This document shows positions 1 to 47,587 of a DNA stretch of 47,587 bases, in pieces. This DNA comes from a bacterium (GTDB taxonomy: Bacteria > Actinomycetota > Acidimicrobiia > Acidimicrobiales > Bin134), in assembly GCA_026709025.1 (NCBI GenBank), contig JAPOTT010000042.1, positions 1 to 47,587 on the forward strand, given 5' to 3'. The notes under the pieces are model-generated. The model was not told where the DNA came from, ran no database searches, and was given only the letters and a program-made list of their open reading frames with translations. The first letter of the stretch is position 1; the number at the start of each line of letters is the position of its first letter. A program made the position numbers and the translations under genes.

Positions 1-60
1 TTCGCCGGCCTCGCCGCGGGCATCTACAACACAGTTACCACCCACCAAGCAGCGGTTTAA
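1..60 (+). CDS. C-terminal end of an unidentified protein (partial)
   Basis: Frame 1 is open from the first base and ends with TAA at 58-60. It gives a 19-residue tail, FAGLAAGIYNTVTTHQAAV. The composition looks like the end of a normal globular protein, but it is too short to assign a family. The stop overlaps the stop of the convergent kinase gene: both are read from the TTAA palindrome at 57-60. The rest of the gene lies outside the window, so even its reality is an inference from the open frame and the snug fit to its neighbour. Confidence 0.4.
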   Translation, partial: FAGLAAGIYNTVTTHQAAV

Positions 61-1028
61 AAGTGGAAAGTGTTGAAGGCATTTAGGTCTAGGGCTGCGG
101 CGCAGGTGCGTTCAAGCAGTGTGAGTGTATCGGGGGTGGGCATCATTGCTTTTAGTGCGGCGGTGATGAGCATTGCTTCTGTGGCATAGACGATGTTGCG
201 CCTGTACAACAACCATGCTTTGTCTGGGCTTGGAGCTAGCGGCCCTAAGCGACCGAGGTACTCAGCTAGCAGGTTTTGTTCTTCGTTTCGGCGGGTATTG
301 GGGGTAAGCGAGGTGGCTAGAAGATAGGCCACATCGCGCAGTGCTGGGCCTTGGCGACATAGCTGCCAATCCAACAAGCCCGGCTCGCCAGCGGCGGTGA
401 CGAACTGATTGGCTGGATGCGGGTCGTTATGTATGAGCGTTGCGGCCCCTTGTTGCATTGCTTGTTGGGCGGCCTGTCGGTTGCGGGCGTAGCGGCGGAT
501 GGGTTCCATCAGTTCAGGGGGCACCACAGAGCGTGCTTGATATAACCCTAAGCGGCACAGCGTGGGGGCTAGCCACCTGCCTAACGCCTGCTCTCGGTGG
601 CAGTTGGCAGCCAGCCATTTGTATTCCGTCGTGCGTTCCCACCATTGGCGGTGCATATCTGCTAAGGCAGCCAACATATCGTTGGCCTCATCAGGGCTGA
701 GGGCTTGGGTGGCTGATCGGAGTGTGGCACCAGATTGGCTTAAATCTTCTAACACCAAAATGAAGTTTGTGTGGTGGTGTTGGGCGATGTAGCAGTGGGG
801 GGTTGCTATGGGTACCTGGTGTTGCAGTTGAGAGTAAAAGGCCACTTCTGCTTGGCTAAGGCGAGGCAGTGCCACAAAGAGCTTGGCCAGCCATGAGCTA
901 GAGGGTTGTTTCACGAACACCGGCACAACCTGGCCGCTGGCAAGCTCTAGTTGAGCATGAACTCTTTTTGTGGTGCCGTTTGATTGCTCACGGGTGTTCT
1001 GGTGTGACGGGTGCGTGAGCAGCCTCAA
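57..1028 (-). CDS. Phosphotransferase of the aminoglycoside/ecdysteroid-kinase fold
   Basis: A 323-residue protein with the eukaryotic-like kinase fold of the APH superfamily. Visible marks are a probable ATP-binding Lys40 (PVFVK), a hinge-like LVLEDL (91-96), the catalytic loop HNDPHPANQF (H200, D202, N207) and a metal-binding LLDWQ (D220). The DWQ form of the last motif is typical of the EcKinase/DUF1679-like branch rather than of true aminoglycoside kinases. The substrate cannot be read from sequence; a small hydroxylated metabolite is likely, and drug resistance should not be assumed. The start is TTG, overlapping the cysS stop as TTGA, which suggests translational coupling. A later start is possible because the first 20 residues are not conserved-looking. 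Confidence 0.8.
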   Translation of the reverse strand: MRLLTHPSHQNTREQSNGTTKRVHAQLELASGQVVPVFVKQPSSSWLAKLFVALPRLSQAEVAFYSQLQHQVPIATPHCYIAQHHHTNFILVLEDLSQSGATLRSATQALSPDEANDMLAALADMHRQWWERTTEYKWLAANCHREQALGRWLAPTLCRLGLYQARSVVPPELMEPIRRYARNRQAAQQAMQQGAATLIHNDPHPANQFVTAAGEPGLLDWQLCRQGPALRDVAYLLATSLTPNTRRNEEQNLLAEYLGRLGPLAPSPDKAWLLYRRNIVYATEAMLITAALKAMMPTPDTLTLLERTCAAALDLNAFNTFHF

Positions 1029-2533
1029 ACCCGTCTCCAGCTTGTACCGTTTGGCCCGTCTTCTAGCACGATGCCCTCTGTAGCTAGCTGATTGCGGATG
1101 TTGTCGGCTGTGGCGAAATCTTTGGCGGCGCGAGCTTGATTGCGCTGAGCCACCATCTTGTCGATTCGTAGGGCTGTGTCATCTTGAGCGCTGGCTTCTT
1201 GTGGGAAATGACTGCTTAGGTTGGCAGCGGTTGAGCTTTGATCGCCTGGATTTAGGCCCAGGGCCGCGCACAGATGGTGCGTTGTGGCGAACATTCGCGC
1301 GGCTGGCGTGGTTTGTTGAGCATCCAAAGCTGCATTGCCAGCGCGCACCAAGTCGAAAATCACTGCTAGAGCAGCTGGCGTGGCGAAATCAGCGTCCATT
1401 GCCTCGCTAAAACTTGCTAGCGCATCTGCGTCCATATTGGACGGGTTTGTGTTGGGGTTGTTGGAGGTTGTGGGGGCTGTGGGTTCTAGGTTAGATGGGG
1501 TTGTTTGGTTGGTGGTTACTGGCAGCGTTGGCGGCTCCAAGCCCATTGCTAAGCTGCGGCGGTGGTAGCTGCGGAGGCGATCCATCGCTCCTGAAGCTGT
1601 GGCTAAGGAGTCGTCGCTCAACTCCATCACGGTGCGATAGTGGGTTTGCAGCATTAAAAGGCGTAGCACTTGTGGGTTGCAGGTATCCAAGAGGCTGCTT
1701 AGCGTGGTGAAGTTGCCCAAGGATTTGGCCATCTTTTGGCCGTTCACGTTTAGCATGGCCCCGTGAATCCAATAGCGGGCAAACGGTAATCCTGCTCCCT
1801 CGGCCTCGGCGATTTCGTTTTGGTGGTGGGGGAAGGCCAGATCGTCGCCTCCGCCATGAATATCAAACTGCTTGCCCAAGAGGTGTGTGGCCATCGCCAC
1901 ACACTCAATGTGCCAGCCGGGCCTGCCCGGGCCCCAGGGTGAGTTCCAAACAGGCTCTTTAGGCTTGGCTGCTTTCCACAAGGCAAAATCCAGCGGGTCG
2001 GCCTTGTCTTCGTCTACCTCTACTCGAGCACCGGCACCTTCGCGCAGCTCTTCGGCAGTGCGCCCGATGAGGTCGCCGTAGCGTTCGTGTGCTGCCACGG
2101 AGAAGTACACCCCCTTGCCCTCGATCACATAGGCCGCGCCGCGTTCTATGAGATGGGCAATCATATCTAACATTTGGTTTATGTATTGGGTGGCATGGGG
2201 TTGATGGGTGGGCGCAATGATGCCAAAGCGGTTCATCTGATCCACGTAGGCTTGTTTGTAGCGGATAGCTAGTTCGGGCTCGGTGGTGCCTGTTTCAGCG
2301 GCGCGGGCGATGATCTTGTCGTCTATGTCGGTGATGTTGGACACAAACGTCACCTCATATCCCCGCCACTGTAGGTAGCGGCGAATCATGTCGAAGGTGA
2401 GGGCGGTGCGGGCGTGGCCGCTATGGGGCACGTCGTAAACTGTGGGGCCGCACACGTACATTGAAACCCGGCCCGCTTCGATGGGCTCAAACGGGCGAGC
2501 TGCTCTTTGGCGACTGTCGTAGAGCGAAATCAC
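1025..2533 (-). CDS. cysS: Cysteine--tRNA ligase
   Basis: Class I cytosolic enzyme that charges tRNA-Cys with cysteine. In 502 residues it shows the HIGH-type motif as HSGH (37-40), followed by the AR typical of CysRS, zinc ligands C28, C211, H236 and E240, and KMAKS (267-271) in place of KMSKS. CGPTVYD (28-34) separates it from the paralogous MshC at 44.8 kb, which reads CGITPYD. An insert of about 34 residues rich in Thr, Asn and Pro (333-366) sits before the C-terminal anticodon-binding region and is probably a disordered linker. Start is GTG at 2533. The gene is divergent from the acyltransferase and first in a pair with the downstream kinase. Confidence 0.97.
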   Translation of the reverse strand: MISLYDSRQRAARPFEPIEAGRVSMYVCGPTVYDVPHSGHARTALTFDMIRRYLQWRGYEVTFVSNITDIDDKIIARAAETGTTEPELAIRYKQAYVDQMNRFGIIAPTHQPHATQYINQMLDMIAHLIERGAAYVIEGKGVYFSVAAHERYGDLIGRTAEELREGAGARVEVDEDKADPLDFALWKAAKPKEPVWNSPWGPGRPGWHIECVAMATHLLGKQFDIHGGGDDLAFPHHQNEIAEAEGAGLPFARYWIHGAMLNVNGQKMAKSLGNFTTLSSLLDTCNPQVLRLLMLQTHYRTVMELSDDSLATASGAMDRLRSYHRRSLAMGLEPPTLPVTTNQTTPSNLEPTAPTTSNNPNTNPSNMDADALASFSEAMDADFATPAALAVIFDLVRAGNAALDAQQTTPAARMFATTHHLCAALGLNPGDQSSTAANLSSHFPQEASAQDDTALRIDKMVAQRNQARAAKDFATADNIRNQLATEGIVLEDGPNGTSWRRV

Positions 2534-2585
2534 ACTTAAAGGTTAGTTAGCCTTTAGGTGAGTGTGGCTATCAGTTATTGTGCAA

Positions 2586-2639
2586 GCTTGCAGCAGATGA
2601 GTAACCGCAGATGCTTGCAGCAGATGAGTAACCGCAGAT
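2586..2639. repeat. 27-bp exact tandem duplication between cysS and the acyltransferase
   Basis: Two identical, directly adjacent 27-bp units (2586-2612 and 2613-2639), each beginning GCTTGCAGCAGATGAG. They lie in the 127-bp divergent region between cysS and the plsC-like gene, so any promoter or operator element in the unit is doubled. No protein is encoded across it. Confidence 0.9.
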
Positions 2640-2660
2640 GCGTAGTCGTGCGTGGGTGCC

Positions 2661-3389
2661 ATGTCTGATGAGGCTCTTGAACAACAGGTGCTGCGAATCT
2701 GGCAGACCAGGCGAGCCCGCTGGTTCTATGTGTTTTTGCGGGTTGTGGTGTTTGTGGTGGGCAGAGGCTATTTGCGAACGCAAGTAGAGGGGGCAGACAA
2801 GCTACGCCGTGCTGGCGCTTTTATCGTGGCCCCGGTGCATCGTTCTAACTTAGATGGCCCTTTGGTGAACGCTTGTTGCCCGCGCACTGTGCGTTCGCTA
2901 GCTAAGCGGGAGATGTTTGCGGGCGGTTTGGGTACTTGGATTAGTGCTATGTGTGGGTCTTTTCCGGTACGGAGGGGTGTGGGGGATAGACGTTCGTTGC
3001 AAGCGGCTATCAGTTTGTTGGAGCGGGGCGAGCCCTTGCTGGTGTTTCCAGAAGGAACCCGCCACAGCGGGCAACAGGTGGGAGATATCTTTGGTGGGGC
3101 AGCTTATTTGGCGGCTCGAGCCGGGGTGCCGATTATCCCCGTTGGCATTGCAGGTACAGAGCAGGCCATGGCACCCAAGGCCAAGTTTATGCGCCCAGGG
3201 CCCGTTTCCATTGTGGTTGGGGAACCGCTGGTGTTTGCAACAGGAGGCTCAACAGGAGGTTCAACTGCTAGGCGGCTTAGTGCAGATGTGAGGGCCGAGT
3301 TCACAGCAATGCTGCATAGAGCCATGCAAGATGCCATGGATTGTGCCTATGAGAAGGCATCAAGCCGTTTGGGTTGGAGAGCCCGTTAG
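2661..3389 (+). CDS. 1-acyl-sn-glycerol-3-phosphate acyltransferase-like protein (PlsC family)
   Basis: Membrane-associated acyltransferase expected to transfer a fatty acyl chain to lysophosphatidate or a related acceptor in phospholipid synthesis. The 242 residues carry the PlsC blocks in order: HRSNLD (HX4D, H60 and D65), GSFPVRR, FPEGTR (129-134) and VPIIPVGIAGTE. A hydrophobic segment near residues 23-36 may anchor it. Start is taken at ATG 2661; an in-frame GTG at 2652 would add three residues. Near the C-terminus a 12-bp duplication (3238-3261) encodes GGSTGGST. The following lipoprotein gene starts 15 bases after the stop, so the two may be co-transcribed. Confidence 0.88.
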   Translation: MSDEALEQQVLRIWQTRRARWFYVFLRVVVFVVGRGYLRTQVEGADKLRRAGAFIVAPVHRSNLDGPLVNACCPRTVRSLAKREMFAGGLGTWISAMCGSFPVRRGVGDRRSLQAAISLLERGEPLLVFPEGTRHSGQQVGDIFGGAAYLAARAGVPIIPVGIAGTEQAMAPKAKFMRPGPVSIVVGEPLVFATGGSTGGSTARRLSADVRAEFTAMLHRAMQDAMDCAYEKASSRLGWRAR

Positions 3390-3404
3390 CCATTAGAGTG
3401 GGGC

Positions 3405-5333
3405 GTGTTTCACAGCAACAGTCGGGTGACATTGGCTTTGGGGTTGGCAGGTCTGTTGCTGCTAGGTGGATGCGTTAGCGACACCGAAGTTAGCCGCACT
3501 GTAACCACACAACTTGCCGGGCCTAACTCACCTCAGCTTGCAGATGCCGTGCCGTCGGTTGGGGCTTTGGACACAGTGCCACCTCGGCCTGCTTTAGAGC
3601 CCACGTCTCAACCTACTTTGGCTGATGATCCCAGCGACAACGACGCATCACGGTTTAGAGTTAGCCAAGATCAAACCGAACAAGCTGCCCAAGAGGTACC
3701 AGAGATCACAGACGAAATAAGAGCGTCTGGCCGGGATTTTTTGAACTCGTTAACCGAAGAGTTTCACTACGTAATGGCATCCAAAATTGATGAACTGATA
3801 TGGTTAGCTCGCTCGTGGAACCCCCAGGTGAGCGTTTCAATTGCCGTTGAGCTACCCGATGGTTCCACCCATGGTTTTGTGCCTCAAGAAAGCCATTTTT
3901 CCGCTAGCTCAGCTAAGCCTTACTGGGCTGCTGCTGCTTTAGCCAACGCTGAGATAGCAGCGATACAGCCCTTTGGCGCTGAAGCCATAGTTGCCTCTAA
4001 CAATTTTGCTGCCGGTCAGTTAATTGATCTGGCTGGAGGGGTGGATGCTGTTAACAACTGGACTACAAACGTTGCGAGGCTAAGAGAAACCCGCCTAGAG
4101 GCTTGGCGGTTTGGCGATGAAAACAGGGTAGCTAGCAACTTTGATCCTGAGAATCCTTTGGGTAATCGTACTAGTACATCAGATCTTGCTCGGTTTTACG
4201 CGCGCCTTATTCGAGGGCAGCTATTGGATTCCCCGCGCACTGCTGTTTTGCGGCAATGGTTGCGTGGTACTTCTCGTTCGCTAGCCGCACCTAATGAGCT
4301 AGGCGGGGTGCTGCTGGACAGGCTGCCGCAGCAGGTAGCCGCAGCCTCGTTACACAAGGGTGGATGGTTACCCCCCGGGTGTTGTGCAGGCGAGTACCGC
4401 CATATTGTGGATGCTGGCGTAGTTGTGTTGCCGGGAGGTGGTTGGTTTTCCTTAGCTGTTTTGAGCACTCAAGGGGAGTACTTTGATCAGTCGGTTAGAT
4501 GGGTATCGCTAGCGGCATGTCGCATCTATTCTCTTATTGTTTCAGAATCAGGCATTGTTGAGGATTCAGGCATCTCTACGGGTGCAAACGTCAACTGCAA
4601 CAGGGAAGGCGACGGGGTGCATAGCCCTGCTATTTGGCCGATTGCTGATACTACAGGCGGTGGTAGTACAAGCAGCGGTTCACAAGGTGGTGCTGGGTTA
4701 GGAGATGGAACTGCACAGAACCCCAGCAATACTCCCAGCAATTCCTCTGAGGATACTTCCAGCAACCCATCTGGTAACGCTCAGCCGGTGATGTACCTCA
4801 CCTTTGACGATGGTCCTCATCCCATATACACGCCACAGGTGTTGGATGTTTTGGAAACCTATGGGGTAAGAGCAACTTTTTTTGTGTTGGGGTCGTTGGC
4901 TGAGAACTATCCAGGTTTGATACAGCGCATTTTGGATGAGGGGCACACCATCGGCAATCACACTTGGAATCATGAGCAGTTAGGGAAACTAACTCGTGTG
5001 GAGTTTGATGAAACCGTAGGGCGCACCGAGGATATATTGGGCAGCAACGGTGTGAATTGTTTGCGGCCACCTCACGGGTCGCTGAACGAGCACACTAACC
5101 AGTGGGCTGCTGCACATGGGTTGAGGGTGATGACTTGGGATTTCTCGCCTCAAGATTGGATACCGCAATCACCCACCGAGATTGCCAACAAGATTGTGGC
5201 GAACGCTCGGGATGGGGTGAACATCTTGCTTCATGATGGAGGCGGCGATCGTTCGTCTACCATTGCGGGCTTAGAAATTGCTCTTGAAGAGCTAGCCCAA
5301 AGGGGTTTTCGCTATGAGGCTGCCTGCGTATAG
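3405..5333 (+). CDS. Lipoprotein: serine beta-lactamase-like domain fused to NodB polysaccharide deacetylase
   Basis: A 642-residue two-domain lipoprotein. Residues 1-23 form a lipoprotein signal ending LLGGC (lipidated C23), followed by a disordered linker. Residues about 120-385 resemble a serine beta-lactamase/DD-peptidase-type fold, with S168-x-x-K171 (SSAK), S198-N-N and K318-G-G standing for SxxK, SDN and KTG. A Ser/Gly/Asn-rich linker (415-458) leads to a NodB domain with TFDDGP (466-471), H519xxxH523 for metal, RPPHG (554-558), D579 and LLHDGG (608-613). All NodB metal and catalytic positions look intact, so a de-N-acetylase acting on cell-wall glycan is likely. The first domain may be a peptidoglycan-binding or hydrolase domain; its activity is inference. 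Start is GTG 3405. It converges end to end with the Gmad2 lipoprotein. Confidence 0.85.
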   Translation: MFHSNSRVTLALGLAGLLLLGGCVSDTEVSRTVTTQLAGPNSPQLADAVPSVGALDTVPPRPALEPTSQPTLADDPSDNDASRFRVSQDQTEQAAQEVPEITDEIRASGRDFLNSLTEEFHYVMASKIDELIWLARSWNPQVSVSIAVELPDGSTHGFVPQESHFSASSAKPYWAAAALANAEIAAIQPFGAEAIVASNNFAAGQLIDLAGGVDAVNNWTTNVARLRETRLEAWRFGDENRVASNFDPENPLGNRTSTSDLARFYARLIRGQLLDSPRTAVLRQWLRGTSRSLAAPNELGGVLLDRLPQQVAAASLHKGGWLPPGCCAGEYRHIVDAGVVVLPGGGWFSLAVLSTQGEYFDQSVRWVSLAACRIYSLIVSESGIVEDSGISTGANVNCNREGDGVHSPAIWPIADTTGGGSTSSGSQGGAGLGDGTAQNPSNTPSNSSEDTSSNPSGNAQPVMYLTFDDGPHPIYTPQVLDVLETYGVRATFFVLGSLAENYPGLIQRILDEGHTIGNHTWNHEQLGKLTRVEFDETVGRTEDILGSNGVNCLRPPHGSLNEHTNQWAAAHGLRVMTWDFSPQDWIPQSPTEIANKIVANARDGVNILLHDGGGDRSSTIAGLEIALEELAQRGFRYEAACV

Positions 5334-6071
5334 CTAAGACCCATCTTCTAGGCGCATGGGTAACATGGTGAGTGCCGAGATACTGCCATCTGCGGCCGAT
5401 GTGGTGAAGCCAGCTAAGTTTGCCCAATCGCCAGATGCGTTTCGCGTAAACGGCAGTGGGGTTTCGAACGGCTCGTTTTCTCCGAGCGATCCGCCGTCTG
5501 CTATGGCCGAGCCCAACAGCCCGTCTTGGTCTTCTATTTCCAAGATGATTGTGCCCTCAAAGCCTCTACCCTCTCCTATCACAACCGTGTTGGCATCTAG
5601 CAGGTGGCCAGCGGCAGGTGTGCGAATCACGATGTCGGGCGATAAAGCGTGGGTGACTACCCATGTCTCAGAACCGTCTTGGAGTTGTACTTGTTGTAAG
5701 TGAATGGTGCTGGCTAATCCAAACGGGGTGCCGCCTTCTGCGATTCTGGGTAACTCAGCTGTGGCTGTGGAACCAACTTGTATTGCGGGCCGTGGTTGAG
5801 CAGCTGCGATGCCGCTGGCTATTTGGGTGGCGAAGGCCACTGCCGCTTGATCGGGAGTTTGCGGCCATACATCGGGTTCAGATCTGGGCCACACCAGCAA
5901 CTCAGGTATGGGCAACTCAGGTATGGGCAGCTCTGGCATAACCACAACAGAGGATTCAGGCACCGTGTCTGTGCTGGTATGTATCGGGCTTGTAGCTATC
6001 AGGCTGGTATTTGTGTCGCTGCTACATCCTGTCACCGCAAACAGTGCGCCGATCAGCAACACCTTTAGCAT
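5334..6071 (-). CDS. Lipoprotein with a C-terminal Gmad2 (immunoglobulin-like) domain
   Basis: Starting at ATG 6071 the protein opens MLKVLLIGALFAVTGC, a lipoprotein signal with the lipobox VTGC. A GTG at 6092 would add seven residues; neither start has a clear ribosome site. A Pro/Glu linker holds a 15-bp duplication (5898-5927) encoding repeated PELPI units. The last 100 residues match the Gmad2 pattern (immunoglobulin-like domain of GerMN-type spore germination proteins): P-x-AGHLLDANTVVIGEG, a FEGTIILEIED strand, then a DGS segment near the end. Such domains occur widely in non-sporulating actinobacteria on exported lipoproteins, so no sporulation role is implied. The stop abuts the stop of the NodB fusion with no bases between. 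Confidence 0.72.
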   Translation of the reverse strand: MLKVLLIGALFAVTGCSSDTNTSLIATSPIHTSTDTVPESSVVVMPELPIPELPIPELLVWPRSEPDVWPQTPDQAAVAFATQIASGIAAAQPRPAIQVGSTATAELPRIAEGGTPFGLASTIHLQQVQLQDGSETWVVTHALSPDIVIRTPAAGHLLDANTVVIGEGRGFEGTIILEIEDQDGLLGSAIADGGSLGENEPFETPLPFTRNASGDWANLAGFTTSAADGSISALTMLPMRLEDGS

Positions 6072-6085
6072 TGGAGGCACACTCT

Positions 6086-6111
6086 TCAACACTCGCGTCT
6101 CAACACTCGCG
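6086..6111. repeat. 12-bp direct repeat upstream of the Gmad2 lipoprotein
   Basis: TCAACACTCGCG occurs at 6086-6097 and 6100-6111, a 14-bp period, in the region just upstream of the minus-strand lipoprotein start. The GTG alternative start lies inside the first copy. It could be a doubled operator or another slippage duplication; nothing in sequence decides. Confidence 0.7.
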
Positions 6112-6225
6112 ACACCCTACTAGTCTTACAGGTTATCTGAATTGTCTCGTGAGTGTACTGTTTGGGGTGTGTAGGGTACTCGCTACGCAGCATAGGTTTG
6201 TTGGGCTAATTTTGAGGGAGACAGC

Positions 6226-7221
6226 ATGGGCTCAAAGGTGAAGAGGGTCAAGACTGCTGTGGTTGCTGGCACGCAGCGCGGCGTAGCCAAGGCTGCTGGG
6301 ATTTCGTTGGTTGCAGTGTGGAGGGTTCGCACTCAGAGTAGGGCAGCGGTTGACAAAACTCGCGCCAGCGCTGCACAGGTGATGTCGGCGGCGCAGGCGT
6401 TGGTGTCTAGTGATTTATCTACAGATATCAACCAACTGGTGGCTGCTTCGGTGAAGGGGGCTCCAACGGTTTATGACAAGGCTATGGATGCGGCTTATCT
6501 GGATCCGGCTTTGCGTGCTGGGCTAGGTGGCAGCTACCACCGGCTGTTTGACGGAGGCCATACCATTGCTGGAGCGGTGAGAGCAGCGCAGGGTGTTTCG
6601 TCCGATGACACAGTTGTGCAGGAGGCGTTGGGCACCATAAAGGCGTTGCTGCGAGATGCATCCACGCCGAGAGGCTTGCCGTTAGCTACATGGGATAAGT
6701 CCACCTATGATTCTGTGGCGGCATCGCTGGAATCTAACTTCAACATCCCAAAAGAATGGTTCTACGAGCTGAACACCTACGATTCTGCTGATCTGCTTGG
6801 CGGTGTGATTGGTGTTGTGTCGGTGATCTATCGCTGGAACAGCGCCGACACTGAGGAGTTTGGAAGACTGGCTTGCAGCATTGGAATGTCTGCTGCGGTA
6901 AGCGCCAATCCGCTGTTGATGGTGGTTGCGATAGTGGCCATGGCTCGGGCTTTCAACAAAGCAGACAGCGCCGAAGAGTTTGCCGAGTTGATTGATGGCA
7001 GCTTCAAGGGGGCGCTGACTTCGGGTGCTAGCGTGGCCGCTATTGCGGTAGCCGGTTCAGCAGGTGCGGGTGCAGGGTTGGTGCTTGTGGTGGGGGTTAC
7101 TGCTGGTGTTCTTGCTTACAAGGTCTCTGAGAAGGTGAGCCTTGTGGCTGTGGTGCGCTTCGCTAAAGACCAAGCAACCGTGATCTTGGAGAACGTTGTT
7201 GAGACGGCTCGGTTGGCTTGA
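6226..7221 (+). CDS. Hypothetical Ala/Gly-rich membrane protein
   Basis: 331 residues from ATG 6226 with a good ribosome site (GAGGGAG, 6214-6220). No family could be named. The N-terminal 60 residues are basic and helical. A central part contains HRLFDGGH (105-112) and a PKEWFYELNTY stretch (175-185). The C-terminal half has hydrophobic segments near 188-203, 220-242 and 265-298, the last one Gly/Ala-rich and long enough for two passes. The His/Asp cluster HRLFDGGH could bind metal, but this is speculative. It precedes another membrane protein by 113 bases on the same strand. It lacks a signal peptide, so an inner-membrane protein with a cytosolic N-terminal half is most likely. Confidence 0.75.
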   Translation: MGSKVKRVKTAVVAGTQRGVAKAAGISLVAVWRVRTQSRAAVDKTRASAAQVMSAAQALVSSDLSTDINQLVAASVKGAPTVYDKAMDAAYLDPALRAGLGGSYHRLFDGGHTIAGAVRAAQGVSSDDTVVQEALGTIKALLRDASTPRGLPLATWDKSTYDSVAASLESNFNIPKEWFYELNTYDSADLLGGVIGVVSVIYRWNSADTEEFGRLACSIGMSAAVSANPLLMVVAIVAMARAFNKADSAEEFAELIDGSFKGALTSGASVAAIAVAGSAGAGAGLVLVVGVTAGVLAYKVSEKVSLVAVVRFAKDQATVILENVVETARLA

Positions 7222-7334
7222 CGATTTTGCGCTGATTTGTTCACGATTGTGGGTTGCGATATTGAGCGACGCTTGGTAGATATGAGCTTGCGGGCTAGAG
7301 GGGAGCCCAGTCACTCTCGTTAGAAAGCGCCGCA

Positions 7335-8168
7335 ATGTTAATCAAACCCCACCCTACCCTCGTGCTGTCTTTGGCCAGCGTGTCGGTGTCGTTGATTGCT
7401 CTGCCGTTGGGATTAGCGAACCAATCCAACCTCGGTGGGGTGCGAGAACTGTTGTGTATAGGGTGTGCTCTTTTGGCTCTGGTGTTCGTTGTCGGGGCAA
7501 TCTGGGCGATATTCGTGAAGTGGGAAGGTTCTAGCACCCATCCCTCGCTGCTCATGGGGTCTGCTGCCGTGGCGGTTAGCGCTATCGCATTGCCCATGTA
7601 CTTCACCTGTTCTGGAGATATGGGTTTGCCGCATCAGGTAATGCTTGTGGTTATAGCTGTTGTGGCTATGTTGCTCACATCTTCGTGTTTGGCTTTTGCC
7701 TTGGGCAGGATTGCCAGCGAAAGCTTCCCCGATGGTGTTCCTCCTGCATCTGCTGGGGTGCGCCAGCATCGCTTGCAAGCGTTTCCTGCTTCGTTAGCCA
7801 GCATCACCCTTGACGACATTGCGGACACCTATGAGTGCGTTCGATCTGACATCATGCGTGCAGTGCAAAACGGCACCTACAGCAGGCACTTTGTTTCGTC
7901 TCAGGCTGCACAGCTTCGCTCTTTAGCAGACAGGGTTAGCGTTTATCCCACGGCTGATGCGATCCGCGCCGATGCTCGGCTGTTTGTGCGAAAAGCCCGG
8001 TGCCGCTTGTGTCGACCCCAAACCATGGTGGTCAACTTTATCCAGCGACGTTGCCGGCAACGCTTTGCGGCTGCGGTGTTGGCCAGCAGGCAGGGATCGA
8101 ACGGCTTATCTGTGGCTGAAGCCAGCCATAATCAGTTTGGTGGCGCTGTGGGCTATTCACCCCAGTAA
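7335..8168 (+). CDS. Hypothetical four-helix membrane protein with Cys-containing cytosolic tail
   Basis: 277 residues from ATG 7335. Four hydrophobic segments are visible (about 9-28, 38-61, 72-91, 103-123). A C-terminal part of roughly 150 residues, probably cytosolic, carries C223 and C226 (CRLC) and C240 among many arginines. No family was recognised. A weak promoter-like pair (TTGCGA at 7254-7259, TAGATA at 7277-7282, 17-base spacing) lies upstream, so it may be transcribed apart from the preceding gene. Its last 12 bases overlap the 3' end of a small minus-strand ORF. Confidence 0.65.
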   Translation: MLIKPHPTLVLSLASVSVSLIALPLGLANQSNLGGVRELLCIGCALLALVFVVGAIWAIFVKWEGSSTHPSLLMGSAAVAVSAIALPMYFTCSGDMGLPHQVMLVVIAVVAMLLTSSCLAFALGRIASESFPDGVPPASAGVRQHRLQAFPASLASITLDDIADTYECVRSDIMRAVQNGTYSRHFVSSQAAQLRSLADRVSVYPTADAIRADARLFVRKARCRLCRPQTMVVNFIQRRCRQRFAAAVLASRQGSNGLSVAEASHNQFGGAVGYSPQ

Positions 8169-8267
8169 AGCCCACACGATGAGCCCGGCGCATATCAGCA
8201 GCCCTGCGGCTACAAACCAGTAGTCGAAATTGCTACGTTTATGGCCGCGGGTAGGATCAAAACCCAT
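8157..8267 (-). CDS. Small single-pass membrane protein (36 residues)
   Basis: A minus-strand frame from ATG (8265-8267) to TGA (8157-8159). The N-terminus is MGFDPTRGHKRSNFDYW, followed by one hydrophobic helix of about 18 residues that ends in WALLG. The layout, a short basic cytosolic head and a single membrane helix, is typical of real micro-proteins, and it fills a stretch that otherwise has no gene. Its start is only 11 bases from the divergent cytochrome c start, and its end overlaps the preceding convergent gene by 12 bases. No strong ribosome site precedes the ATG. Function unknown; an accessory subunit of a membrane redox complex would fit the neighbour but is a guess. Confidence 0.5.
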   Translation of the reverse strand: MGFDPTRGHKRSNFDYWFVAAGLLICAGLIVWALLG

Positions 8268-8278
8268 ACCCAAGTATC

Positions 8279-8677
8279 GTGCCAACAGTGCTTATTAGAA
8301 AAGTTTGGGCAACTGTGTTACCTAAGTCGTGGGGATTGTTGCTGGGATTGCTGGCGGGAACCATAGTTGTTGTAGCTAGCTGTAGCCCAGCTTCGGCTCC
8401 AGAGGTGACAGTAGGAGCCGATGGCACTACAGATGCTGTGTTGGTAACCGGCAGGGAAGTGTTTATGGATCGCTGTGTGGCTTGCCATGATGCCGATGGT
8501 AGCGGCAACACCATCGGGCCTCGGTTGAACAATGGCCGCTTGTTGGATGTGTATCCAACCCTAGAGGCGGCTGCGGTAGTGGTTGCTGAGGGCAAGAATC
8601 GCATGCCTGGGTTTTCTAGCTCTCTTACCCCTACCGAGATCAACGCGGTGCTGCGATATATCAGCGAAGTTTTGTAG
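8279..8677 (+). CDS. Class I cytochrome c lipoprotein
   Basis: 132 residues. A hydrophobic N-terminus ends in a lipobox VASC (C35), so the protein is probably tethered to the outer face of the membrane. One haem c site, CVACH (C66, C69, H70), is followed by the usual DxxGSGNTIGP stretch, and M109 in RMPGF is the likely sixth ligand. The size and fold are those of a small mono-haem electron carrier serving a respiratory complex. Start is GTG 8279 by reading frame; the GTG at 8288 is equally possible and would leave more room for the divergent small ORF. Confidence 0.88.
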   Translation: MPTVLIRKVWATVLPKSWGLLLGLLAGTIVVVASCSPASAPEVTVGADGTTDAVLVTGREVFMDRCVACHDADGSGNTIGPRLNNGRLLDVYPTLEAAAVVVAEGKNRMPGFSSSLTPTEINAVLRYISEVL

Positions 8678-8711
8678 TACACAGCACTAGTTGTCACAGT
8701 ATCTCCGGTAG

Positions 8712-8774
8712 GGTGTGTGTGGCGTTCGTGGCCCGCCGCAGAGGACACCTTGTTAGCCCGGGGAGTTAGCCCCG
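8712..8774 (+). other. Two predicted hairpins upstream of comM
   Basis: In the 112-base gap between cytochrome c and comM, GGTGT/ACACC (8712-8716 with 8745-8749) encloses GGCG/CGCC (8721-8724 with 8734-8737). A second stem CGGGG/CCCCG (8759-8763 with 8770-8774, loop AGTTAG) ends 15 bases before the comM GTG. Neither is followed by a T-run, so a terminator is unlikely. They may form a structured leader for the long operon that begins here. Confidence 0.3.
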
Positions 8775-8789
8775 AGAAAGCACCGTATC

Positions 8790-10322
8790 GTGCTAGCCAC
8801 AATTTCAGCCTCTGTTTTGGCAGGCATCACCGGTCATCGGGTTGCGGTAGAGGTACATGTATCTAACGGGCTTCCCACATTTACCGTTGTGGGTTTACCC
8901 GATGCCGCTTGTCGCGAAGCTAGAGATCGTGTACGTGCCGCTTTGATTTCTAGTGGGATGAAGTGGCCGCCGGGACGAATTACCGTGAACTTAGCCCCAT
9001 CTGGAATCCGCAAAGAAGGCCCAGGGTTGGATTTAGCCATTGCTATGGGAGTGCTGGTGGCCGATGAGCAGCTGGCACCTGAAGCGGTGGCTGATATGGC
9101 CTTTCTGGCTGAGTTGGGTTTAGACGGCAGACTGCGTGCGGTGCCCGGCGTGTTGCCGCAAACTCGCTGCTTGACTACAGCCACCGTTGTGGTGGCACCT
9201 GCAAGCGCCGAAGAAGCGGGTTTGGCAAGCGGGCCTGTGGTTCGCTCGCCAAGCACCCTACAGGAGTTGGTTGCGGTGTTGCTGGGTGATGAACCGTGGC
9301 CTGATGTTGTTATGTCGTCTACCGCCCGCACTACTACTGCAATAGCCGACTTGGCCGATGTGAAGGGCCAACACATGGCTCGCTTAGGTTTGGAGGTGGC
9401 CGCTGCGGGTGGGCATCACTTGTTGCTGATTGGCCCACCCGGGGCGGGGAAAACCATGTTGGCTAGACGCCTGCCTGGGCTTTTGCCCCCGCTAGATGAT
9501 GCTACTGCCATTGAAACCACCATGGTGCATTCGGCTGCGGGCTTGGATTTGTCTGCAGGGGGGCTGATCCGCCTCGCGCCATGGCAAGCGCCCCATCATT
9601 CTGTGTCGATGATTGCTCTAGTAGGGGGTGGCAGCCGTGCTTTGCGACCTGGTGCCATTAGTTGTGCTCATGGTGGGGTGCTCTTTTTAGATGAGATGGG
9701 CGAGTTTGCACCCCAAGCCCTAGATGCTTTGCGTCAACCTTTAGAGGAGGGTGTAATTAGGGTGCATCGGGCTACTGCTGCTGCATCCTTTCCGGCTCGG
9801 TTTTTGCTGGTAGGAGCTATGAACCCTTGCCCGTGCGGAGAGCTTGGGCAGCCTGGGATGTGTCGCTGTACGCCGCTAGCTCGCCTGCGTTACGCTCGTC
9901 GTTTGAGTGGCCCGTTGCTGGATCGTTTTGACCTGCGTATCCATGTGGGCCGTCCCGAGGTGTGCCACCTGTTTGACCCCACCCCCGCCGAATCCACCGC
10001 TAAGGTGCGGGAGCGGGTGGATCAAGCTCGGAGTGCAGCTAGGGAGCGGGGTGTGGCAGCCAACAGCGAGCTTTCTGATGATGCGCTAGAAGACTTTGCC
10101 CCATTAGCCCCAGATGCTAAGAACCTGTTTTCTGCGGCCATAGCCGATGGCCGTCTCACGGCGCGAGGTTTTCAGCGGGTGCGCCGGGTAGCGCTAACAA
10201 TGGCCGACTTGGCCGGTGAGGTGCCCCCGCTGAGTGGCGAACAGGTGGCGCAAGCCCTCTTTATGCGCACCGAGCCGGTAACCGTGGCTCAAGAGTCGCA
10301 GAGGTTGGCCCGTGCCCGCTAG
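8790..10322 (+). CDS. comM: YifB/ComM family Mg-chelatase-like AAA+ ATPase
   Basis: 510 residues, the usual family length. An N-terminal ChlI-like domain opens with the family's LPTFTVVGLPDAA (28-40). A AAA+ core follows with Walker A GPPGAGKT (215-222) and Walker B VLFLDE (297-302), then a four-cysteine MNPCPCG...CRC stretch (C347, C349, C358, C360) and a C-terminal helical domain. ComM is known as a hexameric helicase that promotes branch migration during integration of transforming DNA. Its overlap with dprA by 11 bases supports that role. Start GTG 8790 fits the conserved N-terminus. Confidence 0.93.
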   Translation: MLATISASVLAGITGHRVAVEVHVSNGLPTFTVVGLPDAACREARDRVRAALISSGMKWPPGRITVNLAPSGIRKEGPGLDLAIAMGVLVADEQLAPEAVADMAFLAELGLDGRLRAVPGVLPQTRCLTTATVVVAPASAEEAGLASGPVVRSPSTLQELVAVLLGDEPWPDVVMSSTARTTTAIADLADVKGQHMARLGLEVAAAGGHHLLLIGPPGAGKTMLARRLPGLLPPLDDATAIETTMVHSAAGLDLSAGGLIRLAPWQAPHHSVSMIALVGGGSRALRPGAISCAHGGVLFLDEMGEFAPQALDALRQPLEEGVIRVHRATAAASFPARFLLVGAMNPCPCGELGQPGMCRCTPLARLRYARRLSGPLLDRFDLRIHVGRPEVCHLFDPTPAESTAKVRERVDQARSAARERGVAANSELSDDALEDFAPLAPDAKNLFSAAIADGRLTARGFQRVRRVALTMADLAGEVPPLSGEQVAQALFMRTEPVTVAQESQRLARAR

Positions 10323-11508
10323 CGATGCGCTGAACATCCCTGAAGCTAACGGGGGCGGGCATGTTGGTTGGCATAAGCACGGCCTCGGTCAGCATCCATC
10401 TGAGCCAACCGGAGAGTTGCCGCTAGAGGCTTGGCTGGTAGCCCTAGCGGTTTTACCCGCGGTGGGCCCGGCGCGGCTGCGAGCATTGTTAGATATCGCT
10501 GAGCCCGAGGCGGTGTGGGAGCGTTTGCAGGTGAACTCTGATAAGGAGTTAGTTGCGGTGGCTGGCAGCTATCAACTGTTTGAGAGCTGGCGGCGGTGTG
10601 TGCGTGAGGTAGATGTGGCGCTGCTTTGGAGCTTGCATCGCAGCCAAGATATTGGGGTGGCAGCTTTGGGCACGCCTAGCTATCCGCAGGTACTTGCAGC
10701 CGATATTGAGCCTCCTGTGGTGTTGTTTCATCAAGGAGACCTGAGCGCAATAGCTGGCCCGTGTGTGGCAATAGTGGGCACTCGCCGCTGCACACGATAT
10801 GGCAGCGAGGTGGCCTTTGATTTAGGACGCGACTTAGCGAAAGCGGGCGTTGGGGTGGTGTCTGGGTTGGCGTTGGGCATTGATGCAGCTGCCCATGCCG
10901 GTGCTTTGGAGGCAGCAGCAAAACCCCCGATTGGTGTGGTGGGCAGCGGCCTAGATCAGGTTTATCCTGAGCGTAATCGCTCTTTGTGGCGGGCGGTTGC
11001 TGAGGCGGGTGTGCTGTTAGGAGAAGCGCCTTTAGGAGCGGCACCCGAGCGTTGGAGGTTTCCGGCTCGTAACCGCATAATTGCTGCGCTTGTTGATGTT
11101 GTGGTTGTGGTGGAATCTCATGCAAAAGGTGGTTCTATGCATACTGTGACAGAGGCGCTCAAGCGAGACAAGTACGTAATGGCTGTGCCCGGGCCTGTGA
11201 GGAGCTCGGCTTCAAACGGGTGTATTGAGCTTTTAGCCGATGGTGGTGCGCCTTGTCGGGATGCGGGTGATGTGCTTTTAGCCTTGGGGGTTTCGCTTCC
11301 CGAAACACCCAAGCTGGACTACAGGCCACAGCCCAACACCATAGGGCAGCAGGTATTGGATGCGTTGGGTTGGCAGCCAGCTGACGCTGAGCAGATACAG
11401 GCTCGCAGTGGATTGGTGATGACTCAGGTGGCATGTGCCATAGAGGAGTTGCGCGCTGCTGGTTGGGTGGCGGTATCGGGCCGCTGGATAGAACAGGTTG
11501 CTCCATGA
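10312..11508 (+). CDS. dprA: DNA-processing protein DprA
   Basis: 398 residues. It loads RecA on incoming single-stranded DNA in transformation and is widespread in bacteria not known to be competent. An N-terminal extension and a SAM-like helical part (about 36-110) precede the Rossmann-type domain with VGTRR (155-159), SGLALGIDAAAH (184-195), GSGLDxxYP (211-219) and FPARNRI (250-256). A C-terminal winged helix of the DprA type (about 343-395) is present. The GTG start at 10312 overlaps comM; the first 35 residues are Gly/His-rich and weakly constrained, so a later start is possible. The stop overlaps the xerC start as ATGA. Confidence 0.95.
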   Translation: MPASDALNIPEANGGGHVGWHKHGLGQHPSEPTGELPLEAWLVALAVLPAVGPARLRALLDIAEPEAVWERLQVNSDKELVAVAGSYQLFESWRRCVREVDVALLWSLHRSQDIGVAALGTPSYPQVLAADIEPPVVLFHQGDLSAIAGPCVAIVGTRRCTRYGSEVAFDLGRDLAKAGVGVVSGLALGIDAAAHAGALEAAAKPPIGVVGSGLDQVYPERNRSLWRAVAEAGVLLGEAPLGAAPERWRFPARNRIIAALVDVVVVVESHAKGGSMHTVTEALKRDKYVMAVPGPVRSSASNGCIELLADGGAPCRDAGDVLLALGVSLPETPKLDYRPQPNTIGQQVLDALGWQPADAEQIQARSGLVMTQVACAIEELRAAGWVAVSGRWIEQVAP

Positions 11509-12494
11509 CCGTGAGCGGAATCAACACGCGTTCGGTATCTGGTGGGTTTGCCAAGTATTCTGAAGAGTTGATGGCATGGGATTTGGATCACTTTGTTGCT
11601 TCTTTGGGTTCAGTTTCGCCTGCAACAGCAAAGATGTACCAGCGGGAGGTTGAAGAGTTTGCCCGGTGGGTACTGCAAGAAGCTAGCGATGCTGGACCTG
11701 CTGTTGTGGTGTCTTTAGAACCTGGCGATGTGCCAACAGCAGTGGTGCGTAAGTATCTGGCGCATCTCACTACCCATGATTACGCTCGCAAAACGGTAGC
11801 TCGCAAAGCATCTTCGTTGCGCCGCTATTTTAGGTGGGCGAAGCGCACCGGTCGCATTACCTCTGATCCTTGCACAGGTATCACGGTGCCTTTGCGAGAA
11901 CGGCGTTTGCCCAGAGTGTTGCGCTCAGAGGAACTAGAGGTGTTTTTGGATAAGCCGCGTGCTGTTGTCCAAGACGATCCCATACCCCGACGCCAGCGTG
12001 ATGATGCTGTGCTGGAGTTGTTGTATGGGAGTGGCTTGCGGGTGAGTGAGGTGTGCGCCATGCAGATTGCAGATGTTGAGCTAGACCGTCACCGCTTAAC
12101 CGTACGTGGTAAGGGTGCCAAGCAGCGGGTTGTGCCACTGAGCGAACCTTCGGTTATGGCTTTGCGAGCTTGGTTGACCCAGGGTCGACCAGCGATGGCA
12201 GACCCAGATTTAGATGGGTCAAATCCAGCGGATCAAGTGGTGTTTGTGAACTTACGTGGTCGTCCGATGAACACGCAGGCGGTGCGAAGGTTGGTAGATC
12301 GTCGTGCGACAACCAAGACGAACCCTCACGCCATGCGCCATACCTTTGCCACCCATTTGTTGGACGGGGGAGCTGATCTGCGCCAAGTGCAAGAGCTTTT
12401 GGGTCATGCGGATTTGGGGTCTACGCAGATTTACACTCACGTGAGCAAAGAACGCCTGCGTAAGGTAGTGCAAACCAGCCACCCGCGAGGCTAG
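11505..12494 (+). CDS. xerC: Tyrosine recombinase XerC/XerD
   Basis: 329 residues from ATG 11505, chosen because it gives a four-base ATGA overlap with dprA and the usual N-terminal SAM-like domain. The catalytic set is complete: R179 (GSGLRVSE), K203 (RGKGAKQR), H275 and R278 (PHAMRHTFATHLL), H301 (LLGHADLGSTQIYTH) and nucleophile Y310. The normal length and position in a housekeeping operon point to chromosome-dimer resolution at dif rather than a phage or transposon integrase. XerC and XerD cannot be separated with confidence by eye; XerC is preferred from operon position. Confidence 0.92.
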   Translation: MTVSGINTRSVSGGFAKYSEELMAWDLDHFVASLGSVSPATAKMYQREVEEFARWVLQEASDAGPAVVVSLEPGDVPTAVVRKYLAHLTTHDYARKTVARKASSLRRYFRWAKRTGRITSDPCTGITVPLRERRLPRVLRSEELEVFLDKPRAVVQDDPIPRRQRDDAVLELLYGSGLRVSEVCAMQIADVELDRHRLTVRGKGAKQRVVPLSEPSVMALRAWLTQGRPAMADPDLDGSNPADQVVFVNLRGRPMNTQAVRRLVDRRATTKTNPHAMRHTFATHLLDGGADLRQVQELLGHADLGSTQIYTHVSKERLRKVVQTSHPRG

Positions 12495-12546
12495 TGCTTT
12501 TAGTTGTGTTTGCGCGCTAGATGAATCAGATGAATCGTGCGGGGAC

Positions 12547-13095
12547 ATGAGCAGGAGGCAGCGCCAAAGGCGCACAGCAGGCGTGGGTTTCCACATCACG
12601 AACTTGGCGCTTGTGGTGGTGTGTGGCGTGCTGTGCGTGGTGTTGGTGCTCAATTTAGAGCAGACGGAGTTAGGCCCAACAGCACAAGCTCAAATGGCAT
12701 TGGCTTCTGAGGTGCCCGTGGTGCGCTATCAGCCCGCAATTCAGGCAGAGGTTGTGGACTTTTTCCGTCCCCCAGCCCATATTGGTGCTCCTGGTAATCG
12801 AGGTTGGGAATACAGCACCGCAAACGGCCAAGCCGTGTACGCTGCCGCAGCCGGTGAGGTGTTGTTTGCTGGCACAGTGGCCACCAATCGCTTTGTTACG
12901 TTGTTGCATGCAGATGGCTTGCGTACAACCTACGGCTATTTGACGCAGATTTTGGTAGAAGAAGGCGATGTGGTTGCGGATAGGCAGGTATTGGGCACCA
13001 CCTCTGATCGGTTTTTCTTTAGCGTGCGCGCTGGCGAGGAGTATCTTGATCCTGCCCATGTTTTGGCCGTTGGTCGTGTGCGGCTAGTTGCTTGA
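12547..13095 (+). CDS. Membrane-anchored M23/LytM-like protein lacking zinc ligands
   Basis: 182 residues from ATG 12547 with a GGGG stretch just upstream. A single membrane helix (about 17-37) and a short linker precede an M23 beta-barrel domain (about 75-170). The domain keeps the fold signatures (GQAVYAAAAGEVLFAG, HADGLRTTYGYL, VEEGDVV), but the metal positions are changed: N84 and E88 where active enzymes have His and Asp, Y131 in the YAHL position, and F157 in the LHFEV position. It is therefore very likely not a peptidase; degenerate LytM proteins act as amidase activators or cell-wall-binding scaffolds. A gene of this family just before rpsB is common in actinobacteria. Confidence 0.82.
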   Translation: MSRRQRQRRTAGVGFHITNLALVVVCGVLCVVLVLNLEQTELGPTAQAQMALASEVPVVRYQPAIQAEVVDFFRPPAHIGAPGNRGWEYSTANGQAVYAAAAGEVLFAGTVATNRFVTLLHADGLRTTYGYLTQILVEEGDVVADRQVLGTTSDRFFFSVRAGEEYLDPAHVLAVGRVRLVA

Positions 13096-13183
13096 CCAAT
13101 AAGTCCGCTATTGTTTTAGGTGGTTTGAAAAATTGGCTAGCAAAACTTTGTTAGCAACACCTTTCAGTCCACAAAAATTACCG

Positions 13184-13224
13184 CCCGGGGCATCCCACGG
13201 TCGTCGTTTGGCGCAGACCCCGGG
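13184..13224 (+). promoter_or_regulatory. Hairpin in the rpsB leader
   Basis: CCCGGGG (13184-13190) pairs perfectly with CCCCGGG (13218-13224) around a 27-base loop, about 30 bases before the rpsB start and upstream of its ribosome site (AAGGAG, 13244-13249). The 159-base leader also holds an imperfect dyad GCTAGCAAA/TTTGTTAGC (13136-13155). S2 is known to repress rpsB-tsf through its mRNA leader in some bacteria, so an autoregulatory structure is plausible here but unproven. Confidence 0.4.
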
Positions 13225-13254
13225 TTTCGCTGAACCGTTGGGGAAGGAGAAGAC

Positions 13255-14184
13255 ATGGCACCTGTTGTGACCATGCGTCAACTGTTGGATGCCGGGGTTC
13301 ATTTCGGCCATCAAACCCGTCGCTGGAACCCAAAGATGCAACGCTTTATTTTTGGGGAGCGAGATGGCATCTACATCATCGATCTGAAACAGACGCTGGC
13401 CCACATTGAGTCGGCTTATGTGTATGTGCGAGATTTGGTTGCCGAGGGTGGCCAAGTGCTGTTTGTGGGTACCAAAAAGCAAGCCCAAGACAGTGTGCAG
13501 AGCTATGCCGAGCGAGTAGGTATGCCGTACATCAACGAGCGTTGGTTAGGCGGTTTGCTTACTAACTTTGAGACAATCTCCAAGCGCATGGGCAAAATGA
13601 AGGAGTTCCAGCGGATGCGGAGTTCTGGAGAGCTAGAGGTGATGCCCAAAAAAGAGGCTCTTTTGATTTCCCGTGAACTTGCCAAACTAGAACGCAACCT
13701 GAACGGTATCCGCGACCTAACCCGTCCGCCTGATGCGGTGTTTGTGTTGGACACCAAAAAGGAACACATCGCGGTTGCAGAGGCCAACAAGCTAAAGTTG
13801 CCGGTTATTGCAGTGGTGGATACCAACTGCGATCCAGATGTGATTCAGTACGTGATTCCTGGCAATGACGATGCCATTCGATCTGGTGAGCTGATGTGCA
13901 GGGTGATGAGCGAAGCGGTGATTGAGGGTAGGTATATGGCTCAAGCGCATAGGCCGGTTGTAGCTGAGGCAGCGCCGGTTGTAGCTGAGGCTGAACCTGC
14001 AGAAGCCCAGGCCACAGAAAAACCAGCACCTGAAGTTGAGTTGGCAACTGAGCCGCAGGCAACAGAATCGGTTACAGAAACAGCACCAGTTGAAGCAGAG
14101 GCTGAAGCAGTAACTGAGCCTTTGGAGCCAGAGCTAGCTACAGAACAAGCCGCAGGGGCTACAGAACTCAAGGAGTTGGTGTGA
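13255..14184 (+). CDS. rpsB: 30S ribosomal protein S2
   Basis: 309 residues; the S2 core covers about 1-228, with the typical [19 protein letters not shown] near the start, LGGLLTNF and the [19 protein letters not shown] stretch. It sits on the back of the 30S subunit and helps bind S1 or its counterpart and the mRNA exit region. A tail of about 81 residues (229-309), rich in Glu, Ala, Thr and Pro, is added. Such acidic tails are seen on S2 of several actinobacteria and are probably disordered. A 21-bp period repeat (13953-13991) encodes part of the tail. ATG 13255 has a clear AAGGAG site. The stop overlaps the tsf start as GTGA. Confidence 0.98.
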
Positions 14185-14972
14185 GCGATTTTACAGCTTT
14201 AGATGTAAAGGCCCTGCGCGAAGCTACCGGCGCGGGCATGATGGACTGCAAACGGGCTCTTACTGAAGCTAGCGGCGATTCAGAAGCTGCTGCCCAATGG
14301 CTCCGCGAAAAAGGTATCGCAAAGGTGGCCGCTCGGGCTGAGCGCGACAGCAACCAGGGCACCGTGGCTCTGGCAAGCAATTCCCGCACAGCCGCCATTG
14401 TGGAACTGCGTTGCGAAACTGATTTTTCTGCTAAGGCCACAGATTTCGTGACCTTAGCCAACGAGCTAGCAGAGCTGGTTTTGCAAGAGGGGCCGCAGGT
14501 GATGGATTCTCGTGCCGATGCCATTCAAGAACTTAGCTTGGCCAAAAAAGAAAACATCCATCTCGGCAAGGTGGCCCGGGTGCAGGCAGGTGAGGGCAAC
14601 CTGTTAGATACCTACTTGCACACCCAAGATGGCCGGGGCACCACTGCTGTGGTGGTTGAAGCCAAAGGCATCAGCGCGGAGTTGGCCCACGAGGTGGCCC
14701 TACACATTGCATTTGCTAAACCCGCAGTGTTGCATCGCGACCAAGTAGCCCCTGAAGATGTGGAACGGGAAAGAGAATCGCTGGTAGAGCTAACAAAGGC
14801 TGAAGGCAAGCCCGAACAAGCTTGGGACAAGATAGTTACCGGGCGCTTGCGGGCTTGGTACAGCGAACGTGTGTTGCTAGAGCAGGGAATGTTTGGTGAA
14901 AAAGAAACCGTGCAGTCCAAGCTAGGAGATGGCGAGATCGTGCGTTATGAGCTGGCCGCCATCGGTAGCTAG
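14181..14972 (+). CDS. tsf: Elongation factor Ts
   Basis: 263 residues. EF-Ts releases GDP from EF-Tu. The UBA-like N-terminal domain has [19 protein letters not shown] (9-27), and the core shows RCETDFSAK, the family's conserved contact region. Length is normal or slightly short, with a compact second core repeat. GTG start overlaps the rpsB stop (GTGA), the classic rpsB-tsf coupling. pyrH begins nine bases after its stop. Confidence 0.98.
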
Positions 14973-14981
14973 TACTGGCCC

Positions 14982-15737
14982 ATGACTGCGGCTGGTACCA
15001 AGCGCCCTGGGCGCTGGGATCGCATTGTCCTGAAGCTCTCTGGTGAAGCTTTTGCAGGGGATGCTGGGTTTGGCATAGACGGAGAGATAGCTGCTCAGAT
15101 AGCTAACGAGATTGTAAAGGTTAGGCAAGAGTTTGTAACCGATGTGGCTGTTGTGGTGGGTGGGGGCAATATCTGGCGGGGGATGATAGGCACTGGTGCT
15201 GGTATGGATCGCGCTCAGGCCGACTATATGGGCATGTTAGCTACCGTCATAAACGCTTTGGCTTTGCAAGACACCTTGGAGCGACTAGGGCAGCCAACTA
15301 GAGTGCAGACTGCCATTGATATGGCACAGGTGGCTGAGCCGTATATCCGCCGCCGAGCTGTTCGTCATCTAGAAAAAGGGCGTGTGGTTATCTTTGCGGC
15401 TGGTACCGGCAACCCGTTTTTTACAACCGACACTGCCGCAGCGCTGCGAGCTGTAGAGATAGAAGCTGGCGTGTTGCTAAAGGGCACCCACAGTGGCACC
15501 GATGGCATCTACACAGACGATCCTCGCACTAATCCTGATGCCACAAAGTTAGATAAAGTGCGTTACATGGAGGTGCTGTCGGCGGGTTTGCGGGCTATGG
15601 ATAGCACCGCCGTTTCGTTGTGTATGGATAACAAACTCCCCATAGTAGTTTTCGACCTGTTACAGCCCGGTAACGTGGGTGCCATACTTGAGGGTCAGTC
15701 AATCGGTACGCTGGTGGCAGATGACAACCGGCAGTGA
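14982..15737 (+). CDS. pyrH: Uridylate kinase
   Basis: 251 residues of the amino-acid-kinase fold. It phosphorylates UMP to UDP in pyrimidine synthesis and works as a hexamer. Visible motifs are VLKLSGEAF near the N-terminus, [11 protein letters not shown], the [17 protein letters not shown] loop that contacts UMP, and the ATP-site stretch [18 protein letters not shown]. Start ATG 14982 leaves a ten-residue basic lead (KRPGRWDR). The end overlaps the frr start by 17 bases. Confidence 0.97.
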
Positions 15738-16296
15738 TCTAACCGACTTGGCCATCCAAGAGGCCCAAGAGCGAATGGACGGGGCGGTCAGTCGTGCCCG
15801 TCAGCAGTTTGCCTCAGTTAGGACTGGTCGGGCATCATCGGCGCTGTTTGAGCGCTTTATGGTGGATTACCATGGCACCGATGTGCCGCTCAAACAGCTT
15901 GTCAGCTTCAGCGTGCCTGAGCCGCAACTCTTGGTGATATCGCCGTTTGATAAGTCGTCTATTCCGTCTATAGAACGGGCCATAGTGCAGGCTGATATTG
16001 GCATAAACCCGAGCAACGATGGCAGCGTGGTGCGCTTAGCGTTTCCGCCCCTTACCGAGGAACGGCGCCGTGAGCTAGTAAAGTTGGTTAAGCAGATGGC
16101 CGAGGAGGGTCGCGTGGCAATTCGCAATTCTCGGCGTGGCACCCGTCACGACATTGATCAACTTCAAAAAGATGGCGAGATCTCCGAAGATGTTGTGGCT
16201 AGAGCCAACAAAGAATTAGATCAACTAACTCATGCTCGCGAGAAGCTCATCAATGATGCCCTCAGCGTTAAAGAGCAAGAGCTGTTGGAAATCTGA
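15721..16296 (+). CDS. frr: Ribosome recycling factor
   Basis: 191 residues from ATG 15721. The longer open frame upstream lies inside pyrH and is not conserved-looking. RRF works with EF-G to split post-termination ribosomes. The core shows [20 protein letters not shown], the proline-rich [14 protein letters not shown] hinge region and the terminal [14 protein letters not shown] helix, all typical. The length is normal (about 185). It overlaps pyrH by 17 bases and precedes cdsA closely. No uppS gene lies between frr and cdsA, unlike many bacteria. Confidence 0.97.
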
Positions 16297-16300
16297 CGAC

Positions 16301-16305
16301 AGGAG
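16301..16305 (+). promoter_or_regulatory. Ribosome-binding site that fixes the cdsA start
   Basis: AGGAG at 16301-16305 is five bases before ATG 16311. It overlaps the alternative GTG at 16305, so ATG 16311 is the better start. Confidence 0.6.
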
Positions 16306-16310
16306 TGACA

Positions 16311-17651
16311 ATGGACGAAGACAATGTATTTCAAAGGCCCAAAGAGCCTTCCGAGGAATCTTTAGAAGAACGACAAGCCAGCTACCTAGAAGATTTGACC
16401 ACTTTGTTTGACGAGGAGGAAGCAGATACGGGGCTTGGTGTGTGGAGTGAATCTTCCGATGAATCTTCTGCCAAATCTGGCCCGCAAGACTGGGGCAACT
16501 TGGCTGAGGCTACGCCAAAATGGCGCGAGGATGTTGCTGTGCCAACAACAGGTACCGCTGCTGTGGGAGCAGACACAGCTACAGAGATTACAGCCACAGA
16601 GATTACAGAATCTCATAGCAGCCTCTCGGACCTCTCGGAAGGGTTCTCGCCGGTGCCGGGTGCGAGCGTGTTTTCAGATCCAGAACCCACTGAGGCTTTC
16701 GATCTCACCGCAGTGGAACGGGTAGATGAAGTGCTCTCTTTGAATGAGCCGCTTGCTGGGCCGGTTACAGAACTCACCAGCGTTCGTAACGATATGTTGC
16801 AATCTTCCGCTGCAGCACACCCAACATCTCCGCGCACAGCTAGTACGGCCGGGGCTGTGGCTGTGGGCGTGTTGCTTGGCGGGTTTGTGCTGCTTGCGGT
16901 GGCTCTGGGAGAAAAGGTTACCTTAGCGCTGCTTACCATCGTATTGCTGGTGGCTTCTACGGAGTGGTTTACCGCCATGCGCAAGGCTAGGTTCATGCCG
17001 CCAGTGTTGCTGGGCTACGCAGCGGTAACGGCTTTGCCTATTGCCGCATTTTGGCGCGGCGCTGATGGCATCGTTTTGGTATTGGTGTTTGCTCTGTTTG
17101 GAGCAGGCATGTTTTATGTGAGCGGGGTGATTCGGGATCGTCCGTTGATGAGCTTGGGCGTGACCATGTTGGGGATTGCCTATGTTGGGCTAACTGGAGC
17201 TTTTGGCGGGCTTTTGCTGGCCGAACCCGATGGGGCGCAACTAGCGCTTACCGCAGTTATTTTGACGGTGGCTAACGATGTGGGTGCTTTTGTGGTGGGT
17301 AGATCTGCTGGGCGCACACCGTTATCGGCAGCTAGCCCCAACAAAACGCTGGAGGGTTTTGTTGGCGGTGCTATCTTGACCATTGCGGTTGCGTTGGTGG
17401 TTATCTCGGTGCTGGAGTTTGGCCCATTTGGAGATTCGCAGAACCGCTCTGATGGCGTGGTGTTGGGCATTGTGGTGGCTTTGGTGGCTCCTTTGGCCGA
17501 TTTGTTTGAGTCGTCCATTAAACGCGACTTGGGTGTCAAAGACATGGGCACGCTCTTACCCGGCCACGGTGGTTTATTGGACAGAATTGATGCCCTGTTG
17601 TTTGTGCTCCCCGCTACCTACTTCTGCGGCTTGATGTTTGGGATCATCTAA
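16311..17651 (+). CDS. cdsA: Phosphatidate cytidylyltransferase with long acidic N-terminal extension
   Basis: 446 residues. The C-terminal two thirds are a polytopic CTP_transf_1 domain with the CdsA signature near 401-427 (SIKRDLGVKD, then PGHGGLLDRID). It makes CDP-diacylglycerol, the precursor of anionic phospholipids, in the membrane. The first membrane helix begins near residue 181. The preceding 178 residues are acidic and low-complexity, with short DNA duplications (15 bp at 16581-16608 giving TEITATEITE; 9 bp at 16622-16639). Bacterial CdsA normally lacks such an extension, or has a shorter basic one in actinobacteria. Start is ATG 16311, supported by its ribosome site. Confidence 0.93.
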   Translation: MDEDNVFQRPKEPSEESLEERQASYLEDLTTLFDEEEADTGLGVWSESSDESSAKSGPQDWGNLAEATPKWREDVAVPTTGTAAVGADTATEITATEITESHSSLSDLSEGFSPVPGASVFSDPEPTEAFDLTAVERVDEVLSLNEPLAGPVTELTSVRNDMLQSSAAAHPTSPRTASTAGAVAVGVLLGGFVLLAVALGEKVTLALLTIVLLVASTEWFTAMRKARFMPPVLLGYAAVTALPIAAFWRGADGIVLVLVFALFGAGMFYVSGVIRDRPLMSLGVTMLGIAYVGLTGAFGGLLLAEPDGAQLALTAVILTVANDVGAFVVGRSAGRTPLSAASPNKTLEGFVGGAILTIAVALVVISVLEFGPFGDSQNRSDGVVLGIVVALVAPLADLFESSIKRDLGVKDMGTLLPGHGGLLDRIDALLFVLPATYFCGLMFGII

Positions 17652-17710
17652 GCGGCTACTCGGTGCGGGTGGCGACGACCTTATAGCAATTTTTTTACTG
17701 ACTTTAGGTT

Positions 17711-18910
17711 ATGCAGTCGCTTTCGGTGCTTGGCTCTACTGGCTCAATCGGTCGCCAAACCTTAGAGGTGCTAACCGCTGAGCCTGATTTGTTTGATGTT
17801 GTGGCGCTAGCGGCGGGTAAATCTGTGAGGGTGCTCGTAGAGCAAGCGCGTAAGTGGCACCCGCAGATGGTGGTGGTAGGTAACCCAGAACTAGTGCCAG
17901 AGGTACAAGCTGAACTGCCAGCCGTGCAGGTGGCTTCAGGCGCTGTTGCCCTTGCCGAAGCAGCTGCAATGGCCGATGTTGTGGTGAACGGCGTTGTGGG
18001 GTTTGCCGGGTTGCCGGTCACCTTAGCTGCCCTATCAGCAGGACGGCGTTTGGCTTTGGCAAACAAGGAGTCTTTGATTGCTGCTGGGCCTGTGGTGCAG
18101 CGGGCCCGTCAAACCCCGGGTGCAGAACTTGTGCCGGTAGATAGCGAGCACTGTGCTATTCATCAGTGCTTGCAAGCTAGCGGCACCCATAGCGCCCACA
18201 CCTTTGCCCAACACAGTTGCTTGAGCACCAATAGCGTGGCTCGCATACTGCTTACTGCAAGCGGTGGCCCGTTTCGAGGCTACAACGCCGCTGAGTTAGC
18301 TGATGTCACAGTAGAAAGTGCCCTAGCCCACCCTACATGGGAGATGGGTGCCAAGATTACGGTGGATTCTTCTACTCTGATGAACAAGGGCTTAGAAGTG
18401 ATAGAAGCCAAAGAACTTTTTGGTGTTGGTTTTGACCAAATTGAGGTGGTGGTTCATCCTCAGTCTGTGGTTCACTCGATGGTGGAGTTCACAGATGGGG
18501 CTACCGTAGCGCAGCTATCTCAGCCCGATATGCGGCTTTGCATTGGTTATGCCTTGGCTTACCCCTCGCGCCTCAAAACCCCATTTGGGCAGATTAATTG
18601 GCAAACTTTGTCTCGCCTAGATTTTGAGCCTCCTAACACCGAGGCTTTCCCCTGCTTGGAATTGGCCTATCAAGCAGGTCGTTTGGGCGAGTTGGCCCCA
18701 GCGGTTTTGAATGCCGCTAATGAAGTGGCTGTGCAAGCTTTCTTGGATGAGCAGATACCATGGACAGCGATTTCTTATGTTATCCAAGATGTTCTGGGCA
18801 ACTACGACGGCGCTGCCGCTGAATCTCTAGAGGCTGTTATGCACCAAGATAAGGTTGCTAGGTCTCAGGCAAGCAACATTGTATCCAAGATCAGCAGCAT
18901 CCAAGATTAG
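17711..18910 (+). CDS. dxr: 1-deoxy-D-xylulose 5-phosphate reductoisomerase
   Basis: 399 residues, the normal size. It converts DXP to 2-C-methylerythritol 4-phosphate with NADPH, the first committed step of the MEP isoprenoid pathway. Seen are the NADPH-binding LGSTGSIGRQTLE (8-20), LALANKESLI, the metal site VPVDSEHCAIHQCL, the GGPFRG loop over the substrate, and WEMGAKITVDSSTLMNKGLE. ispG, a later enzyme of the same pathway, is two genes downstream. Start ATG 17711 follows a 59-base gap that contains a T7 run. Confidence 0.97.
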   Translation: MQSLSVLGSTGSIGRQTLEVLTAEPDLFDVVALAAGKSVRVLVEQARKWHPQMVVVGNPELVPEVQAELPAVQVASGAVALAEAAAMADVVVNGVVGFAGLPVTLAALSAGRRLALANKESLIAAGPVVQRARQTPGAELVPVDSEHCAIHQCLQASGTHSAHTFAQHSCLSTNSVARILLTASGGPFRGYNAAELADVTVESALAHPTWEMGAKITVDSSTLMNKGLEVIEAKELFGVGFDQIEVVVHPQSVVHSMVEFTDGATVAQLSQPDMRLCIGYALAYPSRLKTPFGQINWQTLSRLDFEPPNTEAFPCLELAYQAGRLGELAPAVLNAANEVAVQAFLDEQIPWTAISYVIQDVLGNYDGAAAESLEAVMHQDKVARSQASNIVSKISSIQD

Positions 18911-18918
18911 CTGAGCAG

Positions 18919-20274
18919 ATGCGTTCAGATATGTCTCCCCAGTCCTCCCAACCCCCCCAGCCCCCACAACTTTCCCAGTCCCCCCAACCCCCACAGGCTT
19001 CGGCTAGCGGGCTAGCTACAGTTTGGGCTAACCAGCAGAGTTGGCTGGGTTTGGTGCTTATCGTTGGATTGTTAGCTGCACTAGGGGTGTTCTACGGCTT
19101 GGCTTTGTTGATCGTGCTTTTAGCCATCATTGCCATGATCTTCTTGCATGAACTAGGCCATTACATAACGGCTCGGTCAGCAGGCATGAAGGTAACGGAG
19201 TTCTTCTTGGGTTTCGGGCCAAAGCTCTGGTCGTTTCGGCGTGGTGAGACACTTTACGGACTGAAGGCTGTGCCAGCCGGGGCCTATGTTCGGGTTATAG
19301 GCATGAACAATCTAGAAGAGGTGCCCGTATCACAGGAGCATCTCACCTACAGATCCAAGCCTTATTGGCGACGCATGTCGGTTGCGGTAGCAGGTTCGGC
19401 TATGCATTTCTTGTTGGCTTTGGGGTTGATCTTTGCTTTTTTGGTTGTGGGGGGTCAAACGGAAAGGGTTGAGTCGCCAGATTGGACCATCAGCGGGATA
19501 GCTAGCGATTCGCCAGCTAGTAGGGCTCAGCTGTTGGTAGGAGACCGAATCGTGTCGGTCAACGGGGAATCGGTTGCCACTATGGAAGAGATGGTAGCTG
19601 TGTTGCCATCTGCGGGCACTCAGGTAACTTTGGGTATCCAAAGAGGCACAGAGCAGCTGTCTAGCACGCTCACGCTAGGAACTCACCCCGCAGATTCTGA
19701 GAGGGGATTTATTGGGATTGCATCTGGGTCTGCCTACGACTTTCGGTCGGTAGCGGTGGGGCCGTTTGAGGCTGTTCCTGAAACCTTTAAGGAGTTTGGC
19801 ACCTTCACCTCTCAATCGGTGCTTGGTATTGGTCGGTTCTTTTCACCTAGTGGGCTAGGTGACTTCTATCGTAATATCACCAACCAGCCAACCGAACAAA
19901 CCACCCCTACGGCGAGTCGAGGAATTGTGGCGACGGGTAACTCTAGCGCCGATGAGAACCGGGTGATTTCAATATTTGGGGCCTTGCAGATTGGTGCCGA
20001 CCTAACCGAGAACAGCTATGTAAACTTGCTGTTGTTCTTGGCGCTTTTGAATGTGTTTGTAGGGGTCTTCAACATGATCCCCCTGTTGCCTTTAGATGGT
20101 GGCCATGTAGTAATCGCTACCTATGAGCGGCTGCGCTCGCGCCGTGGTAGTCGTTATACCGCAGATGTTTCCAAGATGTTACCGGTGGCTTATGCGGTAA
20201 TGTTCGTGCTTTTATTTGTAGGCTTGGGCGCGTTGTATTTGGACATAACCGATCCAATTGAGTTGCCAAGCTGA
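18919..20274 (+). CDS. rseP: Site-2 protease RseP (M50 family)
   Basis: 451 residues. An intramembrane zinc protease that cuts membrane substrates such as anti-sigma factors after a first cleavage. The HELGH motif (77-81) lies in the first core helix, the second metal ligand D393 is in NMIPLLPLDGGH (385-396), and a PDZ domain (about 165-245) lies between. The first 35 residues are Pro/Gln/Ser repeats and look disordered; ATG 18931 would remove only four residues. The position between dxr and ispG is common in actinobacteria and does not by itself tell which sigma factor it controls. Confidence 0.95.
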   Translation: MRSDMSPQSSQPPQPPQLSQSPQPPQASASGLATVWANQQSWLGLVLIVGLLAALGVFYGLALLIVLLAIIAMIFLHELGHYITARSAGMKVTEFFLGFGPKLWSFRRGETLYGLKAVPAGAYVRVIGMNNLEEVPVSQEHLTYRSKPYWRRMSVAVAGSAMHFLLALGLIFAFLVVGGQTERVESPDWTISGIASDSPASRAQLLVGDRIVSVNGESVATMEEMVAVLPSAGTQVTLGIQRGTEQLSSTLTLGTHPADSERGFIGIASGSAYDFRSVAVGPFEAVPETFKEFGTFTSQSVLGIGRFFSPSGLGDFYRNITNQPTEQTTPTASRGIVATGNSSADENRVISIFGALQIGADLTENSYVNLLLFLALLNVFVGVFNMIPLLPLDGGHVVIATYERLRSRRGSRYTADVSKMLPVAYAVMFVLLFVGLGALYLDITDPIELPS

Positions 20275-20276
20275 TC

Positions 20277-21500
20277 ATGGAAGTACAAGCCACCTTTCAG
20301 CGTCGTCAAACTCGCCAAATCCACGTAGGCAACGTGGCTGTGGGTGGGGGTTCGCCTATCACCGTGCAGTCCATGACAACCACCCGTACAGCCGATGTGG
20401 AAGCCACCTTGCAGCAGATATACGCGTTGGCCGCAGCCGGTGCAGATATTGTGCGCTGTACATGCAATGAGCTTGAAGCAGCCGAGGGTTTGGCGCAGAT
20501 AGTTCCCCGTTCACCTGTGCCTATTGTGGCAGATATTCATCATCAATATCGCATGGCTCTAGCCGCGTTGGATGCCGGGGTGCATTGCTTACGGTTGAAC
20601 CCGGGCAACATCCGCAAGCCCGAACACATACAGACTGTTGCTCAAGAGTGTAAAGACCGCCAAGTGCCCATCCGTATAGGGGTGAACGGCGGGTCGTTGC
20701 ATCCTGATTTGTATAGCAAGTACGGCGATAAGGTCACCCCAGAGGCCATGGTGGAATCCGCGCAGATGGAGCTTGCGTACTTCGCAGATGTGGACTTCGC
20801 AGATGTGAAGATTTCTGTCAAGGCATCCAGCGTGCCTTTGATGATTGAGGCTTATCGTCAGCTTGCCGATGTGGTGGACCATCCTTTGCATCTAGGCGTA
20901 ACCGAGGCGGGGCCTCCTCCAGCGGGGTTGATTAAGTCCACCGTTGGCATTGGTACTCTGTTGGCTGAAGGTATTGGTGACACCATCCGCTATAGCCTCA
21001 CCGCTGATCCAGTTCAAGAAGCTAAAGCAGGTCGGCAGCTGTTGGAGGCTATGGGTTTGCGGGAACGCAAAAACGTAGATCTCATTGCTTGCCCTAGCTG
21101 TGGACGTGCTGAAATTGATGTGTATGAGGTGGCCGAACAAGCCATGCAAGCCTTTGGTGACAAGCAGATTCCGCTTCAGGTAGCAGTTATGGGTTGCGTG
21201 GTGAACGGGCCTGGGGAGGCTCGTGATGCAGATATTGGGATTGCCGCAGGCAACAAGCGGGGGCATCTGTTTGTAAAGGGGCGTAATGTAGCGGTGGTGG
21301 CCGAACAAGATATGGTGTCTGCGTTAGTGGAGTGGGCTGAGTTGATTCATACCGAGGGTGTGTCAGCCGCGTTAGCTAGAGCCGATACTGTGGCGGCTGA
21401 ACGTGAGGCTGAACGAGATCGCAATCGTCTCCTTGCTGAGCAGGGCAACGATGCCAACATGGCGCAACAAAAAATAGAACTAATCCGTAACAGGGGGTGA
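20277..21500 (+). CDS. ispG: 4-hydroxy-3-methylbut-2-enyl diphosphate synthase
   Basis: 407 residues. It converts MEcPP to HMBPP in the MEP pathway with a [4Fe-4S] cluster. The TIM-barrel part shows VQSMTTTRTADV, IVADIHHQYRMAL and LRLNPGNI; the cluster ligands are C272 and C275 (CPSCGR), C307 and E314 (GCVVNGPGE). A 15-bp duplication in the barrel (20779-20808) gives FADVDFADVKI where relatives have a single copy. A C-terminal Glu/Arg-rich helix of about 35 residues extends past the core. It begins two bases after rseP and its stop overlaps the proS ATG. Confidence 0.97.
   Translation: MEVQATFQRRQTRQIHVGNVAVGGGSPITVQSMTTTRTADVEATLQQIYALAAAGADIVRCTCNELEAAEGLAQIVPRSPVPIVADIHHQYRMALAALDAGVHCLRLNPGNIRKPEHIQTVAQECKDRQVPIRIGVNGGSLHPDLYSKYGDKVTPEAMVESAQMELAYFADVDFADVKISVKASSVPLMIEAYRQLADVVDHPLHLGVTEAGPPPAGLIKSTVGIGTLLAEGIGDTIRYSLTADPVQEAKAGRQLLEAMGLRERKNVDLIACPSCGRAEIDVYEVAEQAMQAFGDKQIPLQVAVMGCVVNGPGEARDADIGIAAGNKRGHLFVKGRNVAVVAEQDMVSALVEWAELIHTEGVSAALARADTVAAEREAERDRNRLLAEQGNDANMAQQKIELIRNRG
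20779..20808. repeat. 15-bp tandem duplication inside ispG
   Basis: ACTTCGCAGATGTGG (20779-20793) is followed at once by ACTTCGCAGATGTGA (20794-20808). The frame is kept and five residues are repeated in the barrel domain of IspG. Confidence 0.85.
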
Positions 21501-22915
21501 TGGTGGCCCAAAAGAGCGTGGTAACCCCACAGAGCGAAGATTTTCCTCGCTGGTATCAAGATGTGCTCAACAAAGCTGAACTAGCAGAGAACGGCCCGGT
21601 GCGAGGTACTATGGTAATTCGCCCTTACGGGTATGCCTTGTGGGAGCGCATGCAAGCCGAGGTGGATCAGCGCATTAAGGCAGCTGGAGCCGATAACGCT
21701 TATTTTCCGTTGTTTATCCCCGAGAGCTATTTGCACAAAGAGTCTGATCACGTGGAAGGGTTTAGCCCTGAGCTTGCGGTGGTCACCATGGGCGGGGGAC
21801 GTGAGCTAGCTGAGCCGGTTGTGGTGCGCCCCACCTCGGAGACCATCATCAACGCTTATTTGTCTAAGTGGATTCAAAGCCACAGAGACCTGCCGATGCT
21901 CATCAACCAGTGGGCCAATGTGGTGCGCTGGGAGATGCGTCCTCGAATCTTTTTACGTACCACTGAGTTCTTGTGGCAAGAAGGTCACACAGCGCACGCT
22001 AGCCAGCAATCTGCACGCACCTATGCTGCCAAAATCCTCCATGAGGTGTATCGCGATTTTATGGAGCAGGTGCTGGCCATTCCGGTTTTGGTTGGCTACA
22101 AAACTGCAGCCGAGCGGTTCCCGGGTGCCATCAACTCCATGTGTTTAGAGGCCATGATGCGCGACACGAAGGCCCTGCAAATGGGTACATCGCACGAGTT
22201 GGGCCAGAGCTTCGCCACCATGTTCGACATCACCTATCTTGATGCTGAGGGCAATCAGGAGCATGTTTGGCAAACCTCTTGGGGTGTGTCCTCGCGTATG
22301 GTGGGTGGGTTGATCATGGCTCATGGTGATGATCGTGGCATGGTGGTGCCGCCTCGCTTAGCGCCCACCCAAGCTGTGGTAGTGGCTGTGCGTTCTGATG
22401 CCAATGTGGTGGAGGCTTGCCACAGTTTGGCTACTGAGCTGCATGCCAAAGGTGTGCGGGTGAAGGTAGACGATGCCACCGATACAGGTTTTGGACGTAG
22501 GGCAACCAACTGGGAGCTAAAGGGGGTGCCTATGCGAGTTGAGATAGGTCCGCGCGATCTAGAACAACAACAAGCTACTGTGGTTTCTCGCATTGGTACA
22601 GAAAAACAAGCGGTGGGCTTAGGCGATGTACCCGCTGTGTTGGTGAGGGAGCTAGATCGCGCCCAGCAGGCCATTTTGGCTACGGCTACGGCTTGGAGAG
22701 ATTCCAAGATTGTGGATGTGAACAATCTGTCTACAGCACGCGAGGCAGCTCAAGTGGGTTTTGCCCGTATCCCGTGGCAGGTGTTGGGCACAGAAGGCGA
22801 AGCTGCTTTGGCTAAAGATGCCATCAGCGTGCGCTGTCTACAACGAGCCGACGGGTCTTTACCTCAAGCAATGGAGGAGCCCGACCTCATGGCAATCTGC
22901 GCGAGAAGTTACTAA
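21500..22915 (+). CDS. proS: Proline--tRNA ligase, archaeal/eukaryote-like short form
   Basis: 471 residues. Class II synthetase for tRNA-Pro. The opening DFPRWYQDVLNKAELAE, the motif 2 region RWEMRPRIFLRTTEFLWQEGHTAHA and the motif 3 region GLIMAHGDDRGMVVPPRLAP are those of the archaeal/eukaryotic type, without the editing insertion of the long bacterial form (about 570 residues). The short form is known in a scattered set of bacteria, including some actinobacteria. Start ATG 21500 shares a base with the ispG stop (TGATG); a GTG at 21497 is the alternative. A gap of 110 bases follows before rimP. Confidence 0.95.
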   Translation: MVAQKSVVTPQSEDFPRWYQDVLNKAELAENGPVRGTMVIRPYGYALWERMQAEVDQRIKAAGADNAYFPLFIPESYLHKESDHVEGFSPELAVVTMGGGRELAEPVVVRPTSETIINAYLSKWIQSHRDLPMLINQWANVVRWEMRPRIFLRTTEFLWQEGHTAHASQQSARTYAAKILHEVYRDFMEQVLAIPVLVGYKTAAERFPGAINSMCLEAMMRDTKALQMGTSHELGQSFATMFDITYLDAEGNQEHVWQTSWGVSSRMVGGLIMAHGDDRGMVVPPRLAPTQAVVVAVRSDANVVEACHSLATELHAKGVRVKVDDATDTGFGRRATNWELKGVPMRVEIGPRDLEQQQATVVSRIGTEKQAVGLGDVPAVLVRELDRAQQAILATATAWRDSKIVDVNNLSTAREAAQVGFARIPWQVLGTEGEAALAKDAISVRCLQRADGSLPQAMEEPDLMAICARSY

Positions 22916-23025
22916 CAAAGCTACTAACTCAGAACTTCTTGGTCGCGCGCAGCTATTGCCCACATAAGCGGGTATGGTAAACGGCTAGTTCAGGTTCCGT
23001 TGAAAAGTCCACTTAAGGGGGCGAG

Positions 23026-23537
23026 ATGTCTGTAGCAGAGGCCGCAAACAACTTGCTCGCGCCCATTTTTCATAACAGAGGGCTAGAACTTTACGATCTC
23101 ACCTATGGTGGCGGGGTGTTGCGTATCATCGTAGACAAGCCCGGTGGTGTGAACCTTGATGAGGTAGCTGATGTGTCTAAGGTGGCTTCACGTTTGTTGG
23201 ACGACCACGAGGTGTGTAGCGGGCGTTACACATTGGAGATATCTAGCCCCGGCCTTGAGCGGCCGTTGCGTAGCCCTGAGCATTTCGCCAAAGCCACCGG
23301 TGAGTTGATCAGCTTAAAGCTGGGTACACATATAGATGGTGAGCGTCGCCTAGAGGGTGTTTTGCTGGGCTGTGAGCAAGACAGCATCTGTTTGGAACAA
23401 AACGGGGTGTCCCGCCGTATAGCCCTGAGCGATATATCTAAGGCCAGAACTAAGTTTGAATGGGGCCCCACACCCAAAGGGCACTCTGGAGGCACAAGAA
23501 CCCCCGTACAGAACAAGTCTAAGGAGAAGAGCAGCCA

Positions 23538-23541
<4 letters not shown>
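23026..23541 (+). CDS. rimP: Ribosome maturation factor RimP
   Basis: 171 residues. It assists 30S subunit assembly. The N-terminal alpha/beta domain has LELYDLTYGGGVLRIIVDKPGGV, and the linker carries the family hallmark LEISSPGLERPL. A C-terminal SH3-like part covers about 92-150. The last 20 residues are a basic Ser/Lys tail. A ribosome site (AAGGGGG) stands before ATG 23026. The stop overlaps the nusA start as ATGA. Confidence 0.95.
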
Positions 23542-24701
<1,160 letters not shown>

Positions 24702-24706
24702 CTATT

Positions 24707-24742
24707 CTTGCTAACTGATTGACTTATCAATCTGTAAGCAAG
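24707..24742 (+). promoter_or_regulatory. Strong 36-base hairpin between nusA and infB
   Basis: CTTGCT pairs with AGCAAG (24707-24712 with 24737-24742) and GATTGA with TCAATC (24717-24722 with 24727-24732), with an AC/GT pair between them and only two mismatches; the loop is CTTA. It starts five bases after the nusA stop and lacks a following T-run. It could be an RNA processing or stability element, an intrinsic pause site, or a NusA-dependent attenuator before infB. The folding is seen; the function is inference. Confidence 0.55.
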
Positions 24743-24809
24743 GCGTGAAACAATATAGGTTTAGCCGATTGGCTGACCGTGAAATACGGTTTAACTCAGA
24801 GAGAACTTT

Positions 24810-27779
24810 TTGCCAGCAAAAATCCGGTTATATGAGCTTGCTCGTGAGCTCGGTCTTGGTAATCCCGAGATCGTTGAACTCTGTGGCAATTTAGGGATCG
24901 GTGTAAAGAGCCCTTCATCTAGCATTGAGGTTGCTCAAGCCGATCGGGTACGGCGTCGCGCCATGCGTGATGAGCTGGGAATCTTCGGTGAGCCCGAGCC
25001 TAAGCCCGAACCAGAACCCGAACCAACCCCAGTACCGCAACCGGAGCCCTCACCAGACAAAGTAGCTGTTGAGCCTGAGCCAGAGACGGTACCAGAACCT
25101 GAAGCTACTGAACCTGTAGTTGCTGAGCCTGAAGCTACTGAACCTGTAGTTGCTGAGGCTGTAGCTGCTGAGCCTGAGCCAGAACCACCATCAGAACCGG
25201 TACCAGCACCAGAGCCCGAGTCAGCATCAAAGTCAGAACCAGAGCCTGTAGCTGCTGAACTTCCCGATGAGCCTGCGCCTAAGCCCGAATCAGAAAAGGC
25301 CGATAAACCAGATCGGGTAGTTACCTCAAGCGGCGACTTGCCGCCTCGTCAGCGCCCTGCACCCTCGCCAGCTGATTGGATTGTTGAACCTGTAGGTTCT
25401 GCTCCCTCGCAGCCTCCAGCGCAGGTGCAAACTCCACCTCCAGCGCCGCCGCCCGCCTCAACCGAAACACCTGCGCCCCCGCCAGCTCCAGCCCCAGTGC
25501 AAACTCCAGTTCAGCCCGCAGCCGCGCGTGTTGTTGCTACCCCCGAACCCGAAGCAAAATCCTCACAACCAACAGCACCTGTAGAGGCTAAGACACCGCT
25601 TTCGGCATCGGGCAAGCCCATTCCACCTCCGCCAGGGCGCCCAAAGTCTGCTTCGGGCAAGCCCATTCCACCGCCTCCGGGTCGTGGCGGTCGTAATCAG
25701 ACAGCAACCGGCCCTCGCCGTAGCCCACGGGGCCCAGGTCGACAGCAAGCATCCACATCGGCGGGCCCTAGCGGTTCTAGATCTGCATCCAAGCCAGCTC
25801 CAGTTGGAAGGCAAGGTCCTCCGGGGCCCTTGCCTAGTCCACCAAGCGGCGGGCCGGGTGGTAGTCGTGGTCGTGGTGGCCCGCAGCGTCCCCAGCAAAG
25901 ACGGCGCAAGAGCAGGCGGCGTCGGCGGGTAGCCGAAGAGCTCCAGCCCATGAGCGTGTTGGAGTACACCCCCACCGAGGCGCCTGCACCTGTTGGCGAG
26001 GTTGTTATCGAACGGGCCTGTTCGCCTTTGGAGGTGGGCCCCAAGCTCAACCAAACAGCTGCTGATGTGGTGCGTTTTTTGATGCAGCAGGGGGAGATGG
26101 TAACCGCCACACAGTCGCTGAGCGACGAGATGATTGAGCTGTTTGCAGCTGAGATAGGTGCTGAGGTGCGCTTGGTGGACCCAGGCGAAGAACAGGAAAG
26201 AGAACTGCTCAAGCTGCTTGAAGCCGACCAGCTCTTAGATAGCGTGCAAGAAGATCTACCAATGCGACCCCCGGTGATTACCGTGATGGGTCATGTGGAT
26301 CATGGTAAGACCAAGCTGTTGGATCAGATACGCAGCGCAAAGGTGGCAGAAGGAGAGGCTGGGGGCATCACCCAGCACATTGGGGCCTATCAGATAGAAA
26401 AAGCTGGTCGCACGCTGACCTTTATAGATACCCCAGGCCACGCTGCTTTCACTGCTATGCGCGCTAGGGGTGCAGATGCAACAGACATTGTGGTGCTGGT
26501 GGTAGCCGCTGATGACGGTGTCATGCCGCAAACCTTGGAGGCCATCAGTCATGCTCGGGCCGCCGAGGTGCCTATTGTGGTGGCTGTCAACAAAGTAGAT
26601 CGCAACAACGCCGATCCCAATCGCACCATGCAGCAGCTTTCAGAGCAGAACTTGGTACCAGAGCAGTGGGGTGGCGACACCATCATGGTGGAGATTTCAG
26701 CTCTGCAAAACTTAGGGATAGACGATTTGTTGGAGCAGCTAGCGGTGGTAGCTGAGGTGGAAGACCTAACCGCTAATCCCCAAGGTCGGGCTCAAGGTGT
26801 GGTGTTGGAATCCAACTTGGACACAGGTCGTGGCCCCGTAGCCACGCTGCTGGTGCAACAAGGCACCCTCAAGCGCGGCGATCCAGTGGTGGCTGGCGCA
26901 GCATGGGGACGCGCTAGGGCGCTGCTAGACGACAAAGGTAATCAGATAGCCCAAGCCTGTCCTTCGCAGCCGGTGCAGGTGTTGGGTTTGTGCGATGTTG
27001 CCACCGCTGGTGACAGCTTCGTGGTGGCTCCCAACGAGAAGGTAGCCGCTAAGGTAGCTCAAACCCGAGAGCACTCCCAGCGGATTGCCAGCATTGGGCG
27101 AGATGCTGCTGTTACTGCTGGCGGTGCTCGTTTAGAAGACATCTTTAGTCAGATTCAAGCAGGAGAGACCGCCACCTTAAATCTGATCGTCAAAGCAGAC
27201 GTAAACGGGTCGCTAGAGGCAGTAGTGGATAGTCTCAAGCGTCTAGAGCGTGACGATGTGCAGCTGGCTTTTGTGCATCGTGGCGTGGGTGGTGTCACGG
27301 CTAACGATATTCAACTAGCGGCTGCTGCGAATGCCACGATCATCGGCTTCAACGTGCGGCCCGATCGCAAGGCCCGTGAGATGGCTGATTTGGAAAAGGT
27401 GGAGATACGTACTTACGAGATTATCTACAAGCTCCTAGAAGACATTGAGAACGCTATGGTGGGAATGCTGGCACCTGAGTTTGAAGAGGTAGTAACCGGC
27501 GACGCTGAGGTGCGGGAGATATTTCGGGTGCCGCGCATCGGGGCTGTGGCAGGTTGTTATGTGCTCAACGGTGTCATCACACGAGGTTCTAAGGTGCGCT
27601 TTTTGCGGGATGGCGCTGTTATCTGGCGTGGTCAGATATCCTCGCTCAAGCGATTCAAAGAAGATGTGCGTGAGGTGCAGTCGGGCTATGAGTGCGGTAT
27701 CGGTTTATCGGATTTCCAAGACCTCAAGCAGGGCGATGTGATTGAGACCTTTGAGGAGCGAGCAGTCGCTCAAACTTGA
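24810..27779 (+). CDS. infB: Translation initiation factor IF-2
   Basis: 989 residues. GTPase that places initiator tRNA on the 30S subunit. An IF2_N domain opens the protein ([20 protein letters not shown]), followed by a Pro/Glu/Ala region (about 62-300), a Gly/Arg-rich basic region with twice-repeated [13 protein letters not shown], a second IF2_N part near 395-460, then the G domain: GHVDHGKT (494-501), DTPGH (540-544), NKVD (594-597). Domains II, III and IV follow. TTG 24810 is the likely start, as it begins right at the conserved domain. Both the usual neighbour ylxR and any other gene are missing between nusA and infB. Confidence 0.97.
25098..25157. repeat. 30-bp exact tandem duplication in infB
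   Basis: Two adjacent identical 30-bp units (25098-25127, 25128-25157) encode a repeated ten-residue Pro/Glu/Ala/Thr unit in the disordered part of IF-2. The frame is kept. Confidence 0.9.
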
Positions 27780-27810
27780 GCTTAGATATTCTTAGATTGC
27801 AACACCGTAT

Positions 27811-28185
27811 ATGGCTCGCCGACCCGCATCTCGCACTTCTCACTACCCCCGTTCGGCGCGCCTAGGCGAACTGCTGCGGGAGATACTTGCTGTAGAGCTA
27901 ACACGCCTAGAGGATGCGCGGTTGGAGTTGGCCAGCATCACCGGCGTAGATACCAGTTCTGAGTTGAGCCGTGCCACCGTGTACATCAGTGTGTTGGATG
28001 TTGCTGGCACCGCTGCTGCCCTAGAAGCACTACAAGAGCATCGCCTGGCTTTGAAGGGAGCGGTGGCTCGCTCCGATGCAGTGCGTAGGGTGCCAGATTT
28101 AGAGTTTGCGTTAGACCCCGCTATTGCTGCGGGTGAGCGGGTGGATCAGATATTGCGAAGTTTGGCCAACGAGGAAAATCGGTGA
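27811..28185 (+). CDS. rbfA: Ribosome-binding factor A
   Basis: 124 residues with the KH-like RbfA fold. It binds the 30S precursor and helps mature the 5' end of 16S rRNA. The N-terminus shows SARLGELLREILAVEL, the middle has ITGVDTSSELSRATVYISVL, and the C-terminal part VRRVPDLEFALDPAIAAGERVDQIL is typical. Start ATG 27811 lies 31 bases after infB. The stop overlaps the truB start as GTGA. Confidence 0.95.
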   Translation: MARRPASRTSHYPRSARLGELLREILAVELTRLEDARLELASITGVDTSSELSRATVYISVLDVAGTAAALEALQEHRLALKGAVARSDAVRRVPDLEFALDPAIAAGERVDQILRSLANEENR

Positions 28186-29069
28186 GCGGGCTAGAAGGCT
28201 CGTTAGATGGGATCGCAGTTGTAGACAAGCAGGCCGGTTGGACATCGCACGATGTAGTGGCTAAGGCGCGGGGCATTTTTGGGACCCGCAAGATCGGTCA
28301 CGCGGGAACATTAGATCCTGATGCCACAGGGGTTTTGCTGCTTGGCGTTGGCCGGGCTACCCGTTTGTTACGGTTCATAACCCCGCTGCGCAAGCAGTAC
28401 AGCGGCGAGATGGTGCTGGGCAGCGAGACCACCACCTTGGATGCCTCCGGGGAGGTCTCCGCCACTTATGACATGGCCGCTGTGCAGCCACAACAGGTGG
28501 CTGAAGCCGCTTTGGCATTCGTGGGCGAGATTACCCAGGTGCCGCCCATGGTGTCGGCTGTGAAGGTAGGCGGGCAGCGCTTGTATGAGCTAGCACGCGC
28601 CGGTAAAGAGGTGCCACGTGCAGCTAGGCCAGTAACCATCTACTCTTTAGGGGTAACCCCGCTAGATGCTCAAGCGGGGGTGTATAGGCTGCAAGTTACC
28701 TGTTCTTCAGGAACCTTCATTAGGTCTTTAGCTGCAGACATAGGCACTGCGTTGGGGGGTGGGGCGCATTTGCGGGCCTTGTGCCGCCAAGCCATTGGTT
28801 CGTTTCACATCTCACAGGCGAAGCCGCTTACATCTGTTGAGATTTTGCCGTTGGCCGAGGTTATGCGTGACTATGCATCGGTTATCGTGAGCAATGCGGT
28901 GGCTAATCGGGTTGCAAACGGGCAGGTGCTAACGGTAGACGAATTAGGGGCCACAGGTACAGGGCCATGGGCGGTGTATGGCGTTGATGCTGAACTGTTG
29001 GCGGTGTACCAAGAACACGGTGTAGCTCGAGTGAAGCCCTGTGTGGTGATGGCTCGTGAACATCGCTAA
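28182..29069 (+). CDS. truB: tRNA pseudouridine-55 synthase
   Basis: 295 residues. It makes pseudouridine at position 55 in the T-loop of tRNAs. Near the N-terminus are VVDKQAGWTSHDVV and KIGHAGTLDPDATGVL with catalytic Asp45. The later blocks SGEMVLGSETTTLDASGE, VPPMVSAVKVGGQRLYELAR and CSSGTFIRSLAADIG are the usual TruB motifs. The C-terminal domain (about 235-295) has a PUA-like length. GTG 28182 overlaps rbfA and translation is probably coupled. Confidence 0.96.
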   Translation: MSGLEGSLDGIAVVDKQAGWTSHDVVAKARGIFGTRKIGHAGTLDPDATGVLLLGVGRATRLLRFITPLRKQYSGEMVLGSETTTLDASGEVSATYDMAAVQPQQVAEAALAFVGEITQVPPMVSAVKVGGQRLYELARAGKEVPRAARPVTIYSLGVTPLDAQAGVYRLQVTCSSGTFIRSLAADIGTALGGGAHLRALCRQAIGSFHISQAKPLTSVEILPLAEVMRDYASVIVSNAVANRVANGQVLTVDELGATGTGPWAVYGVDAELLAVYQEHGVARVKPCVVMAREHR

Positions 29070-29078
29070 AGTTGGCAT

Positions 29079-30038
29079 TTGGTGCAGGTAATTCGGGATT
29101 CAGACCTCACAAAAAGCGCTCAGCCTACTGCTGTGAGCATCGGTGTTTACGACGGTGTGCATGTGGGCCATCAAGAGGTGCTACGACAACTGCTAGTGCG
29201 TGCCGAGCACTTAGGGGTGGTGCCTGCTGTTGTTACCTTTGACCGCCATCCTGCCTTAGTTTTGCGGCCTCAGAACGCGCCTTTGTTGTTGAACACGCTG
29301 GAACAAAAGCTAGAACTACTAGAGCGCGCTGGTATTGAGTATGTGTACTTGGTGGAGTTCTCTCCCGACAGAGCCCACACAGCTCCAACAGATTTTGTGC
29401 GCCAAGTATTTGTAGACAGCTTGCAGGCTAGCTGCGTGGTTGTAGGAGAGGATTTTCACTTTGGAAAAGGGCGTGAGGGCAACGTAGATCTGCTGGAAAA
29501 GCTCGGCATGGAAATGGGTTTTGAAGTTCAAGGCTTGCAGTTGGTGCATCATCACCACGCTTGGCCTGAGCCAGTGTCGTCAACTGCGGTGCGACGGGCG
29601 TTAGCAGGTGGAGATGTGCGAACTGCTACTACCATGTTGGGTCGTTATCACGAAACTAGGGGAACGGTGGTGCCGGGGGATCGTAGGGGTATGGGGATTG
29701 GGTTCCCCACGGCCAACATTGCTGTATCTATGGAGATGGCCATGCCTGCTGATGCTGTGTATGCCGGGTGGTACACCCGCCCCGATAGCACTCGCTATAT
29801 GGCAGCAATCAACATTGGTCGAAGGCCCACATTTTATGAGCATGCTCAGCAGTCCCTCTTGGAGGCGCATTTGCTGGACTTTGAGGATGACCTTTACGGA
29901 TCTGAGGCAAAGGTGGAGTTTGTGGAGTTGCTGCGGAGTGAGCATCGCTTTGATGGTATTGAGGCTTTGGTAAAGCAACTGCATGTTGATGTCGACCAAG
30001 CCCGTGAGGTGTTGACCGCCGAGCCTGCTGACAAATAG
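29079..30038 (+). CDS. ribF: Bifunctional riboflavin kinase/FAD synthetase
   Basis: 319 residues. It phosphorylates riboflavin to FMN and adenylates FMN to FAD. The N-terminal nucleotidyltransferase domain has IGVYDGVHVGHQ with HVGH (28-31), VTFDRHP (52-58) and VVGEDFHFGKGREGN. The C-terminal kinase domain has GDRRGMGIGFPTAN (200-213). Start is TTG 29079 or the next codon, GTG 29082; the second is at least as likely. It ends the long central run and is a usual neighbour of truB. No FMN-riboswitch-like structure was found upstream. Confidence 0.95.
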   Translation: MVQVIRDSDLTKSAQPTAVSIGVYDGVHVGHQEVLRQLLVRAEHLGVVPAVVTFDRHPALVLRPQNAPLLLNTLEQKLELLERAGIEYVYLVEFSPDRAHTAPTDFVRQVFVDSLQASCVVVGEDFHFGKGREGNVDLLEKLGMEMGFEVQGLQLVHHHHAWPEPVSSTAVRRALAGGDVRTATTMLGRYHETRGTVVPGDRRGMGIGFPTANIAVSMEMAMPADAVYAGWYTRPDSTRYMAAINIGRRPTFYEHAQQSLLEAHLLDFEDDLYGSEAKVEFVELLRSEHRFDGIEALVKQLHVDVDQAREVLTAEPADK

Positions 30039-30102
30039 CTCATCGTCACTCTTTCGAGGCTTCGGTATTGTTTGGAGGCTTAGGCTGTGAGACACTAGAG
30101 GC

Positions 30103-30489
30103 GTGCCACTGTCGGAGGACGAACAACGTATCCTCAGCGAGATTGAGGACCAACTTTATGAAACCGACCCAGCGCTGGCCCGAGAGGTGGGGCGCACAAC
30201 GGTTTTTACGCATCCAGCTCGCAATTTGCGTTTGGCTGTGTTGGGCTGCATTGTCGGGCTCATCTTTATGATCCTCACACTGTCTACCTCTTTTTGGCTG
30301 TCTTTTGTGGGCTTTTTGGTGATGTTGGCAGCAGCGCTGTGGGCGTGGAGCAGCTTGCGTAAGCTAGGGCGCTTCGGCATGCAGCAGATCAGCGACAGCA
30401 TCAACCGCGGTGAGGTAAGCAGCTTTCTGCGTTCGCCGGGGCGACGCATTATGAACCGAATGCGCCGCGACGACACCGGGCGCAACTAG
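30103..30489 (+). CDS. DUF3040 family membrane protein
   Basis: 128 residues. The N-terminus MPLSEDEQRILSEIEDQLYE is the hallmark of DUF3040, a family almost confined to actinobacteria. Two membrane helices follow (about 43-62 and 66-85), then a basic tail. The function of the family is unknown. GTG 30103 is preceded by TAGAGG with short spacing. The stop TAG shares the tetranucleotide CTAG (30486-30489) with the stop of the convergent transglutaminase gene. Confidence 0.88.
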   Translation: MPLSEDEQRILSEIEDQLYETDPALAREVGRTTVFTHPARNLRLAVLGCIVGLIFMILTLSTSFWLSFVGFLVMLAAALWAWSSLRKLGRFGMQQISDSINRGEVSSFLRSPGRRIMNRMRRDDTGRN

Positions 30490-32813
30490 CGCCGCCTGAA
30501 GTTCCACGGTAAGTAGGTGGCCAACAGCCTCTGTGAGCGCCGCAGACGGAGGTTGACTTCAGAGCGAACCGCTAGAGCCCAAGTGTGCGCCAGCACCTTT
30601 TGATCTTCGCTGGGATCTGACGGGGCAAAGGTGGCTGCAGCAGCTAGCTTGCTGAGCTGATGCAGTTCTTTGTTATGCAGTGGTACTTGCTGGATGGCTC
30701 GGTGGGCAAACTCTTCATGCGTCTCTGAGACCTCTGGGGTGATGCGACAGAACCTAAGGGCACCGATGGTGTCAGCCCAGAGCATCTGAATGTGGTCTCT
30801 GTTGCTAGACAGCCTGCGATGTCTGCGCCAGCGCCGCAACTTAGCAACAGCAGGCACAAGTACCGCAAACAAAACAAACCCCGCAGCTACAGCTAGGGTT
30901 ACCCAAACCCAGCTGCTGATTGTGCTGTTCTGGGCGGCGTTTTGAGTTTGGCTGCCAGAGGTTTCCAGAGCCTGTTGAGCGATGAGGCTTTGTAGGTCTA
31001 TCTCATCTGAAGGTACCTGTGAGGTAGGGCTGTCACCTGTTGCTAAGTTTTCTTGGGGTGGGTTCAAGCTAACGGCTTGGCTTTCAGCAACACCCGTATA
31101 GTTCCAGGCGTTGGGCGCGCCGCGACTAGGTGTGGGCTCAAACGCAACCCAGCCTGCGCCTTGTAAGTAGATCTCAGGCCACGCGTGGGCATGTTTGCCT
31201 CGTACCACAAACAGATTGGGATCGTCTGTGTCAGCTTCGCCCACCGTGAACCCAACGGCTACCCGCGCGGCTAGTCCCACCGAGCGGGCCATAGCCGCAA
31301 AGGTGCCCGCAAACTGCTCGCAGTAGCCACGCCGTGTAGCTAAGAACGTCTCAATTCGATCGTTGGAATGGCCCGTGGCCACGCTGTCGTCGTAGATGAA
31401 GTTGCCGTTGCGGAAGTAGTTCTGAAGCGCTAGGGCTTGTTCGTACCTTGAGGTAGCTTGCTGGGTGATTTGAGCTGCGGTATTGCGAACCTGCGGGCTG
31501 AAGTTATCTGGCAACAAGGTGTAGGCACCTAGTTCTGTGTTGAGGGGCATATCTACAGAGACAGCGTTAAGTTCTGTGGGGTTGAAGCGAGGCAGAGCGG
31601 ATTGCACGGTGTAGCTAAGCCCATTGGAGTTGCTAAGCGAGCGATCCACAATCAAGGTAGAAGAGGTAGGTTCGTAGCTGATCTGATTTGTTTCTGAGGT
31701 AACCCTGTAGGGCTCAAAGGCCGCAGGCAACCACACCGTGCTAAGTCGTTTGATGGTGAACTCTTGGGTGGAATCTTGCACCGTAGAGCCAGATTGGAAT
31801 AAAGAAGGCAACTGCGTGGAGCGAGATGCGTAGTCGGCACGAGACGACCAAATCTGTCCGTCGAATAGATTCAGAGAGGTGAGCCGCCAGTAAGACCGTT
31901 GCTGCGTTTTTACTTGAAACATAACGTCTTCAGAGCGGTTTACTAAGCGGCCGCGGATATCCACCAGCGGGCTGATTACCACGCGGTCGGCTGCTTCTTC
32001 GGAGCTACGGGTAGCATCTGTGAGATCGCGCGCGGCTTCTGTAAGGTTGATTATGGGGTCTTCGTTGTTGCTAAGCGCCGGTGCTGCCAGCAAAGCTGCG
32101 CATAGTCCTGCTGCACCAATTGCTGTACCTGCACCCAAAAGGGCTCTTCTAGCAGGCTTGGCCTTTTGTGCGCCGCCTAGCCATCTAGCGCCTGTGGTGC
32201 GCGTTGTGATCTTGCACACACATAGGAACAGCAACAGCACAGCTACTAAAACATAGGCACCGATGTTGCGGTAGCGGCTATCGCCAACCACCTCCACAAA
32301 GCTCACTGCCACAAGGGGCAACACCAACGCCAAATATGGAGACTTGGATCGCATGGCAGCCCAGTCCACAAAAAAGGCGATCATCCACACAGCAGCCATG
32401 GCGCTGATCACATAACCGGTAGCAGGTTCCACAGGCGCAGATGTGTCGCCAAAGCTAGCCCAAGCATCGCCAAGGTCTTGTCCCACCTGCGAGGCGGTGG
32501 TGCTAGTTGGCAGCGCCCAAAAGGTGGTGTTTGAGTAGTGAGTCCAAGTAATTAGCAGCACCAAACACACCGTGTCTACCAACGCTGCTGTTGGTAATTT
32601 GAGCTTCAAATAGCGCATCAGCAGCAAAAACAGGTGGCTTAATGTGACTGCCAACAACACTGATGTAACCCAACTTGTTCCCTCAAACAAACCGATTAGG
32701 CTTACAGCGGTGGCCCCGGTGAGGCTTGGGCCAACAAACTCTGTGGCTATCAGCCACGGCCAGGTTTCCCGCTGGTGTTGTTCAGCCAGAGTGGGCTTGT
32801 TGTGTTCACCCAT
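30486..32813 (-). CDS. TgpA-like membrane transglutaminase (DUF3488-transglutaminase-DUF4129)
   Basis: 775 residues. About six membrane helices occupy residues 20-245. An extracytoplasmic transglutaminase-like domain has the Cys-His pair C498 (RRGYCEQFAG) and H543 (HAHAWPEIYL); the third position is E559 in AFEPTP, where many members have Asp. A further helix (635-658) and a cytosolic DUF4129-like tail follow. Members of this family are encoded with MoxR and DUF58 proteins in many bacteria. The substrate is unknown; protein cross-linking or peptide bond chemistry at the outer face of the membrane is assumed. ATG 32813 overlaps the DUF58 gene by eight bases. Confidence 0.92.
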   Translation of the reverse strand: MGEHNKPTLAEQHQRETWPWLIATEFVGPSLTGATAVSLIGLFEGTSWVTSVLLAVTLSHLFLLLMRYLKLKLPTAALVDTVCLVLLITWTHYSNTTFWALPTSTTASQVGQDLGDAWASFGDTSAPVEPATGYVISAMAAVWMIAFFVDWAAMRSKSPYLALVLPLVAVSFVEVVGDSRYRNIGAYVLVAVLLLFLCVCKITTRTTGARWLGGAQKAKPARRALLGAGTAIGAAGLCAALLAAPALSNNEDPIINLTEAARDLTDATRSSEEAADRVVISPLVDIRGRLVNRSEDVMFQVKTQQRSYWRLTSLNLFDGQIWSSRADYASRSTQLPSLFQSGSTVQDSTQEFTIKRLSTVWLPAAFEPYRVTSETNQISYEPTSSTLIVDRSLSNSNGLSYTVQSALPRFNPTELNAVSVDMPLNTELGAYTLLPDNFSPQVRNTAAQITQQATSRYEQALALQNYFRNGNFIYDDSVATGHSNDRIETFLATRRGYCEQFAGTFAAMARSVGLAARVAVGFTVGEADTDDPNLFVVRGKHAHAWPEIYLQGAGWVAFEPTPSRGAPNAWNYTGVAESQAVSLNPPQENLATGDSPTSQVPSDEIDLQSLIAQQALETSGSQTQNAAQNSTISSWVWVTLAVAAGFVLFAVLVPAVAKLRRWRRHRRLSSNRDHIQMLWADTIGALRFCRITPEVSETHEEFAHRAIQQVPLHNKELHQLSKLAAAATFAPSDPSEDQKVLAHTWALAVRSEVNLRLRRSQRLLATYLPWNFRRR

Positions 32814-33948
32814 CTTTAACCCCTACAGGATCCAGTACAACTAAAGAGTTAGATCTGAACTTCAAACTTGATGTCTTTGAAAGCTCTTGTTGGATATCAT
32901 CTGTTTTTGCAGCAACGATAACTAGCACCCCACCTTTGTTTTCCATGCCAAGCCGTTCAACCGTTTTGTGAAGATCGGAGGTTTGATGAGATGTTGTGGG
33001 CGTGGGTTGCACCAGCGCTAGGTGTTCGTAGATGCGGTACAGGTGGGCTGTGTCAGATCCGTATCCGGTGTTGAAGTTGGCGCTGGTAGCGAAGCGGCAA
33101 TAGTCCCCTCGCTGTTGGGCAGCACAGCAAAGGCCAGCGGCCATAGATACCATAGCCTCGAAGAGTTCGTAGGTAGCGGGGTTACCTAGCGCACCGCTTG
33201 TGGTATCTAGCAGGACCGTTGTGTAGGTGTGGGAGTAGTCCTCCATTTGCCGCACGATCAGCGCATCTTGATGTGCTGAGCTTCTCCAGTGAATGCGCCT
33301 TGGGTCGTCACCGGTTTGAAATGGGCGTAGGCCGTGCAATTCGTCTGCGTGCTGGGGGATAGGGTTGCGTTTACCAGCATCTAACATGTTTGTGGGCTTG
33401 TTTTTGGGGGGTTGTACGGGGGCAAGCGTTGGGTAAATCAGCGCTTCTAGCTGTTGGCCTAGTTGGAACTTGCGAACAGCCACTGAAAGCGGATCGTGTA
33501 GTGTCAGATGCAACGGGCCGATTAGGGCTTTGCCGCGTTGTTGGGTGGGCAGGTTAAGTGAAACTGCGATCTCTTGATGGGGCTTGACCGGTGGCACCAT
33601 CAAGTTTGCAAACTCCGTTGGCCCCCATGTTGTTGCTGTGTTTTGTTTTGTTCTTTGCTGAGTGATCTGGATGGTTTCGGTAAGGGCCAGCACCGGGGAT
33701 CTCAACCGGCGCGGGTTGCGAAGGAGAATATGGATTTGGTTTTGGTCACCCACATGCACACGGCGAGCCCGAAGCGATTTGTGTATCAACGTCAGCGAAG
33801 GGCAAAGCCATACGTAGGCAATGCCAGACACAACCACCCCTAGGCCCGCTATCGCAACTACTACTAGCACCACAATGCCAAAGAGATAGCCTGATGCTGC
33901 TAGCAAAGCTGCTGCCATCAAGAGCCTCCAACCCTGTGATGTGAGCAT
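32806..33948 (-). CDS. DUF58 domain protein
   Basis: 380 residues. Two N-terminal membrane helices (about 8-47) are followed by a beta-rich part, then the DUF58 block with LRPFQTGDDPRRIHWRSSAH, the family hallmark, and a vWA-like C-terminal region (TVLLDTTSGALG). These proteins usually work with a MoxR ATPase as a chaperone pair, possibly for metal or cofactor insertion or protein assembly. It sits between moxR and the transglutaminase gene on the minus strand. ATG 33948 has the family-typical start in the first membrane helix. Confidence 0.92.
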   Translation of the reverse strand: MLTSQGWRLLMAAALLAASGYLFGIVVLVVVAIAGLGVVVSGIAYVWLCPSLTLIHKSLRARRVHVGDQNQIHILLRNPRRLRSPVLALTETIQITQQRTKQNTATTWGPTEFANLMVPPVKPHQEIAVSLNLPTQQRGKALIGPLHLTLHDPLSVAVRKFQLGQQLEALIYPTLAPVQPPKNKPTNMLDAGKRNPIPQHADELHGLRPFQTGDDPRRIHWRSSAHQDALIVRQMEDYSHTYTTVLLDTTSGALGNPATYELFEAMVSMAAGLCCAAQQRGDYCRFATSANFNTGYGSDTAHLYRIYEHLALVQPTPTTSHQTSDLHKTVERLGMENKGGVLVIVAAKTDDIQQELSKTSSLKFRSNSLVVLDPVGVKDG

Positions 33949-33967
33949 TGGTTGGTGTTGACGCCAG

Positions 33968-34921
33968 CTAGTTTGCTGGAGTTGGGATAGCGCTCAGGAT
34001 CTCTGCTATCACCTCTTTAGCTGTAGATGCGCCTGTGTGTGTTGAGGTATCCAATAGCAGCCGGTGAGCTAGCACTGGTTCGGCTAGCTGTTTGACATCG
34101 TCTGGTAGCACGAAATCTCGTGATTGAGCTGCTGCGCGCACACGGCTTGCCCTTTGCAATGCCAGCGTGGCGCGCGTGGACATTCCCAATATGGTGTTGG
34201 GGTGATTTCTGGTGGCCGTGGCAATTTGCACTAGGTAGCTGTTAATGGCTGGAGCAATGTATACCCCACAAGCTAGTTCTGCTAGCGCGCAGACCTCTTT
34301 GGGTTGCAGCACCGCGCCAAGGTGATCTAGCGGGTTTTGGGTGCCGATGGTGTCCAATATGTTCAGCTCAGCTTGTTTGGAGGGGTAGCCAACTTGGATC
34401 TTCATCAAAAACCTATCTAGTTGACTCTCTGGCAGAGGATAGGTGCCTTCATATTCAAGGGGGTTTTGGGTAGCTATCACCATGAAAGGTCGCGGCAGCA
34501 TGTGGGTGCTTTTGTCTACGGTTACTTGGCCTTCAGCCATCGCTTCTAGCAGTGCGGATTGTGTTTTGGGTGAGGCTCTGTTGATCTCGTCGGCAACCAT
34601 GATGCCTGCAAAAACAGGGCCGGGCTGGAACTCCAAAGTGTTTGCTGCTCTGTTCCAGATGGTTGTGCCTACCACATCTGAGGGCAGCAAGTCGGGGGTA
34701 CACGAGATACGGCCAAAATCGGCTTGGATTGAGACAGCCAATGCTTTAGCAAGGCTTGTCTTGCCAACACCAGGGGCATCTTCAATAAGCAGGTGCCCTT
34801 CGGCCAAAAGGCAGGTAACCGCTAATTCCAAAGCTTCGGGCTTACCCAAGATGGCCTTGCCTACATTGGCAGCGATGGCTTGGAAATGCTCAGCAAACTG
34901 TGTGTGAGGTGTGGTGGTCAT
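33968..34921 (-). CDS. MoxR family AAA+ ATPase
   Basis: 317 residues. The AAA_3 core shows Walker A APGVGKTS (49-56), Walker B VADEINR with D111 and E112, and the sensor ATQNP (150-154), followed by the family block YPLPESQLDRFLMK. The C-terminal lid domain is complete. MoxR ATPases act as chaperones for a vWA or DUF58 partner. Here the partner is the next gene, 19 bases on. First gene of a three-gene operon, with divergent control region shared with the MFS gene. Confidence 0.94.
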   Translation of the reverse strand: MTTTPHTQFAEHFQAIAANVGKAILGKPEALELAVTCLLAEGHLLIEDAPGVGKTSLAKALAVSIQADFGRISCTPDLLPSDVVGTTIWNRAANTLEFQPGPVFAGIMVADEINRASPKTQSALLEAMAEGQVTVDKSTHMLPRPFMVIATQNPLEYEGTYPLPESQLDRFLMKIQVGYPSKQAELNILDTIGTQNPLDHLGAVLQPKEVCALAELACGVYIAPAINSYLVQIATATRNHPNTILGMSTRATLALQRASRVRAAAQSRDFVLPDDVKQLAEPVLAHRLLLDTSTHTGASTAKEVIAEILSAIPTPAN

Positions 34922-34966
34922 AGATATCTAGTTGGGTTTCTAAGCTACCGCCACATAGCTCGCACT

Positions 34967-34997
34967 TGTGCCATAACACGATGTTGGCACATCGTGT
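34967..34997. promoter_or_regulatory. Two overlapping perfect inverted repeats in the moxR/MFS divergent region
   Basis: TGTGCCA (34967-34973) is inverted as TGGCACA (34985-34991), and ACACGATG (34976-34983) as CATCGTGT (34990-34997). Both are perfect and overlap, so only one can form a hairpin at a time. They sit about 40 bases from the MFS GTG and 46 from the moxR ATG. Operator sites for one or two dimeric regulators are the simplest reading; no regulator gene is adjacent. Confidence 0.5.
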
Positions 34998-35036
34998 AGC
35001 CAGATAGGGCATTTTGGCAAGTACCCTCAACAGGTC

Positions 35037-36266
35037 GTGTCACAACAATCTTCTGCGCTACGGGCATTATCCAATAGAAACTTTTTTGTTTTCTTCGTTG
35101 GGGTGTCCATTGCTACAAGCGGTCAGTTCATGCAGTCGTTGGCTGTACCGTTTTATATGAATGAGCTTACCGACTCCAACGCCTGGGTAGGTGCGGCAGC
35201 GTTTGCGGTGTTGGTACCAGCGTTGATGATGACCCCCGTGGCGGGGATTTGGTGTGACCGTATCAGCCGCAAGGCCATTTTGTTTGGGGCGCTATGCGTG
35301 CAGCTCGTAGCTACCTCCACTTTTTTGTTGCTGTTTACTCTAGATTTGCTGAATCCCTGGCTGATTTTGTGTATTCAGATGGTGGTGGGATTGGGAGGAG
35401 GCTTTCAGTGGGCCCCTACACAGTCCATCCCCGCACTGCTGGTTCCGCCTGAAGACCTATTGGGTGCGGTTCGGTGCGTGTCGCTTTCGTTTACCGCTGG
35501 TCGTGCTGTTGGGCCTTTGCTGGCTGGGATGATCCTTTATTTCTTGGGGCCGGGGCCAGCTTTTGCAATCACCATCTTGGGCTTGGGTGTGGGGCTTGCC
35601 ATCATGTCGCCAATGCGGCTGCGGGAAGCGGAGCCGAATCGGGCTGAACCTTTCTGGTCGCAATTTCGCCAAGGGGTGGTTTACATTACCGAGCGGCCAC
35701 AAATGCGCTTGGTGGTTTCTGTTTCATTTTTGGTGGCTGCTTTGGGTGCGGTATTTGCTTTTGCCTTAGTGGCTAGCGTGGCTGACGATGTGTACTCGCT
35801 GGGTGATGGTGGGCTGGCCTGGCTAACCGCAGCCTTTGGTTTTGGTTCGTTGTTGATCGGACTGTATGTGACCTCCTATGGCGACCGTCACGCTCGTTCT
35901 CGCATTGAGACCGTGGCCTTGGCGGTGTACACGCTAGGTGTGTTGTTGATTGGGTTTACACCGTGGTTGCTTGTGGGGTTGTTGGGTTATTTTATTTTGG
36001 GGGCCGGGCAGATGGCCCATGGTGTCACGGTGAGCAGCGCTTTGCAGGTACAGGTGCAAGAGCAGTACCGCGGCCGGGTTATGTCGGTATGGTTGATGTC
36101 GGTGCTCTCTGGTTTGCCGCTAGGGTCGATTGTGGCAGGTTTCTTGGGTGACTTAATTTCGATGCGGTTTGTTTTGTTGCTCTTTGGCGGGATCTTGGCG
36201 GCCTATTGGTTGGTTGCAGTGTTTCGCACTAAGGGTTTTGCTGGACTAGATATGGAAGTTGACTGA
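35037..36266 (+). CDS. MFS transporter, EntS/MFS_3-like exporter
   Basis: 409 residues with about 11-12 hydrophobic segments. The loop after the second helix, GIWCDRISRKAIL, is a variant of the MFS GxxxDRxGRR motif. The overall plan (long loop after helix 6, PFWSQFRQGVVYI) resembles the EntS-like MFS_3 branch, which exports siderophores, drugs or macrolides. The substrate cannot be told. Start is GTG 35037. The 115-base divergent region upstream holds the two inverted repeats. Its 3' flank has 14-bp repeats. Confidence 0.88.
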   Translation: MSQQSSALRALSNRNFFVFFVGVSIATSGQFMQSLAVPFYMNELTDSNAWVGAAAFAVLVPALMMTPVAGIWCDRISRKAILFGALCVQLVATSTFLLLFTLDLLNPWLILCIQMVVGLGGGFQWAPTQSIPALLVPPEDLLGAVRCVSLSFTAGRAVGPLLAGMILYFLGPGPAFAITILGLGVGLAIMSPMRLREAEPNRAEPFWSQFRQGVVYITERPQMRLVVSVSFLVAALGAVFAFALVASVADDVYSLGDGGLAWLTAAFGFGSLLIGLYVTSYGDRHARSRIETVALAVYTLGVLLIGFTPWLLVGLLGYFILGAGQMAHGVTVSSALQVQVQEQYRGRVMSVWLMSVLSGLPLGSIVAGFLGDLISMRFVLLLFGGILAAYWLVAVFRTKGFAGLDMEVD

Positions 36267-36275
36267 GCAGACAGT

Positions 36276-36313
36276 GCTGGTCTTCTAGGGCTGGTCTTCT
36301 AGGGCTGGTCTTT
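36276..36313. repeat. 14-bp tandem repeat after the MFS gene
   Basis: GCTGGTCTTCTAGG occurs at 36276-36289 and 36290-36303, with a partial third copy from 36304. It begins nine bases after the MFS stop, in the 72-base gap before the convergent coiled-coil gene. No T-run or hairpin of terminator quality is seen. Confidence 0.85.
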
Positions 36314-36338
36314 TATTGAGATGGCTCGCCGTGCTTTT

Positions 36339-36656
36339 CTATGTTGGGCTGGGTTGTGGGATTTCAGCCTCTTCGGCTCTGCCGTCTAGCCGCCCAACAC
36401 GGTAGCCAAGCTGCATCACCGTATTGCTGAGTGTGTCTATTCGAACATTGAGCTTGTCTATTCGGTTGTTAACCTGTTCGAATCGGTTGTTAACCTGTTT
36501 GAAGCCGTCGTTCATTTCTGTTCGGAGCTGGGCAATGTCTTGACGGAGCTGGGCAATTTCTGTTCGGAGCTGGGCAATGTCTTGACGGCGCCCCCGATCC
36601 AAGTAGAGAATCAAGGTAACGATCACTCCAAGCAGTGCCAGAATTGCTTGTTCCAT
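36339..36656 (-). CDS. Small membrane-anchored coiled-coil protein
   Basis: 105 residues from ATG 36656. A single N-terminal membrane helix (about 4-19) is followed by a long coiled coil. Three heptads IAQLRTE/IAQLRQD run from about residue 27 to 47, and a second set with QVNNRFE/QVNNRID heptads from about 55 to 68. Both sets are encoded by near-identical 21-bp DNA repeats. The family was not recognised; the layout resembles haemolysin-XhlA-like or other small scaffold proteins, but this is only shape. A good promoter stands upstream (36719-36747). A ribosome site AAAGGAAG is present but rather far (about 13 bases) from the start. Confidence 0.72.
   Translation of the reverse strand: MEQAILALLGVIVTLILYLDRGRRQDIAQLRTEIAQLRQDIAQLRTEMNDGFKQVNNRFEQVNNRIDKLNVRIDTLSNTVMQLGYRVGRLDGRAEEAEIPQPSPT
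36462..36588. repeat. 21-bp heptad-coding DNA repeats in the coiled-coil gene
   Basis: CGGAGCTGGGCAAT recurs at 36523, 36544 and 36565 (period 21), and a 32-bp stretch recurs at 36515-36546 and 36557-36588 (period 42). Independently, TCGGTTGTTAACCTGTT recurs at 36462-36478 and 36483-36499 (period 21). Each period equals one coiled-coil heptad, so slippage can add or remove whole heptads. Confidence 0.9.
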
Positions 36657-36718
36657 AGGTTGTTGTAACTTCCTTTCATAAATCTTGGGGAAGCCTTTGC
36701 TATGGGGAAGCGTTTAGG

Positions 36719-36747
36719 AATATAGCAGTAGCTACAGCATTTCGCAA
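36719..36747 (-). promoter_or_regulatory. Sigma-70-like promoter for the coiled-coil gene
   Basis: Read on the minus strand: -35 TTGCGA (36742-36747), 17-base spacer, -10 TATATT (36719-36724). It lies about 63 bases upstream of the coiled-coil start. Just upstream of the -35, the 9-bp direct repeat ATGTTGAGA stands at 36757-36765 and 36769-36777 (plus strand), a possible activator site. Confidence 0.5.
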
Positions 36748-36790
36748 GAGTCAATTATGTTGAGATGCATGTTGAGACAGCTCGATGAGC

Positions 36791-37594
36791 TCAGCTAGGG
36801 GTTTGTGCCTGAGCGTGCCACCGACCGTTGCGGTGCCCTAACTCCAGCGAAATCCCAAAGCACGCCGATAGCTGTGCAGATGTCAGCACTTGTTCTAGGG
36901 GGCCCTGGGCTAGCACTTCGCCGTTACGCAGCAACAGGCCATGAGTGAACCCTGGTGGGATTTCTTCTACTCTGTGGGTGACCATCACCAGAGCGGGAGA
37001 CGCGGGGTTGTTGGCTATCCGGGCTAGGTCGGCAATTAGCATCTCGCGTCCTGCTAAATCTAGGGCCGAGGCTGGTTCATCCAAGAGCACCAGGGCAGGG
37101 TTGGTCATCAAGCTGCGGGCAAGTTGCACCCTTTGGCGTTCACCCGAAGACAAAGTGCCGATGCTGCGCTGACCAAGACCCCCCGCACCTACATCTTCTA
37201 GCAGTTGTTCGGCCCGCAAACGATCGGCTTGGCTGTAGGTGTGCCACCAGGGTTCTAGGGCGCCGTAGCGGGCAGTCATCACAACATCGGTGGCTGTGAG
37301 GTGCGGCCTTAGCATCTGCGCCAACGATGCTGATACAAAACCCACACGTTGGCGCAGCTCACGCACATCTGCTTTGCCTAGCTTTTGGCCTAACAACTCT
37401 ACGCTGCCACAACTAGGGTGCTCATAAAGGGCGGCAATCTGCAGCAAGGTGGTTTTCCCACTGCCGTTAGCACCAAGCACCGCCCAGCGCTGGGCGGGCT
37501 CTATGGTCCAGCTCACATTGGTCAATATGGGCTTATGAGCGCGCACAAAACCTACTTGGCGCAAGCGCAGCACAGGAGTTTGGTTGCTGCTCAT
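36791..37594 (-). CDS. Stand-alone ABC transporter ATP-binding protein
   Basis: 267 residues, one nucleotide-binding domain. Walker A GANGSGKT (41-48), signature LSSGERQR (148-155), Walker B VLLDEP with D172 and E173, and H-loop THRVEE are complete, so it should hydrolyse ATP. The look is that of the YlmA/ModF-like group, which is often found without a permease. No permease gene is next to it; the neighbours are the ABC exporter pair upstream, which already have their own ATPase domains. Partner and substrate unknown. ATG 37594 follows the exporter stop by 16 bases, so it may be in the same transcript. Confidence 0.9.
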   Translation of the reverse strand: MSSNQTPVLRLRQVGFVRAHKPILTNVSWTIEPAQRWAVLGANGSGKTTLLQIAALYEHPSCGSVELLGQKLGKADVRELRQRVGFVSASLAQMLRPHLTATDVVMTARYGALEPWWHTYSQADRLRAEQLLEDVGAGGLGQRSIGTLSSGERQRVQLARSLMTNPALVLLDEPASALDLAGREMLIADLARIANNPASPALVMVTHRVEEIPPGFTHGLLLRNGEVLAQGPLEQVLTSAQLSACFGISLELGHRNGRWHAQAQTPS

Positions 37595-37610
37595 GGTCAG
37601 CTAGCTGGCT

Positions 37611-39515
37611 TCATGTAGCGTGAGCCATCCAAGTGGAATGCATCTCGGCATAATGCCCACCTCGGTCTACGAGCTCAGCGTGGCTGCCCATCTCGGTAAT
37701 CCTGCCCTGTTCTACTACGGCTATGCGGTCGGCGCGCATGGCGGTTGCCAACCGGTGGGCAATGATGATGGCCGTTCTGCCTTCCAGTACCACATCTAGG
37801 GCAGCTTCAATTTGAGATTCGGAGTGTAAATCTAGGTTGGATGTGGCCTCGTCCAACACCAAAACCCGAGGCTTAGCCAGAAAGGCTCGGGCCAAGGCCA
37901 AGAGTTGTCGTTCGCCTGCCGACAAAGACGCGCCCCGCTCATGAACCTGCGTTGCGATGTCGTGAGGTAGCCGCTCCAACAGCTCGTTGAGCCCAACCAC
38001 CCGACAAGCTTCCAACACCTCTGCGGTGCTCGCATCAGGTCGTGCGAAAGAAACGTTGTCGCGGATTGAACCATAGAACAAGAAAGGTTCCTGTGGCACC
38101 ACCCCAAGCTGTTGGCGCAACGAGGTGAGGCTGACCGTGCGTAGGTCGTGCCCATCAATAGTCACCACGCCTTGTTGCGGATCATAAAATCGGGCAATCA
38201 GTTTGGCCAGCGTAGACTTGCCTCCCCCGGTAGGGCCTACTACCGCCAAGCTTTCGCCTGCGCTAAGTTGCAAGTTGATGTCGTGCAGCACAGGGGTTTC
38301 GGGGCTATATCCGAAGCTCACGTTTTCAAAAACTATTTCTCCTTTAATCGGAGGTAGCTCTTTTGCATTGGCAGCTTCAGCCACCGAAGGTTCTTGTGCA
38401 AGCACATCGCGCAGCTTACGCATAGAAGCCTGCCCTTGTTGGTAGGCGTTGTAGAGCTGCACTAGCTGCTGGATTGGGGCAAAAAAGGCAGTTAGGTACA
38501 ACACAAAGGCAACCAGCTCACCTGCTGTGAGCGAGCCCCTAAACACCATGTAGCCGCCCACCACCAAAATAATGGCCTGTCCAATGATGCCGATGGCCTC
38601 AGCCGATGACCCATAAACCGATGCAGCCTTCACTCCTTTGAGGTTGGCATCTTTGTGACGAACTACCACGTTGGTGTGGTGTGCAACGTTATGGGGCCTG
38701 CGGTTATGAGCGGTGATCACCCTAATGCCTGCCAAGCTCTCTTGCAGGTCGGCCAGAACCTCGGCGATGCGGTCTCTGACGAGGTCGTAGTAGCGGTCTG
38801 AGACGCGCCGAAACCAGATGCTCAACGCGAAGGTTGCGGGCACCACCACCAACAGCGCGAGCGTGGCTAAGGACGGGTTCAGCACGTATAGCACCGTGGT
38901 AATCACCACAAGGGTGAGGGCTTGCACCCCAAAGTTGATGAGCCCTTCTTGGAACAACATGGTGAGGGCTTCTAGGTCGCTGGTCATGCGGGTCATCAGC
39001 ACACCCGCTTTTTCATCGGTGTAGAAGTTCAAAGACATCCGCTGATAGTGAGAGAACACCCTAATTCGCAATGCGTACATGAGCCGTTCGCCTAAGCGCC
39101 CGGTGAAGCGGATTCTCATTAGCGAACTGCCCATGTGCAGCATCACCGAAGCCAAGTAAACGCCTGTTACCGCTAAGAGCACTCCAAAGTTGCCGGGGAT
39201 TACACCGCGGTCTATCCCAATCTGCGTTAGCAGCGGCCCTGTTTGCATCATGGTGGTTTCTAGGGTTACCAACAAAAGCGCAACGGCTAGCGACCGACGA
39301 TGCGGCCACAAGAAAGTGCGTAAGCTCAGGGGCGGTTCTTGGGGTTGACGATGGCTAAAGTCCACCTCAACTTCTGGGTACTCAGGTTCTTTGGCTAGGA
39401 CTGCTTCAACCTGCTTGCGTAGGTTGCCGGGCACCCCTGCATGGGGTAGGCCAGCGTCGCGCGCAGCGTTTTGAGCTTGTGGCCCTCCGAAGTAGCTTCC
39501 GCCCCAGCCTGTCAT
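37611..39515 (-). CDS. ABC exporter half-transporter, canonical Walker B subunit
   Basis: 634 residues: an N-terminal lead of about 65 residues, a six-helix type I exporter membrane domain (about 70-345) and an ATPase domain. Walker A GPTGGGKST (427-435), Q475, Walker B VLVLDE (D555, catalytic E556) and H587 are canonical. The signature reads LSAGERQ (531-537) instead of LSGGQ. Paired with the upstream gene, whose Walker B is degenerate, this fits the TM288/BmrD-like half of a heterodimeric exporter. Such pairs export drugs, lipids or peptides; the substrate is open. ATG 39515 overlaps the upstream stop as ATGA. Confidence 0.93.
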   Translation of the reverse strand: MTGWGGSYFGGPQAQNAARDAGLPHAGVPGNLRKQVEAVLAKEPEYPEVEVDFSHRQPQEPPLSLRTFLWPHRRSLAVALLLVTLETTMMQTGPLLTQIGIDRGVIPGNFGVLLAVTGVYLASVMLHMGSSLMRIRFTGRLGERLMYALRIRVFSHYQRMSLNFYTDEKAGVLMTRMTSDLEALTMLFQEGLINFGVQALTLVVITTVLYVLNPSLATLALLVVVPATFALSIWFRRVSDRYYDLVRDRIAEVLADLQESLAGIRVITAHNRRPHNVAHHTNVVVRHKDANLKGVKAASVYGSSAEAIGIIGQAIILVVGGYMVFRGSLTAGELVAFVLYLTAFFAPIQQLVQLYNAYQQGQASMRKLRDVLAQEPSVAEAANAKELPPIKGEIVFENVSFGYSPETPVLHDINLQLSAGESLAVVGPTGGGKSTLAKLIARFYDPQQGVVTIDGHDLRTVSLTSLRQQLGVVPQEPFLFYGSIRDNVSFARPDASTAEVLEACRVVGLNELLERLPHDIATQVHERGASLSAGERQLLALARAFLAKPRVLVLDEATSNLDLHSESQIEAALDVVLEGRTAIIIAHRLATAMRADRIAVVEQGRITEMGSHAELVDRGGHYAEMHSTWMAHAT

Positions 39516-41272
39516 GGCAAACGAGCGCTTTCTGTGCTGCTGCGGGCCAGTATCTCCACATATTCTGGGTTGCGAGCTAGCAACTCAGCATGGGTGCCCA
39601 TATCGGTTATCTCTCCGCCTGTCATCACCACAACCCTCTCTGCCAGGCTGATGGTGGACAGCCGGTGGGCGATAATCAGGGTGGTGCGGTTGGCCATAAG
39701 CGTGCGTAAGGCTTTATGGATGGCCTCTTCCACCGTGACATCAATGGCGCTGGTGGCATCGTCCAAAATCAGCACTTTAGGGTTGGCCAAGAGCGTGCGT
39801 GCGATGGCTATACGCTGGCGCTGGCCGCCCGAGAGATCGTAGCCCCGCTCGCCCACAATCGTGTCGTAGCCCTCAGATAGCTCGGTGATGAAACTGTGGG
39901 CTTGGGCTGCTTGGGCTGCGGCCACAACCTCTGTGCGCGATGCATCTGGCCTTCCGTAAGCGATGTTGTCGTGGATTGACACAGAGAACAAGAACGGCTC
40001 ATCTAGCACTAGGCCCACGGTGTGACGCAAGCTCTGTAGGGTTACGTCTCGCACATCATGATTGTCGATACGCACGGCTCCGTGGTTGGTGTCATAAAAC
40101 CTATCTAGTAGGCGAGCCACCGTAGATTTGCCGCTACCTGTGCGACCTACAAGCGCTACCCGCTCGCCAGCTTGAATGCTCAGATTAAAGTTTTGTAGCA
40201 CCGGAATGTCGGGGTCGTAGCCAAAGCTGACATCTTCAAAGTCAACCTTGCCAGCAGGCGACATGAGATCGGTTGCATACGCAGCATCTGTGATTTCTGG
40301 CACCTCATCTAAGATCTCGTAGATCCTTTGTGCAGCAGCGCTAGCGCGCTGAGCCTGCATTAGCAAGAAACCTGCTGTGCGAAACGGCACCTGCAGCATG
40401 ATCACATAGGCGCTGAAGGCCAAAAGCGTGCCTACGGTTACCTGCCCTTCTATGGCTAGCCACCCGCCGTACAACAACACCATGGCGGTACCCACCCGAG
40501 GGAGGGATTCGATGAGCGGGTTCCAACGCGACCTAGAGTCGGCGATGCGTTCGTTAGCCCACTGGATGCGTTGTGCTGCGCGGCCCAAAAGGGAAATCTG
40601 GCGTTCTTCAGCGGCGAAGGACTTCACGATCCGAGTGCCGTTTACGTTTTCATCCACGATGGTCGCTAGGTCTGCCATGCGTGCTTGGCTCACCCACGAT
40701 AGTGGGAGTACTTCGTGGCGGAATCTCACCCCTAGCCAATAGACGCATGGCAGCGGGAGCAGGGCCACCAAAGCTAACCATGTGTGTACCCAAAGCATAT
40801 AGCCAAAGGCCAACACGAACGAGAGCACGCTCATGGCGATGATTGGGCCGAAAGAAAGCAAAATCTGTACCGAGCGGATGTCGCTGTTGGCGCGCGAGAT
40901 CACCTGACCAGACTGAGTGCGATCGTAGTAAGAGAACGAAAGACGCGTGAGGTGTTCGTACATGATCGCGCGCATGTCGGTTTCAACACTCCAGCCCAGC
41001 TTGAACAGCAGGTAGCGGTTAGCTCCTCCAAGAACCATGCGCGATAGCCCCAAGGCAATGATCACCATCGTGGTAATCCACAGGGTTTGTCTGTCGCCGC
41101 CACCCGCAGCATCTACAGCATGACGAGCCGCAGCGGGCACTGCCACTTGCACCGCCAAGCCGAAAACACCGGTGACTATGCCAGCGATGAGCAGGTTGTC
41201 CCTGCATCTGATCAGCGGCATCAGCCGCATCATCCAACCCTTAGTTTGGTCTGGGTCAATCCCAGGTATCAT
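39512..41272 (-). CDS. ABC exporter half-transporter, degenerate-site subunit
   Basis: 586 residues from ATG 41272. The frame is open further upstream (to 41470), but that part overlaps the divergent gene at 41331 and has no exporter-like sequence. A six-helix membrane domain (about 25-310) precedes the ATPase domain: Walker A GRTGSGKST (376-384), LSGGQRQR (480-487), H536. Two key residues differ: Walker B reads LILDDATSAID, with Asp505 in place of the catalytic Glu, and the Q-loop reads VLDEPF with Asp424 in place of Gln. These changes mark the non-catalytic site of heterodimeric exporters (TM287/BmrC type). It is translationally coupled to its partner. Confidence 0.93.
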   Translation of the reverse strand: MIPGIDPDQTKGWMMRLMPLIRCRDNLLIAGIVTGVFGLAVQVAVPAAARHAVDAAGGGDRQTLWITTMVIIALGLSRMVLGGANRYLLFKLGWSVETDMRAIMYEHLTRLSFSYYDRTQSGQVISRANSDIRSVQILLSFGPIIAMSVLSFVLAFGYMLWVHTWLALVALLPLPCVYWLGVRFRHEVLPLSWVSQARMADLATIVDENVNGTRIVKSFAAEERQISLLGRAAQRIQWANERIADSRSRWNPLIESLPRVGTAMVLLYGGWLAIEGQVTVGTLLAFSAYVIMLQVPFRTAGFLLMQAQRASAAAQRIYEILDEVPEITDAAYATDLMSPAGKVDFEDVSFGYDPDIPVLQNFNLSIQAGERVALVGRTGSGKSTVARLLDRFYDTNHGAVRIDNHDVRDVTLQSLRHTVGLVLDEPFLFSVSIHDNIAYGRPDASRTEVVAAAQAAQAHSFITELSEGYDTIVGERGYDLSGGQRQRIAIARTLLANPKVLILDDATSAIDVTVEEAIHKALRTLMANRTTLIIAHRLSTISLAERVVVMTGGEITDMGTHAELLARNPEYVEILARSSTESARLP

Positions 41273-41330
41273 CAAAGCGATAGCGATACTGTACTTGTGC
41301 CAAAAGCCGTATAGCCTGTTGTCCCTGTAG

Positions 41331-42686
41331 ATGAGTTGGACAACTGCTTTGGGTTTGGGCGCTGCGGCTCTGTTGGTAGCTGCCAACGGAGTGTTCGTGG
41401 CTATTGAGTTTGCGCTGGTTGCGGTAGACCGTATTCGAGTGGAACAGCTAGCAGCTAACGGTAAGCGCACAGCTCGTACTGCTTTAGCTTTGTTGAAGTC
41501 TTTGTCCTTTCAGCTTTCGGGCGCGCAGTTTGGTATCACCGTCACATCCCTTGTCTTAGGGTTCATCGCCCGACCTGCAATTGCTTCGGCTCTTGAGCCG
41601 CTGGTGGACAACTTTGTTACCGGCGGGGCTGTCGGGTTGTCCATTGTTGCGGCTTTGGTGATCGCCGTGGTGGTGCAGATGGTGTTGGGGGAATTGGTGC
41701 CAAAAACTCTGGCGATAGCTAACCCACTATCTACCTCGATGCGTCTAGCAGCCCCAATGCGCGGTTTTGCTGTGGCCGCAGGGCCTGTTATCCGTCTTTT
41801 TGATAGCTCGGCCAACAAGTTGGTAGCCATGTTGGGTGTCCAACCTACCGAGGAACTCTCCGAAGGCCGCTCGCGCGAAGAGCTGGCGTGGCTGATCCGC
41901 TTATCTGGACAAGAGGGTGTGCTTCATCCTGCTAGGGCTCGACTGTTGACCCGAGCCATTGGTTTCACCGAACGAGATGCAGCAGATGTGCTGGTGCCTC
42001 GTGTGTCTGTGCATACCATCACCCAAACCCAAACCGTGGCAGATTTGGTGACGCTGTCTGGTCAAACTGGTTTTTCTCGTTTTCCGGTGATCGGCAGCGA
42101 CATAGACGATGTAGTGGGCGTTGCTGTGGTGAAGTACGTGTATCGGGTGCCCGAACAGCAGCGAGCAACTACTTCGGTTACAGTCATAATGCAGCCTCCG
42201 TTGGTGGTGCCCGAAACCCGAGATCTGCGTTCTTTGTTGTTGGATATGCGAGCCAAGCGTAGCCCTTTAGCGGTGGTGTTAGACGAACACGGTGGCACTG
42301 CTGGCATCGTCACCCAAGAAGACCTAGTAGAAGAGATCGTGGGTGAGATTGCCGACGAACACGATGAAGCAGAACCTCCCGCAGTGGCTCGTCAAGCTGG
42401 CGAGTTGGTTGTGCAAGCAGGTATTCACCCGCATGAATTAGAGGATATGGCTGGCTTGCGGATACCCGAGGGGCAGTACGAAACCTTGGCTGGGTTTATC
42501 TTGGATCATCTCCAACGCATACCCGTTGCTGGCGAAGTTTTTCGTTTTGAGGGCTGGGAGTTTGAGATTCAGGCAGTGGAACGTAACCGCATAGATACCG
42601 TGCGGTTACGTCCACCTCATTCGGGTCATCTGAGCGAGCCCATCACCCAGGTTGCCACGCAAGCATCTGAAGGTAGTCCGCAATGA
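41331..42686 (+). CDS. CNNM/CorC (HlyC-CorC) family protein, full length
   Basis: 451 residues. An N-terminal DUF21/CNNM membrane domain with about four hydrophobic segments (1-150) ends with VLGELVPKTLAIANP. A CBS-domain pair follows (about 195-325, VLVPRVSVHTI and VVLDEHGGTAGIVTQEDLVEEIVGEI), and then a CorC_HlyC domain (about 345-430). Relatives act in magnesium and cobalt homeostasis or sodium-dependent magnesium export; a haemolysin role is historical. ATG 41331. The next gene is a paralogue overlapping as ATGA. The short divergent gap (58 bases) with the ABC exporter must hold both promoters. Confidence 0.92.
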   Translation: MSWTTALGLGAAALLVAANGVFVAIEFALVAVDRIRVEQLAANGKRTARTALALLKSLSFQLSGAQFGITVTSLVLGFIARPAIASALEPLVDNFVTGGAVGLSIVAALVIAVVVQMVLGELVPKTLAIANPLSTSMRLAAPMRGFAVAAGPVIRLFDSSANKLVAMLGVQPTEELSEGRSREELAWLIRLSGQEGVLHPARARLLTRAIGFTERDAADVLVPRVSVHTITQTQTVADLVTLSGQTGFSRFPVIGSDIDDVVGVAVVKYVYRVPEQQRATTSVTVIMQPPLVVPETRDLRSLLLDMRAKRSPLAVVLDEHGGTAGIVTQEDLVEEIVGEIADEHDEAEPPAVARQAGELVVQAGIHPHELEDMAGLRIPEGQYETLAGFILDHLQRIPVAGEVFRFEGWEFEIQAVERNRIDTVRLRPPHSGHLSEPITQVATQASEGSPQ

Positions 42687-43756
42687 CCGCTTTGTACATC
42701 TTTGTGGCGGTGTTGCTCTTAGTGGCCAACGCCGGGTTTGTGGCGGTGGAGTTTGCATTGCTGGCTGCACGTAGGTCTCGTTTAGAGCCTTTGGCCGAAG
42801 CAGGTAACCGTCGGGCCCGCCTCACGCTAGCGGCCATGAGCGACCTCAACTTGCAGTTGGCTGGAGCTCAGCTGGGCATAACCATGGCATCGCTTGGTTT
42901 GGGTTTTGTGGCCGAACCTGCGATAGCCCATCTCATTGAGCAGGCGGTGGAGTCGGTTTGGCATCTGCCTTCGGGGGTGTTGCATACCATTTCTTTTGCG
43001 GTGGCGTTAGCTCTAGTGGTGTATCTGCACATGGTTTTGGGCGAGATGGTGCCCAAGAACATCGCCCTAGCTGGTGCCGAGCGAACCGCTATGTGGCTAG
43101 CACCCATCAATCGCATCTATGTGTTGGTGTTTGGGCCGCTCATAGGGTTGTTGAACCTCATCAGTCGAGGTTTGGTGCGGCTTATGGGCGTACAGCCGCG
43201 TGATGAGCTGCCTAGTACGCATACCGCCCAAGAGTTTGCTGCCTTAGTGGAACACTCCGCAGCCGAGGGTTATCTAGATGATTTTGATAGGTCTTTGTTA
43301 TCTAGTGCTTTGGAATTAGCTGGCAGGCCGGTTAGGTCTGTGATGGTGCCACGAACACAGGTAGTTGGGGTGGATCGACAAGCCCCAGTGGCGCAGGTGG
43401 TGGATGTGATGAAATCCAGCGGTCACTCCCGAGTGGTGGTATACGACGGTTCTTTGGATCGCATCGTGGGGTTTGTCCACGCTAAAGACCTCTTAGAGGT
43501 AATAGGAGAGGCGGGCGCGCTTGCATTGGGCGATGATCTGATCCGTGTTGCTCCCAACATTTACGACACCACATCGCTAGAGGGTGCGCTATCTTTGATG
43601 CAAGGCAGCAAGCGTCATCTAGCTGTGGTACGCAGACGCTCAACAAGGCGTCGCAGCATGGGCCAGACGGTGGGCATAGTTACCTTAGAAGATGTGCTTG
43701 AGGTGCTAGTGGGTGATTTAAACGACGAGACAGACCTAGCTCACACAACCCACTAG
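42683..43756 (+). CDS. CNNM/CorC-like paralogue without the C-terminal CorC domain
   Basis: 357 residues. It repeats the plan of the upstream gene: CNNM membrane domain with about four hydrophobic segments ending MVLGEMVPKNIALAGAE, then CBS pair (about 195-345) with VMVPRTQVVGV and VGIVTLEDVLEVLVGDL. It stops right after the second CBS domain, so the CorC_HlyC domain of the first copy is absent. Tandem long-short pairs of this family are common in actinobacteria and may form heteromers. ATG 42683 overlaps the previous stop (ATGA). Confidence 0.92.
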   Translation: MTALYIFVAVLLLVANAGFVAVEFALLAARRSRLEPLAEAGNRRARLTLAAMSDLNLQLAGAQLGITMASLGLGFVAEPAIAHLIEQAVESVWHLPSGVLHTISFAVALALVVYLHMVLGEMVPKNIALAGAERTAMWLAPINRIYVLVFGPLIGLLNLISRGLVRLMGVQPRDELPSTHTAQEFAALVEHSAAEGYLDDFDRSLLSSALELAGRPVRSVMVPRTQVVGVDRQAPVAQVVDVMKSSGHSRVVVYDGSLDRIVGFVHAKDLLEVIGEAGALALGDDLIRVAPNIYDTTSLEGALSLMQGSKRHLAVVRRRSTRRRSMGQTVGIVTLEDVLEVLVGDLNDETDLAHTTH

Positions 43757-43770
43757 CGCTAGGTAAGTGT

Positions 43771-43832
43771 TGATTTAGTTGATTTAGGCTGCGGTGATTT
43801 AGGCCCCGATGATTTAGGTCCTTGTGATTTAG
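43771..43832. repeat. 15-bp repeat array at the 3' end of fabI
   Basis: TGATTTAG occurs at 43771, 43780, 43795, 43810 and 43825; the last four are exactly 15 bp apart, and flanking bases (GGCCCC or similar) are partly repeated. On the minus strand each copy reads CTAAATCA, and the first copy holds the fabI stop codon TAA. As 15 is a codon multiple, the following copies repeat the stop in the same frame. Confidence 0.85.
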
Positions 43833-44596
43833 GCCCCGGTGGAGTGGTAACCGCCATCTACGTGGACCATCTCGCCGGTTGTCATGGGGAACCAGTCCGA
43901 CAAAAGCGCCACGGTTGCTTTAGCCACGGCTGAGCTGTCTGAGATATTCCACCCTAGAGGTGAGCGCTGCGCCCATGTGTTCTCAAACATCTCAAAGCCA
44001 GGTATGGATCGCGAGGCTATGGTACGAATCGGCCCCGCGGCCACTAGGTTCACTCGTATGTTCTTTTCGCCCAAGGATCGGGCTAGGTAACGCGCTGTGG
44101 ATTCAAAGGCCGCTTTGGCCACGCCCATCCAGTTGTATGCAGGCCAAGTGACGGTGGCATCAAAATCTAGGCCCACGATAGATCCACCTTGATCCATAAG
44201 AGGCACAACCACTTCTGCCACCGTCTTGAGCGAGTAAGCCGAAACCTCTAATGCCACCTGCACGTCACCCCAGCCTGCGTCCATAAAGTCGTTACCCAGG
44301 CAGCTTTCTGGGGCAAAGCCGATGGCGTGTACTGCGCCGTGAAGCGTACCCCAGCGCTGCGTTAGCTCCTCTCGCAAGGCCGAGGTATGGGCTGGGTTGG
44401 TTACATCTAGTTCTAGCACCGCAGTTACATCGCCAAGCTTGCGGGCCGTGCGCTCTGTCAGTCGCAACCCTCGTCCAGCGCCGGTGAGTATCAGCTCAGC
44501 CCCCTCCTCAGCGGCCAGTTGGGCTATTCCAAATGCCAATGAGGCATCGGTTAGCACTCCGGTTACCAGTATCCGTTTGCCGTCTAGTAGTCCCAT
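43829..44596 (-). CDS. fabI: Enoyl-[acyl-carrier-protein] reductase (NADH), InhA-like
   Basis: 255 residues. It reduces the trans-2-enoyl-ACP double bond in type II fatty acid synthesis. The opening GLLDGKRILVTGVLTDASLA and the middle GLDFDATVTWPAYNWMGVAK resemble mycobacterial InhA closely; catalytic Tyr154 and Lys161 are in the YxxxxxxK pattern of enoyl reductases. The final VDGGYHSTGA is the usual FabI/InhA tail. ATG 44596. No mabA/fabG neighbour lies in the window. The gene converges on the CNNM pair across the 15-bp repeat array. Confidence 0.94.
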   Translation of the reverse strand: MGLLDGKRILVTGVLTDASLAFGIAQLAAEEGAELILTGAGRGLRLTERTARKLGDVTAVLELDVTNPAHTSALREELTQRWGTLHGAVHAIGFAPESCLGNDFMDAGWGDVQVALEVSAYSLKTVAEVVVPLMDQGGSIVGLDFDATVTWPAYNWMGVAKAAFESTARYLARSLGEKNIRVNLVAAGPIRTIASRSIPGFEMFENTWAQRSPLGWNISDSSAVAKATVALLSDWFPMTTGEMVHVDGGYHSTGA

Positions 44597-44721
44597 AATC
44601 TGTTGAGGTTACCCGCCCAGAGTGCGCAGTGTCTGTCTTGTGTGTCCAAAGACGCTTTGCGTTTGTGCTGCTGCCATCAACTTTGTGGTGTCAAGTTATG
44701 TCTACTAGCTGTGGGGTTATG

Positions 44722-44746
44722 GGTATAGCGGTGTTGCTCATATACC
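44722..44746. promoter_or_regulatory. Inverted repeat in the fabI/mshC divergent region
   Basis: GGTATA (44722-44727) is inverted as TATACC (44741-44746) with a 13-base spacer, about 45 bases before the mshC ATG. The 194-base divergent region holds no gene. The repeat could be a small operator; short length makes chance possible. Confidence 0.25.
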
Positions 44747-44790
44747 GTTAGGGGTGATGGGAACTATCAAGATCGTCAGTATCTCTACCA

Positions 44791-45960
44791 ATGAGCACTA
44801 GCCCACAGGGTGCTGGTGCTATGCGCCTGTACGACACCGTCCACAAAGAGGTAGTGCGGTTTGAGCCGGGGCCAATCGTTACCATGTACACCTGCGGTAT
44901 AACCCCGTATGACGCTACGCACATAGGCCACGCCGCAACTTACCTTGCCTATGATGTTTTACAGCGGCGCTTGCGCGACATGGGCCACCAAACCCGTTGC
45001 GTGCGCAACATCACCGATGTGGACGATGACATCTTGCGCAAAGCCCGCGAGATCGGGGTTCATTACTTGGATTTAGCCGCAGCCGAAACCGCCCGATTTA
45101 ACTCCGACATGGCAGCGCTAGACATGTTGGAGTGCTACTCAGAGCCCCGAGCCACCTCTGCTATTGCCGACATCCGCAAGCTAGTCGGACAGCTTCTAGA
45201 TGGTGGCTACGCGTACCAATCGGGTGGCTCGGTTTACTTTGATGTTTCCACCTACGAGCCTTTTGGGCAGATCAGCCAGTTAGATCGTAACCAAATGCTG
45301 GCGCTAGCCGCCGAACATGGCGGCAACCCAAATGACCCCAATAAGTCTGATGCGCTTGATTTTGTGCTTTGGCAAGCCTCAGCGGCAGATGAGCCAGCTT
45401 GGGATTCCAAGTGGGGCCCTGGCAGGCCCGGCTGGCACATAGAGTGTTCGGCGTTAGCTATGCGCGAGTTCGGCCCCACCATTGATCTGCATGGCGGCGG
45501 TTCCGATCTCATCTATCCACACCACGAGTGTTCGGCAGCTCAATCTGAGGCGGTTACAGGTAAACCGTTTGTGCGCCATTGGATGCATCAAGCTATGGTG
45601 CAGATGGATGGGGCCAAGATGTCTAAGTCGTTGGGCAATTTGGTGTTCGTGTCCGATTTGTTGAAGCAGCACGATCCGCGAGCAGTGCGACTAGGAGTGC
45701 TAGCTCATCACTATCGGGATTCATGGGAGTGGCATGATGCGGTGATGCCTGTAGCTGCTGAGCGTTTAGAAGCCTGGCTGCGCGCACCGCTTGGCAGCCC
45801 TGATGCTGCTTTGGCGGTTCTCAACCGGGTACGTGCCTGTTTAGACGAAGATCTAGATACCCCCGGGGCTGTGTTAGCTATCGACGATGCCGCTTCAACA
45901 GGTGGAATTGGGCCAGCAGCAGCTCTGCTGGGCATCAACTTGGCTATTTTAACTGTTTGA
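44791..45960 (+). CDS. mshC: Cysteine:1D-myo-inosityl 2-amino-2-deoxy-alpha-D-glucopyranoside ligase
   Basis: 389 residues. MshC joins cysteine to GlcN-Ins with ATP in mycothiol synthesis, the main low-molecular-weight thiol of actinobacteria. It is a class I CysRS paralogue: TCGITPYDATHIGHA (34-48) instead of the CysRS form, zinc site with C35, C219 and H244, and KMSKS (276-280). It is about 110 residues shorter than the CysRS in this window because the anticodon-binding end is missing, as expected for MshC. ATG 44791; ATG 44821 (MRLYDTV) would also keep all motifs. thrS follows on the same strand. Confidence 0.93.
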   Translation: MSTSPQGAGAMRLYDTVHKEVVRFEPGPIVTMYTCGITPYDATHIGHAATYLAYDVLQRRLRDMGHQTRCVRNITDVDDDILRKAREIGVHYLDLAAAETARFNSDMAALDMLECYSEPRATSAIADIRKLVGQLLDGGYAYQSGGSVYFDVSTYEPFGQISQLDRNQMLALAAEHGGNPNDPNKSDALDFVLWQASAADEPAWDSKWGPGRPGWHIECSALAMREFGPTIDLHGGGSDLIYPHHECSAAQSEAVTGKPFVRHWMHQAMVQMDGAKMSKSLGNLVFVSDLLKQHDPRAVRLGVLAHHYRDSWEWHDAVMPVAAERLEAWLRAPLGSPDAALAVLNRVRACLDEDLDTPGAVLAIDDAASTGGIGPAAALLGINLAILTV

Positions 45961-46010
45961 GGGCAGATGTTTGAGTTAACTTGGCAGCTTGCGGGGTAGT
46001 TTTTGTGGTT

Positions 46011-47587
46011 ATGGCTGAGATAAACATCATCCTCGCAGACGGCAGCACCCGGTTGGTTCCGGTGGGTGCCACCGCAGCCGACTTAGCTGCTGATATCGGC
46101 AGTGGTTTGGCTAAAGCCGCCCTCATCGCAGCAATCGACGGTGTGGAGATGGATCTGAGCAGTCGGTTGGCCGACGGACAGCAGGTTGCCATCATCACCG
46201 CCAACAGCGCTGCTGGCCTAGAAACGCTGCGCCATTCCACCGCTCATGTGCTTGCTCAAGCGGTGTTGGAGCTTTACCCTGGTTCCACCTATGCGGTAGG
46301 TCCGCCTATTCAAGATGGCTTCTACTACGATTTTGATCTGCCCGACGGAGCCACTATCAGCGATGCCGATCTTGAGGTTATCGAGGCTCGGATGCGCGAG
46401 ATCATTGCAGCAGATCAACCCTTTGAGCGTTGCGAGGTGTCGGCAGCCGACGGGTTGGAGCTGTTCTCAGCCCACCCGTATAAATGCGAGATAATTCAAA
46501 CCGTGGCTATGGCCTCAGCTAGCAACGGCAGCGCAGGGTCGGCTGATGAACTCGCTGCTGAGGTAACTAGCGATGGGCAGATTAGCTACTATCGCAACTC
46601 AGATAGCTTCATTGATTTATGTCGAGGCCCTCACGTCCCCTCTACTGGTTGCCTCGGGCACTTCAAGTTGATGAGCGTGGCAGGGGCTTATTGGCGCCGC
46701 GATGCTGGTCGACCGTCTTTGCAGCGCATTTATGGAACTGCTTGGGCTTCCCGCAAGGATCTAGCCGCGCACCTGCATCGCTTGGCCGAAGCTGAAAAGC
46801 GCGACCACCGCCGCTTAGCTAGAGAGCTAGATCTGGTGTCGTGGCCAACCGAGCTAGGCCCCGGCTTAGCAGTGTGGCATCCTAAAGGGGCTGTCGTGCG
46901 GCGTATCATTGAGGATTACAGTCGTAGTCGTCACACCGAGGGGGGCTATGATTTTGTGTTCAGCCCGCACATCGCCCGCTCAGAGCTTTGGGAGACCAGC
47001 GGCCACTTGGATTTCTACCAAGAGAGCATGTATCCCGCTATGGAGATGGATGGGGCTAGGTACTACCCCAAACCCATGAACTGCCCGTTCCACATGCTTA
47101 TTTTTAAGAGCTGTCAGCGTTCCTATCGGGATCTGCCCATTCGGATGTTTGAGCTAGGTACGGTTTACCGCTATGAGCTGTCGGGCGCGGTACACGGGCT
47201 GATGCGTTCTCGGGGCTTCACGCAAGACGATAGTCATATTTTTACCACTCGTGAGCAGGCACCCGCAGAGATTGCCTCGCTGGTGGCCTTTGTTTTATCG
47301 GTGTTGCGGGCCTTCGGCTTTGATTCCTTTGATGCCCGGTTAGCCACAAGGCCGGTGGGTAAGTCGGTGGGTGAAGATGCCGAATGGGAGTTAGCCACCG
47401 AGGCGTTGCGGGATGCGCTGCAAGCCGCTGGGTTGGATTATGAACTAGATGATGGGGGTGGTGCCTTTTACGGGCCCAAGATTGACATTGATGTGCAAGA
47501 TGCCATCGGGCGTAGCTGGCAGCTTTCTACTATTCAGGTAGATTTTCAGCTCCCAGAGCGGTTTGGGTTGGAGTATGTGGGTGCCGA
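46011..47587 (+). CDS. thrS: Threonine--tRNA ligase (3' end beyond window)
   Basis: 525 complete codons are seen before the window ends. In order: TGS domain (about 1-65), editing domain with HSTAH (75-79) and the SAD part DLCRGPHVPSTG, then the class II catalytic core with motif 2 region YRYELSGAVHGLMRSRGFTQ and the zinc Cys in KPMNCPFHM. Zinc-binding His residues further on are in the DDSHIF and later region. The anticodon-binding domain would lie past the window. Start is ATG 46011; GTG 46005 would add two residues. It follows mshC by 50 bases. Confidence 0.95.
   Translation, partial: MAEINIILADGSTRLVPVGATAADLAADIGSGLAKAALIAAIDGVEMDLSSRLADGQQVAIITANSAAGLETLRHSTAHVLAQAVLELYPGSTYAVGPPIQDGFYYDFDLPDGATISDADLEVIEARMREIIAADQPFERCEVSAADGLELFSAHPYKCEIIQTVAMASASNGSAGSADELAAEVTSDGQISYYRNSDSFIDLCRGPHVPSTGCLGHFKLMSVAGAYWRRDAGRPSLQRIYGTAWASRKDLAAHLHRLAEAEKRDHRRLARELDLVSWPTELGPGLAVWHPKGAVVRRIIEDYSRSRHTEGGYDFVFSPHIARSELWETSGHLDFYQESMYPAMEMDGARYYPKPMNCPFHMLIFKSCQRSYRDLPIRMFELGTVYRYELSGAVHGLMRSRGFTQDDSHIFTTREQAPAEIASLVAFVLSVLRAFGFDSFDARLATRPVGKSVGEDAEWELATEALRDALQAAGLDYELDDGGGAFYGPKIDIDVQDAIGRSWQLSTIQVDFQLPERFGLEYVGA

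Follow-up and report, generated by a model that had tools for sequence, protein, structure and literature searches.

A beta-lactamase-like SxxK domain lacking Glu166 and a NodB deacetylase domain in one predicted lipoprotein of two sister species

Two genes that are separate in most genomes of a bacterial genus, one for a Glu166-less SxxK lipoprotein and the other for a NodB lipoprotein, have become a single gene in two sister species, and both sets of motifs have been kept. In the window (the whole stretch of 47,587 nt that was analysed), the fused gene is one uninterrupted open reading frame of 642 aa at 3405-5333 on the forward strand, with a GTG start, and its product most likely unites a pair of cell-envelope enzymes in a single chain. 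The first-pass annotation had described a lipoprotein, which agrees with the signal peptide and lipobox (LGGC, Cys23) predicted by pattern, and its positions for SxxK (168-171), SNN (198-200) and KGG (318-320) proved exact. It had also reported a full NodB set, and all five motifs are indeed present (TFDDGP at 466, HTWNH at 519, RPP at 554, DFSPQDW at 579 and LLHD at 608). We share its view that the combination is unusual, with the addition that the architecture is not an old one, the single chain having been derived from two adjacent genes; no paper on a Beta-lactamase2 and NodB domain pair was found in the literature searched.

Table 1. Coordinates of the fused gene's parts and of its upstream neighbour in the window
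Feature	Position	Strand	Evidence
PlsC-type acyltransferase, directly upstream; the conserved locus begins here	2652..3389	+	PF01553; kept upstream in relatives
Predicted lipoprotein signal peptide, lipobox LGGC, lipidation site Cys23	3405..3473	+	sequence pattern
N-terminal linker, residues 24-114, weakly conserved	3474..3746	+	residues 1-114 36% identical to the fused G035 protein
Beta-lactamase2 (PF13354)-like domain without Glu166, residues 115-412	3747..4640	+	Pfam 1.3e-11, family alignment, hhalign
SxxK, S168-S-A-K171	3906..3917	+	S and K invariant in 30/30
SxN, S198-N-N200 (SDN in most relatives)	3996..4004	+	S and N invariant in 30/30
W234-R235 at the class A W165-E166 position, Glu missing	4104..4109	+	profile alignment, hhalign, homologue alignment
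KxG, K318-G-G320	4356..4364	+	K and G invariant in 30/30; middle residue G/A/L/S
C326-C327 pair	4380..4385	+	C326 and C327 in 28/30; C372 in 29/30; C398 in 27/30
Variable Gly/Ser/Asn linker at the fusion junction, residues 413-457	4641..4775	+	3 of 18 aligned residues common to G035
NodB/CE4 polysaccharide deacetylase domain, residues 458-642 and stop	4776..5333	+	PF01522 1.1e-32; high pLDDT; Foldseek

Pfam assigned the first domain to PF13354 (Beta-lactamase2; E 1.3e-11, 44.7 bits vs a gathering score of 22 bits) and the second, behind it, to PF01522 (Polysacc_deac_1; E 1.1e-32). The PF13354 cut-off is exceeded in all 22 genomes of the genus, and solved class A enzymes align with the profile of the family at an E of about 5e-9. 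In hhalign comparisons with canonical class A enzymes (probability 98), SxxK, SxN and KxG are collinear: SASSAK pairs with the S70 motif, SNN with SDN, HKGG with DKTG and W234-R235 with W165-E166. By contrast, the curated cut-off of the NCBIfam class A family is missed by far (42.8 bits vs 200). PF00144 gave a sub-threshold match in one homologue only, and family profile searches that included the homologues returned no PBP or peptidase family for the first domain.

In class A enzymes, Glu166 activates the deacylating water. Among 30 homologues, in which class A column labels come from the alignment, the residues S70, K73, S130, N132, K234 and G236 (S168, K171, S198, N200, K318 and G320 in the window protein) are invariant, whereas Glu166 occurs in none, its position being taken by R, H, Y, N, D, S or T (R235 in the window protein). 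In the Omega-loop, R164 is kept in one of the 30 and D179 in none. Additionally, residue 235, the Thr of KTG, is A, G, L or S, most homologues having KAG and the window protein KGG, and the Asp of SDN may be replaced (SNN in the window protein and in G051, SHN in the second fused species, G035). Since both Glu166 and the KTG Thr are replaced while the acylation residues are invariant, we assign the domain, on its residues, to the SxxK acyl-transfer type and not to the class A beta-lactamases. Thus, the description of the domain as serine beta-lactamase-like holds for the fold family, by PF13354, the profile and hhalign, but does not extend to a class A enzyme; the caution that came with it, that hydrolase activity was only inferred, was well placed. 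The C326-C327 pair might form disulfides with C372 and C398.

Structure prediction was informative for one half of the protein. In the AlphaFold model of the fused protein (alignment of 11 rows), pLDDT was high in the NodB domain and mostly 30-50 in the first domain; the first domain alone (5 rows) was again mostly at 30-50, with a mean of 39.6. With this poor model, Foldseek and VIA-align returned only unrelated low-scoring chains. Consequently, the proximity of S168, K171, S198 and K318 is taken from the profile alignment.

By motif, the nearest characterised precedent is Cpe/Orf12, the cephalosporin esterase of Streptomyces clavuligerus, which has SXXK, SDN and K(A/G)G, has no Omega-loop deacylation residues, shows no beta-lactamase activity and acts as an esterase in vitro (PMC6478378). 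The window domain carries the published set, SXXK, KGG and no Omega-loop Glu, with SNN for SDN, and both are class A-like domains of two-domain proteins; however, the partner in Cpe is a ketosteroid-isomerase-like N-terminal domain, and its pathway is clavulanic acid biosynthesis. The likeness is one of motifs, and Cpe was not among the matches listed for the first domain. LRA-5, a weak PDB sequence match of the window protein, is another natural class A-fold protein without Glu166 (V166), which binds beta-lactams but barely turns them over, with negligible activity (PMC12777564). It keeps SXXK and SDN; it differs from the window protein in its intact KTG and in being a single domain with no fusion. 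Taken with the role of Glu166, the near-inactivity of LRA-5 and the esterase precedent of Cpe are the reasons for which we do not file the domain as a class A beta-lactamase.

The second domain belongs, by sequence, to the NodB/CE4 polysaccharide deacetylases, with MT1-MT5 complete, including the catalytic Asp, the metal-binding Asp-His-His and the catalytic His. By sequence and by fold it is nearest to peptidoglycan deacetylases: Foldseek matched the model to Bc1960, PdaC and SpPgdA, CE4 deacetylases of peptidoglycan GlcNAc/MurNAc, which share the five motifs at 33-34% identity but have other N-terminal parts and no beta-lactamase-like domain. The lipid-anchored NodB wall proteins BA0330 and BA0331 are also comparable, although they have no SxxK domain and were reported to lack deacetylase activity (PMC4505593). 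No export signal precedes NodB inside the fused frame. The window genome has a second NodB lipoprotein on contig C10 (L047:6949-8697, 583 aa), whose N-terminal part, not assigned to any family, holds an FG-GAP-like stretch and whose relatives adjoin the beta-lactamase-like locus in other species.

Direct kin of both halves are the neighbouring lipoproteins of relatives in the genus (L032-L035), which differ in being encoded by two genes with a short-chain dehydrogenase (SDR) between them, each with its own lipobox. The beta-lactamase-like domain is present in all 22 genomes of the genus, which contains Ca. Poriferisocius aerobius. Fused frames were found in two of them, the window genome (G000) and the separately assembled G035, a different species, where the protein has 602 aa. 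In the other 20, the SDR lies behind the beta-lactamase-like gene in 19, and NodB follows it in 17; G156 and G157 have no NodB behind the SDR within the stretch examined, and in G149 the contig ends behind the beta-lactamase-like gene. In the relatives studied in detail, the NodB protein mostly carries its own lipobox. As relatives make separate neighbouring proteins, we take the fusion of the genes to be genuine and to indicate a shared job at the cell envelope. An ortholog of the SDR is missing from G035, and the best match in the window genome lies elsewhere and reaches only 40%. Because both fused genomes thus lack it, the simplest account would be a single in-frame deletion of the SDR together with the N-terminus and signal peptide of NodB.

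The same observations dispose of an assembly or frame artefact, as the fusion recurs in a second species, the SDR is missing from both genomes and purifying selection acts on either domain. The first-pass annotation had named a frame error, together with homologues that are never joined, as a way in which it could fail; the former is excluded by G035, and as to the latter, one other species has the two domains joined and most have them separate. Between G000 and G035, identity is 66% in the first domain and 67% in NodB, the linker being hardly alignable, and dN/dS is about 0.10 and 0.17, respectively, with dS near saturation; at these values both halves appear to be kept by selection. The two genomes pair in the trees of PlsC (100/100), NodB (100/98) and, more weakly, the beta-lactamase-like domain (92/89). 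In the NodB tree, the fused domain nests among the NodB1-type genes that adjoin the beta-lactamase-like gene in relatives, which rules out horizontal capture of NodB from outside, and the second NodB of the window genome groups with the NodB2 type. Downstream in the window, a Gmad2-domain lipoprotein (5334-6092, reverse strand) is convergent with the fused gene and was not found at the locus in the relatives examined; it is followed by a 331 aa frame (6226-7221, forward strand) without a convincing Pfam match.

Within the order, 30 of 397 sampled genomes, from four families, carry the family of the first domain; across the phylum, a sample of 296 genomes yielded it only in two, both of the same order, and viral contigs held no relative. 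No fusion was seen elsewhere in the phylum, where 20 PF13354 loci, mostly with long open frames, had no NodB nearby, in a small sample queried with the NodB of the window alone that does not prove absence. The domain does have other partners. For instance, it stands behind S-layer homology (SLH) repeats in G118 (three matched stretches) and G034 (two); such frames lie at L048:5631-7115 and L049:5818-7401, the neighbours in L049 resembling, by eye, ruvA/ruvB/queA and tgt/yajC/secDF. In G149 a TAP-like alpha/beta hydrolase precedes it within a single open frame; in G164 this hydrolase is a separate gene directly upstream. The G149 frame (L106:1646-4753, 1036 aa) comprises PlsC, the TAP-like hydrolase lipoprotein and the beta-lactamase-like domain; joining TAP to this domain was a separate, second fusion, and the PlsC reading frame continues into the TAP signal peptide. 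Similarly, in G161 (L118/L033:11-1426), PlsC continues in frame, with no stop codon in between, as far as the signal peptide of the beta-lactamase-like lipoprotein, as either a real fusion or an internal start. The organism is probably sponge-associated, judging from the genus name of its named relative (Ca. Poriferisocius).

The SLH repeats, the TAP-like hydrolase and the proximity of NodB to peptidoglycan deacetylases all point to the cell envelope, and several functions could be accommodated there. The one suggested by the PF13354 match and the three motif positions, protection of the cell by an active class A beta-lactamase, we regard as highly improbable, given that Glu166 is absent from all 30 homologues, R164 and D179 from nearly all, the KTG Thr is replaced and the NCBIfam score is so far below its cut-off. 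SxxK, SxN and KxG are also the motif set of PBPs, which are not known to have Glu166, and the partners of the domain are wall-related, so that it might trim stem peptides as a DD-carboxypeptidase or endopeptidase while NodB deacetylates the glycan. Nevertheless, the best scores are with class A-type families, the only peptidase-side signal being the sub-threshold PF00144 match, and where DD-peptidases have KTG/KSG, most members have KAG/KGG; we hold this to be quite unlikely.

Invariant acylation residues with Glu166 missing would also suit a domain without turnover that recognises D-Ala-D-Ala stem peptides or beta-lactam-like molecules, by binding them or by becoming acylated, and so places NodB on selected peptidoglycan. 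The behaviour of LRA-5 (PMC12777564) and the attachment of the family to SLH repeats speak for such recognition; as Cpe shows that ester turnover is possible with this motif set (PMC6478378), we judge it unlikely, if less so than a DD-peptidase. A somewhat better, but still doubtful, prospect is that the fusion is neutral, a deletion in shrinking genomes having joined two independently acting lipoproteins with no joint mechanism. Both fused genomes, at 2.2 and 1.8 Mb, are small (vs mostly 3-3.8 Mb in relatives) and lower in local GC (55 and 53% vs 65-68% in three relatives), and in G149 a different neighbour was joined at the same locus; however, both motif sets have been kept across a long divergence, and the two genes stay close together in most of the genus.

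We tentatively prefer, over each of these, a two-step envelope-modifying lipoprotein that is not a resistance enzyme. According to this model, which is built on sequence comparison, the deletion would have removed the intervening SDR and NodB's own signal peptide, leaving NodB exportable only as part of the fused chain, and one lipid at Cys23 would anchor the whole on the membrane's outer face. Activated by Lys171, together with Ser198 and Lys318, Ser168 would form an acyl-enzyme on an ester or peptide of the envelope; without Glu166, beta-lactams would not be turned over efficiently, and the domain may act as an esterase or acyl hydrolase like Cpe/Orf12. The tethered, metal-dependent NodB would then take N-acetyl groups off the same wall glycan, and it is this pairing that would make the protein a two-step modifier. 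A more specific form, a bifunctional envelope deacylase of a lineage-restricted family, in which the SxxK domain takes off an O-acyl or D-Ala-type group (or is held by it) before NodB removes the N-acetyl from the same glycan, is conceivable, though we would not expect it.

The gene is a natural "Rosetta stone" fusion, which ties an uncharacterised Glu166-less family, present in every examined genome of its genus, to wall-glycan deacetylation and thereby makes the function of the family testable. It also calls for caution, as Beta-lactamase2 matches of this kind in metagenomes should not be annotated as resistance genes.
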